Assembly: GCF_001598415.1 (NCBI RefSeq)
Contig: NZ_BCYX01000026.1
Coordinates: 1-64,000, forward strand
Direction: 5' to 3'
DNA from: Sphingomonas mali NBRC 15500
GTDB taxonomy: Bacteria > Pseudomonadota > Alphaproteobacteria > Sphingomonadales > Sphingomonadaceae
Length of the DNA stretch: 64,000 nt
Shown: positions 1-64,000 of the stretch, in pieces
Numbering within the stretch: the first letter of the stretch is position 1
How the letters are laid out: every line of letters begins with the position of its first letter
Program-made: the position numbers and the translations under genes
Notes under the pieces: model-generated
Database searches by the model: none
The model's input: only the letters and a program-made list of their open reading frames with translations
What the model was told of the DNA's origin: nothing

Positions 1-29
1 GGGCCGTGAATGATGATATATATGGCCCG

Positions 30-86
30 CCCCCTCCACCACCGGCTGCGCCGGCGGTTCCCCTCCCCGCAAGCGGGGAGGATTTG
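30..86. repeat. REP-like element, CTCCCC family (copy B1)
   Basis: Two adjacent hairpins precede ku: an inner GC-rich hairpin around CCGGCTGCGCCGG and an outer one, CCTCCCCGC-AA-GCGGGGAGG (62-81). The layout matches the repeats inside ligD and at 20546-20668. The first 143 bases of the window hold no gene other than this element and the ku leader. Confidence 0.7.
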
Positions 87-143
87 ATGGCGGAACGACT
101 CTTCTCCCCAGGAATTGAATCGGTTTCGCAACGGAGGTGACTC

Positions 144-1037
144 ATGGCCGCACGGGCCTATTGGCAGGGACAGATCAGGCTGGCGCTCGTCTCGATCCCG
201 GTCGAGATCTACACCGCGACCAAATCGGGCGCCCAGGTCGCGTTCCATCAGATCCACGAACCCTCGGGCAAAAGGATCAAATATGAGAAGACCGTCCCCG
301 GCATCGGCGAGGTCGACCCCGATGAGATCGTCAAGGGATTCGAGTTCGAGAAGGGCGAATATGTCCTGCTCGACCAGGACGAGATCGACGCGGTGAAGCT
401 CGAATCGAAAAAGACGCTCGAGCTCACCCAGTTCGTCGACATGGATGAGATCGACGTCCTCTATTACGAACGGCCCTATTTCGTCGTGCCGGCCGATGAC
501 CTGGCCGAAGAGGCGTTCATCGTCCTGCGCGAGGCGTTGCGGCGATCGAAGAAGGTCGGGATTGGCCAACTCGCGATGCGGGGGCGCGAATATGTCGTCA
601 GCCTGAAACCATGCGGGCGCGGCATGGTGCTCGAAACGTTGCGCTACGCCGCCGAGGTCAACCGAGCCCAGGGCTATTTCCGCGACATCCCGGATGACGA
701 GCCCGATGAGGATCTGCTCGACCTGGCGACCACGCTGATCGACAAGAAATCCGCCAAGTTCGATCCGGCCAAGTTCCACGACCATTATGTCGATGCGTTG
801 AAGGATCTGATCGCACGCAAGGCCAAGCAGAAATCGCGCCGCAAGATCATCGAGGACAAGGATGACGAGGGCACCGGCCGCTCAGGCTCCAACGTCATCG
901 ACCTGATGGCCGCGCTCAAGAAATCGATCGAGAAACCGACCGCGAAACCCGCGCAGAAGGAGAGCGTCACCACCACCAAGAAAACCGCGCACAAGAAAGC
1001 TCCGGCGCGCGCTGCCGCGGCGAAGAAGCGTGCCTAA
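144..1037 (+). CDS. ku: Ku protein, DNA end-binding factor of bacterial NHEJ
   Basis: Bacterial Ku homodimers thread onto broken DNA ends and recruit LigD. The 297-residue protein starts in the typical way (ARAYWQGQIRLALVSIPV) and its Ku beta-barrel core spans about residues 5-190. From about residue 200 a charged tail rich in Lys, Ala and Thr follows; such tails vary between bacteria and bind DNA. The start is fixed by a near-perfect Shine-Dalgarno, GGAGGTGA, 4 bases upstream of the ATG. ligD follows 104 bases downstream in the same direction, so the pair forms a two-gene NHEJ locus with a repeat (1046-1128) in the gap. The function call is secure; regulation is not visible. Confidence 0.96.
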   Translation: MAARAYWQGQIRLALVSIPVEIYTATKSGAQVAFHQIHEPSGKRIKYEKTVPGIGEVDPDEIVKGFEFEKGEYVLLDQDEIDAVKLESKKTLELTQFVDMDEIDVLYYERPYFVVPADDLAEEAFIVLREALRRSKKVGIGQLAMRGREYVVSLKPCGRGMVLETLRYAAEVNRAQGYFRDIPDDEPDEDLLDLATTLIDKKSAKFDPAKFHDHYVDALKDLIARKAKQKSRRKIIEDKDDEGTGRSGSNVIDLMAALKKSIEKPTAKPAQKESVTTTKKTAHKKAPARAAAAKKRA

Positions 1038-1045
1038 AGCTAATC

Positions 1046-1128
1046 CGTCACCCCAGCGAAAGCTGGGGTCTCAAGAGGCTCCTGTCCTGCTCTCGCGGCA
1101 AGAGATCCCAGCTTTCGCTGGGATGACG
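1046..1128. repeat. REP doublet, GTCA family (copy C1)
   Basis: Two inverted hairpin modules face each other. The left one is CGTCACCCCAGCGAAAGCTGG, the right one ends TCGCTGGGATGACG. The outer CGTCA/TGACG ends are shared with copies at 3696, 13498, 16744 and 25696. The right end lies 13 bases before the ligD ATG. Confidence 0.8.
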
Positions 1129-1141
1129 ATGGGGGCTGCCC

Positions 1142-3685
1142 ATGGCTGACCGCGACCCTCTCGCCAAATATAACGCCAAGCGCGACTTCTCGAAGACCGC
1201 CGAACCCAAAGGCGAACGCGCCGCCGATACTGGTCATCGCTTCATGGTTCAGAAGCACGACGCGACGCGCCTGCACTGGGATTTGCGGCTCGAAGTCGAT
1301 GGCGTGATGAAGAGCTGGGCCGTGACGCGCGGCCCCAGCCTCAACCCCGACGACAAGCGCCTCGCGGTCCAAACCGAGGATCATCCGATCAGCTATGCCG
1401 ATTTCGAGGGGACGATCCCCGAAGGCGAATATGGCGGCGGCACGGTGATGCTGTGGGACGACGGCTGGTGGGAGCCGATCCCCGGAAAATCGGCCAAGGA
1501 TTTGAAAGAAGGCCATCTCCATTTCATCCTCCACGGCGAGCGGATGAAGGGCGAATGGCTGCTGATCCGGCTCAAACCGCGCGGCAAGGAACGCAATACC
1601 AACTGGCTGCTGCGCAAGATCGACGATGATTATGCCGGCGGCTCGGACGATCTGGTCGAGAACGAGGTAACCAGCGTGAAGACCGGCCGCTCGATGGCCG
1701 AGATTGCCAGCGCCAAGAAGGCCAAGGAACTGGCGAGCTGGAAAAAACTAAAATCCTCCCCGGCACGGGGAGGGGCACCGACGCGAAGCGGCGGTGAAGG
1801 GGGCCCGGCCAAGAGCGGTTCAAGTGCGACGGGCCCTCTCCACCACGCCGCTACGCGGCGCGGTCCCCCTCCCCGTGCCGGGAAGGAATTGCCGAAGTTC
1901 CGCGACCCGCAGCTCTGCACCCTGGTCGACAGTGTCCCCACCGGCACCGGGTGGATTCACGAAGTCAAATATGACGGCTATCGTGCGCTGATCGCGATCG
2001 GTGGCGGCAAGGCCAAGGTCTATACGCGCAATGGCCTCGACTGGACCGACAAGTTCCACGCGATCGCCGACGCGGCGGCCGAGTTGCCAGTGGGATCGGC
2101 GCTGATCGATGGCGAGATCGTCGCGTTCAAGGACGGCAAACCCGATTTCTCGACGCTCAAGGACGCCATCTCGAACGACGGCGAGATGACCTTGTTCGCC
2201 TTCGACCTGCTCGAGCTCGACGGGGAAAACCTCGCCAAATTGCCCCAGGTTCAGCGCAAGGAACGGTTGCGTCCGCTGCTCGAGGGCGCCGATGCCCGCC
2301 TGCAATATGCCGAGCATATCGTCGGCGAAGGCGAGAAATTGTTCGAGACGATGTGCCGCGAGGGCTATGAGGGGATCGTCTGCAAGCGCGCCGACGCACC
2401 TTATGCCGGCCGCCGCACCCAGGCCTGGCTCAAGGTGAAATGCCTGCAGCGCCAGGAATTCGTGATCGTCGGCTGGACCGAGAGCGACAAGTCGCGCGGG
2501 TTTCGCGCGCTGCTGCTCGGGGTCAACGAAGACGGCAAGCTGCGTTATGCGGGCAAGGTCGGCACCGGCTTTTCGGTCGAGACGATGAACGATCTCCGGG
2601 GCAGGCTCGATCGCCTCGCTCGCAAGACGCCGACGGTCGAGGCGCCGCGCGCGGCGACCCGGCGCGTCCATTGGGTGACGCCCAAGCTCGTCGCGGAGAT
2701 TGCCTATACCGAGACGACGCCAGACAAGGTCCTGCGGCATCCGAGCTTCCTGGGGCTGCGCGGCGACAAGGAGGCCGAAGAGGTGGTCGAGGAAACAGCC
2801 AAGCCGGCACCCAAGCCGAAAACATCGAGCGTCAACATCACGCATCCCGATCGGCTGATCTTCCCCGATTCGACGGTGACCAAGGGCGATCTCGCCGCAT
2901 TTTACGAAGCGATGGCGCCGGTCGCTCTGCAATGGATCGCCAACCGGCCGATCAGCCTGGTGCGCTGCCCCCAGGGGCGCGGCAAACATTGTTTCTTCCA
3001 GAAACACGATGCCGGCTCGTTCGGCGAGCATGTCAAGCATGTGAAGATCAAGGAGAAGGACGGGTCGGTCGAGCCCTATCTCTATGTCGACGATGCCGAT
3101 GGACTGCTGCAATGCGTCCAGATGGGCACGATCGAGTTTCACGGCTGGGGATCGTCGGTCGCCGATGTCGAAAAGCCCGATCGCCTGGTGTTCGACCTCG
3201 ACCCCGACGAGGGACTTGGCTTCGACGAGGTGAAGAAATCGGCGGCCGAGATCAAGGCGCATCTCGCCGAGATCGGGCTGGTCAGCTTCGCGATGGTCTC
3301 TGGCGGCAAGGGCGTCCATGTCGTCGTCCCGCTGACACCCCAGGCCGAATGGCCGGCGGTCAAGGATTTCGCCGACCGTTTCGTCCGGGCGATGGCCCAG
3401 GCCGAACCCGACCGCTTCACCGCGACCATGTCCAAGGCCAAGCGCAAGGGGAAGATCTTCCTCGACTGGCTGCGCAACCAGCGCGGCGCGACGGCGGTGA
3501 TGCCATACACGGCGCGGGCACGCGCCAAGGCCCCGGTCGCGGTGCCGGTCACCTGGGCGGAACTTGGCGATCTCGACACCCCGGCGAAATGGCATGTCGG
3601 CGACCAGGACGAACTGCTGAAGCGCGCCTCGTCAAAGGGCCTGGCAGGCTGGGGAGTAGCGCGGCAGGTGCTGCCGAACCTCTGA
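1142..3685 (+). CDS. ligD: Multifunctional ATP-dependent DNA ligase LigD
   Basis: LigD processes and seals broken ends with Ku. The 847-residue protein has the order phosphoesterase, ligase, polymerase. The 3'-phosphoesterase covers about residues 30-190 (HDATRLHWDLRLE at 39-51). The ligase domain covers about 250-545, with nucleotidyl-Lys motif EVKYDGYRA near 274 (Lys276) and EGIVCKR near 412. The primase-like polymerase runs from about 562 to the end, with metal-binding FDLDPDE near 683. All three active sites look intact. The linker at about 205-249 (SSPARGG...GPPPRAG) is the translation of two inverted REP copies at 1753-1887, so a repeat has been taken into the coding frame. The ATG at 1142 follows GATGGGGG at short distance. 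Confidence 0.96.
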   Translation: MADRDPLAKYNAKRDFSKTAEPKGERAADTGHRFMVQKHDATRLHWDLRLEVDGVMKSWAVTRGPSLNPDDKRLAVQTEDHPISYADFEGTIPEGEYGGGTVMLWDDGWWEPIPGKSAKDLKEGHLHFILHGERMKGEWLLIRLKPRGKERNTNWLLRKIDDDYAGGSDDLVENEVTSVKTGRSMAEIASAKKAKELASWKKLKSSPARGGAPTRSGGEGGPAKSGSSATGPLHHAATRRGPPPRAGKELPKFRDPQLCTLVDSVPTGTGWIHEVKYDGYRALIAIGGGKAKVYTRNGLDWTDKFHAIADAAAELPVGSALIDGEIVAFKDGKPDFSTLKDAISNDGEMTLFAFDLLELDGENLAKLPQVQRKERLRPLLEGADARLQYAEHIVGEGEKLFETMCREGYEGIVCKRADAPYAGRRTQAWLKVKCLQRQEFVIVGWTESDKSRGFRALLLGVNEDGKLRYAGKVGTGFSVETMNDLRGRLDRLARKTPTVEAPRAATRRVHWVTPKLVAEIAYTETTPDKVLRHPSFLGLRGDKEAEEVVEETAKPAPKPKTSSVNITHPDRLIFPDSTVTKGDLAAFYEAMAPVALQWIANRPISLVRCPQGRGKHCFFQKHDAGSFGEHVKHVKIKEKDGSVEPYLYVDDADGLLQCVQMGTIEFHGWGSSVADVEKPDRLVFDLDPDEGLGFDEVKKSAAEIKAHLAEIGLVSFAMVSGGKGVHVVVPLTPQAEWPAVKDFADRFVRAMAQAEPDRFTATMSKAKRKGKIFLDWLRNQRGATAVMPYTARARAKAPVAVPVTWAELGDLDTPAKWHVGDQDELLKRASSKGLAGWGVARQVLPNL
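1753..1887. repeat. Inverted REP pair inside ligD (copies B2a, B2b)
   Basis: Left copy 1753-1807 and right copy 1830-1887 are inverted relative to each other. Both contain CCGGCACGGGGAGGGG (or its complement), a variable small hairpin (ACGC-GAA-GCGG on the left, GCCGC-TAC-GCGGC on the right) and a GGGCCC border. They are read in frame as the Pro/Gly/Arg-rich linker of LigD between the phosphoesterase and ligase domains, with no stop codon. Confidence 0.85.
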
Positions 3686-3695
3686 CCCATCCCAC

Positions 3696-3804
3696 CGTCA
3701 CCCCGGCCTTGTGCCGGGGTCCAACGGGCGGCAGGCGCAGGACAAGAGGCTCGAGCTTCTCGCTTAACCTGCACGTTGGATGCCGGGACGGGCCCGGCAT
3801 GACG
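3696..3804. repeat. REP doublet, GTCA family (copy C2)
   Basis: Opens with CGTCACCCCGGCCTTGTGCC and closes with GGGCCCGGCATGACG, in inverted orientation, just after the ligD stop. It has the same CGTCA/TGACG ends as the other C copies. It fills most of the 200-base gap to the next gene. Confidence 0.8.
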
Positions 3805-3885
3805 AATTAGATGTTTGTCCGACCCCAATAATGTTGCCACGCAGCATGGTTTGTGGTGGTTAGCCTTTCCCAAGGGGAGGCCCGA

Positions 3886-6372
3886 TTGGCCAGTCACGCA
3901 CTCAGCGAAGGTTTGTTCGACGCCACGGCGCATGCCGCGCGCTGGCTGGCGAACTATCGCGGGCGGGTCGGCGATGGCACAGGCGACGTCGTCGCCAGCG
4001 GAGACCAGGCCGCCTGGACTGCCGCGTTCGAGGAACTCGCGGTCGCCGCGGGCGACGACCTCGCGCACGCCCAGGAACGCGTCCAGCGTCACGCCGAGGA
4101 CATCGGTACCGGGTTTCGCGTCGCCGGCGATTCGGACGAGCGCCCCTGGCCGGTCTCTCCGGTCCCGCTGCTGATCGCCGAAAGCGAATGGCGTGCGATC
4201 GCCGAAGGCGTCGCGCAGCGCGCCGGGCTGATCGAAACCATCCTCGCCGACATTTATGGCGACGGCAGCCTGATCGCCGACGGCGCGATCCCCGCGGCGC
4301 TGATCAACGGCAGCCCGCTATTCCTGCGCCCGATGGTCGGGCTGACCTTGCCCGGCGGCTATCAGTTGCAATTCGCCGCGTTCGATCTCGGCCGCGGGCC
4401 CGATGGCGAGTGGCGCGTGCTCGCCGATCATCTGCGCGCGCCGGCGGGCGCGGGCTATGCGCTCGAAAACCGCCTCGCCACCTCGCGCACCCTGGGCGGA
4501 TTGCAGGGACGGCTCAACATCCTGCGCCACGCGCCCTTCTTCACCGCGTTCCGCGACGGTCTCGCCGCTTTGTGCAAGCGCGCCGAGCCGCGCATCGGCC
4601 TGCTCACGCCCGGCCGGTGGAACGCCAGCTATGCCGAACAGGCGCACCTCGCGCGCTATCTCGGCTTCCTGCTGGTCGAAGGCGCCGACCTCGCGGTCGC
4701 CGAAGACCGGCTCTATGTCCGCACCATCGCCGGCCTCAAGCGCGTCGATGCGCTGTGGCAGCGCGCCGACCCGCGCATGCTCGATCCGCTCGCGTTCGAT
4801 TCGCATTCGACGATTGGTGTCGCCGGGCTGATCGACGCGTTCGCCGCGCACAATGTGCTGATCTCCAACGCGCCGGGGGCCGGCGTGCTCGAGGCCCCCG
4901 CGCTGCAGGCATTCCTGCCCGCGCTGGCCGAACGGATCATCGGCGAGAAACTCAAGCTGCCCAATATCGCGACCTGGTGGTGTGGCGACGATGCGGCGCG
5001 CGCTACGGTGAAAGCACGGCTCGACACATTGATGATCGCGCCGGCGTTCGGCGTGAACCCGCTCGGTCTGCCCGATGGCGCGGTGCAGGGATCCGAATTG
5101 TCGGCCGAGGCGCGCCAGGCGCTGCTCGACGACATGGCGCGGCGGCCGCAGGATTATGTCGGGCAGGAACTGGTCCGGTTGTCGACCATGCCGGTGGTGG
5201 CCGATCACGAGCTCGCGGCACGGCCCTTCACGTTGCGCGTGTTCGCCGCGCGTGGGGTCGACGGCGACTGGACGGTGATGCCGGGCGGCTTCGCGCGGAT
5301 CGGCGAGCATCCCGACATCCGCGCCGCGGTGATGGGCGAGGGGATTTGGTCGGCCGACGTTGCCATCTACAGCCCCGACCCGGTGCCTCCGGCGTCGCTG
5401 CTGCCGGCAGCGGACAGCACGCAGATCCGGCGCAATCCGGGGACGTTGCCCAGCCGAGTGGCGGACAATTTCTACTGGCTCGGCCGCTATCTCGAACGCG
5501 GCGAGGCATTGCTGGCGATCGTGCGCGCGATGCTCGGCAATTCGATCGATGCCGATGCCGGCGCCGCGCTCGACCATGACACGGTCGGGCGGATGGCGGG
5601 ATTGGTAGTCGCGGCGGGCGCTGCGGCGCATCCCGCGCATCTCAAACGCCCCGACCTCGTCCAACTCGCGCGGACCGCGCTCGACGCGCTCGACGGCTGG
5701 AACAACATTCCGGCGATCAACCGCATGGCGCGGACCATCGCCCAGGTATCGCGCGACCGGCTGTCCGCCGATGTCGTGCGCCTGCTCGACGCGCCGCATC
5801 CGACCAAGGGATCGATGCTCGACCGCTGCGGTTCACTGCAGCGGCGCTATGCCGCGTTGTCGGGCCTGTCGGCGGAGCATATGGGCCGCACCGCGGCATG
5901 GCGCTTCCACGATCTCGGCCGCCGGGTCGAACGCGGGCTGGCGGTGGCGCGGCTGGTCCGCACCTTCGGCATGACCGGGGCGTCGAGCGATGACCTCACG
6001 ACGCTGCTTGATCTGGCCGACAGCCAGATCGGCTATCGCCAGCGCTATTTGACCGGGATCGCGCGCGTACCCGTAGTCGACCTCGTCGCGCTCGACCCGG
6101 GCAATCCGCGCAGCCTCGCCTATCAGGCCGACCGCATTGCCGAGCATCTCGCCGAACTTCCGGTGCTCAACGACGACGGGCTGCCCGAAGAACAACAGGC
6201 AGAGGCCCGCGCGCTGTGCGCCTTGCTGTCGACGGCGAGCGCCGCGCGTCTCGACGTGCGCTTGCTCGACGATGCCGAACGCCAGCTCGCGCATTTGTCC
6301 GACGCGATCGCGCGCCGCTATTTCCTGCAAGGCGCGGAACCGTTGCGCGCGGGCGGGCTTACGCTCGCGTGA
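3886..6372 (+). CDS. Circularly permuted ATP-grasp / alpha-E domain fusion protein
   Basis: This family joins a circularly permuted ATP-grasp ligase domain (formerly DUF404/407, about residues 60-510) to an alpha-helical alpha-E domain (DUF403, about 520-828, beginning NPGTLPSRVADNFYWLGRYLERGE). By comparative genomics it belongs to a predicted peptide-forming or peptide-modifying system with a transglutaminase; its substrate is unknown. The transglutaminase gene follows with a GTGA overlap, implying coupled translation. The frame is open from a GTG at 3853, but TTG at 3886 is the better start because AAGGGGAGG lies 5 bases upstream; it gives 828 residues. In many bacteria the two domains are separate genes, so this is a fused form. 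Confidence 0.87.
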   Translation: MASHALSEGLFDATAHAARWLANYRGRVGDGTGDVVASGDQAAWTAAFEELAVAAGDDLAHAQERVQRHAEDIGTGFRVAGDSDERPWPVSPVPLLIAESEWRAIAEGVAQRAGLIETILADIYGDGSLIADGAIPAALINGSPLFLRPMVGLTLPGGYQLQFAAFDLGRGPDGEWRVLADHLRAPAGAGYALENRLATSRTLGGLQGRLNILRHAPFFTAFRDGLAALCKRAEPRIGLLTPGRWNASYAEQAHLARYLGFLLVEGADLAVAEDRLYVRTIAGLKRVDALWQRADPRMLDPLAFDSHSTIGVAGLIDAFAAHNVLISNAPGAGVLEAPALQAFLPALAERIIGEKLKLPNIATWWCGDDAARATVKARLDTLMIAPAFGVNPLGLPDGAVQGSELSAEARQALLDDMARRPQDYVGQELVRLSTMPVVADHELAARPFTLRVFAARGVDGDWTVMPGGFARIGEHPDIRAAVMGEGIWSADVAIYSPDPVPPASLLPAADSTQIRRNPGTLPSRVADNFYWLGRYLERGEALLAIVRAMLGNSIDADAGAALDHDTVGRMAGLVVAAGAAAHPAHLKRPDLVQLARTALDALDGWNNIPAINRMARTIAQVSRDRLSADVVRLLDAPHPTKGSMLDRCGSLQRRYAALSGLSAEHMGRTAAWRFHDLGRRVERGLAVARLVRTFGMTGASSDDLTTLLDLADSQIGYRQRYLTGIARVPVVDLVALDPGNPRSLAYQADRIAEHLAELPVLNDDGLPEEQQAEARALCALLSTASAARLDVRLLDDAERQLAHLSDAIARRYFLQGAEPLRAGGLTLA

Positions 6373-7247
6373 TCTACGATATCCGGCACGTCACACGGTT
6401 CGATTATGGTCGGCCGGTCGCTTTTGCGCGCTGTAACCTGCGGCTCAAACCCATCCTGTGGTCGGGGCAACAGGTCGAGCGTTACGAGCTGGCGGTAACA
6501 CCAGCCGGAGAGACGCGCCCGGCGTTGGCCGAAGCCGGACTGGCCAACGTGATGCGGCTGGTCGTCACCGAACGCGTCCGCAACCTGACGATCGAAAGCA
6601 TTTCGCGCGTTATGGTCGACCGCATGGTACCGGTGTCGCAGCCCGACGATCCGACGCTGGCCCAGGTCGCGGCCCTGGCGCGGGCGAACCGCGATCTGTC
6701 CGCTGCCGGTCCCTCGGCTTATCTCTACCCGTCGCCGCTGATCCCGCTCGATGCTGACATCGCTGCGTGGTGTGCGCAGGATCTCGATCCTGATCGCAAT
6801 GCGCTTGAAGCGGGAATCGCCTTGGCGCGCCGCATTCAACGAGATTTCGCGTTCGATCCCGCCGCGACGTTGGTCGATACCCCTCCGCGCGAGGCGTTCC
6901 TCAAGCGTCGTGGTGTTTGCCAGGATCTGACCCAGATCATGATCACCGGCCTGCGTGCCGCCGGCCTGCCCGCAGCCTATGTCAGCGGCTATATCCGGAC
7001 GATCCCGCCGCCAGGGCAGGAGCGGCTGATCGGCGCCGATGCGACCCATGCCTGGGTAATGTTGTGGTGCGGCCCGGCGCGCGGCTGGGTCGGCGTGGAT
7101 CCGACCAACGGCATCTGGATGGCGAGCGACCATGTCATCATGGCGATCGGCCGCGACTATGCGGAGATCGCACCGATCGACGGCATCGTGCTGGGATCGG
7201 GCGCGCAGAAGATGGACGTGTCGGTCGACGTCGCGCCGGTCGGCTGA
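6369..7247 (+). CDS. Transglutaminase-like cysteine protease family protein
   Basis: The 292-residue protein has the N-terminal beta-sandwich common to bacterial transglutaminase-like proteins (IYDIRHVTRFDYGRPV) and a papain-like core. The catalytic triad can be read directly: Cys184 in RRGVCQDLTQ, His227 in DATHAWVML and Asp244 in GVDPTNG. These enzymes cleave or transfer amide bonds. Linkage to the upstream ATP-grasp/alpha-E gene suggests both act on the same peptide-like product. The GTG start at 6369 overlaps the TGA of the upstream gene by 4 bases (GTGA); it is preferred over farther upstream starts, which would lie inside that gene. No signal peptide is seen, so a cytoplasmic site is likely. 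Confidence 0.9.
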   Translation: MIYDIRHVTRFDYGRPVAFARCNLRLKPILWSGQQVERYELAVTPAGETRPALAEAGLANVMRLVVTERVRNLTIESISRVMVDRMVPVSQPDDPTLAQVAALARANRDLSAAGPSAYLYPSPLIPLDADIAAWCAQDLDPDRNALEAGIALARRIQRDFAFDPAATLVDTPPREAFLKRRGVCQDLTQIMITGLRAAGLPAAYVSGYIRTIPPPGQERLIGADATHAWVMLWCGPARGWVGVDPTNGIWMASDHVIMAIGRDYAEIAPIDGIVLGSGAQKMDVSVDVAPVG

Positions 7248-7317
7248 GGCGGTGATGGCATCTTCGGTAAAGCCCGCGTTGCGCTCTGCCGCGCAATCCC
7301 CCAAATAGCGGCCCAAC

Positions 7318-8247
7318 ATGGCAGCCGATCCCTATACTTTGCTGGGCGTGTCCCGGACCGCGACCGAAGCGGATATCAAGAAAGCCTATCGCAAGCTCGC
7401 GAAGGAACTGCATCCCGACCGCAATACCGACAATCCCAAGGCGGCGGAGAAGTTCAGCCAGGTAACGTCGGCCTATGACCTGCTGAGCGATAAGGACAAG
7501 CGCGCGCGCTTCGATCGCGGCGAGATCGACGGTGACGGCAACCCGGCCGCGCCGTTCGGATACGGCGCTGGAGGCGGCGGACCGCAAGGCGGTTTCCGTG
7601 CCGATTTCGGCGGCGAGCAGGCGGGGGACTTCAGTGATTTATTCGAAGGGCTGTTCGGCGGCCGTGGCCGAGCCGGTGGTGCTGGCGGCGGCTTTGCCGG
7701 TGGGTTCGGGCGCCGTCCGCAGCCGAAGGGCGCCAATGTCGCCTATCGCCTGACCGTCCCGTTCACCGACGCCGCGACGCTGGCGCCGCAGCGGATAACG
7801 CTGGCCGACGGCAAGACGATCGACCTCAAGCTGCCGGCCGGAGTCGAATCCGGTACCCAGATGCGGCTGAGCGGCAAGGGCCAGCCCGGGCCGGGCGGCA
7901 ATGGCGATGCGATCGTCACGATCGAGGTGCAGCCGCACCGTTTCTTCACGCGCGACGGCGACGATATCCGGATCGACTTGCCGATCAGCCTGTCCGAAGC
8001 CGTGCTCGGCGCGAGCGTCCGCGTGCCGACCGCCGATGGCGCAGTGATGCTGACCGTCCCCAAGGGATCGACCTCCGGCAAGACGCTGCGGTTGAAGGGC
8101 AGGGGGTTCCACAAGAAAGGCGGCGGGCGGGGCGATCAACTGGTGACCCTGATGGTCGATCTGCCGGTCGATGACGACGCGCTGGTCGAGTTCGTCCAGG
8201 GCTGGAAGGACAAGGACAGGAATCCGCGCGGCAACCTCGGCGTCTGA
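7318..8247 (+). CDS. DnaJ-class co-chaperone, CbpA-like
   Basis: J-domain proteins stimulate the ATPase of DnaK-type Hsp70. The J domain spans about residues 3-68 with the HPD motif at 32-34. A Gly/Phe-rich segment follows (about 78-140), then two C-terminal peptide-binding beta domains (about 145-300). The Cys-rich zinc-finger repeats of true DnaJ are absent, so this is the CbpA/type II form (309 residues). The gene lies 70 bases after the transglutaminase gene and 18 bases before a BrkB-type gene, so it may be co-transcribed with the lipid and membrane genes that follow. Which client proteins it serves cannot be told. Confidence 0.92.
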
Positions 8248-8265
8248 CGTCGGTTACGATCCTGT

Positions 8266-9210
8266 ATGTCGCATCTTTCCCCTCTTTCGCCCGAAGCACG
8301 CGGGCTTCGCGGTTATCGCGAGCGAGAGGGAAAACCGCTACCGGTTCGTGCCTGGATCGTCACCAAGCGCGTGTTCGTCGGCATCTTCGCCAACGGGTTC
8401 ATGTATGCCGGCAATATCGCTTATCTGGCGCTGCTGACGGTCTTCCCGTTCTTCATCCTGGCGGCCGCGATCGCGTCGATCTTCGGGCAGAGCACGGAGG
8501 CATTGCGCGCGGTCGATTCGTTCCTTTTCACGCTGCCGCCCACCGTCGCCGGTCTGTTGCGCAAGCCGATCGCCGATGTGCTGGCGGCGCGGACGGGCTC
8601 GCTGCTCATTCTCGGCGGGTTGGTGGCGCTCTGGTCGGTGGGGAGTTTCGTCGAGACGATCCGCGACATCTTCCGCCGTGCCTATGGCGTGACCTTCGAA
8701 AAGCCGTTCTGGCATTATCGGCTGGGATCGATGGCGGTGATCATCGGATCGGTCGTGCTGGCGTTGCTGGCCTTCCTGATCCAGGGCGTGCTGACCGCAA
8801 CCGAGCAGTTCATCTATCGAATGGTTCCCTGGGCGGCCGAGTTGGGCCAATGGGTGGGCTGGTCGCGGATCATTCCCGCACTCGTCATGTACGCCGCGCT
8901 CTACATGCTGTTTCTGTCGGTCACGCCGGGCAAATATCGAGCAAAGGGTTGTCCGCGCTGGCCGGGCGCCGCCTTCACCACGATCTGGTGGATCAGCGCC
9001 ACGCTGCTGTTGCCGGTGTTCCTGTCCAACCTGAGCAATTACGACCTCACTTATGGCAGCCTGGCCGGGGTCATCGTCACCTTGCTGTTCTTCTGGATCG
9101 TCGGCCTCGGCATTTCGATCGGCGCGCACCTCAACGCGGCACTAGCCGAAACGCCGTTGAAGGACGTAAGGGAAGAGCCGACAACAGAAACGGAGTTTGA
9201 AGCGGCATGA
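8266..9210 (+). CDS. YihY/BrkB family inner-membrane protein
   Basis: The 314-residue protein has several long hydrophobic helices, including FANGFMYAGNIAYLALLTVF near residue 45, a segment with LILGGLVALWSVGSFVE near 110, and further helices near 160, 210 and 275. This pattern and the spacing match the YihY/virulence factor BrkB family (about 280-320 residues, six helices). The molecular role of the family is not settled. The stop codon overlaps the fabI start (ATGA, 9207-9210), so the two genes are translationally coupled; this is context, not proof of a lipid function. Confidence 0.9.
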   Translation: MSHLSPLSPEARGLRGYREREGKPLPVRAWIVTKRVFVGIFANGFMYAGNIAYLALLTVFPFFILAAAIASIFGQSTEALRAVDSFLFTLPPTVAGLLRKPIADVLAARTGSLLILGGLVALWSVGSFVETIRDIFRRAYGVTFEKPFWHYRLGSMAVIIGSVVLALLAFLIQGVLTATEQFIYRMVPWAAELGQWVGWSRIIPALVMYAALYMLFLSVTPGKYRAKGCPRWPGAAFTTIWWISATLLLPVFLSNLSNYDLTYGSLAGVIVTLLFFWIVGLGISIGAHLNAALAETPLKDVREEPTTETEFEAA

Positions 9211-10010
9211 CCGGACTAATGCAGGGCAAGCGCGGGCTCATCATGGGCCTCGCCAATGATCGCTCGCTGGCCTGGGGTATCGCCAAGAAGCTGCGCGAAG
9301 CGGGCGCCGAGATGGCGTTCAGCTATCAGGGTGAGGCGCTCGAGAAGCGCGTCCGCCCACTCGCGGCCGAACTCGGCTCCGACTTCCTGATCGACTGCGA
9401 CGTCAGCGACATGGCGGCGCTCGACCAGACCTTCGCGACGCTCAAGGAACGTTGGCCGACGATCGACTTCGTCGTCCACGCGATCGGGTTTTCCGACAAG
9501 AACGAGCTGCGCGGGCGGTACGCCGACACCACGCTCGACAATTTCCTGATGACGATGAACATCAGCGTCTATTCGTTCACCGCGGTGGCGCAGCGCGCTT
9601 CGGCGATGATGCCGAACGGCGGCTCGTTGCTGACGCTCAGCTATTACGGCGCCGAGAAGGTCGTGCCGCATTACAATGTGATGGGCATCGCCAAGTCGGC
9701 GCTGGAGACCAGCGTCCAATATCTCGCGGTCGACCTCGGGCGCGACAATATCCGCGTCAATGCGATTTCGGCCGGACCGATCAAGACGCTGGCGGCAAGC
9801 GGGATCGGCGATTTTCGCCTGATCCTGAAGTGGAACGAGCTCAACTCGCCGCTCAAGCGCAACGTCACGATCGAAGATGTCGGCGGCTCGGCGCTCTATT
9901 TCCTCAGCGACCTGTCGTCGGGCGTGACCGGCGAGACCCACCATGTCGATGCCGGCTATCACGTCATCGGCATGAAGGCCGAAGACGCACCGGATATCGC
10001 GTTGGCGTGA
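9207..10010 (+). CDS. fabI: Enoyl-[acyl-carrier-protein] reductase (NADH), FabI
   Basis: FabI reduces the enoyl-ACP double bond in the last step of each fatty-acid elongation cycle. The 267-residue protein is a short-chain dehydrogenase with the FabI-type nucleotide motif (GLANDRSLAWGIA, about 14-26). The active site reads SYYGAEKVVPHYNVMGIAK: Tyr147, Tyr156 and Lys163, matching the FabI Y-x6-K arrangement. The ATG overlaps the upstream stop by 4 bases. Downstream, after a REP element, come a DUF559 gene and aroC in the same direction. The FabI inhibitor triclosan acts on this family; resistance state cannot be judged here. Confidence 0.96.
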   Translation: MTGLMQGKRGLIMGLANDRSLAWGIAKKLREAGAEMAFSYQGEALEKRVRPLAAELGSDFLIDCDVSDMAALDQTFATLKERWPTIDFVVHAIGFSDKNELRGRYADTTLDNFLMTMNISVYSFTAVAQRASAMMPNGGSLLTLSYYGAEKVVPHYNVMGIAKSALETSVQYLAVDLGRDNIRVNAISAGPIKTLAASGIGDFRLILKWNELNSPLKRNVTIEDVGGSALYFLSDLSSGVTGETHHVDAGYHVIGMKAEDAPDIALA

Positions 10011-10020
10011 GGTGAGAAAT

Positions 10021-10078
10021 CCCTCTCCCTTTAGGGGAGAGGGAGGGGCCCATCGCGTAGCGATGGGAGGGTGAGGGG
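10021..10078. repeat. Left inverted repeat of DUF559 cassette 1 (copy A1)
   Basis: Begins with hairpin CCCTCTCCC-TTTAG-GGGAGAGGG (10021-10043) and continues with a second hairpin, CCCATCGC-GTA-GCGATGGG (10049-10067), then AGGGTGAGGGG. The reverse complement of 10426-10487 has the same order of parts; only the inner hairpin stem differs, and it changes on both arms so pairing is kept. Confidence 0.88.
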
Positions 10079-10081
10079 GAG

Positions 10082-10495
10082 ATGAAGCGACCACCTGGCG
10101 AGGAGCCGCTCGAATTCCAGCGCCGGGTCAGGCACGAGCCGACCGAGCCGGAAAAGAGACTATGGTCTGCGGTACGTAACCGACAGGTCTCTCATGCCAA
10201 GTTCCGCAAGCAGACATGGTTGTGCGGCTATCTGGTCGACTTCTACTGTGCTGAGATCGGGCTAGTCATCGAGGTTGACGGAGACACGCATGCGCATCAG
10301 CAAGTTTATGACGAACAGCGCACCGCGCGGCTCGAAAGTGAAGGGTTTCGCGTGATCCGGTTTTCAAATGACGATGTGATGCGGAACCTGGAGGGGGTGG
10401 TGGCGCGCATTTGCGAAGCACTCGACCCCTCACCCTCCCACTCGGCTGCGCCGAGCGGGCCCCTCCCTCTCCCCCAAGGGGAGAGGGGATTATGA
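10082..10495 (+). CDS. DUF559 family protein, Vsr-like endonuclease fold (cassette 1)
   Basis: The 137-residue protein has the DUF559 core, related to the Vsr/restriction-endonuclease fold. Visible catalytic-type residues are Asp53 in VDFY, Glu64 and Asp66 in VIEVDGDTH, and His70. A nuclease role is inferred from the fold only. Residues about 115-137 ([23 protein letters not shown]) are encoded by the right-hand repeat, so the true conserved domain ends near 114. The gene is enclosed by inverted repeats 10021-10078 and 10426-10487. Its TGA overlaps the aroC ATG (10492-10495). A paralog in the same setting lies at 14701-15096. It interrupts an otherwise ordinary fabI-aroC neighbourhood, which suggests insertion. 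Confidence 0.88.
10426..10488. repeat. Right inverted repeat of DUF559 cassette 1 (copy A2)
   Basis: Inverted copy of 10021-10078: CCCCTCACCCTCCC, then a small hairpin CTCGGC-TGC-GCCGAG, then GGGCCCCTCCCTCTCCCC and the terminal hairpin 10465-10487. It is translated as the last 23 or so residues of the DUF559 protein and also carries the ribosome-binding site of aroC. Confidence 0.88.
10465..10487 (+). promoter_or_regulatory. Hairpin holding the aroC Shine-Dalgarno
   Basis: CCCTCTCCCC-CAA-GGGGAGAGGG forms a perfect 10-bp stem that ends 4 bases before the aroC ATG. The purine arm is the only Shine-Dalgarno-like sequence for aroC, so folding would hide it. Ribosomes translating the DUF559 frame pass straight through the stem and would open it. 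The regulatory effect is an inference. Confidence 0.6.
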
Positions 10496-11568
10496 GCTAC
10501 AATACCTTCGGTCACGTTTTCCGTTTCTCGACCTGGGGCGAGAGTCACGGTCCCGCGATCGGCGCGGTCGTCGATGGTTGCCCGCCCGGGCTGAGTCTGA
10601 GCGAGGACGACATCCAGCCGTTCCTCGACCGCCGCCGCCCGGGCCAGTCGCGTTTCACCACGCAGCGCCAGGAGCCGGATCGTGTCCGCATCCTGTCGGG
10701 CACGTTCGAAGGTCACACCACCGGCACGCCGATCAGCCTGATGATCGAGAATGTCGACCAGCGAACGAAGGATTATTCGGAAGTCGCCCAGGCCTATCGC
10801 CCTGGCCATGCCGATTACGCCTATGACGCCAAATACGGTTTCCGCGATTATCGCGGTGGCGGCCGCTCCTCGGCGCGCGAGACCGCCAGCCGGGTGGCGG
10901 CGGGCGCGGTGGCGCGGCTGGTCATTCCGGAAGTGTCGATCCTCGCCTGGGTCGAAGCGATCGGCGGCGATGCGATCGATTATGCGCGCTTCGATCCGGC
11001 CGAGATCGGCAATAACCCGTTCTTCTGTCCCGACGCCCAGGCCGCTACGCGCTGGGAGCAATTGGTCGACGACGCGCGCAAGGCTGGATCGTCATTGGGC
11101 GCGGTGATCGCCTGCGAGGCGACGGGCGTTCCGCCCGGCTGGGGAGCGCCGCTCTACGCCAAGCTCGATGCCGAGCTCGCGCATGCCTGTATGGGGATCA
11201 ACGCGGTCAAGGGCGTCGAGATCGGCGACGGCTTCGCTGCCGCGACATTGACCGGCGAGGAAAATGCCGACGCCATGCGCCCGGGCAGCAACCAGACCGG
11301 CGGCCCGCATTTCTTGTCCAACCATGCCGGTGGCATCGCTGGAGGCATTTCCACCGGCCAGCCGGTCCGCGTCCGCGTCGCGTTCAAGCCGACCAGCTCG
11401 ATCCTGACCCCGGTCGAGACGATCACGCGCGATGGAGAGGCGACCGACATCCGCACCAAGGGCCGCCACGATCCGTGCGTCGGTATTCGCGGTGTGCCGG
11501 TGGTCGAAGCGATGGTGGCGCTGGTTCTGGCCGACCAAAAGCTGTTGCATCGCGCACAAAACGGCTGA
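10492..11568 (+). CDS. aroC: Chorismate synthase
   Basis: AroC converts 5-enolpyruvylshikimate-3-phosphate to chorismate using reduced FMN, the last shikimate-pathway step. The 358-residue protein begins [20 protein letters not shown] and shows the family signatures [34 protein letters not shown] and [19 protein letters not shown]. An upstream in-frame start at 10411 exists but lies in the repeat; ATG 10492 matches the family start. The start overlaps the DUF559 stop (ATGA) and its Shine-Dalgarno is part of the repeat hairpin, so expression of this essential-type gene appears to depend on the inserted element. Confidence 0.97.
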
Positions 11569-11707
11569 GTTTCCGTCAGTTAATCTCGCGATAGGCTCAA
11601 TCTCCGGTAAGCCGTTCGATTCCGTGGACGTGACGATCCATTGCCATGGAGCCTTTTGGTTACTGAGCCTTTTCCTCTTCGGTCCATTCAGGACAGGAGA
11701 GTATCGA

Positions 11708-12016
11708 ATGAAGCTTGTCATGCTTGCGGGCGCCTTGATCATCGGCGTCTCGGGAGTTGCGGTGGCGCAAACCACCCCGGCGACCCCCGCAACGCCGGCT
11801 ACGCCGGCAACGCCTGGCTCCATGGGCACCCCGGCGGAACCTGCAACGCCGGCCACCCCTGCCACCCCGGCAACGCCCGACGCGGCGGCGCCGAGCTCGA
11901 CCCCCGATGCCGCCACCACTCCGTCGACTACGACGGATTCGACGGCGACGTCCGATACGTCAGGTTCGACCGACTCGTCGGCGGATACGGGCAAGAAGAA
12001 GAAAAAGAAGCACTGA
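11708..12016 (+). CDS. Small secreted Ala/Thr/Pro-repeat protein with Lys-rich end
   Basis: The 102-residue product begins with a signal peptide (MKLVMLAGALIIGVSGVAVA, cleavage after AVA or AQ). The mature part is low complexity: seven or more ATP/ATPA triplet repeats (about 22-58), then a Ser/Thr/Asp/Ala-rich segment, then a tail of six Lys and His. The start at 11708 has AGGACAGGAGAG upstream. It is export-directed with no catalytic domain; it could be a cell-surface or periplasmic spacer-type protein. I do not recognise a family. The DNA repeats CCGGCAACGCC-like units, so length variation between strains is likely. Confidence 0.75.
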   Translation: MKLVMLAGALIIGVSGVAVAQTTPATPATPATPATPGSMGTPAEPATPATPATPATPDAAAPSSTPDAATTPSTTTDSTATSDTSGSTDSSADTGKKKKKKH

Positions 12017-12079
12017 TAGCCCCAGCCCACCCCATGCAATCGGCTCGCGTCTGACCAGGCGCGATCCGTTGGGGCTAAT

Positions 12080-12131
12080 GGGCCTGTCCTCGCGGCCGGT
12101 GCTGGCGTGCACTGGCTGCGGGGGCAGGCCC
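12080..12131. terminator. Long imperfect hairpin between convergent genes
   Basis: GGGCCTG at 12080-12086 pairs with CAGGCCC at 12125-12131. Inside, CCTCGC pairs with GCGGGG (one wobble) and GCCGGTGC with GCACTGGC (one wobble), around a short loop. It sits between the ends of the small secreted-protein gene and purA, so a two-way transcription stop is the simplest reading. There is no U tract, so a structured RNA or repeat remains possible. Confidence 0.45.
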
Positions 12132-12173
12132 TAATTGTGTCAGGGCTGGTTGGCGGCTTTGCTGAACCGAAGG

Positions 12174-13475
12174 TCAGTCCGCGAACGGGTCACGTACCAG
12201 GATCGTGTCGTTGCGCTCGGGGCTGGTCGATACCAGCGCGACCGGGCACCGAATCAGTTCTTCGATCCGGCGAATATATTTGATCGCCGCGGCCGGCAGT
12301 TCCGCCCAGCTGCGCGCCCCGGCGGTCGATTCGGACCAGCCGGGCACCGTCTCGTAGATCGGCTCGACTGCTGCCTGATCGAGCGGATGCGGGGGCAGAT
12401 AGTCGTAGGTCTTGTCGCCCAGCCGATAGCCGGTGCAGATCTTGATCTCGTCGAGCCCGTCGAGAATGTCGAGCTTGGTCAGCGCGATGCCCGTGATACC
12501 GCTGACCGCCGCGGACTGCCGCACCAGCACGGCGTCGAACCAGCCACAGCGCCGCTTACGCCCGGTATTCACCCCGAACTCGCGCCCGCGCGTGCCGAGA
12601 TATTCGCCGATCTCGTTGTCCTGCTCGGTCGGGAAGGGCCCCGATCCGACCCGCGTCGTATAGGCTTTGACGATCCCCAGCACGAACCCGACCCGCGACG
12701 GACCCAGGCCGGATCCCGCCGAGGCCGTGCCGGCCACGGTGTTCGACGAGGTGACGAACGGGTACGTGCCATGGTCGACGTCGAGCAGTACGCCCTGCGC
12801 ACCTTCGAACAGGATGCGCTTGCCGCGCTCGCCCGCCGCGTTGAGCGTGACCCAGACCGGCTTGGCATAAGGCAGTACGAAGTCGGCGATCTCCCTGAGC
12901 TCGGCCAGCAAGGCCTCGCGATCGACCGGCGGCTTGCCGAAACCCGCGAGCAGCGCGTCGTGATGCGCGCAGAGGCGATCGATTTGCGGCCCCAATTGAT
13001 CGAGATGCGCGAGATCGCAGATCCGGATCGCACGGCGGCCGACCTTGTCCTCATAAGCAGGGCCGATGCCGCGGCGCGTCGTGCCGATCTTCTGCCCCGA
13101 ATTGCCCGCATCGAGCGCGTCCTCGCGCAAGGCGTCGAGGTCGCGGTGGAGTGGCAGGATCAGCGGCGCGGTCTCGGCGACATGGAGCAGTTCGGGGGTG
13201 ACCTTGACGCCCTGTTCGGCGATCCGCGTCACTTCGTCGCGGAAATGCCAGGGATCGAACACCACGCCGTTGCCGATTACGCTCAGCGTGCCGCGCACTA
13301 CGCCCGAGGGGAGCAAGGCGAGCTTGTAGGTCTTGCCGTCGATGACGAGCGTGTGGCCGGCATTGTGTCCACCCTGAAAGCGCACGACGACGTCGGCGCG
13401 CTCCGACAGCCAGTCGACGATCTTGCCCTTGCCTTCGTCACCCCATTGGGCGCCGATCACGGCTACGTTGGCCAC
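12174..13475 (-). CDS. purA: Adenylosuccinate synthetase
   Basis: PurA joins IMP and aspartate with GTP in AMP synthesis. The 433-residue protein has the N-terminal GTP loop [10 protein letters not shown] with catalytic Asp13, and catalytic His41 in GGHNAGH. Further signatures are [34 protein letters not shown] and the C-terminal [10 protein letters not shown] segment. The gene is 116 bases downstream of hisZ on the same strand, with REP copy C3 between, so it probably ends the serA-DUF559-hisZ-purA run. The hisZ-purA pairing is common in Sphingomonadales. Confidence 0.97.
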
Positions 13476-13497
13476 TTGCTATTCCTTCGCTTCAGTT

Positions 13498-13585
13498 CGT
13501 CATGCCGGACTTGCTCCGGCATCCAACCATCCGCGGGCGACACCGCCTGAGGCTCGTTGGACCCCGGAACAAGTCCGGGGTGACG
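13498..13585. repeat. REP doublet, GTCA family (copy C3)
   Basis: CGTCATGCCGGACTTGCTCC at one end and GAACAAGTCCGGGGTGACG at the other, inverted, in the gap between hisZ and purA. Confidence 0.8.
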
Positions 13586-13591
13586 ATTGGG

Positions 13592-14704
13592 TTATGTGGT
13601 GATCGTGCGAACCTCACCACCTGATAAAACATGGGTACAAAGCTGCGCCTCGGGCGTGTCTCCCGCCTCGAGCGCCGCGACCGTCACCCAGCCTTCGCCG
13701 CGCAACTTGGCCGCGATCGCGGGGTCGGTGCCCAACGGCACGAACAGCCGTCGCCTTTCGTCCTGCGCCAGGCCGGCGCCGACGATCGCGTCGATATACA
13801 GCGTGAAGCCGATCGCGGTCTCTTCGCCGCCGTCCTCATGGACGATCGTATAGCTGCCGCCGCGCCCGATCTCGCCGCGCGCGCCGTCGGCGAACAGCGA
13901 GAAACCGAGCCAGGTCTGATATTCGAAACCATGCCGCTCAGTCGGATCCAGCGTCAGCGCGACGCGGCCTTTCACCGCCTCGGCGACCTTCCACAACCCA
14001 TCGAGCCGCGACCGCAACGCGCCGCCGACGTCGAACCGGCAGAGACGGTCATGCGCCGCCTCGAACGGTCCGGCTGCCTCGATCATCGGCAGATAGCTCG
14101 GCGCCAGCGCCGCGACTGCCCCGGCATCCTTGGCGTCGAGCCGGTCGGCGAGTTCATCGAGCGACACGCCGTCGAGCGGCAGCGGGCCGGCAGCAAGCGT
14201 CGCCAGCAGATCGGGCAGGGTGAAGTCGATCGAAATGCCGGTCACCCCGGCCGCCTCGAGCGCTTCGACCGCCACGGTCACGACTTCCTGCGCGGCGGCG
14301 ATCGTATCGAGCCCGATCAGTTCGCACCCGGCCTGGCGCCGCTCGCGCTCGGGCGATAGTTCCGACGCGCGCAGTCGCAGCACCGACCCGGCGTAACTCA
14401 GCCGCAGCGGCCGCGGATGATGCCCCATCCGCGTCGCGGCGATGCGCCCGACTTGCGCCGTGATGTCCGGCCGAATCGCGAGGGTACGCTGGCTGATCGG
14501 ATCGACGAAGCGCACTGCATCCTGCGCGCGCGCCGCTTTCAGCCGATGCGCCAGCGCATCCTCGAATTCGGCAAGCGGCGGATCGACGCGCTCATAGCCA
14601 TGGGCATGCGCCGCATCGAGCACGCGCCGCTCCAACCGCGCCGCCGCATCGGCGTCGGGCGGCAGCCGATCGTGAAAGCCGGAAGGGAGCAGTGCGTGAG
14701 TCAT
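13592..14704 (-). CDS. hisZ: ATP phosphoribosyltransferase regulatory subunit HisZ
   Basis: HisZ is a catalytically inactive paralog of histidyl-tRNA synthetase that partners a short HisG in the first step of histidine synthesis. The 370-residue protein starts ALLPSGFHDRLPPDADAAA and carries class II synthetase-like motif 2 (VRFVDPISQRTLAIRPDIT) without the anticodon-binding domain. Its presence implies the short form of HisG elsewhere in the genome. The ATG at 14704 overlaps the stop of the upstream DUF559 gene (ATGA), and its Shine-Dalgarno lies in the repeat hairpin 14712-14734, the same arrangement as at aroC. Confidence 0.93.
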   Translation of the reverse strand: MTHALLPSGFHDRLPPDADAAARLERRVLDAAHAHGYERVDPPLAEFEDALAHRLKAARAQDAVRFVDPISQRTLAIRPDITAQVGRIAATRMGHHPRPLRLSYAGSVLRLRASELSPERERRQAGCELIGLDTIAAAQEVVTVAVEALEAAGVTGISIDFTLPDLLATLAAGPLPLDGVSLDELADRLDAKDAGAVAALAPSYLPMIEAAGPFEAAHDRLCRFDVGGALRSRLDGLWKVAEAVKGRVALTLDPTERHGFEYQTWLGFSLFADGARGEIGRGGSYTIVHEDGGEETAIGFTLYIDAIVGAGLAQDERRRLFVPLGTDPAIAAKLRGEGWVTVAALEAGDTPEAQLCTHVLSGGEVRTITT

Positions 14705-15096
14705 TCCTGCGCCCTCTCCCCTCCGGGGAGAGGGCTGGGGAGAGGGGCAGTCGCCGCAAGCGCATCGATGATCGCCTGCAGCACCGCCGCTTCATTCGTC
14801 ATCACGTCGGAATTCGTGAAACGGATCACCCGATATCCTTGCTCTTCGAGCCATGTGGTTCGCCGCGCGTCATAGCGTTCCTGGCCGGCATGGCTATCCC
14901 CGTCGAGTTCAATCACGAGCTTTCGCGATCTCGCCGCGAAATCGACCGTGTATGGGCCGATCAACACCTGGTTCGAGAACTTCACGCCGTTCAGCCGTTT
15001 GGCGCGGAGATGGTACCATAGGCGCGCCTCGGGGCCGGTTGGCTCGCTGCGCATGGCTTTGGCGTGCTCTAGCTGGCCTTTGTCCTTCTTAGGCAC
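14701..15096 (-). CDS. DUF559 family protein, Vsr-like endonuclease fold (cassette 2)
   Basis: The 131-residue protein is a paralog of the one at 10082-10495: both share RLW-x2-LR, a KF-x-x-Q segment, Y-x-VDF, LVIE-x-DGD-x-HA, YD-x2-RT and RVIRF-x-N-x-DVM. Candidate catalytic residues are Asp52, Glu63, Asp65 and His69. The start is a GTG at 15096. The last 15 or so residues (TAPLPSPLPGGERAQE) come from the repeat, as in the paralog ([12 protein letters not shown]). It is enclosed by inverted repeats 14712-14749 and 15097-15134, and its stop overlaps the hisZ start. Sequence divergence between the two copies argues against a very recent duplication. Confidence 0.88.
   Translation of the reverse strand: MPKKDKGQLEHAKAMRSEPTGPEARLWYHLRAKRLNGVKFSNQVLIGPYTVDFAARSRKLVIELDGDSHAGQERYDARRTTWLEEQGYRVIRFTNSDVMTNEAAVLQAIIDALAATAPLPSPLPGGERAQE
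14712..14734 (-). promoter_or_regulatory. Hairpin holding the hisZ Shine-Dalgarno
   Basis: In the hisZ sense the stem is CCCTCTCCCC-GGA-GGGGAGAGGG, a perfect 10 bp, ending 7 bases before the ATG. The purine arm supplies the ribosome-binding site. Stem sequence is identical to that in front of aroC. Confidence 0.6.
14712..14749. repeat. Inverted repeat of DUF559 cassette 2, hisZ side (copy A3)
   Basis: On the + strand it reads CCCTCTCCCC-TCC-GGGGAGAGGG followed by CTGGGGAGAGGGGCA. It matches the reverse complement of 15097-15134 at about 35 of 38 positions. Confidence 0.88.
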
Positions 15097-15134
15097 TGCC
15101 CCTCTCCCCGACCCTCTCCCCAGAGGGGAGAGGG
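15097..15134. repeat. Inverted repeat of DUF559 cassette 2, serA side (copy A4)
   Basis: TGCCCCTCTCCCCGA followed by CCCTCTCCCC-AGA-GGGGAGAGGG; it abuts the GTG start of the DUF559 gene and ends 12 bases from the serA stop. The flanking GAGTTAG also follows the solo hairpin at 22498-22520. Confidence 0.88.
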
Positions 15135-15145
15135 AGTTAGATAGG

Positions 15146-16723
15146 CTAGAAGCTCAGCCCCATCACCGTCTTCACGCCCGCCAATTGGCGCACGCGGGCG
15201 ATGAGGTCGGCGTCGACTGCCTCGTCGACCGACAGCAGCAGTACCGCTTCACCGCCCGCCGAGCGGCGGCCGAGATGGAAGGTGCCGATATTGACGTCCG
15301 ATTCGCCGAGCAACGTGCCGAGGCGGCCGATAAAGCCCGGCGCATCCTCATTGACGACGTAGAGCATGTGGCCCGCCAGGTCGGCCTCGACCTTGATGCC
15401 GAACAATTCGACCAGGCGGGGCGCCTGATCGCCGAACAGGGTCCCGGCGACCGAGCGCTCGCCTGCTTCGGTCTTCACCGAGACGCGGATCAGTGTGTGG
15501 TAATCGGCCTCGCGCTCGGTGCGCACTTCGCGCACTTCGATCCCGCGCTCCTTGGCGAGCAGCGGCGCATTGACCATGTTCACCGTGTCGGTCTGGGTGC
15601 GCAGAAACCCGGCCAGCACCGCCGAGACGATCGGCTTCTGGTTGAGTTCGGCCGCAGCACCCTCGCTATGGATCGAGATGCGCCCGATCGCGCCGTGGGT
15701 CAGCTGCCCGACCAGCGAGCCGAGCTTCTCGGCCAGCGCCATATACGGCTTGAGCCGTGGCGCTTCCTCGGCCGACAGCGACGGCATGTTGAGCGCGTTG
15801 GTGACGCCGCCCGACACCAGATAGTCGGCCATCTGCTCGGCGACCTGGATCGCGACATTGACCTGCGCTTCGGTCGTGGACGCGCCGAGGTGCGGGGTCG
15901 AGATGAAATTGGGCGTGCCGAACAGTGGGCTGTCCTTCGCCGGCTCCTCGACGAACACGTCGAGCGCGGCGCCGGCGATGTGACCCGAATCGAGTCCTTC
16001 CTTGAGCGCCGCCTCGTCGATCAGCCCGCCGCGCGCGCAATTGATGATGCGCACACCCTTCTTGGTGCGGAGCAGATTGTCGCGGCTGAGGATGTTACGC
16101 GTCTGATCGGTCAGCGGGGTGTGGAGCGTGATGAAGTCGGCGCGCGCGAGCAGGTCGTCGAGATCGACCTTCTCCACGCCCAGCTCGACCGCGCGTTCGG
16201 GGCTGAGGAACGGATCGAACGCGATCACCTTCATGCGCAGGCCATGCGCGCGGTCGGCGACGATCGAGCCGATATTGCCCGCGCCGATCAGGCCGAGCGT
16301 CTTCGAGGTTAGCTCGACGCCCATGAAGCGGTTCTTCTCCCACTTGCCGGCCTGGGTCGACAGATCCGCCTCTGGCAGCTGGCGGGCGAGCGCGAACATC
16401 AGCGCGATGGCGTGTTCGGCGGTGGTGATCGAATTGCCGAACGGCGTGTTCATCACCACCACGCCCTTGGCGCTGGCGGCGGGGATGTCGACATTGTCGA
16501 CGCCGATCCCGGCGCGACCGACGACCTTGAGATTGGTCGCGGCGTCGAGGATGTCCTTGGTCACCTTGGTCGAGCTACGGATGGCGAGGCCATCATACTC
16601 GCCAATGATTGCCTTCAATTCCTCGGGCGTCTTGCCGGTGATCTCGTCCACCTCGACCCCGCGTTCGCGGAAAATCTGGGCGGCCTTGGGGTCCATTTTG
16701 TCGCTGATCAGTACCTTGGGCAT
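15146..16723 (-). CDS. serA: D-3-phosphoglycerate dehydrogenase
   Basis: SerA oxidises 3-phosphoglycerate, committing carbon to serine. The 525-residue protein is the long form: substrate and NAD domains (about 1-310, with GLIGAGNIGSIVADRA as nucleotide loop and TPHLGAST holding the catalytic His), an intervening domain (about 320-450) and a C-terminal ACT domain (HMLYVVNEDAPGFIGRLGTL) for serine feedback or subunit contact. The ATG at 16723 (MPKVLISDKMD) is chosen over longer upstream starts, which run through REP copy C4; AAAGG lies upstream. It follows serC on the same strand, forming a serC-serA unit. Confidence 0.96.
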   Translation of the reverse strand: MPKVLISDKMDPKAAQIFRERGVEVDEITGKTPEELKAIIGEYDGLAIRSSTKVTKDILDAATNLKVVGRAGIGVDNVDIPAASAKGVVVMNTPFGNSITTAEHAIALMFALARQLPEADLSTQAGKWEKNRFMGVELTSKTLGLIGAGNIGSIVADRAHGLRMKVIAFDPFLSPERAVELGVEKVDLDDLLARADFITLHTPLTDQTRNILSRDNLLRTKKGVRIINCARGGLIDEAALKEGLDSGHIAGAALDVFVEEPAKDSPLFGTPNFISTPHLGASTTEAQVNVAIQVAEQMADYLVSGGVTNALNMPSLSAEEAPRLKPYMALAEKLGSLVGQLTHGAIGRISIHSEGAAAELNQKPIVSAVLAGFLRTQTDTVNMVNAPLLAKERGIEVREVRTEREADYHTLIRVSVKTEAGERSVAGTLFGDQAPRLVELFGIKVEADLAGHMLYVVNEDAPGFIGRLGTLLGESDVNIGTFHLGRRSAGGEAVLLLSVDEAVDADLIARVRQLAGVKTVMGLSF

Positions 16724-16743
16724 GACGTTTGCCTTTCTGCAAA

Positions 16744-16823
16744 CGTCATCCTGACGAAAGTCAGGATCTCGGGCGGCAGGCGGTCGCTCGCGGCACGAGA
16801 TCCCAGCTTTCGCTGGGATGACG
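16744..16823. repeat. REP doublet, GTCA family (copy C4)
   Basis: CGTCATCCTGACGAAAGTCAGG faces TCCCAGCTTTCGCTGGGATGACG in the serC-serA gap. The right module is nearly identical to that of copy C1 at 1104-1128, although the left modules differ. Confidence 0.8.
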
Positions 16824-16829
16824 GGAAAA

Positions 16830-17993
16830 TTAGTTGGAAGCTTTCGCGGTCGCGTAGGCCCAGTCGAGCCAGGGGCCGAGCGCCTCGATATCGGCGGTGT
16901 CGACGGTCGCGCCACACCAAATGCGCAAGCCCGGAGGCGCGTCGCGATAGCCGGCGACGTCGAACGCGGCGCCTTCCTTCTCAAGAGCGCTTGCCATCGC
17001 CTTGATCAGCGCCTCGTCGGCACCCGCGACCGTCAGGCAGACGCTGGTCTTCGACCGCGACGCCTCGTCCACCGCGAGATGGCCGAGCCAGTCACGCTCC
17101 GCCACGATCTTGTCGAGCGCGGCGGCATTGGCATCCGAGCGCGCGATCAGGCCTTGCGCACCGCCAACCGACTTCGCCCATTCGAGCGCGAAGATGGCGT
17201 CCTCGACTGCAAGCATCGACGGCGTATTGATCGTCTCGCCCTTGAACACGCCTTCGGTCAGCGCGCCCTTCGACACCAGGCGGAACACCTTGGGCAGCGG
17301 CCAGGCCGGGGTATATTCGGTCAGACGTTCGACCGCGCGCGGGCCGAGGATCAGGACGCCATGGCCGCCTTCGCCGCCCAGCACCTTCTGCCACGAGAAG
17401 GTCGCGACATCGATCTTGTCCCAGGGCAAGTCATAGGCGAACACCGCGCTGGTCGCGTCGGCGAAGCTCAGCCCCTCGCGGTCGGCCGGGATCCAGTCGC
17501 CGTTGGGGACGCGCACGCCGCTGGTGGTGCCGTTCCAGGTGAACAGCACGTCGTTCGACCAGTCGACTTGGGTCAGGTCAGGCAGCTGGCCGTAATCGGC
17601 ACGCACCACGGTCGGTTCGATCTTGAGCTGCTTGACCGCGTCGGTGACCCAGCCCTCGCCGAAGCTTTCCCAGGCGAGGGCGGTGACCTCACGCGCGCCA
17701 AGCATGGTCCACATCGCCATCTCGAACGCGCCGGTGTCGGAGCCCGGGACGATGCCGATGCGATGCGAGTCGGGGAGCTTGAGCAGTTCGCGCATCAGGT
17801 CGATGGCATATTGCAGCCGTGCCTTGCCGAGCTTCGAGCGGTGCGACCGGCCGAGCACCTCGACCGCGAGCTTGGAGGCGTCCCAGCCCGGAGGCTTGGC
17901 GCAGGGACCGGAAGAAAAATGGGGGCGAGCCGGCTTGGTGGCGGGCTTGGCAATGGACGCAATGGTGGCGTCGGCAACGGTAGTTTCAGTCAT
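16830..17993 (-). CDS. serC: Phosphoserine aminotransferase
   Basis: SerC transfers an amino group to 3-phosphohydroxypyruvate with PLP. The 387-residue protein is the alphaproteobacterial long type, marked by HFSSGPCAKPPGWD near residue 22; the PLP lysine lies in FSWQKVLGGEGGHG. The ATG at 17993 (MTETTVADA) has AGGAGAG 5 bases upstream; longer upstream starts lack support. The leader contains a small hairpin that covers this Shine-Dalgarno (17999-18014). serA follows 106 bases downstream. Confidence 0.95.
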   Translation of the reverse strand: MTETTVADATIASIAKPATKPARPHFSSGPCAKPPGWDASKLAVEVLGRSHRSKLGKARLQYAIDLMRELLKLPDSHRIGIVPGSDTGAFEMAMWTMLGAREVTALAWESFGEGWVTDAVKQLKIEPTVVRADYGQLPDLTQVDWSNDVLFTWNGTTSGVRVPNGDWIPADREGLSFADATSAVFAYDLPWDKIDVATFSWQKVLGGEGGHGVLILGPRAVERLTEYTPAWPLPKVFRLVSKGALTEGVFKGETINTPSMLAVEDAIFALEWAKSVGGAQGLIARSDANAAALDKIVAERDWLGHLAVDEASRSKTSVCLTVAGADEALIKAMASALEKEGAAFDVAGYRDAPPGLRIWCGATVDTADIEALGPWLDWAYATAKASN

Positions 17994-17998
17994 GTAGT

Positions 17999-18014
17999 CT
18001 CTCCTCGCAGAGAG
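17999..18014 (-). promoter_or_regulatory. Shine-Dalgarno-hiding hairpin in the serC leader
   Basis: In the serC sense, CTCTCT-GCGA-GGAGAG forms a 6-bp stem with a GNRA tetraloop, and GGAGAG is the serC ribosome-binding site. A structured serC leader is known in Alphaproteobacteria (Rfam serC motif); position fits, but I could not check the consensus. GC-rich sequence 18015-18053 just upstream could form a second hairpin. Confidence 0.4.
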
Positions 18015-18142
18015 CGCGCGCGGCGTTGGGACCGCGTGGCCCGTCGGCCGCCCTAAAGATATTGTGCGCTGCGTCAAGCGACATGCGCTGGACGGCAAAG
18101 CGAACGTGCGGCAAGTTGCGTCGGGGCAGGGGGAGCGGGCGA

Positions 18143-18784
18143 ATGTATGAATTTCGCGATCCGAACGGGCGTGGGCGCGCGGCGATCATTGCCGTTCTTG
18201 TTTGGCTGGCGGCGGATTTTGCCTTTATGATCAGCAGCGGCCTGACGATAGCGGCGCTGAACGCGCTGGGGTCGGGAGCGGGACCTGCACCCGAAACCGC
18301 CGATACCGTCGCGGGCATCACCAGCACCGCCGTGCTGGTGACAATGCTGATTTCGATCGTCTTCGTTTCCCGCTGGATCATGCGCGTCAATGCAAATGCG
18401 CATTCGCTGTCCGATTCGATGACCATAACGCCCGGATGGAATGTCGGCTGGTTCTTCGTTCCCGTGGCGACCCTGTGGAAGCCGTTCCAGGGGTTGCGCG
18501 AGACGTGGCAAACGAGCGTCAGTCCTCATGAGCCGGAGTCGGTCCCCGTACCCGCAGTGATGCGCTGGTGGTGGGGATTGTGGCTGGCGACCAGCATAAT
18601 CGGCAACATTTCCTTCCGGCTCTCGCTCAACGTCAGCGACGTCGGGGCACTGATTGCAGCGAGTTGGCTGGACGTGGCATCGTTCTTCATCGATGTACCG
18701 CTGACCGTCGCATTGATCATGATGATCCGCCGCTTCAACGAGCTCCAGAAGCACGGGCCGGACTACGCCGAAACCTTCGCCTGA
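18143..18784 (+). CDS. DUF4328 family membrane protein
   Basis: The 213-residue protein has about five hydrophobic helices: near residues 14-36, 58-76, 105-118 (WNVGWFFVPVATLWKPFQ), 140-158 and 180-200. The motif GWNVGWFFVP-x4-WKPF and the later WWW-x-LW are typical of DUF4328 proteins, whose function is unknown. The start at 18143 (MYEFRDPNG) has GGGGAG 8 bases upstream; the longer frame from 18026 lacks such a site. It is divergent from serC and precedes the extensin-like gene by 57 bases. Confidence 0.85.
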   Translation: MYEFRDPNGRGRAAIIAVLVWLAADFAFMISSGLTIAALNALGSGAGPAPETADTVAGITSTAVLVTMLISIVFVSRWIMRVNANAHSLSDSMTITPGWNVGWFFVPVATLWKPFQGLRETWQTSVSPHEPESVPVPAVMRWWWGLWLATSIIGNISFRLSLNVSDVGALIAASWLDVASFFIDVPLTVALIMMIRRFNELQKHGPDYAETFA

Positions 18785-18808
18785 CCGGCGGCACGTGCCG
18801 TCGCGCGA

Positions 18809-18823
18809 TTAACGATTCGTTAA
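18809..18823 (+). promoter_or_regulatory. Full CtrA box with an embedded GANTC methylation site
   Basis: The sequence TTAA-CGATTCG-TTAA, followed by CC, is an exact match to the CtrA consensus TTAA-N7-TTAA. The 7-base spacer contains GATTC, a CcrM site. It lies 18 bases before the start of the extensin-like gene, so CtrA could act as activator of a short leader or as repressor. Confidence 0.65.
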
Positions 18824-18841
18824 CCATGTTCGCGCACATCA

Positions 18842-19510
18842 ATGCGCGTGAAGCGTCTCGTTCCCTTGCTCGGCTTCGTGCTGTCGGGTTGCCTGTTCGG
18901 CGGAGGGGGTAATGACCATATGCCGCCGCGCCGCCCTGCCGGGGCGCCGCCCGTCACGCTCAATCTGCCGACCAGTCGTGAAACGCAGATGTGCTACGCC
19001 GATCTGTCGCGTGAGGACGTGCGCTATTCGCCGCTTCCGGACCGCGACTATGGCGGCGGCTGCAATGTCATCGGGGCGGTGCAGCTGATCGATATCGGCG
19101 TTCCCGTCACCGGGCTGAAGGCGATGCGCTGCGGCCTCGCGGAAGAGTTCATCGGCTGGACGCGCAACGCGGTCGCCCCCGCCGCTTACCAGATCCTCGG
19201 CAGCCGCCTGATGAAGGTCGAGACGTTCGGCACCTATGCCTGTCGCAACACGATCGGTGCTCCGACGACGCGATTGTCGGGCCATGCGCTGGCGAACGCG
19301 GTCGACGTCTCTGCGTTCATCCTGGCAGATGGACGCCGGGTGTCGATCCAGGACGGCTGGCGATCGGACGATGCGGAGGTGCGACGCTTTCTCGACGTCA
19401 TCCACGCGTCCGCCTGCAAGCGCTTCGGCACCGTGCTCAGCCCCGATTACAATGTCGCGCACCACGATCATCTGCATCTCGAAGACGACCACAAGAGCTT
19501 CTGTCGCTGA
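18842..19510 (+). CDS. Extensin-like C-terminal domain lipoprotein
   Basis: The 222-residue protein begins with a lipoprotein signal (LVPLLGFVLSGC, acylated Cys17) and continues with the extensin-like C-terminal domain found across Alphaproteobacteria. Recognisable features are CYADLSREDVRYSPLPD, TYACRN, LSGHALANAVDVSAF, GWR and the C-terminal HHDHLHLE. The His/Asp pattern resembles peptidoglycan-cutting LAS metallopeptidases (H-x6-D and H-x-H), so wall hydrolysis is plausible but unproven. A consensus CtrA box directly upstream suggests cell-cycle timing. The ATG at 18842 and a GTG at 18848 are both possible starts. Confidence 0.85.
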   Translation: MRVKRLVPLLGFVLSGCLFGGGGNDHMPPRRPAGAPPVTLNLPTSRETQMCYADLSREDVRYSPLPDRDYGGGCNVIGAVQLIDIGVPVTGLKAMRCGLAEEFIGWTRNAVAPAAYQILGSRLMKVETFGTYACRNTIGAPTTRLSGHALANAVDVSAFILADGRRVSIQDGWRSDDAEVRRFLDVIHASACKRFGTVLSPDYNVAHHDHLHLEDDHKSFCR

Positions 19511-19512
19511 TT

Positions 19513-19536
19513 CCCTTTCCCGCGCGCGGGAAAGGG
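19513..19536. repeat. Perfect 24-base palindrome after the extensin-like gene
   Basis: CCCTTTCCCGCG is followed directly by its reverse complement. A second GGGGGC/GCCCCCC pairing lies just downstream (19541-19562). It may be a repeat relic or end transcription; no U tract is present. Confidence 0.6.
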
Positions 19537-19597
19537 CTCAGGGGGCCTCGCCCAAGCCCCCCTTCAATCCGTCACAACTTTGCTCTAACGCGCTGGG

Positions 19598-20533
19598 ATG
19601 ACTGATACCCGAGTACCGTCGCGCGTCTTTCCGCGCGCGAAACAGGAAGCCGACCGCGCCAAGGGCGGTGTCTCCACCCCGCAGACCCAGGATCCGGCCT
19701 ACCGGCTCGCCTTTCAGGACATGGACTTCCTGCTGCGCGAGGATCTGCGTCCGGTCCGGTTCCAGCTCGAGCTCCTCAAGCCCGAACTGGTGATCGATGA
19801 GGCGGGGATTGCTTCCACCTTCGTGATGTATGGATCGGCCCGCATCCCCGCGCCGGACAGGGCGCAGGCTTTGTTAGCGGCGGCGACCGATGACGCGTCC
19901 CGCAAGATTGCCGAACGGCTGGTCGCCAAGTCCAAATATTACGAAGTCGCACGCGAACTCGGTCGGCTGGCGTCGGGCTTCGCGGTCGACACCGACGGGC
20001 GTCGCCACTTCGTCGTCTGTTCGGGCGGTGGCCCGTCGATCATGGAGGCGGCCAATCGCGGTGCGGCGGATGTCGGGGCCGAATCGATCGGACTCAACAT
20101 CGTGCTGCCGCACGAACAGGCGCCCAATCCTTACGTGACGCCGCGGCTGAGCCTGCAATTCCACTATTTCGCGCTTCGCAAGATGCACTTCCTGCTCCAC
20201 GCGCGCGCTCTCGCGGCATTTCCGGGCGGCTTTGGCACGTTCGACGAATTGTTCGAGCTGCTGACGCTGATCCAGACCGGGAAGATCCAGCCGATCCCGG
20301 TGCTGCTCTATGGCAAGGAATTCTGGCAGCGAGTGGTCAATTTCGAAGCGCTGGTCGAGGAAGGCGTGGTCAGCGCCAAGGATCTCGACATCTTCACCTA
20401 TTGCGAGACGGCGGAAGAGGGCTGGGAATGCGTCCAGCGTTTTTACCAGGACCGGTCACTGGATACCGGTCTCGCCGAAGCGGAGCAGCATGCCGCCGAC
20501 GAGATCGCGGCCCAGGCCAATACGTCGCGATAG
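19598..20533 (+). CDS. LOG family protein (lysine decarboxylase-like fold)
   Basis: The 311-residue protein has the Rossmann-like LOG core with VMYGSARIP, the nucleotide loop VCSGGGPSIMEAANRGA, and the signature PGGFGTFDELFE. LOG enzymes release free bases from cytokinin or nucleoside 5'-monophosphates; in most bacteria the physiological substrate is uncertain. An N-terminal extension of about 85 residues and a C-terminal tail of about 40 make it longer than the 180-220 residues of plant-type LOG proteins, matching the longer bacterial subgroup. It is monocistronic by context: the gap after it holds a REP pair. Confidence 0.87.
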   Translation: MTDTRVPSRVFPRAKQEADRAKGGVSTPQTQDPAYRLAFQDMDFLLREDLRPVRFQLELLKPELVIDEAGIASTFVMYGSARIPAPDRAQALLAAATDDASRKIAERLVAKSKYYEVARELGRLASGFAVDTDGRRHFVVCSGGGPSIMEAANRGAADVGAESIGLNIVLPHEQAPNPYVTPRLSLQFHYFALRKMHFLLHARALAAFPGGFGTFDELFELLTLIQTGKIQPIPVLLYGKEFWQRVVNFEALVEEGVVSAKDLDIFTYCETAEEGWECVQRFYQDRSLDTGLAEAEQHAADEIAAQANTSR

Positions 20534-20545
20534 CTTAAGGAAAAA

Positions 20546-20668
20546 TCCTCCCCATCCAAGATGGGGAGGGGGACCAGCCGAAGGCTGCAGGAGGGGATTT
20601 TGGCGAGGGACAACGCCGCGCTGACGGGCGTCGTCCCCTCCCTCCCCATGCAAGCATGGGGAGGATTT
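20546..20668. repeat. Inverted REP pair, CTCCCC family (copies B3a, B3b)
   Basis: TCCTCCCCAT-CCAAG-ATGGGGAGG (20546-20569) faces CCTCCCCATG-CAA-GCATGGGGAGGA (20641-20665), with GGACCAGCC-GAA-GGCTG in between. The layout is the same as the ligD element, here in a true intergenic gap between two convergent genes. Confidence 0.8.
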
Positions 20669-20678
20669 ATCTTCGAGC

Positions 20679-21350
20679 TTATTTCTTGGCGGCAGGCGCG
20701 GCGGTGTTAGCCGCAGCCGGTGCGGTGGCATTGCCGTCCGCCGGAGCGCTCGCATTGCCAGTAGCCGGCGCCGCGCTGTTACCGTCAGCAGCCTTGGCAT
20801 CCTTGCCCGCCGGGGCAGCGGCTGGCGCGGCCGGCAGGGGCAGGTTCGAGCCCTGCTGGTTCAGATACAGGATCACGTCGGCGCGATCCTTGGGGTTCGA
20901 CAGACCCGCGAAGGTCATCTTGGTACCCGGCGCGAACTTGCGCGGGCTGGTCAGCCAGGCGTTGAGCGAATCGAAGTCCCACTTGCCGCCCTTGGCCTTC
21001 AGCGCATCGGAGAAGGCGAAGCCGCCCTTGCCGGTCGCCACCGCTTCGCCGACCGTCGCATAGAGATTCGGGCCGATGCCGTTGGCGCCGCCCTGGTTGA
21101 TCGTGTGGCAGGCCGCGCACTTCTTGAACACCTCGGCGCCCTTGGCGGCGTCGGCGGTGGGCAGCAAGGACGCGATCGGCACTTCGGCCGCCGCGCCGCT
21201 CTCGCCGCCCTCGTCCACCGCCTCGACGGGATAGCCTTCCTTCTTCGGCTCGCCGCTGTGGAACACCATGCCGCCAACGATCGTGGCGCCAAGCGCGACA
21301 AAGCACCCTGCGAGGGTCCAGCCAGCGATCGTGTTGGTCTTGTCGGACAT
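20679..21350 (-). CDS. Membrane-anchored cytochrome c
   Basis: The 223-residue protein has an uncleaved N-terminal helix (about residues 10-30), an acidic stretch (EAVDEGGESGAA), a class I cytochrome c domain with heme motif CAACH (about residues 82-86) and the axial Met in GTKMTFAGL, then an Ala/Pro/Asn-rich tail of about 50 residues. This matches CycM-type anchored cytochromes that carry electrons from the bc1 complex to terminal oxidase in Alphaproteobacteria. The long repetitive tail is unusual and may be a spacer. Confidence 0.9.
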   Translation of the reverse strand: MSDKTNTIAGWTLAGCFVALGATIVGGMVFHSGEPKKEGYPVEAVDEGGESGAAAEVPIASLLPTADAAKGAEVFKKCAACHTINQGGANGIGPNLYATVGEAVATGKGGFAFSDALKAKGGKWDFDSLNAWLTSPRKFAPGTKMTFAGLSNPKDRADVILYLNQQGSNLPLPAAPAAAPAGKDAKAADGNSAAPATGNASAPADGNATAPAAANTAAPAAKK

Positions 21351-21450
21351 GATTTTTCGCGTACGCCCCTGAATTGAGTAGCAGCCCTTTAGTAAGCGTA
21401 TTCGCGGGGGGCAAGGTGGCTGTTGTTTGGCGACCTACGGTCGCGAGCGG

Positions 21451-21524
21451 CACCAGCCCGCTCCCCCACCCGTCCGCCCATAGCATATCCTGATTGGGCG
21501 GACGGGTGGGGGAGCAGGCTGGTG
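21451..21524. repeat. Large palindrome with 14-base loop (copy D1)
   Basis: A 30-base arm (21451-21480, CACCAGCCCGCTCCCCCACC...) pairs with 21495-21524 with one mismatch around a 14-base loop. A second copy at 59817-59898 has the same size loop. Stem positions that differ between the copies differ on both arms. Confidence 0.85.
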
Positions 21525-21598
21525 TCAGACACGCGCGCGAGCGCGTCAAACAAAGCTCGGGTTGATAGTCCCCGTGCGGACCTCTAATCGCCGCCGCC

Positions 21599-22489
21599 AT
21601 GGAGAATTTCGCCGCCCCCGCCCAGTCCATCGTTGCCGCGATGACCGAAGCCGCTGCCCGCGAGCCCGAGCGCGCCGTGGCGTTTCAGGGCGCGCCGGGC
21701 GCCAACAGCCATGTTGCGGTGGAGGAAACGTTCCCCAATGGACTGCCGCTACCGTGCTTCAGCTTCGACGACGCGATCGACGCGGTGAAGGAAGGACGCG
21801 CCGATTGCGCGGTCATTCCGATCGAGAATTCGCTCCATGGCCGTGTCGCCGACATCCATTTCCTGCTGCCCGAATCGGGGCTGGTGATCACCGGCGAGCA
21901 TTTCCTGCCGATCCGCTACGCCTTGATGGGCGTCGGCCCGCTCGACGGCGTCAAGGAAGCCATGAGCCATCCCCAGGCGCTCGGCCAATGCCGGCATTGG
22001 CTGAAGGCGCGCGGCATCAACCCGATCGCCTATCCCGACACCGCCGGCGCCGCAGCTTTGGTCGCCGAGATCAACGACCCCAAGATCGCCGCGCTCGCGC
22101 CGCCGCCATCGGCCAAGATCTACGGCCTTGAAACGCTGGCGAGCAACATCGCCGACGCCGAGCATAATACAACGCGTTTCGTGACCCTGGCGCGGGGCAG
22201 CCGCCCGCTGACGGGTGACGGTCCGTTCATGACGACGATCATTTTCGAGGTGAAGAACGTCCCCGCCGCTTTGTACAAGGCGATGGGTGGGTTCGCGACC
22301 AACGGCGTCAACATGACCAAGCTCGAAAGCTATCAGCGCGGCGGCAGCTTCGCGGCGACCGATTTCTACGCCGATGTCGAGGGACGGCCGGGCGACGAGA
22401 ATCTCGATCGCGCGCTGGAGGAACTGGGCTTCCATTCGAAGTGGATGCGCGTGCTGGGCAGCTATCCGCAGGCGCGGAAGCGCGGATAG
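21599..22489 (+). CDS. pheA: Prephenate dehydratase
   Basis: PheA makes phenylpyruvate from prephenate for phenylalanine synthesis. The 296-residue protein is the monofunctional type: a periplasmic-binding-like catalytic domain (about 24-205, with VAFQGAPGANSHVA at the start and TRFVTLAR holding the conserved Thr-Arg-Phe) and a C-terminal ACT domain (about 218-290, with MTKLESYQRGG, the ESRP-like phenylalanine-sensing position). There is no chorismate mutase domain. Divergent from the cytochrome c gene, with palindrome D1 between them. Confidence 0.95.
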   Translation: MENFAAPAQSIVAAMTEAAAREPERAVAFQGAPGANSHVAVEETFPNGLPLPCFSFDDAIDAVKEGRADCAVIPIENSLHGRVADIHFLLPESGLVITGEHFLPIRYALMGVGPLDGVKEAMSHPQALGQCRHWLKARGINPIAYPDTAGAAALVAEINDPKIAALAPPPSAKIYGLETLASNIADAEHNTTRFVTLARGSRPLTGDGPFMTTIIFEVKNVPAALYKAMGGFATNGVNMTKLESYQRGGSFAATDFYADVEGRPGDENLDRALEELGFHSKWMRVLGSYPQARKRG

Positions 22490-22497
22490 GCTATTCT

Positions 22498-22520
22498 CCC
22501 TCTCCCCGATGGGGAGAGGG
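22498..22520. repeat. Solo CCCTCTCCCC hairpin (copy A5)
   Basis: CCCTCTCCCC-GAT-GGGGAGAGGG, a perfect 10-bp stem followed by AGTTAG, the same sequence that borders cassette 2 at 15135-15140. No DUF559 gene is attached. It begins 9 bases after the pheA stop and could end pheA transcription. Confidence 0.8.
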
Positions 22521-22586
22521 AGTTAGGGCGCTGAGGTATGACTTTGTGAAGTTAGGTATCGCCATTCTCTTCTCGGTTCGCGTCGC

Positions 22587-23744
22587 ATGACGCCGCGCGT
22601 CCTGATCATCGCCGGGTCTGATTCGGGCGGTGGCGCGGGAATCCAGGCCGATATCAAGACGGTGACGATGCTCGGGGGACACGCGATGACCGCGATCACC
22701 GCGATCACCGCGCAGAACACGCTCGGCGTCCAGGCGGTGCTGACGGTGCCGACCGAGATGGTGATCGCGCAGATCAATTCGGTGGTGACCGATATCGGCG
22801 TCGACGCGGTCAAGATCGGCATGATCGGGTCGGCGGCAACCGCGCATGCGGTGGCGGACGTGCTCGAGCATCTGTCGGTGCCGATCGTATTCGATCCGGT
22901 GATGGTCGCGACGAGCGGATCGGTCCTGGCGGATGACGAGACGATCGCTGCATTCGAGCGGCTCGGCCGCATAGCGTCGCTGGTGACGCCCAACCTCGTC
23001 GAACTCGCGGCCCTGTGCGGGCTCGACGCGTCTCTTCCCGACGATGTGCGAGAAGCAGCAACCGATTATGCGACGCGCCTCGGAACGCCGGTTCTCGCCA
23101 AAGGCGGGCATGGCGACGGCGACCAGGTCATCGATTGGCTGATCGACGGGGCCGGCCAGTGGACGCGGTGGCGAGGTGACCGGATCGCATCGGATCAAAC
23201 GCATGGCACCGGCTGCACGCTTGCGTCTGCTATCGCGACCTATCTCGCCCGAGGATGCCCTTGGAAGTCTGCGATCGTTCGCGCGCGGCAGTTCGTGCGG
23301 ATCGCGATCAAGGATGCGCCGGGACTCGGTAGCGGGCATGGGCCGATGGGGCAGCAATCCGTCCGACTCGATCTAGGATCGGGCGCGCGGCTCAATCAGG
23401 TCACGGTATCGACCAACGATTACACCGCTTCCTGCGCTTTTTACGCGACGCTCGGACTCAAGCAAATCGTGGACACGGACGATGCGCATTATGCTCGGTT
23501 CGAAGCTGCGGGCGGCGCCACGCTGTCGGTCGAGGTCGGGGCACGGCCCACCGTCTATTTCGAGTGCGAGAATTTGGATGCCGAGGTCGAACGGTTAGAG
23601 AATGCAGGCGTGACCTTCGACCAACCCCCTACCGACCAACCCTGGCTGTGGCGCGAAGCCCGGCTGACCGATCCGTCGGGCAATCCCGTGTGCCTGTACC
23701 AGGCTGGCGAGAACCGGCGCTATCCGCCCTGGCGGCTCGGCTGA
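22587..23744 (+). CDS. thiD: HMP/HMP-phosphate kinase ThiD fused to a VOC domain
   Basis: Residues 1 to about 258 are a complete Thi[30 protein letters not shown], and the anion-hole motif [19 protein letters not shown]. ThiD phosphorylates hydroxymethylpyrimidine twice in thiamine synthesis. Residues about 265-385 form a vicinal-oxygen-chelate (glyoxalase-like) domain: [25 protein letters not shown], then [19 protein letters not shown] and [18 protein letters not shown]. The reading frame is continuous with no stop or shift at the join. The VOC partner has no known role in thiamine synthesis. rnhB starts within the stop codon (TGATG). Confidence 0.92.
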
Positions 23745-24361
23745 TGCCCGGCCTCAAACACGAAAAGCTCTGCCTCGCTCCGGTCGCCGGCGTCGACGAA
23801 GCCGGGCGCGGACCGCTCGCCGGACCGGTAGTCGCGGCGGCGGTGATCCTGCCGGCCAAGGGCATCCCGCGCGGGCTCGACGATTCGAAGAAGCTCAGCG
23901 CCGCCGAGCGCGCCCGGTTGCACGCCCGGCTGATGGACTGCGCGACCGTCGGCATCGGCATTTGCGAGGCGGACGAAATCGATACGCTCAATATCTATTG
24001 GGCGACGATGAAGGCGATGACACTCGCGGTCGAGGCGCTAGGCTGTCCGCCGGGCCATGTGCTGGTCGACGGCAACCGTGTGCCGCGCTGGACGTATCAG
24101 GCAACCGCGATCGTCGGCGGCGACGGCATCAGCATGTCGATCGCCGCCGCGTCGATCGTCGCCAAGCACACGCGCGACACGATCATGATCACCCATGCCG
24201 AATCATATCCGCATTACGGCTGGCATTCGAACAAGGGCTATAGCGCGCCTGAACATCTGCGCGCGCTGCGCGAGCACGGACCCTGTCCGCTGCATCGCCG
24301 GAGCTTCGCGCCGGTCGCCCGAGCGGCGCAGCCACAAGAAATTTCGGTTCTGCCGTTTTAA
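23744..24361 (+). CDS. rnhB: Ribonuclease HII
   Basis: RNase HII cuts RNA in RNA-DNA hybrids, including single ribonucleotides left by replication. The 205-residue protein has the signature [14 protein letters not shown] with catalytic Asp18 and Glu19, LVDGN with the third acidic residue near 109, and [10 protein letters not shown]. The ATG at 23744 overlaps the thiD stop by one base (TGATG), so translation is coupled; longer upstream starts would lie inside thiD. Neighbour ccrM follows 179 bases downstream with its own promoter region. Confidence 0.95.
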
Positions 24362-25677
<1,316 letters not shown>

Positions 25678-25695
25678 GACCCAATTCCGGAAATG

Positions 25696-25791
25696 CGTCA
25701 CCCCGGGCTTGTCCCGGGGTCCACCGTGCAGCAAACCCGAAACGCGCGGTTCCAGCCGCGCGGTGGATGCCGGGACGAGCCCGGCATGACG
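25696..25791. repeat. REP doublet, GTCA family (copy C5)
   Basis: CGTCACCCCGGGCTTGTCCC faces GACGAGCCCGGCATGACG, filling the ccrM-folP gap and ending 11 bases before the folP start. Confidence 0.8.
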
Positions 25792-25802
25792 AAGGTGAAT
25801 GA

Positions 25803-26858
25803 ATGGCCAAACTCCACCTCCGCCCTGTTCAATTCGTCGACACCCCGATCGGCCGCGATGGCGAAGTTGCCCGGCTGGCCGGTGGGATGCAGTGGTTCGG
25901 GGCTTATGAAGTGATCGAGGGCGGCGCCAAGCGCACCGTCTCCATCGCCGAGTTCGATCGCACGCTCGGCGCCGATGACGAGCGCGCCGCCGAACTTCAT
26001 GCCATGATTATCCGCCCGCGCGCGCCGCTGACCCTCGGCGAGCGGACCCTCCGCTTCGACCAGCCTTCGGTCGCAGGGATTCTCAACGTCACTCCCGACA
26101 GCTTTTCCGATGGCGGCGAACAAAACGATCCCGTCGCCGCGGGGGTCGCGATGGCTGCGGCCGGAGCCGCGCTGATCGACGTCGGCGGCGAATCGACCCG
26201 GCCCGGCGCCGATCTCGTATGGGAAGAGGATGAGAAGAAGCGCGTCGAGCCGGTCGTACGCGGCCTGGTGCGCGCCGGGACATTGGTGTCGGTCGACACG
26301 CGCAAGGCGATGGTGATGGAGGCGGCGCTCGCCGCCGGCGCCAGCATCGTCAACGACGTGGCGGCTTTGCTATGGGATGATCGCGCGCTCGACGTGGTGG
26401 CCAAGGCCGGGTGCCCCGTCATCCTCATGCACTCGCCCGATCCCGCCAAGGGCCCGCACGGCGGTAGCGGCTACGGCGACGTCCTGACCGAGGTCTATGA
26501 CTGGCTGGACGCGCGGATCGCGGCGGTCGTCGCCGGCGGTGTCGATCGCGCCAAGATCATTGTCGATCCTGGCATCGGCTTCGGCAAATCGCTCCAGGAC
26601 AATCTCTCGCTGATCAACGGCCTCGCCATGTTCCACGGCCTCGGCTGTCCGATCATGCTCGGCGCCAGCCGCAAGCGGATGATTGGCGCGCTGTCCAACG
26701 AGGCGGCCGCCGATCAGCGCCTCGGCGGCTCGATCGCGCTGGCGCTCAAGGGAGCGGAAGCCGGCGTCCAGTTGCTCCGCGTCCACGACGTGCCGGAAAC
26801 CGTGCAAGCGCTGAAAGTCTGGCGCGGCCTGCGCGATCAGGCGCTGGTCGGCAACTGA
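25803..26858 (+). CDS. folP: Dihydropteroate synthase
   Basis: FolP condenses a pterin pyrophosphate with p-aminobenzoate in folate synthesis. The core TIM barrel spans about residues 88-348, with VAGILNVTPDSFSDGG, GGESTRPGA, VNDVAAL, DPGIGFGKS and GASRKRM. At 351 residues it exceeds the usual 270-290 because of an N-terminal extension of about 85 residues (LHLRPVQFVDTPIGRDGE...) that I do not recognise; similar long forms are seen in sphingomonads. The sulfonamide-binding loops look normal. It has its own gap from ccrM, filled by a repeat. Confidence 0.93.
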   Translation: MAKLHLRPVQFVDTPIGRDGEVARLAGGMQWFGAYEVIEGGAKRTVSIAEFDRTLGADDERAAELHAMIIRPRAPLTLGERTLRFDQPSVAGILNVTPDSFSDGGEQNDPVAAGVAMAAAGAALIDVGGESTRPGADLVWEEDEKKRVEPVVRGLVRAGTLVSVDTRKAMVMEAALAAGASIVNDVAALLWDDRALDVVAKAGCPVILMHSPDPAKGPHGGSGYGDVLTEVYDWLDARIAAVVAGGVDRAKIIVDPGIGFGKSLQDNLSLINGLAMFHGLGCPIMLGASRKRMIGALSNEAAADQRLGGSIALALKGAEAGVQLLRVHDVPETVQALKVWRGLRDQALVGN

Positions 26859-26925
26859 CCGGATATTGCCGTTGCGGCGTGCGTTGCAGACGGCAAGCTA
26901 GCGGTTGCGAAGAGGAACGGACGCC

Positions 26926-27324
26926 ATGGACATCAAGCGGAGCGGCTCGCAGCCGTCGGGCAAGGGCCCGGCGGACGGGTTCACCGGCATGGTCAGGATC
27001 GATCCGCTGATCACCGCACCCGATCCCGCGCGCGTCGCCGGCGCCTGCGTGACGTTCGAGCCCGGCGCGCGCACCGCATGGCACACGCACCCGCTCGGCC
27101 AGACGCTGATCGTCACCGCCGGGCTTGGCTGGGTCCAGCGTGACGGCGGACCGGTCGAGGAAATCCGTCCCGGCGACGTGATCTGGTTCGAGCCCGGCGA
27201 GAAGCATTGGCACGGCGCGACGCCGACCAATGCGATGACGCATATCGCCATCCAGGAGCGGCTCGACGGCAAGGCGGTAGACTGGCTGGAGAAGGTCAGC
27301 GACGAGGAATATCGTCGCGATTGA
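26926..27324 (+). CDS. Single-domain cupin protein
   Basis: The 132-residue protein is a small cupin: motif 1 reads [28 protein letters not shown] with His pair HTH and Glu replaced by Gln, and motif 2 reads [19 protein letters not shown]. It resembles the cupin group that includes some (R)-hydroxynitrile lyases and carboxymuconolactone-decarboxylase-like fusions; a metal-dependent reaction is likely but the substrate is unknown. ATG 26926 has AGAGGA upstream; a TTG at 26905 is possible. It follows folP by 67 bases. Confidence 0.85.
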
Positions 27325-27422
27325 ACGTCGCTACGCGTCCTCGCATTGGGTTGTTCGCGCCGCCGCTTGACTTCGCTCCGCGCGACGCCACGTTTCGACA
27401 TACGATAACGGGGGCCAGTCGC

Positions 27423-28442
27423 ATGCGTCACCAGTTTGTCCGTCGCTTCGTCGTGCTTGCAGCGGCGCTTTCCGTCAGCCTGTCGCTCGCCGGCTCGGCA
27501 ATTGGACAGGCGACGAATGCTTATGTCGCACCTCAGCATACCACCGGCTGGCCGGGCCTCGGCACTGGCGATGACCGGGGGGCGGCGGAAGCGTCGCTCG
27601 AACTCGGTCCTGAACTTGAGCGCGACCGATCGCCGGTCTGGATGCTGGCCGACCAGCGCCGGCTCGACAAGGCGCTTGCTGCCCTCCAGCCGCAGAAGAA
27701 GGGCGTGGTCGACGCCTATGTTCTGGTGGTCGGGCTCGACAGCGATCCGATCTTCGGACGCGAAGCGCGCGAGGCGGGCAGGGTGCTGTCGCGGCGCTAC
27801 AATGCGGTCGGGCACACGATCGTGCTGGCCGGCACCGACGGGTCAGGCCCGAGCGACTTGCCCAACGGCACGCCCCGCGCGCTCGCGCTGACGCTCGCGC
27901 GGGTAGCCGAGTTGATGGACCGCAACGAGGACGTTCTGGTGCTCTACACTGCCGGGCATGGCGCGCCGGTTGGGCTGGCCTATCACGACGGCGACGAGGG
28001 GTTCGGAATCATCTCGCCGGTGCGGATGGCACGGATGTTCGAGGAATTGGGGATCAGGAACCGGCTGTTGATCCTGTCTGCCTGTTATTCGGGCGTGTTC
28101 GTGCCCGCGCTGGCCAGCGAGACGACCGCCTTGTTCACCGCGGCCTCGGCCGACCGCACCTCGTTCGGATGCGCGGCGGACCGCGACTGGACCTTCTTCG
28201 GCGACGCGATGATCAACCATGCGCTGCGCCAGCCGGTGCCGCTCGCCAAAGCCGGCGAGGACGGGCGCGCGCTGATCGCGCAATGGGAAAAGCAAGCCGA
28301 TGTCTCCCCGTCGCAGCCCCAGATCTCGATCGGCAGCGGCGTCGGCAAATGGCTCGCCCCGCTCGAAGCCCGCATGCCGAAGACCGTGACGGCGATGGTC
28401 GGCCGCCCCGCGATCTCGATCCTCAACGATTCGGGGCAGTGA
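27423..28442 (+). CDS. Exported peptidase C13 (legumain-like) family protein
   Basis: The 339-residue protein has an N-terminal signal peptide (about 1-29, ending SAIGQA) and a caspase-fold clan CD core. The catalytic His179 sits in LYTAGHGAP and Cys221 in LSACYSGVF, the His-Gly and Ala-Cys spacers of family C13 (legumain, GPI8). Bacterial members are exported and mostly uncharacterised. The start at 27423 (MRHQFVRRFVV) gives the signal peptide; longer frames into the cupin gene are not supported. Its 3' end overlaps that of the convergent acyl-CoA ligase gene by 20 bases (28423-28442). Confidence 0.88.
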   Translation: MRHQFVRRFVVLAAALSVSLSLAGSAIGQATNAYVAPQHTTGWPGLGTGDDRGAAEASLELGPELERDRSPVWMLADQRRLDKALAALQPQKKGVVDAYVLVVGLDSDPIFGREAREAGRVLSRRYNAVGHTIVLAGTDGSGPSDLPNGTPRALALTLARVAELMDRNEDVLVLYTAGHGAPVGLAYHDGDEGFGIISPVRMARMFEELGIRNRLLILSACYSGVFVPALASETTALFTAASADRTSFGCAADRDWTFFGDAMINHALRQPVPLAKAGEDGRALIAQWEKQADVSPSQPQISIGSGVGKWLAPLEARMPKTVTAMVGRPAISILNDSGQ

Positions 28443-30171
28443 TTTTCGGGTCGCGCATCTCCGCCTGAACCTCGGCGACCAATTCCTTGCGGCTGAGCTT
28501 GCCGACCAGCGTCTTGGGCAAGGCGAGGCGCACCACAACCCGATCGACGCGCTCGTGATGGCCGAGCTGCGGATTGAGCCACGCCTTGATCTCGTCGCCG
28601 GTGGCCGTCGCGCCATCGTTGAGCGTCACGTAGGCGCGCGGCTGCTCGCCGCGATAGGTGTCGGGGACACCGATCACCAACGCCTCCTTCACCGCAGCAT
28701 TGCGGTAGAGCACGGCTTCGACCTGGCTCGGGAACACCTTGTATCCGCTGACCGCGATCATGTCCTTCAGGCGGTCGACGACGTGGATGAAGCCGTCCGC
28801 GTCGATCGTGCCGACATCGCCGGTGCGCAGCCAGACGCCGCCGGCATCGGGCACGAAGACCTCGGCATCGGCGTCGGGCCGGTTCCAATAGCCCTTCATG
28901 ATCTGCGGCCCACGCACCAGGATTTCGCCGGGTTGCCCGTCGGGGGCGGGGCGCGACGCATCCTCTTTGTCGGCCAGCCGCACCTCGGTCGCCGGGATCG
29001 GCTGGCCGATCGTGCCCAATTTGCCCTCGCCCTCGTACGGGTTGCACGAGACGACGCCCGAACTCTCCGACAGGCCATAGCCTTCGATCACGCGCGCGCC
29101 GGTCGCCGCTTCGAACTTCGCCTTGACCTCGGCAGGGAGGGGAGCACCGCCCGAGATGCAATATTTCAGGCTGGAAAGGTCCGAAGACGCCAGCTTGGGA
29201 TGATCGAGCAGCGCCTGGTACATCGTCGGTACGCCGGGCAGCGCGGTCGCCTTGGTCCGTTCGATCGCCGCCAGCACCTGCGCGCCGTCGAAGCGCGGCA
29301 GCAGTACGATCATCCCGCCGTTCGCGACGGTTCGATTCATCACGCAGGTATTGGCGAAGACGTGGAACAGCGGCAGCACGCCGATGATCCGGTCCTCTTC
29401 GCCGGGGTGCGGATCCAGCCCCTCGACCTGCCGGGCATTGGCCGACAAATTCTGATGCGTCAGCATCGCGCCCTTGGGCGTGCCCGTCGTGCCGCCGGTA
29501 TATTGGATCAGCGCGAGATGCGTGGTCGGATCGATCGCCGGGAAATCGCGCTTGCCGTCATTGGCGATCAGCGCGGAGAAGGCGGTGATGCGGGCATCGT
29601 CGGGCCGCTTCGCTACTTCCTTGCCGCGGAACAGCCGATAGAGAAGCGACTTGGCCGCGGGCAGGGCACCCGCCACCGACCCAACCACCAGCCGTTCGAG
29701 TCCGCTCCGGTCCAGTACCTTGAGTGCGGTCGGCAGCAACGCGCTCGCGGAGAGCGTGAAGAGCAGCTTCGTTCCTGAATCCTCGACCTGGTGCGCCAGC
29801 TCGTCGACCGTGTAGAGCGGGGAGAAATTGACCACCGTCGCACCCAGCTTGAGCACGCCGTAATAAGCGGCGAGGTAATGCGGGACGTTGGGCAGGAACA
29901 GGCCGATCCGGTCGCCGGGCCCATAACCCATCCGTGCCAGTCCGGTGGCGACGCGCGCGGCGCCATCCATCACCTCGGCATAGGAATAGCGGCGGCCGAG
30001 AAAGTCGAGCAACGGCCGCTCTGGATACTCCCGCGCGGTGGTCTCGAACATGTCGACCAGCGACAATGGCGGGAAGTCGGTCGCCCAGGGTGTCGGGTGA
30101 CGATAGGCGCTGCCGCGCCAGAGGCTCTCCGCATCTTGGGTCATCGGGGTCGATGTAAGCGCGCCGCCCAT
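28423..30171 (-). CDS. fadD: Long-chain fatty-acid--CoA ligase
   Basis: The protein of up to 582 residues is an ANL-superfamily adenylating enzyme. Visible motifs are the ATP loop YTGGTTGTPKGAML (A3), EGYGLSESSGV (A5), the hinge WLRTGDVGTIDADGFIHVVDRLKD (A7-A8) and the catalytic Lys near the C terminus in LPKTLVGKLSRKEL (A10). Length and motifs fit FadD, which activates long-chain fatty acids for beta-oxidation. ATG 30171 or ATG 30144 (MTQDAESL) could be the start; neither has a strong Shine-Dalgarno. It is convergent with the C13 peptidase gene. Confidence 0.9.
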   Translation of the reverse strand: MGGALTSTPMTQDAESLWRGSAYRHPTPWATDFPPLSLVDMFETTAREYPERPLLDFLGRRYSYAEVMDGAARVATGLARMGYGPGDRIGLFLPNVPHYLAAYYGVLKLGATVVNFSPLYTVDELAHQVEDSGTKLLFTLSASALLPTALKVLDRSGLERLVVGSVAGALPAAKSLLYRLFRGKEVAKRPDDARITAFSALIANDGKRDFPAIDPTTHLALIQYTGGTTGTPKGAMLTHQNLSANARQVEGLDPHPGEEDRIIGVLPLFHVFANTCVMNRTVANGGMIVLLPRFDGAQVLAAIERTKATALPGVPTMYQALLDHPKLASSDLSSLKYCISGGAPLPAEVKAKFEAATGARVIEGYGLSESSGVVSCNPYEGEGKLGTIGQPIPATEVRLADKEDASRPAPDGQPGEILVRGPQIMKGYWNRPDADAEVFVPDAGGVWLRTGDVGTIDADGFIHVVDRLKDMIAVSGYKVFPSQVEAVLYRNAAVKEALVIGVPDTYRGEQPRAYVTLNDGATATGDEIKAWLNPQLGHHERVDRVVVRLALPKTLVGKLSRKELVAEVQAEMRDPKITAPNR

Positions 30172-30201
30172 CCGGCGGCAAGCCGCTATCGGGTACGATC
30201 G

Positions 30202-30405
30202 TTAGCGATCGAGCGACGTCGTCTGGGTCCAGGTCAACAGGAACTTGACCGCTACCACGCCCAAATCGACGGCCGCCTGGATACGGTGCGGTGTCGGATC
30301 GCCGTCGCGATGCGTCAGGATTTCGATATCGGCGGTCGGATGGCGCGCGACCGCGACCAGTGCGAGCACTGCTGCCAACGCGACCATCGCATTACGCCTA
30401 CGCAT
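30202..30405 (-). CDS. Small membrane-anchored or exported hypothetical protein
   Basis: A 67-residue frame starting MRRRNAMVALAAVLALVAVA: a positively charged end then one hydrophobic helix, followed by a His/Asp/Thr segment and a second hydrophobic stretch (VDLGVVAVKFLLTW). GGAGG lies 9 bases upstream of the ATG. It sits 30 bases before the acyl-CoA ligase gene on the same strand, so the two may be co-transcribed. I do not recognise a family. Confidence 0.55.
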   Translation of the reverse strand: MRRRNAMVALAAVLALVAVARHPTADIEILTHRDGDPTPHRIQAAVDLGVVAVKFLLTWTQTTSLDR

Positions 30406-30502
30406 ATCCCCGCGCCTCCAGCCGCTCGTAATAAAGCACCGAGGGACGAGCGACAAGCCAAAGCGGGGGCAATCCGTCGCGATTTCGCAGCCGAAACGAG
30501 CG

Positions 30503-32197
30503 TCAGGCGGCGCGGACGGCGACCGGCGGCGCGAACCGCGCGCGATCGCGGCCGCCCTGCTTGGCATCGAACAGCGCGCGGTCGGCGCGGCGGTACATCG
30601 CTTTCCAATCGGCTTCGGTGACGAGCGGCCCGGTGCACGCGCCGATACTGGCGGTCACGGTGAGGTCGAACGGCATCCGCGCCGACCGCAATTTGGCGAG
30701 CACGGCATCGGGCGTGACCGCCCGGTCGGCGGGGCACAGGATAGCGAATTCCTCGCCCCCCATCCGCGCGATCAATGCGCCCGGCGCGGCCTGACGCAGC
30801 ACGCGGGCGAAGACGCGCAGCACCTCATCGCCACCGTCGTGACCCAAGGTCTCGTTGATCCGCTTGAAATGGTCGATGTCGGTCAGCATCAGCGCCTGGT
30901 TGGCCTCACGGCCGATCGACTGGCGCAGAAAGGCGCGGCGGTTGAGCAATCCGGTCAACGGATCGGTGTCTGCCAGTCGCGCGGCGATGATTTCGCGTTC
31001 GATCGCCTCGTCGCGTTCGAGCGAGAGCAGCCGGATGCGATAGGCGATCGCCAGGGTCGAGATGATCGCCTCGAACGCCATTGACAATATGGTCGAGTTG
31101 TCGAGCCAGAAGCTCCACGGAATCAGCGCCAGATTGCCCAACAGGCGCAGCGCCGCGAAGAGGATCGGCGCCGCCCAGGCGATCGCGAACAGCCAGAGAT
31201 AGGGGCTGCGTTCGGCTCGGGCGCGGCGGATAATCGGAAAGACCACGACGATGATGGCTGCGAAGCTCAGTGAAAAAGCGGTGTCGAGCAGCTGGATGTG
31301 CCAAGGCGCAAATAGGGCGACGAATGCGGTCGCGACCACCGATGCGGCGATGATCGCGTTGACCGCCTTACCCACCCAGCCGGCGGTCACTGCGGGCACG
31401 AAGAAATAGCGCGCGAAGATCAGCGCTGTCGCTGCCCCCGCACAGAGCAAGACGTAATTGAGCCGCAAGCGATCGTTGTTGAGCATGGTCGGGTTGAGCC
31501 ATGCGAGCGCTCCCGACGAACTCAGCGCGTAGAGCATCAGCGCCGCGACCATCGCGCAATAAGCAAGCTGGAAGGGATGGCGCAGCGCCCCCCACATTGC
31601 GAAATTGTATACCAACAAGGCCAGGCACAGCCCGCCGAATCCGGCATAGATCGCGGTCATCGCCAGATTCGCCTGGCCCGATTCATGTGGCGTGGCGATC
31701 GTCGGTGAGATCAGGATGCCGCGCAGATTGGCCGATCCCCGAACGTGCCACATCAGTCGAACCGGCGGACCGATATCGGCCGGCAGCGGCCATTCGATCA
31801 TCGCCCCCAATTGCAAGTGGCGGCTCGCCTCGCGCCCATCGAACCGCCAGCCGCGGATCTTGCCGCCGGGATAGAGGGCGTAGAGCGTCACGCTGTCCTG
31901 CCACAGGCTGCCGATGCGGACGCGCGATCGGCTCTGTACCCCGGGCACGCCGTCCAACGGTTGCGAGATCACCCAGTAATCGCCCGACCCGAACCATGTC
32001 TGGCGATGACCGCAATCATAGCGCGCGGCGGCGGCGAACATGGTGGCCGGCCGGTCGCCCGCGTGTGCGCGCGCGACGCAAGTGGACAGCGGCACGCCGA
32101 CGACGGCGCTACGCGCCTGAGCAGGGAAAGCGCATAAGGAGGAGATGGCCAGCAACAGGGCCGTGATCAGCAAGGCGGGTAGGCCGGCGAAGCGCAT
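30503..32197 (-). CDS. Diguanylate cyclase with 7TM-DISM sensory domain
   Basis: The 564-residue protein has a signal peptide, a periplasmic 7TMR-DISMED2-like beta domain (about 35-175), seven transmembrane helices (about 180-380; first NLAMTAIYAGFGGLCLALLV) and a cytoplasmic GGDEF domain (about 400-555). The active-site motif is MGGEEFAIL, with DPLTGLLNRRAF and TDIDHFKRIN upstream, all consistent with active synthesis of cyclic di-GMP. No RxxD inhibitory site is evident before GGEEF. The ligand is unknown. ATG 32197 is taken as the start; GTG 32215 is possible. Confidence 0.92.
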   Translation of the reverse strand: MRFAGLPALLITALLLAISSLCAFPAQARSAVVGVPLSTCVARAHAGDRPATMFAAAARYDCGHRQTWFGSGDYWVISQPLDGVPGVQSRSRVRIGSLWQDSVTLYALYPGGKIRGWRFDGREASRHLQLGAMIEWPLPADIGPPVRLMWHVRGSANLRGILISPTIATPHESGQANLAMTAIYAGFGGLCLALLVYNFAMWGALRHPFQLAYCAMVAALMLYALSSSGALAWLNPTMLNNDRLRLNYVLLCAGAATALIFARYFFVPAVTAGWVGKAVNAIIAASVVATAFVALFAPWHIQLLDTAFSLSFAAIIVVVFPIIRRARAERSPYLWLFAIAWAAPILFAALRLLGNLALIPWSFWLDNSTILSMAFEAIISTLAIAYRIRLLSLERDEAIEREIIAARLADTDPLTGLLNRRAFLRQSIGREANQALMLTDIDHFKRINETLGHDGGDEVLRVFARVLRQAAPGALIARMGGEEFAILCPADRAVTPDAVLAKLRSARMPFDLTVTASIGACTGPLVTEADWKAMYRRADRALFDAKQGGRDRARFAPPVAVRAA

Positions 32198-32268
32198 GCC
32201 GTCGACTAACCCCACGACCGCAAATTATTGGTAAATCATGGACAAAGTATCTCGATCTGGCGTGTCCC

Positions 32269-33477
32269 TCAGCAGGGCTTGAATCCGCCCAACGTGATCC
32301 GCGGCTTGCACTTCTTCTTCGGCGGCTCGTTGCCGCCATTGCCGTTGGCGGCACCGCTTTCATTGTCCCCCATGTCCTCCATTCCAGGCATGCCGAGCAT
32401 GACCGTGGTATTCGAGCGATAGCGGACCTTGGCGGTCCAGTCGGGCTTCCAGAGCAACCGCGGATTGGCCGGGCGCGGCGGATAGGCGTAATTGCGCTCG
32501 GGGCCATAGGCATAGAGCTGGGTCATCATGAACCCGCCCGCCGCGCGTTTCACTTCGGTCGGGATCTGGCAGCTTGTCTGGCTGGGGGGCATCACGATCT
32601 TTCGGCCGATCAGCCCGGTGACCACGTCCGGCGCGATCCAGTCGGCCAGGCCGCCGCCGAACTGCTTGCCGCTGGCGGATGTCCACCACACCATGTCCGC
32701 AGTGTCGCCACCCGAACCCTGTGCGCCGATCAGCCAGGCATAATAGCCGGTCGCCAGCGGCACCGAATTCCAGCTCAGCATCTGCGATCCGTCGGATTGC
32801 TCGCGGCCGCGCGCGTTCAACGGCGCCATGAAATCCTGATCGAGGGCGAACTTGATCTCGGGCGAATAATTGCCCGCGACGCGATGGTCCCCGAGCAGCG
32901 AGGAGCCCGGCTTGGCCGACTTGCCCGATTGGGCATTGGGCCATTCGCCATAGGTGCGCGACGTGCTCGCGGTCGGCCCGCGATCGACCGGCACGTCCGC
33001 GGTGAACAGGCCCGGCGGGAATTGCTGCTGGCCCAATTTGGAGAAGTCGACGACCACCGGCTGGCCTGGGCCGACATGTGCGCCGCAGCCCCAGAACAAC
33101 AACAGGCGACCCTTGGGCCGGCGCATCTCGCCCGGCATCTCTTCGGATGTCGTCGGCCGTGGCGAGGTCAGCGGGACCGACGGACCCAGCTGCATTCCCG
33201 CGGGCATGAAATGATCGGCCTGCGGCGCGCCGCCGGCGGGCGCCAGCGTCGAGCCCAGCCGCAAGATCAGCGTGTGCGCGACCGAACCGCCGCCACGACC
33301 GCCGCCGAACATCATCTTCATCGGATTGGCGCCGCCCGCCCCGAACCCGGATGTAGTCGCGACATCCATTTGATAGCGCGCCTTTGGCGGTGCCGCCGGC
33401 GGCGCGGAATAGCCAATGCTCACGATCGTCGCGATTGCCGCGGCACCGGCCGCTAACGGAATCAAATGGCGTCGCAT
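32269..33477 (-). CDS. Large secreted protein of unknown function
   Basis: The 402-residue protein starts with a signal peptide (MRRHLIPLAAGAAAIATIVSIGYSAPP). The mature part has a Gly/Met stretch (GAGGANPMKMMFGGGRGGGS), a region rich in Pro and small residues, WNSVPLATGYYAWLIGAQGSGGDTADMVWWTSA, and a C-terminal CKPRITLGGFKPC with two Cys. The LATGYYAWLIG segment resembles a fibronectin-type fold often seen in surface proteins, but this is weak. GGGGGGT upstream supports the ATG at 33477. I know no characterised family; periplasmic or surface location is the only firm inference. Confidence 0.75.
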   Translation of the reverse strand: MRRHLIPLAAGAAAIATIVSIGYSAPPAAPPKARYQMDVATTSGFGAGGANPMKMMFGGGRGGGSVAHTLILRLGSTLAPAGGAPQADHFMPAGMQLGPSVPLTSPRPTTSEEMPGEMRRPKGRLLLFWGCGAHVGPGQPVVVDFSKLGQQQFPPGLFTADVPVDRGPTASTSRTYGEWPNAQSGKSAKPGSSLLGDHRVAGNYSPEIKFALDQDFMAPLNARGREQSDGSQMLSWNSVPLATGYYAWLIGAQGSGGDTADMVWWTSASGKQFGGGLADWIAPDVVTGLIGRKIVMPPSQTSCQIPTEVKRAAGGFMMTQLYAYGPERNYAYPPRPANPRLLWKPDWTAKVRYRSNTTVMLGMPGMEDMGDNESGAANGNGGNEPPKKKCKPRITLGGFKPC

Positions 33478-33624
33478 GGATATACCCCCCGCTCTGGTTA
33501 CGCAGCTGGATAGCATAAGGGCCGAGTCCCCAGATTGGACGAACGCGACGGGCAGCTTGCTTGACTCGCGGAACCATCGGGGTCGTTATGCGATCGGAAC
33601 GTGGTTAACGGATGAGGGCGCGTG

Positions 33625-34176
33625 ATGACCCGATCGCTTATTCTCGTTGCCTTGCCGGCCGTCATGTCGGCCGCCGCCCTGATCGCGCCGGCGGCTGCCG
33701 CCTCCGATTATGACGATCGCAATGTCCAGACGACCGTGATCGGCGTCGCCGATCTCGACCTCACGACCGGCTGGGGGATGGATCGCCTGATCAAACGGCT
33801 GCGCGGGCGGATCGACGACATGTGCGGCTGGGATGAGGATTGCCGCGATGAGGCGTGGCTGAGCGCGGATTGGCAAGTCGCCCGCGCGGTTACCCGCGAC
33901 CAGTGGCGTCGCCGCATCGCGTTCGAGCGCGAAGCCGATCGGCGCTATTACCGGATGCGGCGTTTCGCGCCGCCGCCGCCTCCGCCGCCGGTCATGGTCC
34001 AGCCGCTGCCCCGGATCGCTTATCTGCCGATTCCCGCGCCGCCCGCGCAACTGGTGTCGAAGACGACCAAGGTCACCACGACCGTCACCAAGACGACGAC
34101 GATCACACTGACCTATCGGACGCCGCCGGCCACCTTCCGCCCGGCGTGGAAGCCACGCTGCGCCTGCGTGGAATAG
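33625..34176 (+). CDS. UrcA family protein
   Basis: The 183-residue protein has a signal peptide (to about residue 26, ending AAAAS) and the UrcA core VIGVADLDLTTGWGMDRLIKRLRGRIDDMCGW, in which a Cys pair (MCG...EDC) is conserved. After the core come a Pro run (PPPPPPP) and a Thr/Lys-rich stretch (KTTKVTTTVTKTTTITLTY). UrcA proteins are small exported proteins of Alphaproteobacteria with unknown role. GAGGG 7 bases before ATG 33625 favours that start over GTG 33622. The Thr-rich tail is longer than in most members. Confidence 0.82.
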   Translation: MTRSLILVALPAVMSAAALIAPAAAASDYDDRNVQTTVIGVADLDLTTGWGMDRLIKRLRGRIDDMCGWDEDCRDEAWLSADWQVARAVTRDQWRRRIAFEREADRRYYRMRRFAPPPPPPPVMVQPLPRIAYLPIPAPPAQLVSKTTKVTTTVTKTTTITLTYRTPPATFRPAWKPRCACVE

Positions 34177-34296
34177 GGGGTAGGGGATCCGGTAGCGGGT
34201 GGTGGGTCGGCGGCGGTTTTGCCTGCCATAGCGGTCGTTGCCTGCGGGTTCTTGCTTGCCGAAACCTGCCACGCGCATCGCACAGGGTACTGCATT

Positions 34297-34342
34297 CTTG
34301 GTAAGGCCGAGGTCGTGAGTTCAATCCTCATCGGCAGCACCA
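34297..34342 (+). pseudogene. 3' half of a tRNA-Thr-like gene (integration scar candidate)
   Basis: Anticodon-loop-like CTTGGTAAG (GGT, Thr), GAGGTC, a T arm GTGAG-TTCAATC-CTCAT, an acceptor strand CGGCAGC, discriminator A and CCA are in order. No matching D arm or 5' acceptor strand GCTGCCG precedes it, though GCTTGCCG occurs at 34255. A bare tRNA 3' end is typical of an att site left by an integrated element. A full but degenerate tRNA is less likely. Confidence 0.6.
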
Positions 34343-34468
34343 TTTCTCGATAGAGAAGTCAGATGGTTGGAGATGAGCCTTGCCTTCGGACGGCTGTGCT
34401 CCCGGCGAGCCAAAGCTCGGTGCCGGCCGGCTTCCTCTGTCTGGCCGACATCGAATAGAGTTCCTCCG

Positions 34469-36301
34469 CTAAACAGCCTCGGAAATTGTCGATGGCTGAT
34501 CGTTGTGGGTGGGGCGGTCATGGGCGAGCCCTTGGAGTGCGGTGACGCCGATCGGGGGCGTGGCCTGCCACGGCACGAAGAAGAGCCGCTTCGCCATTGC
34601 TCCACATATGCGGTCGATCTGCTTTCGCTCCCCCACGAGCCGCTGGCGCAGCAGCGTGTCGTTCGAGCCGGCCGCCAGCAGGCTTTTGTTGATGATCCAG
34701 GCATAGGGTTCGATTTGCGCGCGCCGCAGATCGTCCTGCAGCGCGCCGGCCTGCGACACCGGCGTGGTTTCGGCGAGGGTGACCAACAGGATTCGCGTAT
34801 GGTCGGGATCCTGGAGCCGCATCAGCGGTGTGGTGATGCGACCGGCAGGAGCGTGCAAAGCCGATTGGCGCGTCATCTGTCGGTGATAGGCACCGGTCGC
34901 GTCCATCAGCAGCAGACTGTGTCCGGTGGGTGCCGTGTCCAGCACGACGAACGCGCTGCGCGCCTCAGCAACAATGTGCGAAAAGGCGTGGAATACGGCG
35001 ACTTCCTCGGTGCAGGGCGAGGCGAGGTCCTCACGCAGCAGCGCTTTCCCCTGAGCATCTAGCGTGCTGCCGCGCTGTTCCATGATCCTGGCGATGTAGC
35101 GTTCGGTTTCGGCCTTGGGATCGATGCGGTCGACAAGGAGGCCGTGGACATCCCCGGCTATCGTCATCTCCAGGTGAGCGGCGGGATCGGTGGTACTGAG
35201 ATGAACGTCGTGGCCACGCTCGACCAAGCCGAGCGCAATTGCGGCGGCGATGGTGGTCTTGCCCACGCCGCCCTTTCCCATGACCATGATCAGTCCTTTG
35301 CCGTCCGCTGCGAGCAGATCGATAAGGCGATCTAGGCCGGGCAGATCGTCGGCCCAGGGCGCCGCAACAGCTGGTCCGGCATAACTCGCGGACGATGGGC
35401 CAGGCCGCAGCAGCGAACGCAGCGCATCCACGCCCATCATTTCGAAGGGCCGTAGCGGGATATCGTCGCGCGGCAGCGCCCTTAGCGCAGCCGGCATTTC
35501 GGCCAGCGCCTGTTGTCCCTGCGCCTCCAACGACGTGGCCGTTGCATCTGACGGGTCGCCGGCGTGGAACACGCCGTTCACAACCAGGTGCTGATTGCCG
35601 AGACCGAGCGCGCGCAATTCGTTCGAGGTCCGGCCCGCCTCGGCAATCGCTCCGCGTTCCGGCCGAGTCACGAGGATGACGGTTGTGGCCGCCGGATCGC
35701 ACAGAGCCGCCATTGCCAATCTGAAGCGCTGCTCCTGCGTCTTGAGCCCCGAATGTGGCCCCAGGCACGACGCGCCCTGATCGTTGTCCGCCAGGAAACC
35801 GCTCCATGCCTTGGGCAGGCTGAGCAGCCGCAGGGTATGCCCCGTCGGCGCGGTGTCGAAGACGATGTGATCATAGGCGCCATCGCGGTCGGCGAGGCGT
35901 CCGACGAATTCGTCGAACGCGGCGATCTCGGTGGTGCACGCCCCGGAAAGTTGTTCGCGAACGGTGTCGATTTCCCGCGCGCTTGCCTTGGCGTCCATCT
36001 GCGCCAGTACCCGAGCGCGATAAGCCTCCGCTGCGGCAGTCGGATCGATGCTAAGGACATCCAGACGGGCAGCGTTGGGCACCGCGACAGGGTGATTCGA
36101 CAGCGGCACGTCCAGTATCTCGTCGAGATTGGATGCCGGATCGGTGCTGACCAGCAGGACCGACTTGCCGCGCTCGGCCAGCGACAGGGCGGCCGCGCAG
36201 GCGACTGAAGTCTTGCCCACGCCCCCCTTGCCCGTGAAGAACAGAAAGCGAGTGGGCCGGATCATGAATCGGGGCAGATCAATCGCAAGAGTGTCATTCA
36301 T
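34469..36301 (-). CDS. arsA: Two-domain ArsA family ATPase
   Basis: The 610-residue protein has two homologous ATPase halves: first P-loop GKGGVGKT at 24-31, second GKGGVGKT near 340. Each half has the switch motif DTAPTGHTLRLL or DTAPTGHSLLLMD. Cysteines in SGACTTEI, ASCLGPH and ASPCTEEV stand where ArsA binds As(III)/Sb(III) (Cys113, Cys172, Cys422 in the R773 protein). So it looks competent to drive arsenite efflux with ArsB. No arsB, arsD, arsC or arsR gene is nearby in the window. It begins just right of the tRNA remnant, suggesting acquisition. ATG 36301 (MNDTLAIDL) fits; the Shine-Dalgarno is weak. Confidence 0.92.
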   Translation of the reverse strand: MNDTLAIDLPRFMIRPTRFLFFTGKGGVGKTSVACAAALSLAERGKSVLLVSTDPASNLDEILDVPLSNHPVAVPNAARLDVLSIDPTAAAEAYRARVLAQMDAKASAREIDTVREQLSGACTTEIAAFDEFVGRLADRDGAYDHIVFDTAPTGHTLRLLSLPKAWSGFLADNDQGASCLGPHSGLKTQEQRFRLAMAALCDPAATTVILVTRPERGAIAEAGRTSNELRALGLGNQHLVVNGVFHAGDPSDATATSLEAQGQQALAEMPAALRALPRDDIPLRPFEMMGVDALRSLLRPGPSSASYAGPAVAAPWADDLPGLDRLIDLLAADGKGLIMVMGKGGVGKTTIAAAIALGLVERGHDVHLSTTDPAAHLEMTIAGDVHGLLVDRIDPKAETERYIARIMEQRGSTLDAQGKALLREDLASPCTEEVAVFHAFSHIVAEARSAFVVLDTAPTGHSLLLMDATGAYHRQMTRQSALHAPAGRITTPLMRLQDPDHTRILLVTLAETTPVSQAGALQDDLRRAQIEPYAWIINKSLLAAGSNDTLLRQRLVGERKQIDRICGAMAKRLFFVPWQATPPIGVTALQGLAHDRPTHNDQPSTISEAV

Positions 36302-36603
36302 CGCCTGACCCAGTCTTTCATCACATCCAGAATGGTTTCTACCCGTCACAACGGTGCGATCGCCGAGCCATGGAGCGCTCCGAAACCCCGGACCGTTCGC
36401 TATTCGATCGTCTACAATCGCGCCGTCACGCCGGAGATACGTAGTCTCACGGTGCCTCGAGCAGGCGGACAGGCACGAAGAGTTCGATGGCGTAGAGGTA
36501 GCACCAGGCGGCGCTGGTCATGGGCTCGACAGTCAGCCGAGGTCGGACCCTCAAGGCGGCCCGGAGGCCAGCGAGGGCGCGGGCGACACTCTGATCGACG
36601 CGG
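36302..36603. other. Gap of about 300 bases without a supported gene
   Basis: Between the arsA start and the end of the peroxidase gene I see no full gene. A minus-strand frame at about 36447-36603 (RVDQSVARALAGLRAALRVRP...) is open but lacks a start codon with a ribosome site until an internal ATG; it may be a gene remnant. Confidence 0.5.
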
Positions 36604-37725
36604 CTATTTATCGGGCGGCGGCGACTTGGCGTCGCTTGCAGGCAGTTGCGGTGCTTCGATCCGGGGTTGATCCCCGGTCAGCGCGTTAAGGAAGGCGACG
36701 AGCTGATCGGTCTCGATCTTCGTCAAATTCTGCCCCAGTTGGACCTTCGCCATGACATCGACCACCTTCGCCAGGTCCTGCTCCGATCCGGTATGATAAT
36801 AGGGCGCGGTCAGCGCGATGTTGCGCAGGGTCGGCACCTTGAAGAAATACTCGTCGGCCGCGTTGCCGGTGATCGCGCTTCGCCCCTTGTCGGCGACGGG
36901 GCGATATTTGACGTCGGGCGCGGCGACCAGGCCGAACTTCGCGTACATCGATCCGCCGAGATTGACGCCGGCGTGACAGGCGGTGCAGCCCTTGTCCATG
37001 AACAGGCTCAGACCGGCCTTCTGGCTGGCATCGAGCGCCGTGATATCGCCGCGCAAATACCGATCGAACGGCGCGTTCGGCGTGATGAGGGTCGCCTCGA
37101 ACACCGCAATCGCCTTTTGCGCATTGGCGAGTGATACGGGGTTCGGATCGCCCGGAAAGGCCAGGGCGAAAGCGTCGTGATATCGGGGCAACGCCGCCAG
37201 CTGTTCGGCGACATGCTGCTTGGGCGAGGCCATTTCCACCGGGTTGACGAGCGGCCCGCCAGCCTGTTCCTCAAGGTCCTTCGCCCGGCCATCCCAAAAC
37301 TGCGCGAAATTGAAAACGGCGTTGAACACGGTGGGCGAGTTGCGCCCGCCGCGCTCGCCGTGGAAACCCGCCGATGTGGGCGAATTGTCCGCGCCGCCAA
37401 GGCCGAGATTGTGGCACGAGGCGCAGCTGATCGAATGCGTGACCGACAGGCGGGGATCGAAATATAACATCTTCCCGAGCGCGACCTTCGCCGCGCTGGC
37501 GGGGTTGCCGGGCAGTTCGGGCGCGTTGATCGGGATCGGCTTGAAGAGTTCGCGCGCCTGGATCAGCAGCGGATCCGAAGATGGTTTGAGCGCGGGCTCG
37601 GCCGAGGTTGCGGCCTCGTTAGAGGCCTCCGCCTTGTCCGGCGATCGGTTGCACGCAGCGGCGACCAGCAGGCCGAGGCTCGTTGCCATCAGGAAAGAAC
37701 TGCGACCGACATGAAGACGCATCAT
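36604..37725 (-). CDS. Di-heme cytochrome-c peroxidase / MauG family lipoprotein
   Basis: The 373-residue protein carries a lipoprotein signal (LGLLVAAACNRS; acylated Cys in AAAC) and two c-type heme sites, CASCH and CTACH, about 150 residues apart. FWDGRA, PTLRNIALTAPYYHTG and GFHGERGGRNSPT are typical of the CcpA/MauG family, which reduces hydrogen peroxide in the periplasm or oxidises protein residues. The high-potential heme Met and the loop cannot be assigned by eye. ATG 37725 has AAAGGAT upstream; a TTTACGTAAA palindrome at 37818 could be an operator. Confidence 0.92.
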   Translation of the reverse strand: MMRLHVGRSSFLMATSLGLLVAAACNRSPDKAEASNEAATSAEPALKPSSDPLLIQARELFKPIPINAPELPGNPASAAKVALGKMLYFDPRLSVTHSISCASCHNLGLGGADNSPTSAGFHGERGGRNSPTVFNAVFNFAQFWDGRAKDLEEQAGGPLVNPVEMASPKQHVAEQLAALPRYHDAFALAFPGDPNPVSLANAQKAIAVFEATLITPNAPFDRYLRGDITALDASQKAGLSLFMDKGCTACHAGVNLGGSMYAKFGLVAAPDVKYRPVADKGRSAITGNAADEYFFKVPTLRNIALTAPYYHTGSEQDLAKVVDVMAKVQLGQNLTKIETDQLVAFLNALTGDQPRIEAPQLPASDAKSPPPDK

Positions 37726-37928
37726 GAGGCGACATCCTTTCGCAGGCCATCGCGTGACGATCGGCCAGCCGGAACAGGAAACCTCCCACCCGATAAGCGC
37801 TTCGCCCCCGCCGCGCTTTACGTAAAATCCCCTGGCGCACGCGTGCGCTGAACCGCGCTCGATCGGCCGGCTCAGGCCAGGCCCTGGTCGCGGCGGCGGC
37901 ACCCGCTCCGACTATTACGATCGCGATG

Positions 37929-38711
37929 TCATCCGAGAAGCGCCGACGCGCTCCGCCAGAGCATATAGCCCGCAACCGCGAAAATGAGCGTCGCGAAGAC
38001 CTTGGTCAGCTTGCCGGAATCGGCAAGGCGCTGGGCTGCGAGGGTGCCGACCATCCCGCCGGCGATTCCCCCGGCGATGAAGACCGCCGCGAGCGGCCAG
38101 TCGATCATACCGGAAATGGCATAATTGAGCGCGGTGGTCAGCCCGAACGCTGCGACCGCCATCAGTGACGTACCCACGGCATTGATCATCGGCATGCCGG
38201 TGGACGCAATCAGACCCGGCACGATCAGGAATCCCCCACCGATCCCGAAAAAGCCGGAGAAGGCACCGGTACCCAGGCCGAATCCAAGCACCTTGGGCGC
38301 ATTGGTCCGGTTGCACTTTACGTCCGGCAGGTCCTCGGAGCGTCGCTTGCGCAGCATCAGCGCCCCGACGACGATCATCAGCAGCGCGAACAGCAGCAGC
38401 AACTTCTGCCCGTCGACAGCCTTTCCCAGCGTCGAGCCGGCTAGCGCACCGAGCACGCCGGCTGCGGCGTACATGCCGCCGCAGCGCCATTTGACGGTAC
38501 CGGCTCGGGCATGGCTCACGAGCCCGGTCGCGGCGTTCGCGGCGACCGCGAGCGCGCTCGTCCCGATGGCGACGTGCGCGCTTGAGACGCCGACCAGATA
38601 GACCATCAGCGGGACAGCCAGGATCGACCCGCCGCCGCCGACCAACCCCAGCGTGAATCCGACCAGCCCGCCCGAGAAGGCGGCGAGCAGATACTGGAGC
38701 GGCTCGAGCAT
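37929..38711 (-). CDS. TauE/SafE family sulfite/anion exporter
   Basis: The 260-residue protein has eight or so hydrophobic helices and the duplicated TauE/SafE motif: GLVGGGGSILAVPLMVYLVG near residue 22 and GFFGIGGGFLIVPGLI near 150. In sulfide-detoxification operons this protein exports sulfite. It is the last gene of a three-gene unit with the DUF442 sulfurtransferase (1 base apart, TGAGATG) and the MBL persulfide dioxygenase. The ATG at 38711 is right; the longer open frame to 39086 runs into the neighbour in a different frame. Confidence 0.92.
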   Translation of the reverse strand: MLEPLQYLLAAFSGGLVGFTLGLVGGGGSILAVPLMVYLVGVSSAHVAIGTSALAVAANAATGLVSHARAGTVKWRCGGMYAAAGVLGALAGSTLGKAVDGQKLLLLFALLMIVVGALMLRKRRSEDLPDVKCNRTNAPKVLGFGLGTGAFSGFFGIGGGFLIVPGLIASTGMPMINAVGTSLMAVAAFGLTTALNYAISGMIDWPLAAVFIAGGIAGGMVGTLAAQRLADSGKLTKVFATLIFAVAGYMLWRSASALLG

Positions 38712-38712
38712 C

Positions 38713-39147
38713 TCAGCCTTGGGCGCCCCTGGCGCGCGCTTCGATGCGTGGGACGAGCGGGGTGAGATCGTAACCGCATGCGTCCGCCTTGCGCAAAATC
38801 TCGTCGGTAGCGAGCTTGCCGGCCTGCGACAGCGCCCATAGCGACGTCGCGCGCATGCCGGACTTGCAGAAGGCGAGCGCCGGCTTGTCGCAACCGCCCA
38901 TCGCGTCGCAAAAGGCACCGATCTGGGCGTCGCTGAACGCGCCGGGCACCACGGGTATATGGCGGTATTCGAGCCCGGCGGCCTTGGCTGCGGCTTCCAG
39001 CTCGGCGCTGGAAGGTTGGCCCGGCTCCTCGCCATCCGGGCGGTTGTTGATGATTGCACGGAAGCCTGCCGCCTTGGCCGCGGCAATCGCGGCAGGCGTG
39101 ACCTGGGTGGTGACGCTGATGTCCGGCGCGAGAGGTTTGGGATTCAT
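38713..39147 (-). CDS. DUF442/TIGR01244 sulfurtransferase-phosphatase fold protein
   Basis: The 144-residue protein has the dual-specificity-phosphatase-like fold with P-loop CKSGMRAT (C-x5-R). It belongs to the TIGR01244 group linked to beta-lactamase-like Blh proteins, thought to act as a thiosulfate/persulfide sulfurtransferase. N-terminal PLAPDISVTTQVTP and INNRPDGEEPGQPS are group signatures. AAGGGCGG lies upstream of ATG 39147. Between the MBL gene (27 bases upstream) and TauE, it would pass sulfane sulfur between the oxygenase and exporter steps. Confidence 0.9.
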   Translation of the reverse strand: MNPKPLAPDISVTTQVTPAAIAAAKAAGFRAIINNRPDGEEPGQPSSAELEAAAKAAGLEYRHIPVVPGAFSDAQIGAFCDAMGGCDKPALAFCKSGMRATSLWALSQAGKLATDEILRKADACGYDLTPLVPRIEARARGAQG

Positions 39148-39174
39148 CGGGACCGCCCTTCTTCGTTGTAGCGC

Positions 39175-40146
39175 TCAGAGCGCATCGATGGGGATCTTGA
39201 GGTAGCGCACGCCGTTCCCTTCGGGCTCGGGGAAGTGTCCGCCGCGCATGTTCACCTGAATCGATGGAAGGATCAGCCGAGGCATGCCGAGCGTGCGATC
39301 GCGAGCGCTACGCATGGCAACGAACTCGGCTTCCGTTACGCCGTCATGCATATGGACGTTGGAGTCACGTTGCGCGCCGATTGTGGTTTCCCACGCGAAG
39401 GTGTCGCGCCCCGGCGCCTTGTAATCGTGGCAGAGGAAGAGCCGCGTCTGGCGCGGCAGCTCGAGCAGCCGACGGATCGAGCGGTAGAGCATCGCGGCGT
39501 CGCCGCCCGGGAAGTCGGCGCGCGCCGTGCCATAATCGGGCATGAACAAGGTGTCGCCGGCGAAGACCGCGTCGCCTATCACATAGGCAAGGTCGGCGGG
39601 CGTATGCCCCGGTACATGGAGGACTGCAGCCTGCAGGTCGCCGATTGCGAAGGAATCGCCATCGTCGAACAGCCGATCGAACTGTGACCCGTCGCGCTTG
39701 AAGCCGGTTCCGACGTTGAAGACCTTGCCGAACGTCTCCTGCACTGTCGTGATCGCGCGGCCGATCGCGAGCGTGCCACCAACCCGCGCCTGGAGCCAGG
39801 GTGCAGCTGATAGATGATCAGCATGAACATGGGTCTCCAGTAGCCAGTCGACGCTCAGACGCTCGCTTTCCACAAAGGATACGATCGCCTCGGCGGAGGA
39901 ATGGGAGGTGCGGCCCGAGGCGGCGTCATAGTCGAGTACCGAGTCGATGATCGCCGCGCGCCGTGTGGCAGGATCCTGGACGACATAGCTCGCAGTGAAG
40001 GTCGCCTCGTCAAAGAAGGCGCGTACCTTCGGCCGCGCGGCGGTGTGATCGAGCGCTGCGGCGACGACCAGGCCCGATTGGTCGAGCGCGCGGTCGCGGA
40101 TCGGGCACGCCGGGGTCTGGATAATCAGGGGGTCAGGGGATGGCAT
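39175..40146 (-). CDS. blh: MBL-fold persulfide dioxygenase-like hydrolase (Blh type)
   Basis: The 323-residue protein has the metallo-beta-lactamase motif THVHADHLSAAP, followed by VPGHTPADLAY and AGDTLFMPDYGTAR, and CHDYKAPGRD, as in ETHE1/Blh sulfur dioxygenases that oxidise persulfides to sulfite with Fe(II). Blh is part of the bigR operon in Xylella and Agrobacterium; no bigR-like ArsR gene is found in the window. The family start (VRAFFDEATFTASYVV) is at residue 41, so the first 40 residues are an extension or the start is further in. The order blh, DUF442, tauE forms a sulfide-removal operon. Confidence 0.9.
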   Translation of the reverse strand: MPSPDPLIIQTPACPIRDRALDQSGLVVAAALDHTAARPKVRAFFDEATFTASYVVQDPATRRAAIIDSVLDYDAASGRTSHSSAEAIVSFVESERLSVDWLLETHVHADHLSAAPWLQARVGGTLAIGRAITTVQETFGKVFNVGTGFKRDGSQFDRLFDDGDSFAIGDLQAAVLHVPGHTPADLAYVIGDAVFAGDTLFMPDYGTARADFPGGDAAMLYRSIRRLLELPRQTRLFLCHDYKAPGRDTFAWETTIGAQRDSNVHMHDGVTEAEFVAMRSARDRTLGMPRLILPSIQVNMRGGHFPEPEGNGVRYLKIPIDAL

Positions 40147-40353
40147 GGCCGAACCTCAAGCCGAGCACCTTAAGGGTAGGGCGCCCGGTACTCATCCCTA
40201 AAAGCAGCCGCGATACCGTTGAATACGCAAGATCACTTACGCCCCGCAGTAGTTGCAGCTGAGAAGATGGTGCCGTGTCGTCTCCCGATCGCCTGCCATC
40301 ACATCGGAAGGGCAGGCAGGCGGGAATCCGGGAAAACCGCTAGCTTCACGTAG

Positions 40354-40806
40354 CTAGCACGTAACAAGGTCTGTGTGGCCAAACCCCTTCGTGTAATCCA
40401 GCACGGATATCACCACGGGCATGACCTCAAATATGCACACGTCGTCAGGGCCGGGCATTGGCATCGGCAACGTCGGTTGCTCGGGATATTTTGACGGAAG
40501 CTTCTGCAGGACGGCGACGGCTTCCTTTCGGTCGGTGACACGTCTCGCACGTGCAGCCATCGACAATCCGGCAATTTCCATGAGCTCTGCAGTATCATGG
40601 TCGATGGTCAGCGAGACGCGGTCGTCAAATGCGATGTTCTTCGCCTTCTGGCTGTCCAAGCCGCAAAGAAAATAGATTTTCAACCCGTCGTTGACATACC
40701 CCACCGTGGTCGCCTGGGGCCAGCCATCGGGTCGCAACGTCGCGATCGTCATGATGCGATGCTGATCCAGCAAGGACTGGATCTTGTCATTCATTGCAGC
40801 GTCCAT
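40354..40806 (-). CDS. Pyridoxamine 5'-phosphate oxidase family protein
   Basis: The 150-residue protein has a single split-barrel flavin-binding domain with LLDQHRIMTIATLRPDGWPQATTVGYV near the N terminus, YFLCGLDSQKAKNIAFDDRVSLTI and a C-terminal FEVMPVVISVLDYTKGFG. This group binds FMN or F420-like cofactors; substrate is unknown. It need not make pyridoxal phosphate. Alternative start at the fifth residue (MNDKIQSL). It sits alone between the sulfide operon and the quinone reductase gene. Confidence 0.82.
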   Translation of the reverse strand: MDAAMNDKIQSLLDQHRIMTIATLRPDGWPQATTVGYVNDGLKIYFLCGLDSQKAKNIAFDDRVSLTIDHDTAELMEIAGLSMAARARRVTDRKEAVAVLQKLPSKYPEQPTLPMPMPGPDDVCIFEVMPVVISVLDYTKGFGHTDLVTC

Positions 40807-41057
40807 AGCGGTGCCGAAGATACGCCAGCATCCTTAGGCGGCGCATTACGTAGAAACCCTACCGGGCACCCGCTGAGGTGCGGTTGCCGACCGGTAGGAT
40901 GCGGCCAAAAACCGGTCGTTTCTTGATAACCCTGCCGGTCCCTGAAGCCGTCATTAGCTTAGCTCGGCTACCAATGGCCCTAATGCGCGGAATGCCGCCT
41001 GGTGGATCTTGGGCAATGCCGAAGAGGGCGCTCAGGCGTTCGGCGACCGCCGGTCAC

Positions 41058-42053
41058 TCACCATGTGTCGATCACGATCTTCCCCGCCGCTTGCCTGCCG
41101 GTAACCATGGCATGCGCATCGCCGACGGTTTCCAGCGTAAAGGTGTGGGGGTCCAGATTGGGCATCAGCTTGCCGGCCTCGACCAACGCTGCCGCAGCCC
41201 GCAATATCTCGCCATGATGGTCGCGACCGATGCCGGTCAGCAGCGGAAGCAGCGTAAAGACGCCGGAATACGTCCCGCCCTTGAACGACAACGGCGCCAG
41301 GGCATGTGTTCCCCAGCCTAGCGCACTGACGACATGTCCAAAGCGCCGGACCGCGAGGAACGACGCATCGAGCGTCGCACCGCCGACAGTGTCGTAAACG
41401 ATGTCGAACCCCTCGCCGCCGGTGTGCCGAGCGACATAGTCCGGCACGTCTTCCGATCGAAAGTCGATCGCCGTCGCGCCGTAGCTGGCGATGATTTCCG
41501 CATCATCGGCCGACCCGGTTGCGAACACCTTCGCACCGTAAGCGTGTGCCAGCTGGACGACGATATGACCGACGCCTCCGGCGCCACCCTGCACGAGAAC
41601 ATGCTGACCCGCGCTGACCCGCGCGCGATCGACCAGGCCTTCCCAAGCGGTGATCACGGCCAACGGCAAAGCGGCCGCCTGACGCATGCTGAGATGGGCG
41701 GGCTTGTGCGCGATCAGGCGCGTATCGACTGCGGCATATTCGGCGAGGGAGCCCTGGATACCGCCAACTCCTCCGGTCATTCCGAACACGTCATCGCCCA
41801 CGCTGAAACCGGTCACGCCCTCGCCGATCTCGACCACCGTACCGGCGAGATCGATGCCGAGGATCGCCGGGAGGTCGTGCCGCGCATGGGCCGCTTGCCC
41901 CGCGCGTATCTTTGTGTCGAGCGGGTTCACGCCACTCGCATGAACATGCACCAGCACTTCACCCGCGCCAGCTGCCGGCCGCGGCTGCCTGACCAACTCG
42001 AACGGGCCATGCGCCGCGCTCACCACCGCCGCAATCATTTCGGAACCCGACAT
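41058..42053 (-). CDS. Zinc-independent quinone oxidoreductase (MDR family)
   Basis: The 331-residue medium-chain reductase has GEVLVHVHASGVNPLDTKIRAG near residue 27 and the NADPH loop VQGGAGGVGHIVVQLAHAYGAKV. Catalytic zinc ligands are absent, so it is a quinone or enone reductase. FGMTGGVGGIQGSLAEYAAV is the substrate-side loop. ATG 42053 (MSGSEMIAA) is used; a longer start at 42137 falls in the shared promoter. It is divergent from the LysR gene at 42140, a classical regulator-target pair. Confidence 0.9.
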   Translation of the reverse strand: MSGSEMIAAVVSAAHGPFELVRQPRPAAGAGEVLVHVHASGVNPLDTKIRAGQAAHARHDLPAILGIDLAGTVVEIGEGVTGFSVGDDVFGMTGGVGGIQGSLAEYAAVDTRLIAHKPAHLSMRQAAALPLAVITAWEGLVDRARVSAGQHVLVQGGAGGVGHIVVQLAHAYGAKVFATGSADDAEIIASYGATAIDFRSEDVPDYVARHTGGEGFDIVYDTVGGATLDASFLAVRRFGHVVSALGWGTHALAPLSFKGGTYSGVFTLLPLLTGIGRDHHGEILRAAAALVEAGKLMPNLDPHTFTLETVGDAHAMVTGRQAAGKIVIDTW

Positions 42054-42130
42054 CTGACCATCTCCAATTGTGTCGAACAGGAGATGCGGCAAGCAGGATC
42101 GTTTTGCGATCAACGATATCGCATGATATC

Positions 42131-42146
42131 CATGCAATTATGCATG
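42131..42146. promoter_or_regulatory. Palindrome overlapping the LysR gene start
   Basis: CATGCA-ATTA-TGCATG is a perfect inverted repeat spanning the start codon of the LysR gene (42140). GATATC-GCA-TGATATC-like repeats lie just before. In the 86-base divergent region this is the best candidate operator. Confidence 0.5.
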
Positions 42147-42991
42147 CAGAATGGAGCGACGTCCGAATTTTCCTCGCGATTGCCCGCGCCGGATCGCTTG
42201 GCGCCGCGGCTCGATCCTGCGGGCTGACCCAGCCAACCATGGGGCGCCGGTTGAAGGCGCTTGAGGCCGTTATCGGACAGACGCTTTTCCAGCGCACGGC
42301 GCATGGTTTTGTCCTGACGGATGAAGGCAGCGCCATGCTGCCGCACGCGGAACGGATGGAGGAGGAATTTCTGTCGCTCGAACGCGCGGTCGCCGGCAGC
42401 GACTATCGATTCCAGGGCGGGCTGCGGGTGACCTCGTCGGACTGGTTCGGCGTCCATGTGTTGACGCCGGTGTTTGCGCGCTTTGCCGAAATGCATCCTG
42501 ACGTGACCATTGAACTGGTCACTGACAGCCGGATCTACTCTCTCGCGCGCCGCGAGACTGACCTGGCCTTCCGGATTACCCGGTTCGAGGAAGTCGACGT
42601 CGTCCAGCGCAAGGTGATGCGCGTCGACTATGCTGCCTACCGTAAGCGGGGCATGGAGGGCGATCCGCGGCTCATTACGATGGACGCCGCGTTGAGCCAT
42701 CTTCCCGACGCGATCTGGCTCGCCGAGCGGCTGCCCGGCGCGCCGGTCGCGTTCCGTAGCAACGACCGCCAGGCACAGGCTCGTGCGTGCGCCGAAGGTC
42801 TCGGCATTGCCGTCTTGCCGATTCCGCTTGGTGATCTTCAACCGCAGATAGAGCGGCTCGACCTCGGCGCCGCTCCGCCTGCCCGCGACGTCTGGATGGG
42901 GTACCACCGCGACTTGCGGCGACTGCCGCGCCTGCGGGCATTGATAGACCACATTGTCGAGGGATTGGCTGCCGACGCCGCTCAATTTTGA
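42140..42991 (+). CDS. LysR family transcriptional regulator
   Basis: The 283-residue protein has the N-terminal winged helix-turn-helix (WSDVRIFLAIARAGSLGAAARSCGLTQPTMGRRLKALE; recognition helix near residue 30) and a periplasmic-binding-like effector domain (about 88-280). The spacing from the divergent quinone oxidoreductase (86 bases) suggests it controls that gene, sensing a quinone or electrophile. ATG 42140 (MHAEWSD) lies in the family position; a longer frame from 42068 crosses the promoter. A palindrome covers the start, consistent with self-repression. Confidence 0.9.
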   Translation: MHAEWSDVRIFLAIARAGSLGAAARSCGLTQPTMGRRLKALEAVIGQTLFQRTAHGFVLTDEGSAMLPHAERMEEEFLSLERAVAGSDYRFQGGLRVTSSDWFGVHVLTPVFARFAEMHPDVTIELVTDSRIYSLARRETDLAFRITRFEEVDVVQRKVMRVDYAAYRKRGMEGDPRLITMDAALSHLPDAIWLAERLPGAPVAFRSNDRQAQARACAEGLGIAVLPIPLGDLQPQIERLDLGAAPPARDVWMGYHRDLRRLPRLRALIDHIVEGLAADAAQF

Positions 42992-43351
42992 GCGAAGGGT
43001 TGGCCTGCTGCCTGCTGGTCGCGACATGTCCTCATATCCGAAGCTCAGATGACGGTGGCAAAGCGCCCCAAAACCGGCATCCGACGAATTGTTCAGAACC
43101 GGTGAGCGCGGGTGGTCGAAACACCTTAAGCGATGCCCCACGAGTGTTGTGGATCGATCGGGTTTGTCGCACGGCAGCTAGGCGCCCAGATTAAGCCATT
43201 CAGGGGAGGCAGCAGCGAACCCGAAAGGGGACATTTCTTAGGATTTTGAGTCAACGGCCGCACGTGATGACGTTCGACCAGGACTTTTGGAGTGGCGGCA
43301 GGGAGCACTTCTTCTGCGCTCCCCACTGCCTTCCGTTGGCTCGTGCAATAG
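42992..43351. other. Gap of 360 bases without a supported gene
   Basis: The convergent ends of the LysR and hydrolase genes enclose 360 bases with no gene I can support. A weak hairpin GGGAGC...GCTCCC near 43299-43321 could stop transcription of either gene. Confidence 0.5.
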
Positions 43352-44122
43352 TTAAACCGTGGCGTTCTTGATCGCCTGCACCATGCCGTCGACGTCCGTC
43401 AGGAACGGCAGGTGCCCAGTCTCCAGCGTGATTGTCTTCCGCACCGGTGTGCCGGCGACCATCCTCGCCTGAAAGCCCGCGCTGATGACCTGATCGAGGC
43501 TGGTGTGGACATAAATCTTGTCGACCTGGCCAAAACGCTCGTCGGTTACATGGACGGGGGTGACCAGCGGCTTCACCGGCTCGTCGAGGATCAGGTCCGG
43601 GAGCTTGGCCTTCAGCGGTTCTGGACCGTCATTGGCGAAGAGCTCGGCACGCGCCGCATATTCAACGACGGCAATGCCGCGCTCCTGATCGATGTTCAGA
43701 TGGGCGCCAATCTTCGCGTCGGGGTCCTGCTGCGCCAGCGACAGCAGCGAGTCGCCGTCGTGCGGCAGATAGGCCGCGACGAACATGAGGGTCCTGATCA
43801 TCTCGGGCGCCTTCTCCGCAGCGGCCGCGACCACGATCCCCGCGAAGCTATGGCCGACGACGATCGCCGGGGCGGACGCGTCCGCGAGCGCCTCGATGAC
43901 GATATCCCGGTAGAGGTCCAGGCTTACCGCGTCCGGGGCGATAGCGGAACCGGTGCGGCCCGGCAGATCGACGGTGAAGACGGCATGGCCGGCGGCCTTC
44001 AGTTTGCCGGCCACATACCCCCAGACATGGCCATCCGAGAACGCGCCGTGGACGAGGACGATCGGCGGCTTTTCTGCTGCAACGCCGCTGTCGTTCGCTG
44101 CAACCTGGATGGTGCTATTCAT
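43352..44122 (-). CDS. Alpha/beta hydrolase (cytoplasmic paralog)
   Basis: The 256-residue protein has the alpha/beta fold with oxyanion motif VLVHGAFSDGHVWG, nucleophile Ser in GHSFAG, an Asp region PVHVTDERFG and the catalytic His in LETGHLPFLTD. It resembles esterases of the plant methylesterase/salicylate-binding type found in bacteria. A paralog with the same motif order and a signal peptide lies at 45994-46782. No signal peptide here, so it acts in the cytoplasm. It is divergent from the AraC gene. Confidence 0.9.
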   Translation of the reverse strand: MNSTIQVAANDSGVAAEKPPIVLVHGAFSDGHVWGYVAGKLKAAGHAVFTVDLPGRTGSAIAPDAVSLDLYRDIVIEALADASAPAIVVGHSFAGIVVAAAAEKAPEMIRTLMFVAAYLPHDGDSLLSLAQQDPDAKIGAHLNIDQERGIAVVEYAARAELFANDGPEPLKAKLPDLILDEPVKPLVTPVHVTDERFGQVDKIYVHTSLDQVISAGFQARMVAGTPVRKTITLETGHLPFLTDVDGMVQAIKNATV

Positions 44123-44210
44123 GTTAAAAATCCTCTGTTTTCTCAGAGCACCGGAGCTCGATGCCGTGAGAAAAAACTAGTCGAGGAGGGTAGGCGGGGA
44201 TATGTTACGG

Positions 44211-44243
44211 CCTCCGATTTACATGATGGATCGTCCGGATTGA
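44211..44243. promoter_or_regulatory. Duplicated promoter block, copy 1
   Basis: CCTCCGATTTACATGATGG then ATCGTCCGGATTGA, between the hydrolase and AraC genes. The same block (CCTCCGGTTCTCATGATCG, ATCGTCCGGCGTTGA) lies before the exported paralog at 46868-46901. Both have CGATGCCGTG about 51 bases to the left. A shared regulator site, perhaps for the AraC protein, is likely. Confidence 0.6.
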
Positions 44244-44257
44244 CCAGTGATTTTGGG

Positions 44258-45193
44258 ATGTCGGCGGCCCGCGTCGACGTGCTGTCGCAAGTGCTCACAT
44301 TGATCAGGCTCCGCGGGGATCTGGTCTACACGATGCGGATGGGCCCACCTTGGGGCCTCCGCTTCCAGCCCGGACCGGCGCATTTCCATTTCGTCGAAGC
44401 AGGCGGCGCCTGGGTGACGCCTGCGGGGCAACCGCCCACATGGATCGATGAAGGGGATCTTGTTCTCCTGCCGCTTGGCAAGGGACACACGATCGCCGAT
44501 GCGACTGACTCACCGATCGAGGATATCGACATCGTTGCGCCCGATCATTTCGACCGGGATCAACTCGTCCTGCGCCATGGCGGAGAGGAGCCCAAAGGTC
44601 AGATCGTCAGCGGCTTTTTCAGCTTCGAGGGTAGCCCGCTTCCCGCGGTAATGTCGGCGCTGCCCGCCCTGATCCACATTCCCAGAGGAGACGCTGGCGC
44701 GCCGGGATGGCTCGCCGCGATTTCCCACTTCCTGGTCGACGAAGCGCAACAGCCCGATCCGGGATCGTCACTCATGATCTCCCGGCTGATCGATCTGCTG
44801 GTTATTCGGACGCTGCGTAGCTGGGCCGCAAGCGAAGCAAATCGCATGGGCTGGCTCGGCGGGTTGGGCGAGGAGCGGATCGGGCGCGTTCTCGCGGCAA
44901 TGCATGCCGATCCCTTCAAACGCTGGACCGTTGAGACCCTCGCCGGTGTCGCTTCCATGTCCCGTTCGATATTCGCCGAGCGTTTCACGGCCGCCGTCGG
45001 CGAACCGCCGCTTCGCTATCTTTCTCGCTGGCGTCTGACGATTGCCGCCGACATGCTGCGGAGTGGCGGGATGAAGGTGACGGAGGCCGCATACAAGGCC
45101 GGTTACAGTTCCGATGCCGCGTTCAGTCGTGCGTTCAAGAGCCACTTCGGGTACGCGCCGAGCGAAGCCGGGAACCAGCAAGTGCCGATCTAG
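44258..45193 (+). CDS. AraC family transcriptional regulator (cupin sensor)
   Basis: The 311-residue protein has an N-terminal cupin-like sensor (AraC_binding/cupin_6 type; FHFVEAGGAWVTPAG) and a C-terminal double helix-turn-helix (about 205-303; WTVETLAGVASMSRSIFAERF and GMKVTEAAYKAGYSSDAAFSRAFKSHFG). Regulators of this kind often control esterase or oxidoreductase genes next to them. It is divergent from the cytoplasmic hydrolase gene with a promoter block that is repeated before the exported paralog. Start is uncertain: ATG 44258 or TTG 44240. A longer open frame to the left overlaps the hydrolase. Confidence 0.9.
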   Translation: MSAARVDVLSQVLTLIRLRGDLVYTMRMGPPWGLRFQPGPAHFHFVEAGGAWVTPAGQPPTWIDEGDLVLLPLGKGHTIADATDSPIEDIDIVAPDHFDRDQLVLRHGGEEPKGQIVSGFFSFEGSPLPAVMSALPALIHIPRGDAGAPGWLAAISHFLVDEAQQPDPGSSLMISRLIDLLVIRTLRSWAASEANRMGWLGGLGEERIGRVLAAMHADPFKRWTVETLAGVASMSRSIFAERFTAAVGEPPLRYLSRWRLTIAADMLRSGGMKVTEAAYKAGYSSDAAFSRAFKSHFGYAPSEAGNQQVPI

Positions 45194-45233
45194 CGGTATC
45201 GCGCCGGTGTCCACCGACGCGATGCCTCCGTAC

Positions 45234-45728
45234 CTATTCGCCTGCTGCCTTCAGCAAGACGGCTTCCAATTCGTGGTCGAGGTAGAGCCCTACCCGAGTG
45301 ATCTCGTCGTTGCCGATCTGGCCGAACAACGTCGAGGGCTTGTCATACTCGAACACGGCCCGACCATCGTCGGCTTCGAAGAGGACGATGCGCAATGGAG
45401 CGTAAAGCGCCGCCATCAGGTTGTGACGGGTCATCTTCGAGGCGATGATCGGGTTCCCGATCTCATACTGGACGGCGTTACGTCGCCCTCCGGTGATCGC
45501 CAGGAGCGCGCCGTGGTCGCGCTGCAGGAAGATGAAGAGCGTGGGGCCGTGCTGCTCGTGATGCGCGATGGCGTCGTGGTCGCCGTTGCTCAACTGCACC
45601 ATGATGTTGGTGTCGAGCGGCGGAACATTGGTTTCGAGCGCCGCTCGTACTTCGGAAAAGGGGCGCTTCGACGTTATTGTGACGTGATCCACGGAAATCG
45701 GCTGAGATGACATGGCAATGCCGGGCAT
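45234..45728 (-). CDS. DUF302 family protein
   Basis: The 164-residue protein has the DUF302 core: SKRPFSEVRAALETNVPPLD..., then VQYEIGNPIIASKMTRH and LYAPLRIVLFEADDGRAVFEYDKPSTLFGQ. The family is cytoplasmic or periplasmic, beta-alpha-beta, of unknown function; members often sit next to sulfur or redox genes. AAAGGA 7 bases upstream supports ATG 45728. Convergent with the AraC gene. Confidence 0.85.
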   Translation of the reverse strand: MPGIAMSSQPISVDHVTITSKRPFSEVRAALETNVPPLDTNIMVQLSNGDHDAIAHHEQHGPTLFIFLQRDHGALLAITGGRRNAVQYEIGNPIIASKMTRHNLMAALYAPLRIVLFEADDGRAVFEYDKPSTLFGQIGNDEITRVGLYLDHELEAVLLKAAGE

Positions 45729-45806
45729 TGTCGAATCCTTTCGACGAATAGGGGGGCGATGGTCGACCGGGGGCGGAGAACGCGGCTCGCCGCACCCGGG
45801 CGGGGC

Positions 45807-45908
45807 TCAGCGGAGGAAGGTGAGGATCTGCCCCACGAACACCGGATAATATTGGAAGATCCCGCCATGGCTCGCATCGGGGAAGATGCTGAGCTCGGCG
45901 TTTTCGGT
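45807..45908 (-). pseudogene. C-terminal fragment of an alpha/beta hydrolase
   Basis: About 32 codons ending in a stop, NAELSIFPDASHGGIFQYYP and then VFVGQILTFLR, match the C-terminal end of an alpha/beta hydrolase: the His of the triad sits in ASHGG. The upstream part of the gene is missing, as the preceding sequence shows no hydrolase motifs. It lies next to the two full hydrolase genes, a relic of a third copy of a different subfamily. Confidence 0.7.
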
Positions 45909-45993
45909 TAAGCCGCATCTCGTGCGGCGGGGCAGGCACCGGGGCGGCCGACAAGCCGCCCCGTCCTCGCTGGAGATCGCTCCTGCTGGTCCC

Positions 45994-46782
45994 TTACTTG
46001 GCCGCTTCTTCGATCGCCTTGGCCAGGCCATCAGGGTCGGTGAGGAACGGCGTGTGGCCGGTCTGGAGGGTGTATTGGACGCGCACTGGGGTGCTGGCGA
46101 CCATCCGCGCCTGGAAGGCGGGGCTGATAACCTGGTCGAAGGCGGTGTGGATATAGGCCTTGTCGACCTTGCCGAAGTTAGCGGCGGTCAGCTTCACCGG
46201 CGTCGCTAACGGGGCGAGCGGCTCATCGAGGATCAGATCCGGGATAGCCTTGCGCAGCCCATCGGGACCGCCATTGGCGAACAAGTCGGCGCGCGCCGAA
46301 TATTCGATCGAAGCGATGCCCTTGTCCTTATCAATCTGAAGGTGGGGGCCGACTTTGGCGTCAGCATCGCGTTGCGCCATCGATACGAGCGAGTCGCCAT
46401 TCTGTGGCAGGTAAGCCGCGAGGTACACCAGGGTCTTTATCTTCTTCGGCGCCGTTTCGGCCGCGGCCGAGATGACGATGCCGCCGAAGCTGTGGCCAAC
46501 CACAACCGCACGGCCCTTGGTGGTGCCGAGCGCCTTGACCACCGTGTCGCGGTAGAGATCGAGGCTGACCTTGTCGGGGGTCGCCGGGTTGCCGGGGCGG
46601 CCCGGCAGGTCGACGGTCACGACCTTGTAGCCGTCCGCTTCCAGCTTCTTCGTGACTTGGCCCCATACCTGGCCGTTCTCAAACGCGCCATGGACCAGCA
46701 CGATCGGCGGCTTTTCTGCAGCCATTGCGGTAGTGCTGACGGCAGCGGTGGAGGCGAGAATTGCGGCGAGAAAGAGTTTCAT
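45994..46782 (-). CDS. Exported alpha/beta hydrolase (periplasmic paralog)
   Basis: The 262-residue protein begins with a signal peptide (MKLFLAAILASTAAVSTTAMA) and then follows the paralog at 43352-44122 almost motif for motif: EKPPIVLVHGAFENGQVWG, TVDLPGRPGNPATPD, nucleophile GHSFGG, DLILDEPLAPLATPV and LQTGHTPFLTD. So the two are duplicates that differ in location. The ATG at 46782 has AAGGAA upstream. The promoter block upstream (46868-46901) is shared with the AraC/hydrolase intergenic region. Confidence 0.92.
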   Translation of the reverse strand: MKLFLAAILASTAAVSTTAMAAEKPPIVLVHGAFENGQVWGQVTKKLEADGYKVVTVDLPGRPGNPATPDKVSLDLYRDTVVKALGTTKGRAVVVGHSFGGIVISAAAETAPKKIKTLVYLAAYLPQNGDSLVSMAQRDADAKVGPHLQIDKDKGIASIEYSARADLFANGGPDGLRKAIPDLILDEPLAPLATPVKLTAANFGKVDKAYIHTAFDQVISPAFQARMVASTPVRVQYTLQTGHTPFLTDPDGLAKAIEEAAK

Positions 46783-46867
46783 TTCACAGTTCCTTCTTCG
46801 AGTTGGGCATCGACCGATGCCGTGCATCTCAAATACGGAACGAGCCGCTCCGACGGCCATGCCGCGC

Positions 46868-46901
46868 CCTCCGGTTCTCATGATCGATCGTCCGGCGTTG
46901 A
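46868..46901. promoter_or_regulatory. Duplicated promoter block, copy 2
   Basis: CCTCCGGTTCTCATGATCG then ATCGTCCGGCGTTGA, 86-119 bases upstream of the exported hydrolase start. Together with CGATGCCGTG at 46815-46824 it repeats the arrangement of copy 1 (44160-44243) with nearly identical spacing. Confidence 0.6.
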
Positions 46902-47166
46902 TGGGTGCTGTGCCGCCGGCGGCTTCACTGGCGCGGGAGCTGGAGAAAATCCCGAGGCGAGCCGTACTCCGCGAAACCCCTGGCGAGGCGCGGTGGCTGT
47001 TATCGAAGAAGTTGAAGCGTGGGTGTCCGCTCTCGGCTCGTTTGCTGTGTTCGATCGAGTTGCCGGCAACGGCCGCTAACGGGGTCCTGCCGCCAAAGCC
47101 GCCGTTCTGCAATCGGCCCAAGAGCCGCCATCCCGCCCGACAGCCTGAACCGACCACCCTCCAACA
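46902..47166. other. Gap without a supported gene between hydrolase and clpA
   Basis: No supported gene. At its left lies the duplicated promoter block, at its right the clpA terminator. The open frames on both strands here have no recognisable motifs; unlike the other duplicated promoter, no AraC gene stands next to it. Confidence 0.5.
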
Positions 47167-47197
47167 CAAAACGGGCCGGGGATCGCTCCCCGGCCCG
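47167..47197 (-). terminator. Rho-independent terminator of clpA
   Basis: On the minus strand CGGGCCGGGG-AGCGAT-CCCCGGCCCG is followed by TTTT. The arms pair perfectly over 10 bp (11 with the inner A-T pair). It starts 27 bases after the clpA stop. Confidence 0.85.
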
Positions 47198-47223
47198 CTC
47201 GTGTTTCCGGCTGGTGCCGCTTC

Positions 47224-49539
<2,316 letters not shown>

Positions 49540-49692
49540 TAGACTGTTACTCCTGACGGGCCGCATGGACGCACGGCCCTTTTCCCTAATGTCGGGACGG
49601 GAGGGCCCCGCATCAAGCGCCGGCCATTCTTCGCATCGTCAGGTCGGCCAATTCCCGAAAAAGCCTGGCCGGCGCGAAGATGCGATTCGCGC

Positions 49693-49887
49693 TCATCGCT
49701 TGAATAGCGAGTCAGCGCTTGCGCGATGGTTAACGGCGCGTTGCATATGATTTTTAACGCGTGAGATTTCGCCTTCGAGGAGAGCGATACGTTCCTCGAG
49801 CTCGGCCACGGACAGTGGATCGAGATCCTGTTTGACCAGGAGCGCGATCGGGTCGCCTGGGCGCGGAAGATTCTCTTCGGAATCCAT
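49693..49887 (-). CDS. DUF1192 family small protein
   Basis: The 64-residue protein has the DUF1192 layout: an acidic N-terminal part (MDSEENLPRPGDPIALL), DLDPLSVAELEERIALLEGEISRVKNHM as a coiled coil, and a basic end. Its function is unknown; the coiled coil implies protein binding. It is divergent from the quinone oxidoreductase gene at 49957 and 153 bases upstream of clpA. Confidence 0.85.
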   Translation of the reverse strand: MDSEENLPRPGDPIALLVKQDLDPLSVAELEERIALLEGEISRVKNHMQRAVNHRASADSLFKR

Positions 49888-49956
49888 GGGTGGGAACGTT
49901 GACCCTGGGCCGGGCGATGTCAATAACCCGAGCCGGTTTCCGACGAAGGGGTACGA

Positions 49957-50958
49957 ATGGACGCGATACCGACCGTGATGCGTGCGATCGACCCGGAACA
50001 GCCGGGCGGGCCCGAGGTGCTTCGCATCGTCGACCGGCCGGTGCCGACGCCGGGCGAGGGCGAAGTGCTGATCCGCGTCGCCGCCGCCGGGATCAACCGT
50101 CCCGAAGTGCTGCAACGGATGGGGGCCTATCCACCGCCGCCGGGCGCGCCGTCCATTCCGGGGCTGGAAGTCTCCGGCACGATCGTCGCGACCGGCGCCG
50201 GCGTCGAGCGAGACCTGATCGGCCAGCCGGTCTGTGCGCTGATCGCCGGCGGCGGCTATGCCGAATATGCCGTGGCGCCATACGGCCAATGCTTGCCCGT
50301 GCCCGAAGCGCTGACGATGGTCGAAGCGGCGGCGATGCCCGAAACGCTGTTCACCGTGTGGACCAATCTGTTCGAGCGCGGCTTCGCGGCCGAGGGCGAC
50401 ACGGTGCTCGTCCATGGCGGTACCAGCGGCATCGGCACGATGGCGATCGCCCTGTGCAATCTGTTCGGTGTGGAGGTGATCGTCACCGCCGGGTCGGACG
50501 AGAAATGCGCCGCGGCCAAGTCCGCCGGCGCCGACCATGCGATCAACTATAAGACGCACGATTTCGTCGAAGAGGTGAAGGCGATCACCGGCGGCAAGGG
50601 CGTGGCGGTGGTGCTCGACATGGTCGGGGGCGACTATGTTCCCCGCAACATGCAATGCCTGGCGGATGACGGCCGCCATGTTTCGATCGCAGTGCAGGGC
50701 GGGGGGCAGGCGACGATCCCGATCTTCGAGATCATGCGCCGTCGGCTGACGCTGACCGGATCGACGCTGCGCCCGCGCTCGGTCGCCTTCAAGACCGCGG
50801 TCGCCGACGAGCTCGCCCGCACGGTCTGGCCGCAGGTCGCGGAAGGCAAGTTGAAGCCGGTGATCGACACCGTCTTCGCCTTCGATCAGGCGCCCGACGC
50901 GCACCGGCTGATGGAATCAGGCAACCATGTCGGCAAGATCGTGCTGAAGATCGAGTAG
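49957..50958 (+). CDS. NAD(P)H-quinone oxidoreductase, PIG3 family
   Basis: The 333-residue medium-chain reductase has the PIG3/TIGR02824 signatures: GEVLIRVAAAGINRPEVLQRMGAYPPPPGAP, IPGLEVSGTIVATG, the NADPH loop VHGGTSGIGTMAIAL and DMVGGDYVPRNMQCLADDGRHV. There are no zinc sites. The family reduces quinones, and in bacteria probably handles electrophiles. It is separated from the GST gene at 51063 by about 100 bases; a shared role in detoxification is possible. Confidence 0.92.
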   Translation: MDAIPTVMRAIDPEQPGGPEVLRIVDRPVPTPGEGEVLIRVAAAGINRPEVLQRMGAYPPPPGAPSIPGLEVSGTIVATGAGVERDLIGQPVCALIAGGGYAEYAVAPYGQCLPVPEALTMVEAAAMPETLFTVWTNLFERGFAAEGDTVLVHGGTSGIGTMAIALCNLFGVEVIVTAGSDEKCAAAKSAGADHAINYKTHDFVEEVKAITGGKGVAVVLDMVGGDYVPRNMQCLADDGRHVSIAVQGGGQATIPIFEIMRRRLTLTGSTLRPRSVAFKTAVADELARTVWPQVAEGKLKPVIDTVFAFDQAPDAHRLMESGNHVGKIVLKIE

Positions 50959-51062
50959 CGGGTGGCTGCCATAAGCCGGGTTGATCAACGGTCGGGCGAA
51001 ATTGGTTGGACGATCGGCACGCCCTGCGCTTTTGCTCGCGCCGCACCTGAAGGGGGAGTTCG

Positions 51063-51680
51063 ATGGCCAATCTGATCCTGCACGAATATTCGGCGTCCGG
51101 AAATTGCTACAAGATCCGGCTGACCGCGGCGCATCTGGGACTGAAGCTCGACCGGCGCGAATATGACATCATGCAGGGTGAAACGCGCTCGGACGCGTTC
51201 CTGACGGGGGTCAATGCCAATGGCCGCATCCCGGTGCTCCAGGTCGGCGACGATTTTCTGCCAGAAAGCAGCGCGGCGTGCTTCTATCTCGCCGACGGCT
51301 CGCCCCTGATCCCGGCCGACCGTTTCGACCGCGCCGATATGCTCCGCTGGATGTTCTGGGAGCAATATAATCATGAGCCCAACATCGCGACGATCCGGTT
51401 CTGGATGGGCTGGATCGGCGAGGATAATCTGACCGAGCTCCAGCGCGCGCAGCTGCCGGTCAAGCGCGCCGCGGGGGATGCGGCATTGACCCTGATGGAC
51501 GAGCATTTGGCGCAGACGCCGTTCTTCGTCGGCGGGCGCTTCAGCCTCGCCGATATCGCGCTCTATGCCTATACCCATGTCTGCGAGGACGGCGGGTTCG
51601 AGCTCCACCGCTATCCGGCGGTCCAGGCCTGGATCGAACGGGTCGCCGCATTACCCGGTCATATCGCCATCACCGATTGA
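51063..51680 (+). CDS. Glutathione S-transferase family protein
   Basis: The 205-residue protein has an N-terminal thioredoxin fold (LILHEYSASGNCYKIRLTAAHLGLKLDRREYD, cis-Pro in GRIPVLQVGDDFLPESSA) and an all-helical C-terminal domain (WMFWEQYNHEPNIATIRFW, FSLADIALYAYTHVCED). Ser in YSASGNCYK may act as the glutathione-activating residue. AGGGGGAG precedes ATG 51063. Substrate is unknown. Confidence 0.9.
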   Translation: MANLILHEYSASGNCYKIRLTAAHLGLKLDRREYDIMQGETRSDAFLTGVNANGRIPVLQVGDDFLPESSAACFYLADGSPLIPADRFDRADMLRWMFWEQYNHEPNIATIRFWMGWIGEDNLTELQRAQLPVKRAAGDAALTLMDEHLAQTPFFVGGRFSLADIALYAYTHVCEDGGFELHRYPAVQAWIERVAALPGHIAITD

Positions 51681-51770
51681 TTAGTCAGCATATTTCAAGT
51701 TGCTGCGATTCTGTTTGTAACAAAACTTCGTCATAGGCCGGGCAACGTCATCCGTCGGGGCTCGTGACGC

Positions 51771-52652
51771 ATGAATGAAATGACGAAATTGTTACAGGAC
51801 GGTACTATCGCCGACCTGACGGACTTCGCGAATTCGAAGCCCGCTATTCCGGAACGGGCGACGCATAGCCGTCGTCAGTACCGAACCATCTGGATCAGCG
51901 ACGTCCATTTGGGGACGAAGGGCTGTAATGCCGAAATGCTGATCGACTTTCTCGATCATGTCGACAGCGAGAAAATGTATCTCGTCGGCGACATCATCGA
52001 TGGCTGGCGCCTCAAGAAGAAATTCTACTGGCCGGCCGCGCATAACGACGTGGTGTGGCGATTGCTCAAGCGCGCCAAGCGCGGCGCCGAGGTGATCTAT
52101 ATCCCCGGCAATCATGACGAGGTCGTGCGGCAATTCTGCGGGCTGGATTTCGGCGGCATCGCGATTCGCCGCAACGCGATCCATGAAACCGCCGACGGAC
52201 GTCGGTTGTTGGTGCTGCATGGCGACGAATTCGACGCGATCACGCTCTCGCACCGCTGGCTCGCCCATGTCGGCGACGCCGCATACGAGGCGATGATGGC
52301 GCTCAACCGGCTGGTCAATCGCTGGCGGCGTTTCTGGAACATGCCCTATTGGTCCCTGTCGAAGCACGCCAAGGCCAAGGTCAAGAACGCGGTCGAGTTC
52401 ATCTCCAATTACGAAGACGTCGTTGCCCAAGCAGCGGCGCATCGCGGCGTCGACGGCGTGGTGTGCGGCCATATCCACACTGCGGAATATCGTGAAATCC
52501 ACGGCGTTCGCTATTATAACGACGGCGATTGGGTCGAAGGCTGCACCGCATTGGTCGAGCATTTCGATGGTCGGATGGAGGTGTTGCACTGGGCCGACGA
52601 AATCGAAGGAAGACGGGCTCAACTCCCCTGCTTGACGCTAGCGGCGGCCTGA
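51771..52652 (+). CDS. LpxH-like metallophosphatase (UDP-2,3-diacylglucosamine hydrolase family)
   Basis: The 293-residue calcineurin-like phosphatase has all metal motifs: ISDVHLGTKGC (D, H), VGDIIDGW (D), IPGNHDE (N, H) and VCGHIHTAEYREIHGVRYYNDGDWVEG. It belongs to the COG2908 family with LpxH. Sphingomonads make glycosphingolipids and lack normal LPS, so a strict lipid A role is doubtful. The GT4 glycosyltransferase gene begins 6 bases after its stop, which suggests both act on one glycolipid. A TTTGT-A-ACAAA repeat near 51714 lies upstream. Confidence 0.85.
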   Translation: MNEMTKLLQDGTIADLTDFANSKPAIPERATHSRRQYRTIWISDVHLGTKGCNAEMLIDFLDHVDSEKMYLVGDIIDGWRLKKKFYWPAAHNDVVWRLLKRAKRGAEVIYIPGNHDEVVRQFCGLDFGGIAIRRNAIHETADGRRLLVLHGDEFDAITLSHRWLAHVGDAAYEAMMALNRLVNRWRRFWNMPYWSLSKHAKAKVKNAVEFISNYEDVVAQAAAHRGVDGVVCGHIHTAEYREIHGVRYYNDGDWVEGCTALVEHFDGRMEVLHWADEIEGRRAQLPCLTLAAA

Positions 52653-52657
52653 CGAAC

Positions 52658-53692
52658 GTGCGGATCGCGATCGTCACCGATGCCTGGAGCCCGCAGGTCA
52701 ATGGCGTCGTGCGCACCTTGCAATCGGTCCGCGACGAATTGGTGCGCCAGGGCCACGAGGTGCTGATCGTGTCGCCCGATCTGTTCTATTCGATGCCGTG
52801 CCCGACCTATCCCGAAATCCGGCTGGCCTTCGCCTCGACCGGATCCGTCGGCCGCATGCTCGAGGAGTTCAGCCCGCAGGCGATCCATCTCGCGACCGAG
52901 GGGCCGGTGTGCCTCGCCGCGCGGCGCTGGTGCCTGGCACGCGATTTCCCCTTCACTACCGCCTATCACACCCAATTCCCCGATTATGTCGCGGCGCGCA
53001 CCGGCGTGAATCCCGAATGGGTGTGGCGCTATATCCGCTGGTTCCATTCGCCCGCGCAATCGATCCTCGCCTCGACGGCATCGATCGCCGATACGCTCAA
53101 GGCGCACGGCCTGACCCAGATCCGCCATTGGGGACGCGGTGTCGACCTGTCGACCTTCGGCGACCCCGAGCCCGACCCCGCGATCCGCGCGCTGGCCCAG
53201 GACGGCAAGGGGCCGATCCAGCTCTATGTCGGCCGTGTCGCGATCGAGAAGAATATCGAGGCGTTCCTGACCGCGACGCATCCGGGGACGAAAGTGATCG
53301 TCGGCGACGGGCCGGCGCTGGCCTCGCTCAAGGCCAAATATCCCGACGCGCATTTCCTCGGACCCAAATTCGGCGCCGAGCTCGCTGCCGCTTATGCTGC
53401 CGCCGACGTCTTCGTCTTCCCCAGCAAGACCGACACGTTCGGGCTGGTGATGATCGAGGCGCTCGCCTGCGGCACGCCGGTGGCCGCTTATCCGGTGACC
53501 GGCCCGATCGACGTGCTGACGCCCGAAACCGGCGCGATGCACGACGATCTCGACCAGGCGATCGCCGAGGCGCTGACCCGCGACCGCGCGGCGTGCCGTG
53601 CCTATGGCCAGGGCTTCACCTGGGCCAAGAGCGCGCATCAGTTCCTCCACGCGCTGGTGCCGGTCGGCGGCGACGAGGCGCTGGCGGCGTAA
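52658..53692 (+). CDS. Family 4 (GT4) glycosyltransferase
   Basis: The 344-residue protein is a GT-B enzyme: N-terminal RIAIVTDAWSPQVNGVVRTLQ with nucleotide fold, HTQFPDYVAARTGV, and the donor site YVGRVAIEKNIEAFLTA and FPSKTDTFGLVMIEALACGTPVAAY (E-x7-E). This resembles mannosyl/glucosyl transferases that act on diacylglycerol or related lipids. The GTG start at 52658 has no clear Shine-Dalgarno but is forced by the upstream stop 5 bases earlier; coupling with the LpxH-like gene is likely. Confidence 0.88.
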   Translation: MRIAIVTDAWSPQVNGVVRTLQSVRDELVRQGHEVLIVSPDLFYSMPCPTYPEIRLAFASTGSVGRMLEEFSPQAIHLATEGPVCLAARRWCLARDFPFTTAYHTQFPDYVAARTGVNPEWVWRYIRWFHSPAQSILASTASIADTLKAHGLTQIRHWGRGVDLSTFGDPEPDPAIRALAQDGKGPIQLYVGRVAIEKNIEAFLTATHPGTKVIVGDGPALASLKAKYPDAHFLGPKFGAELAAAYAAADVFVFPSKTDTFGLVMIEALACGTPVAAYPVTGPIDVLTPETGAMHDDLDQAIAEALTRDRAACRAYGQGFTWAKSAHQFLHALVPVGGDEALAA

Positions 53693-53737
53693 AGCTTGCC
53701 CCGCGCGGCCAATCGGATTAAGTCGAGCCCAACGACA

Positions 53738-53769
53738 GGCCGCTCCGCGAGGGGCGGCCCTATTTATTT
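53738..53769 (+). terminator. Hairpin terminator after the glycosyltransferase gene
   Basis: GGCCGCTCC-GCGA-GGGGCGGCC (one G-U pair) followed by CTATTTATTT. It lies 46 bases past the stop codon and 15 bases before the trcR start, so its 3' end also borders the trcR leader. Confidence 0.65.
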
Positions 53770-53784
53770 CTGACGGAGAATTTC

Positions 53785-54471
53785 GTGGCTCAGCCGCTCA
53801 TGCCCCATGCGACCGCTTCCTGGCTGGTCGACAATACCTCGCTCAGCTTCGAGCAGATCGCCGAATTCTGCGGCCTGCATATCCTGGAGATCCAGGCGAT
53901 CGCCGACGACACCGCCGCGACCAAGCTGACCGGCCGCGATCCGGTGCGCGCGCATGAGCTGACCCAGGACGAGATCGAAAAGGGCCAGAAGGACCCGAAC
54001 TACGTCCTCAAGATGTCGAAGGGCCCCGACCAGATCCGCCGCACCAAGGGACCGCGCTACACCCCGGTGTCGAAGCGCCAGGACAAACCCGACGGCATCG
54101 CCTGGATCATCCGCAACCACCCGGAAATCTCCGATGGCCAGATCTCGAACCTGATCGGCACCACGCGCACGACGATCGCAGCGATCCGCGATCGCACGCA
54201 TTGGAACATCGCCAACATCACACCCAAGGATCCGGTGACGCTCGGCCTGACCACCCAGCGCGAGCTCGACGCCGCGGTGACCAAGGCGGCCAAGGCGCAC
54301 GGCATCGAAGCGCCGGTCGACACAAGGCTCGAGGGCGACCGCGAGGCGCTGATCGAACAGCTCCGCGCCGAGCGCGACCAGGCCGCGCGCGACGCCGAAG
54401 CGGCGGCGACCGAAGGCGAGGGCGAGGCGGCACCGGTGGTGCATACCGCGGAGACGCTGTTCAAGCATTGA
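53785..54471 (+). CDS. trcR: Cell-cycle transcriptional regulator TrcR (DUF1013)
   Basis: The 228-residue protein is the DUF1013 family known as TrcR, found across Alphaproteobacteria. It has an N-terminal helix-turn-helix-like part (LPHATASWLVDNTSLSFEQIAEFCGLHILEIQAIAD), the core ELTQDEIEKGQKDPNYVL ... GPRYTPVSKRQDKPDGIAWI and a C-terminal helical region with an Ala/Glu-rich coiled coil. It is linked to cell-cycle transcription through DNA binding. The GTG at 53785 has ACGGAG 6 bases upstream. With ccrM and a CtrA box in this window it belongs to the same regulatory world. Confidence 0.9.
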   Translation: MAQPLMPHATASWLVDNTSLSFEQIAEFCGLHILEIQAIADDTAATKLTGRDPVRAHELTQDEIEKGQKDPNYVLKMSKGPDQIRRTKGPRYTPVSKRQDKPDGIAWIIRNHPEISDGQISNLIGTTRTTIAAIRDRTHWNIANITPKDPVTLGLTTQRELDAAVTKAAKAHGIEAPVDTRLEGDREALIEQLRAERDQAARDAEAAATEGEGEAAPVVHTAETLFKH

Positions 54472-54550
54472 GACTGCGCGAAAGCGCATCCGACACCAAG
54501 GGGCGGCTGGCACATCGCGCAGCTCATCTTTTTGCGGACGACAGCCCAAC

Positions 54551-54880
54551 TCAATGCGGGGGCGCACGCGAGAACAGGTTCATCACGATCACCCCGGCGA
54601 TGATCAGTGCCATGCCGATCATCGCCGGCGCATCGAGCTTCTGGCCCTGGAATAACCAGGCGACCGAGGCGATCAACACGATACCAACGCCCGACCAGAT
54701 CGCATAAGCGATCCCCGTCGGAATGGTGCGCAGCGTCAGTGACAGCGCGTAGAAGGCGATCGCATAGGCGACGATCGTGACGAGCGCCGGCCCTGCACGC
54801 GTGAATCCCGCCGAGGCCTTCATGAAGGACGTGCCGATCACTTCGGCGACGATCGCGACTGCGAGGTAGATATACGCCAT
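54551..54880 (-). CDS. Small multidrug resistance (SMR) efflux protein
   Basis: The 109-residue protein has four membrane helices; the first (YIYLAVAIVAEVIGTSFMKAS) includes the conserved Glu (AEVIGT) at about residue 13 that couples proton and substrate. GIAYAIWSGVGIV is the signature of EmrE-type members. SMR proteins export cationic compounds or guanidinium; EmrE and Gdx types cannot be told apart with certainty. The gene is convergent with trcR. Confidence 0.93.
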   Translation of the reverse strand: MAYIYLAVAIVAEVIGTSFMKASAGFTRAGPALVTIVAYAIAFYALSLTLRTIPTGIAYAIWSGVGIVLIASVAWLFQGQKLDAPAMIGMALIIAGVIVMNLFSRAPPH

Positions 54881-55071
54881 CGCCGACCGGTAGGCGCGCC
54901 GATCCGGTTTGTCATTGCAGCCCTATTGCAAACCGCTATTCGAGATTTGCCCAGCGTTGCTTCACCCCGTTAAGGCGCCTGTTCGATATTTCGGTATCAA
55001 AGCCGCTCTGAGCAACGGCTCTGATTTCCTTTCACTGGTATCCTGTTCGCGCGCTTGCTACCGCCCCCGTC

Positions 55072-56178
55072 ATGGCAACCAATCGCACGACCGACGCCGC
55101 GTTCGTCGCCGACGAGAGCTTCGTTCCCACCAGCCACAAAGGCCTGACCTATCCGTTCGGGGGCAGGGAACCGGAGGATGGCGGCACGATGCAGGTCGCG
55201 CCCGGCGTGCGCTGGGTGCGGCTCAACGTTCCCGGACCGCTCAAACACGTCAATTGCTGGCTGCTCGACGATCGCGACGACCGTGGTGACGGCGTTGCGC
55301 TGATCGATGCCGGCATGAACCGGACCGAGACGCGCGACGCCTGGAAATCGGTGTTCAACGGGCCGCTCGCCGGCGTCCGCGTGACGCGGATGATCGGCAC
55401 GCATTTCCATCCCGACCATATCGGGCTTGCTGGCTGGATGTGCGATCATCACCAGGCGCCGCTATGGATGACGCGCGGCGAATGGCTGACCGCGCAGATG
55501 CTGGTCGCCGACGCCCGACCGGAAACGCCGCAAGAGGTCAACGACTTTCGCCGCGCCTGCGGCTGGAGCGACGAGCAGATCGAGCTGGCGGCGGCGCGCG
55601 GCTGGTCCAATTTCGGGCGGATCGTGCGGCCGATGCCGCTGTCGTACCGGCGGCTGGTCGATGGCGAGACAATCGCGATCGGTGGAACGGCGTGGCGGAT
55701 CGTTGTCGGGTCGGGCCACAGTCCCGAACATGCCTGTCTGCTCGACGAGGCGAACGGGGTGTTCATCGCCGGCGACCAGGTGTTGCCGCGGATCAGTCCG
55801 AACGTTTCGCTGGGCATCACCGAGCCCGAATCGGATCCGCTCGGCGAATGGTTCGAGTCGATCGCGAAGCTGAAGCGCGAGGTGCCGGCCGACGTATTGA
55901 CCTTGCCCGGCCATGGCGACCCGTTCCTCAATCTCCACATCCGGCTCGACGCGATGGACCGCGAACATCGCGGCCGGCTCGATGAACTCGAAGCCTTTCT
56001 CGACGAACCGCGCCGCGTGGTCGATTGCTTCGGCCGGCTGTTCCGGCGCGCCATCGGTCAGGAGGTGCTCGGCATGGCGACCGGCGAGGCCATGGCGCAT
56101 TTGAAACGACTCGAAGTCGAAGGGCGCGCCGTGCGCGAAACCGATGGCGACGGGACGTGGCGCTGGCGCGCGATTTGA
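55072..56178 (+). CDS. MBL-fold metallo-hydrolase
   Basis: The 368-residue protein has THFHPDHIGLAGWM (the HxHxDH metal site) and VVGSGHSPEHACLLDEANGVFIAGDQVLPRISPNV, then LPGHGDPF. A C-terminal helical domain of about 90 residues with winged-helix character (HRGRLDELEAFLDEPRRVVDCFG) is typical of a group that includes LACTB2-like hydrolases. Substrate is unknown; thioesters or lactones are possible. The upstream 190 bases hold no other gene. Confidence 0.9.
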   Translation: MATNRTTDAAFVADESFVPTSHKGLTYPFGGREPEDGGTMQVAPGVRWVRLNVPGPLKHVNCWLLDDRDDRGDGVALIDAGMNRTETRDAWKSVFNGPLAGVRVTRMIGTHFHPDHIGLAGWMCDHHQAPLWMTRGEWLTAQMLVADARPETPQEVNDFRRACGWSDEQIELAAARGWSNFGRIVRPMPLSYRRLVDGETIAIGGTAWRIVVGSGHSPEHACLLDEANGVFIAGDQVLPRISPNVSLGITEPESDPLGEWFESIAKLKREVPADVLTLPGHGDPFLNLHIRLDAMDREHRGRLDELEAFLDEPRRVVDCFGRLFRRAIGQEVLGMATGEAMAHLKRLEVEGRAVRETDGDGTWRWRAI

Positions 56179-56254
56179 ACCACGGCACGGCTCGCGCGGA
56201 TCGTTACATCGTCATAGGATAAGGCCGAGTCGAGCCACCCCAGGGAGAGACCGT

Positions 56255-57127
56255 ATGTGCGACGACCATACCGCTGAGGACAATGATCGCTTCCTGGGCA
56301 TTGCCCATCCGTCGCGCCGCCAGTTCGGGATGATGACCGGTGTCGCGGGACTGATGGCCGTGCTGCCGGTTCCGGCCAATGCCGCGGCGATCAAGGGACG
56401 CGATGTCGTGATCGACACGCCAGAGGGGAGGGCCGACGCCTATTTCGTCGCGCCGGCGACCGGCAAGCATCCCGGCGTTCTGATCTGGCCCGACATCATG
56501 GGTCTGCGCCCGGCTTTCCGGCAAATGGCCGAGCGGCTGGCGCAGTCGGGTTATGCCGTTCTGGTAGTCAATCAATTCTACCGCTCGACCAAGGCGCCGT
56601 TCCTGAAAGCGGGCGAATCGTTCGACCAGCCCGATGTGCGCGCGAAGATCATGCCGTTCGTCGAGAAGCTCACTTCCGCCGGGACGGTCAGCGACGCCAA
56701 GGCGTTCACGACCTTCCTCGACGCGCAGAAGGAAGTCGATGCCAAGCGCGGTCTCGCCAGTACCGGCTATTGCATGGGCGGGCCGATGGTGTTCCGCACG
56801 GTCGCCGCGCGCGCCGACCGCTATCGCGCTGGCGCGACCTTTCATGGCGGCGGGCTGGTCGGCGACAAGCCGGACAGCCCCAACGCCTTGATCCCGCAGA
56901 TGAAGGCGGACTTCCTGATCGCGATCGCCGAGAATGACGATCAGCGCGCCCCGACCGACAAGGACGTGCTGAGAAAGGCGTTCGCCGCCGCCAAGCTGCC
57001 CGCCGAGATCGAGGTCTATAAGGGCACGATGCACGGCTGGTGCCCGCCCGACAGTAGAGTGTACAATCAGGCACAGGCGGACCGCGCCTGGGAGCGCATG
57101 CTGGCGCTGTTCAAGACGGCGCTCTGA
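56255..57127 (+). CDS. Tat-exported dienelactone hydrolase family protein
   Basis: The 290-residue protein has a twin-arginine signal: PSRRQFGMMTGVAGLMAVLPVPANA near residues 18-43. The DLH core follows with the nucleophile Cys in GYCMGG, an Asp region IAENDDQRAPTDKD and the His in TMHGWCPP. DLH proteins hydrolyse lactones such as dienelactone; related bacterial proteins act on unknown esters. ATG 56255 is chosen with GGGAGAG upstream; longer frames run into the MBL gene. A Tat-exported folded hydrolase is less common than the cytoplasmic form. Confidence 0.88.
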   Translation: MCDDHTAEDNDRFLGIAHPSRRQFGMMTGVAGLMAVLPVPANAAAIKGRDVVIDTPEGRADAYFVAPATGKHPGVLIWPDIMGLRPAFRQMAERLAQSGYAVLVVNQFYRSTKAPFLKAGESFDQPDVRAKIMPFVEKLTSAGTVSDAKAFTTFLDAQKEVDAKRGLASTGYCMGGPMVFRTVAARADRYRAGATFHGGGLVGDKPDSPNALIPQMKADFLIAIAENDDQRAPTDKDVLRKAFAAAKLPAEIEVYKGTMHGWCPPDSRVYNQAQADRAWERMLALFKTAL

Positions 57128-57166
57128 TCCGGCGGACGCGTGACACGTATTCCTAGGGAGAGAATG

Positions 57167-57790
57167 ATGAGCGACCTGATCTTGTACACCAACCCGCAGT
57201 CGCGTGGGCGGATCGCACGCTGGGCGCTCGAGGAAGTCGGCGCGCGCTACGAAGTTCGCGTGATGAACTATGCCGACACGATGAAAAGCGACGACTATCT
57301 GTCGGTCAATCCGATGGGCAAGGTCCCGGCGATCGAACACAAGGGCAAGGTCGTCACCGAATGCGCGGCAATCTGCGCCTATCTCGGCGATGCCTTTTTT
57401 GACGCTGGCCTGGCGCCCGCGCTCACCGATCGCGCCAATTATTACCGCTGGCTCTTCTTCGCTGCGGGACCGGTCGAACATGCCGTGACCAACAATAATG
57501 CCGGTTTCATCCCCCAGCCCGAACAAAGCAGGATGTTCGGCTATGGCGATTACGATCGGACGATCGACGTGCTCGAACGCGCGGTGTCGCAGTATGAATA
57601 TGTGGCCGGCGATGCCTTCACGATGGCCGACGTCTATGTCGGCGCGCAGGTGATCTGGGGCACGCAATTCGGCACGATCCCGAAGCGCGACGCCTTTACC
57701 GCTTATGCCGAGCGGCTGAGCGGACGCGAGGCGTACAAACGGGCCTCGGCGCTCGACGATGCGCTGATGGAGACCAACCAGCTGGCGTGA
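57167..57790 (+). CDS. Glutathione S-transferase family protein
   Basis: The 207-residue protein has the thioredoxin fold (LILYTNPQSRGRIARWALEEVG, cis-Pro in GKVPAIEHKGKVVTECAAICAYL) and the helical domain (FTMADVYVGAQVIWG). The Ser of NPQSRGR is in the place of the catalytic residue of beta-type members. Two ATG codons in a row (57164, 57167): the second has better spacing to AGGGAGAG. Its neighbours are the Tat-exported DLH and, after a repeat, DUF1289. Confidence 0.9.
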   Translation: MSDLILYTNPQSRGRIARWALEEVGARYEVRVMNYADTMKSDDYLSVNPMGKVPAIEHKGKVVTECAAICAYLGDAFFDAGLAPALTDRANYYRWLFFAAGPVEHAVTNNNAGFIPQPEQSRMFGYGDYDRTIDVLERAVSQYEYVAGDAFTMADVYVGAQVIWGTQFGTIPKRDAFTAYAERLSGREAYKRASALDDALMETNQLA

Positions 57791-57908
57791 CTCGGCTGTG
57801 GCAGATGTTTGTGCGATACCGGGAGCCCGGTGCCGTAGGGCAGAACGTTGACGTCTTTAGTTGCTGCTTCCAAACACTTGGGAGTTTGTGCCCAGCGATG
57901 CGAAACCA

Positions 57909-58011
57909 CGCCTCCCCGGCGAAGGCCGGGGCCCAGATGCGATGTGTTCGAAACGGTGGGGTACACTTTGCACGTCGTTGATACTGGGCTCCGGCCTTCG
58001 CCGGGGAGGCG
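57909..58011. repeat. Inverted repeat pair, GCCTCCCCGGC type (copy C6)
   Basis: CGCCTCCCCGGCGAAGGCCG and its inverse CGGCCTTCGCCGGGGAGGCG enclose about 55 bases. The ends differ from the CGTCA type (copies C1-C5) but the doublet layout is the same. It is the only feature in the 240-base gap between the GST and DUF1289 genes. Confidence 0.8.
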
Positions 58012-58032
58012 TATAGTTGGATAGCCTGGTGC

Positions 58033-58221
58033 CTAGCGCCCGGCCAATTCCGCCATTACCCGATCGCGTTCGGCCGGCGTCATGCTCGTCCAGCGCGCGA
58101 CTTCGTCGATCGTGCGGCGACATCCCTCGCACAACCGGTCCTTGCCGATCCGGCAGATATTGACGCACGGGCTGACGATCGGTTCGACCGGCACCACGCT
58201 GATGAAGTCGGGCAGGCTCAC
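58033..58221 (-). CDS. DUF1289 domain protein
   Basis: The 62-residue protein has the family pattern SPCVNICRIGKDRLCEGCRRT: four Cys (C-x3-C, then C-x2-C) that probably bind a metal, followed by a helix (DEVARWTSMTPAERDRVMAEL). Function is unknown. It is 7 bases downstream of the DEAD-box helicase gene on the same strand, so they share a transcript. Confidence 0.9.
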   Translation of the reverse strand: MSLPDFISVVPVEPIVSPCVNICRIGKDRLCEGCRRTIDEVARWTSMTPAERDRVMAELAGR

Positions 58222-58228
58222 GCGTGCC

Positions 58229-59689
<1,461 letters not shown>

Positions 59690-59816
59690 CCAAAAATCCG
59701 GAAAAATGGTCAGCGCGCAAATGCGCCATCCAACAACGTGCGCGCTTGCCGATCAGTTGCCGAAAGTCAAGCTTGAGCGTCTTTTTGCGAAACTCGCGAA
59801 AGGGCGAGTTTCGGTC

Positions 59817-59898
59817 GCGGCACCGGCCCGCTCCCCCACCCGACCTCCCATAAGATACGCTGTCTGGGAGGTCGGGTGGGGGAGCGGGCCGGTGCCGC
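59817..59898. repeat. Large palindrome with 14-base loop (copy D2)
   Basis: Perfect 34-bp stem: 59817-59850 (GCGGCACCGGCCCGCTCCCC...) pairs with 59865-59898; the loop is 14 bases. It lies between the start of the helicase gene and the end of the hypothetical gene at 59926. See copy D1 for the matching element with paired changes in the stem. Confidence 0.88.
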
Positions 59899-59925
59899 CA
59901 TGCGCCGTGAGGCGCATCTAAAGAC

Positions 59926-60393
59926 TCACTTCTTGGCGACCAGTTTCTTGAACTTCCTGATCGTGCATTGGTCGCCCGAGCGGGTGCGGATCGAATCGCG
60001 TCCCGCGCAGACCTGGCCGTCGGCTGAGGGTTTGACGTAGAAACCGCCATAATAGCCCAGCCCCGAGCAATCGCCGTCCAGCTCGGCGCGGACGCGGTCG
60101 CCGCCGCGCAGTACCAGATCGACATAGTCGGTCGCGACGATCGCCCCGCCCAATTGGTCTGCGGCGATGCATTTGGGACCTTTTTTCTCGGCCCATCTGA
60201 TCGGTCGCGCGGGTATGAGCTGGGGGGCGGGCGCGCTCGAGTCCCGCAACCTGCTGGGAACGCGGATGACGATTCGTCCGCGGATCGTCACTTGCGCCAG
60301 TTCGATGCCTGTCACCTGGCCGGCAGGCGCGGGTGTGCTGACCGCGGCGACGGAGGCAATCAGAGCAAGGGCGGCAAGGGGCGGACTCGGCAT
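59926..60393 (-). CDS. Small exported protein of unknown function
   Basis: The 155-residue protein has a signal peptide (MPSPPLAALALIASVAAVSTPAPA) and a mature part with IRVPSRLRD, a Lys/Cys stretch WAEKKGPKCIAADQLGGA, VDLVLRGGDRVRAELDGDCSGLGYYGGFYVKP and CAGRDSIRTRSGDQC. Four Cys suggest two disulfides in the periplasm. The family appears to be limited to Sphingomonadales, from memory rather than a search. It is divergent from the FAD oxidase gene. Confidence 0.75.
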   Translation of the reverse strand: MPSPPLAALALIASVAAVSTPAPAGQVTGIELAQVTIRGRIVIRVPSRLRDSSAPAPQLIPARPIRWAEKKGPKCIAADQLGGAIVATDYVDLVLRGGDRVRAELDGDCSGLGYYGGFYVKPSADGQVCAGRDSIRTRSGDQCTIRKFKKLVAKK

Positions 60394-60472
60394 GAAGCGC
60401 GCCTTGGTAAAGCCATAATTTGAACACGCAATGAATTGGATGCGCGTCCTCCGCCATGCTAGCGCGACCGCC

Positions 60473-61921
60473 ATGACACCCGCACAGGCCGAATTGACCG
60501 CCGCTGTCCGCGCCGCGCTGGGCGACAAGGCGGTCGTGACCGATCCGGCAGACATTGCGCCGTGGCTGACCGACTGGCGCGGGCGTTTTCACGGGAACAG
60601 CCCGGCGATCCTCGCACCCGACACCGTTGCGGGGGTGCAATTGGTGGTGGCCAAGGCCCGCGACCTCGGCGTCGCGCTGGTGCCGCAAGGAGGGAATACC
60701 TCGATGGTCGCCGGGGCCACGCCGCCCGCGGATGGCTCGGCGCTGATCCTGTCGACGCGGCGGCTCAACCGCATCCGCTCGCTCCGGCCGGCCGATGCTT
60801 TGGCGGTGGCCGAGGCGGGGGTGATCCTGTCCAATCTCCACGACGCCGCGCTGGCCGAGGGTATGCGCTTCCCGCTGACCCTGGGGGCAAAGGGCAGCGC
60901 GACGATCGGCGGGCTGGCCTCGACCAATGCCGGGGGTACGCAGGTATTGCGGTTCGGGACGATGCGCGGGCTGGTCGCGGGAGTCGAGGCGGTGCTGCCC
61001 GACGGCTCGCTCCATGATGGACTCGCCGCGCTCAAGAAGGACAATCGCGGTTACGATCTCAACCAGTTGCTGATCGGTGCGGAAGGCACGATCGGAGTGA
61101 TCACCGCAGCGACGCTGCGGCTGGTGCCGGCGATCCTCGATCGCGCGGTGGCCTGGGCCGGGCTCGCCGATCCCGAACGCGCGCTGGCGCTGTTGCGGCG
61201 GCTGCAGCGGGCGACGCAGGCGGTCGAGAGTTTCGAGATCATCCCGCAAAGCTTCCTTGATGCGGTAGTCCGGCATGTCCCCGGAACGCGCGCCCCGCTG
61301 GGCGGCAATCATGGCTGGCACGTCCTGATCGAGGCGACGCGCGCCACTCCCGCCGACGAGCCGCCGGCCGCCTTGCTCGAACGCCTGCTCGGCGACGCGC
61401 TCGCGGCGGGTGAGGTCGAGGATGCGGTCGTGGCGGCAAGCGAGGCGCAGGCCGATGCCTTGTGGAAAATCCGCGAAACCATTCCCGAAGCGTCGCGGGC
61501 CGAGGGACCGGCGTTGCAGCACGACATCTCGGTGCCGGTCGCCGGCATGCCGCGTTTCCTCATCGAAGGCGCAAAAACGGTGGAAGCGCGCTTCCCTGGG
61601 ACCCGTGCGGCGGGGTTCGGCCATCTCGGCGACGGCAATGTCCATTTCCACGTGCGGGCGCCGGCCGGCACCGACGGCCCGAGCTGGTACGAGGGACAAG
61701 CCCATGTCATCTCGGCGTTCGTCCACGATCTCGTCGTCGCCGCGGGCGGGTCGATCTCGGCCGAGCATGGCATCGGCCAGTTGAAACGCGACGAGCTTGC
61801 GCGCTTGTCCTCGCCGGCGCGCATGATGGCGTTGCGGGCGATCAAACGGGCGTTCGATTCGCGCGAATTGATGAATCCTGGCAAGCTCGTTACCCTTGCG
61901 CCCGACGGCGCCACCCCTTAG
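60473..61921 (+). CDS. FAD-linked oxidase, D-2-hydroxyacid dehydrogenase type (GlcD-like)
   Basis: The 482-residue protein has the FAD-binding PCMH domain (about 45-220, PQGGNTSMVAGATP and GAKGSATIGGLASTNAGG) and the C-terminal FAD-oxidase domain (FGHLGDGNVHFHV with the metal-binding His, and SAEHGIGQLKRDEL). It matches enzymes that oxidise D-lactate, D-2-hydroxyglutarate or glycolate and pass electrons to a quinone or flavoprotein. The start ATG 60473 (MTPAQAELTAAVRA) is chosen over 60431. It precedes sapC by 63 bases in the same direction. Confidence 0.9.
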   Translation: MTPAQAELTAAVRAALGDKAVVTDPADIAPWLTDWRGRFHGNSPAILAPDTVAGVQLVVAKARDLGVALVPQGGNTSMVAGATPPADGSALILSTRRLNRIRSLRPADALAVAEAGVILSNLHDAALAEGMRFPLTLGAKGSATIGGLASTNAGGTQVLRFGTMRGLVAGVEAVLPDGSLHDGLAALKKDNRGYDLNQLLIGAEGTIGVITAATLRLVPAILDRAVAWAGLADPERALALLRRLQRATQAVESFEIIPQSFLDAVVRHVPGTRAPLGGNHGWHVLIEATRATPADEPPAALLERLLGDALAAGEVEDAVVAASEAQADALWKIRETIPEASRAEGPALQHDISVPVAGMPRFLIEGAKTVEARFPGTRAAGFGHLGDGNVHFHVRAPAGTDGPSWYEGQAHVISAFVHDLVVAAGGSISAEHGIGQLKRDELARLSSPARMMALRAIKRAFDSRELMNPGKLVTLAPDGATP

Positions 61922-61984
61922 GGCGCACGGCCACGTGCGGCTTCCTGGGGAGCCGCGTTCAAGAGATTCGATTGGAGTAGGGTA

Positions 61985-62755
61985 ATGGCCAGCGCGCCGC
62001 AGTCGCTTCCGCTTTTCTATAATTCGCTCGAGCCGCTGTCGAGCGAGCAGCACGGCAATTTCCGCATCCGCCCGTCCAACGGCGCGCCCTTCCTGGCGAA
62101 CCAGCACGCGATCCCGCTGACGGTCGATGAATTCCCGATGGCGCAGCGCAACCTGCCGATCGTCTTCTCGCAAGGCGATGACGGCGTGCCGCTGGCGCTG
62201 ATGGGTCTCAATGAGGGGGTCAACGTCTTCATCGATGAGAAGGGTCAGCTGCGCGAGCCCTATACCTATGTCCCGGCCTATATCCGCCGCTATCCGTATC
62301 TGCTCGCGCGGCTGCGCCCGGAAGCCGAAGAGCTGACACTGTGCTTCGATCCGAGCTCGGAAACGATCGGCGCGTTCGATGAAGGCGAGCCGCTGTTCGC
62401 CGATGGCGCGCCGACCGACGTCACCAAGAGCATCCTCGAATTCAACCAGCAGTTCGAAGAAGCCGGCGCGCGCACCGCGGCGTTCATGAACGAGCTTCGC
62501 GAACTCGACCTGCTGATGGATGGCGAAGTGACGATCCAGCCGGACGGCGCCGACAAGCCGTTCGTCTATTCGGGCTTCCGCATGGTCAACGAAGAGAAGC
62601 TCAACGAATTGCGCGGCGACCAGCTGCGCAAGATGACCCAATCGGGCCTGCTGCCGCTGATCTACGCGCATCTGTTCTCGCTGTCGGTGATGCGCGAGAT
62701 ATTCACGCGTCAGATGCAATTGGGGCTGATGCCGGCGCCGCAGCTCGTCGCCTGA
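61985..62755 (+). CDS. SapC family protein
   Basis: The 256-residue protein is SapC (PF07277) by the segments LPLFYNSLEPLSSEQHGNFRI, YVPAYIRRYPYLLARL and LSVMREIFTRQ. SapC was first linked to S-layer secretion in Campylobacter, but most members are of unknown function and occur in bacteria without S layers. GGAGTAGGG precedes ATG 61985. Followed by the cytochrome b561 gene 20 bases downstream, a combination common in sphingomonads. Confidence 0.9.
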   Translation: MASAPQSLPLFYNSLEPLSSEQHGNFRIRPSNGAPFLANQHAIPLTVDEFPMAQRNLPIVFSQGDDGVPLALMGLNEGVNVFIDEKGQLREPYTYVPAYIRRYPYLLARLRPEAEELTLCFDPSSETIGAFDEGEPLFADGAPTDVTKSILEFNQQFEEAGARTAAFMNELRELDLLMDGEVTIQPDGADKPFVYSGFRMVNEEKLNELRGDQLRKMTQSGLLPLIYAHLFSLSVMREIFTRQMQLGLMPAPQLVA

Positions 62756-62774
62756 CGGCGTCGGGGCGCTGCGA

Positions 62775-63335
62775 GTGACGAGGACGACGCTGATCCGAAC
62801 CGACCGTTATTCGTGGGGCGCGATCTGGCTCCATTGGTCGATCGCGGCTTTGGTCCTCGTCAATCTCGCGCTCGGGCTGTTCCACGAATCGCTGCTCGAC
62901 GGCATCAAATGGGTGATCCCGATCCACAAGTCGATCGGGCTCACCGTGCTGGTGCTGACGCTATTGCGGCTCGGCTGGCGGCTGACGCATCGGCCGCCAC
63001 CGCTGCCTGTCGACATGACGGGCTGGGAGCGGGCAGTGGCAAAGGCGGTCCATTGGGCTTTCTACGCGCTGCTGCTGGTGTTGCCGCTGACCGGCTGGAT
63101 GCTGTCGTCCAACCCGGCGCGGCTGCGGCCGATGGCGTGGTTCTGGCTGTTCCCGGTCCCGCCGCTGCCGATATCGGGCGCGACGGCGACGCTGGGCCAC
63201 AATCTCCACGGCATAATCGCTTATGCCATGCTCGCGCTGGTCGTGCTGCACGTCGCGGCGGCACTGCGCCACTATTTGCTGCTGCGCGACGCCGTGCTCG
63301 GCCGGATGGCGCCGGGATTGAACCGGAATGGATGA
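62775..63335 (+). CDS. Cytochrome b561
   Basis: The 186-residue protein has four helices with His pairs for two hemes: LHWSIAALVLVNLALGLFHE, IPIHKSIGLTV, VAKAVHWAFYALLLVLPLTGW and HNLHGIIAYAMLALVVLHVAAALRHYLL. Bacterial b561 proteins shuttle electrons between the quinone pool and periplasmic acceptors. The GTG start at 62775 follows the SapC stop by 20 bases, so they are one transcript. The C-terminal domain is short. Confidence 0.92.
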   Translation: MTRTTLIRTDRYSWGAIWLHWSIAALVLVNLALGLFHESLLDGIKWVIPIHKSIGLTVLVLTLLRLGWRLTHRPPPLPVDMTGWERAVAKAVHWAFYALLLVLPLTGWMLSSNPARLRPMAWFWLFPVPPLPISGATATLGHNLHGIIAYAMLALVVLHVAAALRHYLLLRDAVLGRMAPGLNRNG

Positions 63336-63366
63336 AATTCTCCGTTGAGAACGTTCATGTCCGAGT

Positions 63367-63396
63367 CTTGAAACGGTAATCTCATCGACCTATGTT
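63367..63396 (+). promoter_or_regulatory. Heat-shock-type (RpoH-like) promoter candidate
   Basis: CTTGAAA (63367-63373), 15-base spacer, CCTATGTT (63389-63396). It fits the alphaproteobacterial RpoH pattern with the -10 close to CNTATNTT. Expected transcription start is about 63402-63404, directly before the small RNA candidate. Confidence 0.5.
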
Positions 63397-63402
63397 GCTT
63401 GA

Positions 63403-63508
63403 GTACGGCTTCGTGTCCCCCCTTTCGCGAGGTCGTGCAGACACGCTTTCGAGCGTGTCTCCTCCCTGAACCTTGGCCACCTCGGGCATTTGCCCGAGGT
63501 GGTTTTTT
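63403..63508 (+). ncRNA. Small RNA with CCUCCC linker and strong terminator
   Basis: Three parts follow the promoter: an AGACACGCT/AGCGTGTCT stem with a TTCG tetraloop (63439-63460); the unpaired linker CCTCCCTGAACC (63461-63472), complementary to Shine-Dalgarno sequences; and a terminator hairpin with T6. Layout and CCUCC motif resemble alphaproteobacterial sRNAs such as the RpoH-driven cuckoo RNAs of Rhodobacter and the suhB/alpha-r8 (MmgR) family, but family membership is not established. No protein is encoded; the frame at 63399-63641 runs through the structure. Confidence 0.65.
63477..63508 (+). terminator. Rho-independent terminator of the small RNA
   Basis: CCACCTCGGGC-ATTT-GCCCGAGGTGG followed by TTTTTT: a perfect 11-bp stem with a 4-base loop. 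It is the strongest terminator in the window. Confidence 0.9.
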
Positions 63509-63613
63509 ATGGGCTGGGCGAGATCGGTCAGGCGGCCGGCGTGAGGCCGCTATTGGTGGAAAACGGTCTGACTGCTTACGGTTCGGCGAGCGCAATAAGT
63601 GGACCTTCCTAGA

Positions 63614-63979
63614 TCAACCCTTGCGGCGTTCCAAAAAGTAGCGCCAGGCTACCTTGCGATAGTTTGGATCGGCCGTATCGAAGATGATCCTCTCGAAATC
63701 GCTTGTCGTCTTGAGCCATCGCTTTGACCAAGCGACGAGACGGACCTCCTGCTCGGGCGATGTAAATATTAAGAGTAGGTCCACGGCCCAGCACACCGGA
63801 ACCATTGGGATAAGAACGCCCAGCCAGATATGTTTGTCTCGCAGCCGGGGCGGCAGATTTTGAGCGAAGTTCTGTAACTGATCGGAATAGTTCAGACAAA
63901 GCGCGAGCATTACCGTCATCACCACCGCCACGATTGTTAGGCGAACGATCGCTTTAATTTTTTGGTCTTGGTATTCCAT
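63614..63979 (-). CDS. Small membrane protein of unknown function
   Basis: The 121-residue protein has two hydrophobic helices (IVRLTIVAVVMTVMLALCL near residue 11 and WLGVLIPMVPVCWAVDLLLIF near residue 52) with charged flanks, then a basic/aromatic C-terminal part (WSKRWLKTTSDFERIIFD). No family recognised. Codon use is less GC-rich than the neighbours. The gene is complete on the minus strand and reads away from the window's right edge. Confidence 0.6.
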   Translation of the reverse strand: MEYQDQKIKAIVRLTIVAVVMTVMLALCLNYSDQLQNFAQNLPPRLRDKHIWLGVLIPMVPVCWAVDLLLIFTSPEQEVRLVAWSKRWLKTTSDFERIIFDTADPNYRKVAWRYFLERRKG

Positions 63980-64000
63980 TTAAATCCGCCTGCGTCCTGC

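Follow-up and report, generated by a model that had tools for sequence, protein, structure and literature searches.

A DUF559 nuclease gene enclosed by paired palindromic ends: a putative mobile unit of Sphingomonas and other bacteria

The serA–hisZ cassette and its enzyme

The window analysed here, i.e. the whole 64-kb stretch of Sphingomonas mali NBRC 15500 DNA, contains two small DUF559 genes, each with inverted palindromic ends. The gene of cassette 2, on which we focus, is flanked by serA and hisZ, and all three genes are on the minus strand. The features of the window are as follows (positions, strand, description).

13592–14704, minus: hisZ, conserved host flank, with a match in each of the 81 genomes of the genus (on two contigs in one of them)
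14701–15096, minus: DUF559 (PF04480) nuclease ORF of cassette 2, 131 residues, GTG start, profile match
14712–14751, no strand: end adjoining hisZ, with C-arm (14712–14721), G-arm (14725–14734) and a third arm, the G-tail, facing the gene (14737–14746)
15095–15134, no strand: end adjoining serA, an inverted copy, with tail (15100–15109), C-arm (15112–15121) and G-arm (15125–15134)
15146–16723, minus: serA, conserved host flank (ORF call and junction survey across the genus)
10020–10079, no strand: left end of cassette 1, with hairpin 1, hairpin 2 and G-tail GGGAGGGTGAGGGG
10082–10495, plus: DUF559 paralogue of cassette 1 between fabI and aroC, 137 residues, its stop overlapping the aroC ATG (ATGA)
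10424–10487, no strand: right end of cassette 1, inverted (sequence inspection and folding)
20547–20664, no strand: two copies of the palindrome pattern, 94 bp from start to start, REPIN-like by their spacing
1755–1773, no strand: lone palindrome of the pattern (pattern search)
22499–22519, no strand: lone palindrome of the pattern (pattern search)

The Pfam match of the cassette 2 protein to DUF559 (E = 8.6e-37) and the alignment of the arms bear out a sequence-only reading of this DNA, which had placed a DUF559 gene with inverted flanks between serA and hisZ. The inverted repeats, described there as 38 bases long with about 35 matches, are real but slightly longer, with 40 nt and 93% complementarity. 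Each end harbours three exact 10-nt arms, one copy of CCCTCTCCCC and two copies of GGGGAGAGGG. Since one of these arms is made of pyrimidines and two of purines, with exactly ten bases each, the pyrimidine arm is able to pair with either purine arm. Folding of the ends as single-stranded DNA predicted that the C-arm pairs with the outer G-arm in both of them, with folds that are not better than those of the best shuffles (z about -1.9; equalled by 10 and 11 of 200 shuffles). The start codon of the gene lies at the inner edge of the serA-side end, its C-terminus and stop are located in or beside the hisZ-side end, and the stop (TGA) shares bases with the hisZ start codon (ATGA).

The ends of cassette 1 are of the same kind with an additional second hairpin, and the general layout is common to both cassettes. 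They fold as two hairpins when treated as single-stranded DNA (z -7.1 and -3.7 relative to shuffles). The two proteins are 47% identical. The 10-base arms had been considered the same in both cassettes, which is exact only in part, as the left C-arm of cassette 1 is CCCTCTCCCT. The pattern CCTCYCC-N2-10-GGRGAGG occurs nine times in the window, compared with a mean of 0.00 in 100 shuffles. ARAGORN found no tRNA gene in the window.

The cassette proteins score 125.8 and 118.5 bits with DUF559 (PF04480), for a curated cut-off of 20.6. An alignment of 39 homologues including the cassette 2 protein has nine invariant columns (R7, E14, Q34, D43, E54, D56, G57, R70 and R83), and the charged core of the nuclease fold (R7, E14, D43, E54, D56, R70 and R83) is thereby kept in cassette 2. 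Profile searches retrieved 3hrl (4e-37), the homing endonuclease I-Bth0305I (3r3p; 1.3e-4) and, at no better than 0.26, Vsr; fold searches with Foldseek also retrieved 3hrl, I-Bth0305I (TM 0.69–0.75) and, more weakly, Vsr. PADLOC yielded no match for cassette 2 and three weak matches for cassette 1, one of them to a homing endonuclease model (E = 0.0018). The median dN/dS of the DUF559 genes at serA–hisZ is 0.12 over 28 pairs, which indicates that the protein is under purifying selection. We take the YcjD-like proteins to be DUF559 proteins. They are presented as putative PD-(D/E)XK members in passages of PMC1189080, and a DUF559 gene is assigned to the EDxHD family in part of the text of PMC9403480.

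Paired ends at DUF559 loci and palindromes in genomes

Eight DUF559 loci were found in the genome of S. mali NBRC 15500, all eight with ends on both sides. At seven of them the inverted flanks score at least 50, a value reached by 2 of 120 segments placed randomly near hisZ; at the eighth (L001), another palindromic insert splits the right end. To compare loci of other bacteria, the upstream flank was aligned with the reverse complement of the downstream flank using a cut-off score of at least 40, and four loci with less than 200 bp of flank were left out (147 to 143 loci). This score was reached by 54 of 77 loci in the genus, own genome included (cross-locus pairings, 142/770), and by 46 of 66 loci from other alphaproteobacteria (cross-locus pairings, 54/660). 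A third set of named loci, the best 80 of a longer list from a profile search of the DGGQH type, gave 56 of 80, or 55 after removal of an artefact caused by a run of Ns (L328), with 62/800 in cross-locus pairings. No shuffled flanks reached 40. The cross-locus control is raised in the genus because the loci share end types. The direct orientation, in which 18/77, 21/66 and 32/80 loci of these three sets reach 40, is of little use as a control, since a palindrome also matches itself in this orientation. Thus, the two ends of one locus resemble each other more than they resemble the ends of other loci. About 30% of the DUF559 loci have no matched ends by this score.

Among the matches listed, the record titles of the 80 named loci indicate proteobacterial classes, Nitrospira, Chloroflexi, Omnitrophota, Planctomycetota, Melainabacteria and candidate phyla. 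A search of viral contigs also returned 80 relatives (best 80 of 129).

The ends share a common plan, with a pyrimidine arm, a loop, a purine arm and a spacer, followed by a G-rich tail, for example GGGTGAGGGG. The spacer is either short or longer, in which case it contains a second hairpin; it has 2 nt in 110 of the 220 ends with a recognisable tail, and these are TT in 59 of the 110. The G-rich tail is closer to its own purine arm than other tails are (p 7e-5). With a strict hairpin rule, inward ends were found on both sides of 40 of 85 DUF559 genes and on at least one side of 64. In the 1.27 Mb surrounding the named loci, inward pairs of ends 250–500 bp apart enclose a DUF559 gene in 39 of 39 cases, compared with none of the 12 pairs at 0–80 bp, one of two at 500–800 bp and none of three at 800–1500 bp; this search used a single strict rule, and since its loci were chosen for DUF559, the outcome speaks to specificity rather than frequency.

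The genome of S. mali NBRC 15500 has 119 sites with a strict palindrome pattern (reversed control, 0) and 229 with a broader one (reversed control, 2). Among the strict-pattern sites listed, many are pairs about 100–126 bp apart, as REPINs are. The DUF559 unit therefore shows one of the features of REPtrons, an enzyme gene between a REP and an inverted REP with many repeats elsewhere. Twelve loci with such ends gave no match at the gathering score in Rfam.

Within the genus, 75 of 81 genomes (own genome included) have DUF559; in a class sample, 125 of 385 do (E ≤ 0.001). In the 81 genomes, the number of DUF559 genes is correlated with that of palindromes (Spearman 0.75, p 6e-16), and the coefficient is 0.72 once two ends per DUF559 gene are subtracted. 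The six DUF559-free genomes contain 1–9 palindromes, and those with six or more DUF559 genes have a median of 188.5. Genome size is only weakly correlated with the numbers of DUF559 genes and palindromes (0.29 and 0.33). Phylogenetic contrasts on a 73-genome tree of serA and hisZ gave r 0.58 (72 contrasts, p 6e-8). For 383 alphaproteobacteria outside the genus, the Spearman coefficient is 0.68, uncorrected for phylogeny; here DUF559 was counted only in genomes with a best match below about 1e-15. At least 10 palindromes were found in 68 of 92 of these genomes with strong DUF559 matches, compared with 19 of 291 without; nine of the 383 are exceptions that combine strong DUF559 matches with at most three palindromes, and 13 are exceptions of the opposite kind, with at least 15 palindromes and no strong DUF559 match. 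A reversed control pattern was found at most 7 times in genomes of the genus and mostly 0–3 times, up to 24, in the class sample. This link between DUF559 and palindromes is a correlation, which does not by itself establish causation.

The types of palindromes follow those of the proteins as well. At least two palindromes of the serA–hisZ type were detected in 21 of 36 genomes with that type of DUF559 and in 3 of 38 others, in which the same DUF559 type could sit elsewhere (p 4e-6; 0.0026 after subtraction of the two own ends). Seven genomes with an unknown junction state were left out, and the pattern misses the variant of S. mali NBRC 15500 itself (count 0). Similarly, the median number of site-B-type palindromes is 57.5 among the 16 known site-B genomes, compared with 1.0 among the other 65. 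The cross associations between subtypes are weak (p 0.02 and 0.04). Similarity between proteins is correlated with similarity between ends within the genus (r 0.43, p 0.001; r 0.55 for same-genome pairs, n = 36) and weakly beyond it (r 0.18, p 0.012; r 0.16, p 0.055).

Presence, absence and exchange of cassettes at gene junctions

We surveyed the serA–hisZ junction in 80 genomes, leaving out G074, in which hisZ is split over contigs. A DUF559 gene lies beside hisZ at this junction in 33 of them. Seven of the 80 loci have no serA in view and were left out of the 73-genome tree and the contrasts. The 73 junctions with both genes in view comprise 32 with DUF559, 13 tight ones (gap of at most 31 bp) and 28 with other contents, including other palindromic repeats. 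The gaps of the two nearest relatives by hisZ (87%) are 23 and 24 bp. Thus, the empty junctions that the sequence-only reading had suggested looking for do exist, and a freestanding gene at a fixed site with empty alleles, the pattern of homing endonucleases, is found at serA–hisZ.

The serA–hisZ DUF559 proteins form one clade, with 33 members at the site and only three outsiders (97/89), which indicates that the site was colonised essentially once. On the host tree, the presence of the gene has to change 18 times, and well-supported branches force at least 14 of these changes; the tree was built on serA and hisZ, which could themselves recombine. The DUF559 tree contradicts the host tree rather than following it, as a strictly vertical gene would: G068 groups with G040, G004 and G050 by DUF559, and with G015 and G026 by host genes. 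A DUF559 tree in step with the species and a lack of empty sites, the outcome that would have spoken against the sequence-only reading, is thus not what we observed. We conclude that the serA–hisZ DUF559 is essentially one lineage that has been lost, regained and swapped at the site, rather than the outcome of many independent insertions, and that the gene is largely faithful to its site.

The swaps are limited to the cassette. In a set of eight close genomes, the region of G034 is most similar to that of G069 (93.5%), yet the DUF559 sequences of these two share 54% identity, whereas those of G034 and G018 share 91%. Along about 10 kb, G069 and G034 are 84–98% identical in 250-column windows outside the junction, and 66 and 71% between the start of hisZ and the stop of serA; the last window, at 67%, is at the edge of the alignment. 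In steps of 50 columns, identity drops to about 60% at the junction. Alleles of the serA–hisZ DUF559 are 53–56% identical between close species, with the border at the hisZ start and the serA stop. Conversely, G069 and G024 share an identical DUF559 domain in a region that is 89.3% alike.

Turnover at fabI–aroC is similar, with DUF559 in four of the eight close genomes at 50–92% identity, and this junction is a DUF559 site in several other species too. Two independent placements of the unit had been proposed for the window; its mobility is upheld, but fresh insertion is not, as both junctions recur as DUF559 sites in the genus. Several junctions host two or more DUF559 lineages. At one Azospirillum junction, presumably ruvC–ruvA, the flanks are 92–97% identical and the enclosed DUF559 74–77%, which represents a swap of the cassette. 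The odd allele at this junction, the replaced cassette L310, carries a gene-less pair ahead of its gene and lacks a matched end on the right (score 22). For the prfA-side cassette of Azospirillum plasmids, no empty allele was found, as the cassette is covered in seven of the seven records holding at least 80% of the query.

Gene-less pairs are polymorphic as well. At a further junction aligned for seven close genomes, five have such a pair and two lack it, and two different repeat pairs occur among the five. These short inverted pairs, with many copies that vary between relatives, correspond to what is called a REPIN or MITE. As for the gene itself, a comparison of 16 groups of same-genome loci revealed no cassette that recurs in near-identical form elsewhere in its genome, and the best of the long matches had 72–82% identity; one pair, in G029, has equal scores yet its DNA is not alike. 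Recent transposition of the DUF559 gene itself is thus unseen in these 16 groups.

Interpretation and relation to known systems

There is good support for the unit and for its link to the repeats. At roughly two chances in three, we favour the view that the small nuclease gene and its two palindromic ends constitute an autonomous selfish element, similar to a REPtron and spreading by nuclease activity in a homing-like manner. Ends specific to each pair, the link of dose and subtype, purifying selection, empty sites and cassette-sized swaps are the observations behind it; recognition of the ends, cleavage and copying by the DUF559 protein are what we infer from them. The protein would recognise its own subtype of end, probably through the G-rich arm that recurs in each end, perhaps extruded as a hairpin. 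It would then nick or cut at an end, or at a target junction devoid of ends, and repair templated by a further copy, resident in the cell or on incoming DNA, would transfer a cassette or gene-less pair, so that empty junctions would be filled and resident cassettes replaced via short conversion tracts. Internal deletion might generate short gene-less pairs, which could be spread by the same nuclease. The gene-less copies would thus be non-autonomous offspring of the unit, as REPINs are to the REPtron. The claim of a mobile or repeat-generating system made from the sequence has gained weight from the paired ends in many phyla and from the repeat numbers predicted by DUF559 numbers, with no Y1 match in the own genome.

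The cassette might instead be a freestanding nuclease homing into fixed sites, with ends that serve as protecting or terminating hairpins and scattered repeats that are decayed cassettes. Site fidelity (33 of 36 clade members at serA–hisZ), swaps limited to the cassette and kinship to I-Bth0305I would all fit this scenario. We nevertheless regard it as unlikely, because some genomes have hundreds of palindromes (up to 489 in one genome of the genus) with only ten DUF559 genes, and because many of the listed palindromes are regularly spaced pairs. In addition, one intact gene-less pair occupies a junction that two related species have empty, which resembles independent spread more than decay, and different DUF559 lineages can occupy the same junction.

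REPs are common intergenic hairpins, and DUF559 proteins could therefore be host DNA-repair enzymes whose genes merely sit between palindromes spread by another enzyme, or use them as terminators. Thirteen of the 383 genomes outside the genus, with at least 15 palindromes and no strong DUF559 match, agree with such a passenger role. So does VsrA of Caulobacter, a protein with a DUF559 domain that is proposed, in passages of PMC12907096, to function in mismatch repair linked to a methyltransferase. According to the same passages, the DNA-damage response of Caulobacter lacking a cytosine methyltransferase requires VsrA, which points indirectly to DNA cleavage in vivo by a DUF559 member. Nevertheless, inward pairs with the spacing of a cassette enclose only DUF559 genes, palindrome numbers and subtypes are predicted by those of DUF559, and ends match better within a locus than between loci. 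The other enzyme that was looked for, the Y1 transposase of REP systems (Y1_Tnp, PF01797, Y1/RAYT), has no match in the own genome and is found in only 6 of the 81 genomes of the genus, with no match in the other 75. A passenger role appears quite improbable on these grounds.

Although its terminal inverted repeats and gene-less derivatives recall insertion sequences and MITEs, it is very improbable that the cassette is a classical insertion sequence with a transposase encoded elsewhere, as there is no clear target duplication (at least 4 bp at 12% of 136 loci versus 8% in shuffled pairings; at least 3 bp at 53 of 136, or 39%, versus 28%, a mild excess), the enclosed proteins are nucleases with no transposase match in profile searches, and the end sequences vary between loci and match within a locus.

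The autonomous unit that we favour resembles the TnpAREP/REP systems (PMC8266576, in part) in that a single enzyme gene lies between inverted palindromic repeats, with many extra repeat copies, single or paired, and with subtypes of enzymes and repeats that co-vary. It differs from a REPtron in that its enzyme is a Vsr/EDxHD-type nuclease and not a Y1 HuH enzyme, several enzyme genes are present per genome, the ends have a third G-rich arm, and GTAG, found at the foot of REPtron hairpins, is absent from both 40-nt arms of cassette 2. With the EDxHD homing endonucleases (PMC3943268, in part) such as I-Bth0305I, the unit shares the nuclease fold, site fidelity, patchy presence and cassette-sized replacement. 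In contrast with I-Bth0305I, no intron or intein was seen, the protein has about 110–130 residues with no added DNA-binding region, and there are palindromic ends and genome-wide repeats. Vsr and VsrA belong to the same nuclease superfamily, and VsrA has the DUF559 domain itself, but the role proposed for VsrA in the text cited above is methyltransferase-linked mismatch repair. The CGTC-tagged REPs, according to passages of PMC3733652, are likewise abundant palindromes of alphaproteobacteria, often arranged as head-to-head dimers and reported to be devoid of a dedicated transposase; they differ in sequence by their CGTC tag.

No earlier description of a DUF559 and palindrome unit was found in the literature searched, which included few subscription papers and hardly any preprints. 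Judging by titles and the beginnings of abstracts, none of the papers mentioning DUF559 deals with repeats, and GGGAGAGGG as literature text returned nothing relevant among the matches listed. A term search of PMC12306157 for endonuclease, transposase and DUF gave no match, and the word endonuclease was not found in passages of PMC5082802.

At about even odds, the cassettes represent an unnamed class of mobile elements found across bacteria, in which a Vsr/EDxHD-type nuclease propagates palindromes with no transposase, homes into fixed junctions, swaps rival cassettes and seeds hundreds of gene-less pairs; DUF559 would then be the missing driver of a major REP-like class in alphaproteobacteria. 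Pfam still lists the widespread DUF559 family as being of unknown function, and a unit of about 400 bp would supply one. Palindromes of alphaproteobacteria such as the CGTC class have no known dedicated enzyme in the passages of PMC3733652, and the unit would provide one class with a driver. If this is true, it would constitute a second, independent route to REP-like elements, and the model makes the movement of repeats without a RAYT an experimentally approachable question.

Palindromic pairs flanking hisZ and serA

Two further palindromic pairs of the CGTC/GTCATCC type lie on either side of the hisZ and serA genes:
13497-13586, palindromic pair between purA and hisZ
about 16740-16826, palindromic pair upstream of serA

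These pairs belong to a family other than the DUF559 cassette ends, and they resemble the CGTC-tagged REPs (intergenic palindromic repeats) described in PMC3733652. A short ORF at 11709-12016 codes for many Thr-Pro-Ala repeats and a tail with abundant lysine; its product is possibly a secreted or envelope protein.

DUF559 genes of the serA-hisZ type at other places

Three genomes of the genus (G026, G029 and G056) harbour a DUF559 of the serA-hisZ type at a different location (L057, L174 and L143), and no DUF559 was seen at their serA-hisZ junctions. A relocation of this gene is possible in these genomes.

Contacts of the palindromes with other sequences

The window covers nearly all of the contig (64,079 bases), and a palindrome of the same family as the DUF559 cassette ends at 62-81 is located 62 bases from the contig edge. 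Such palindromes may interrupt assemblies.

IS110-type elements insert at palindromes. In line with this, the stretch immediately adjoining the DUF559 cassette of an Azospirillum argentinense locus (L378, about 1209-2373) is annotated elsewhere as an IS110-family transposase. At L001, one of eight DUF559 loci in the genome of S. mali itself, another palindromic insert (TGCACCGGGT...ACCCGGTGCA, 1855-1950) interrupts the right end of the cassette, and thus repeat families are nested.
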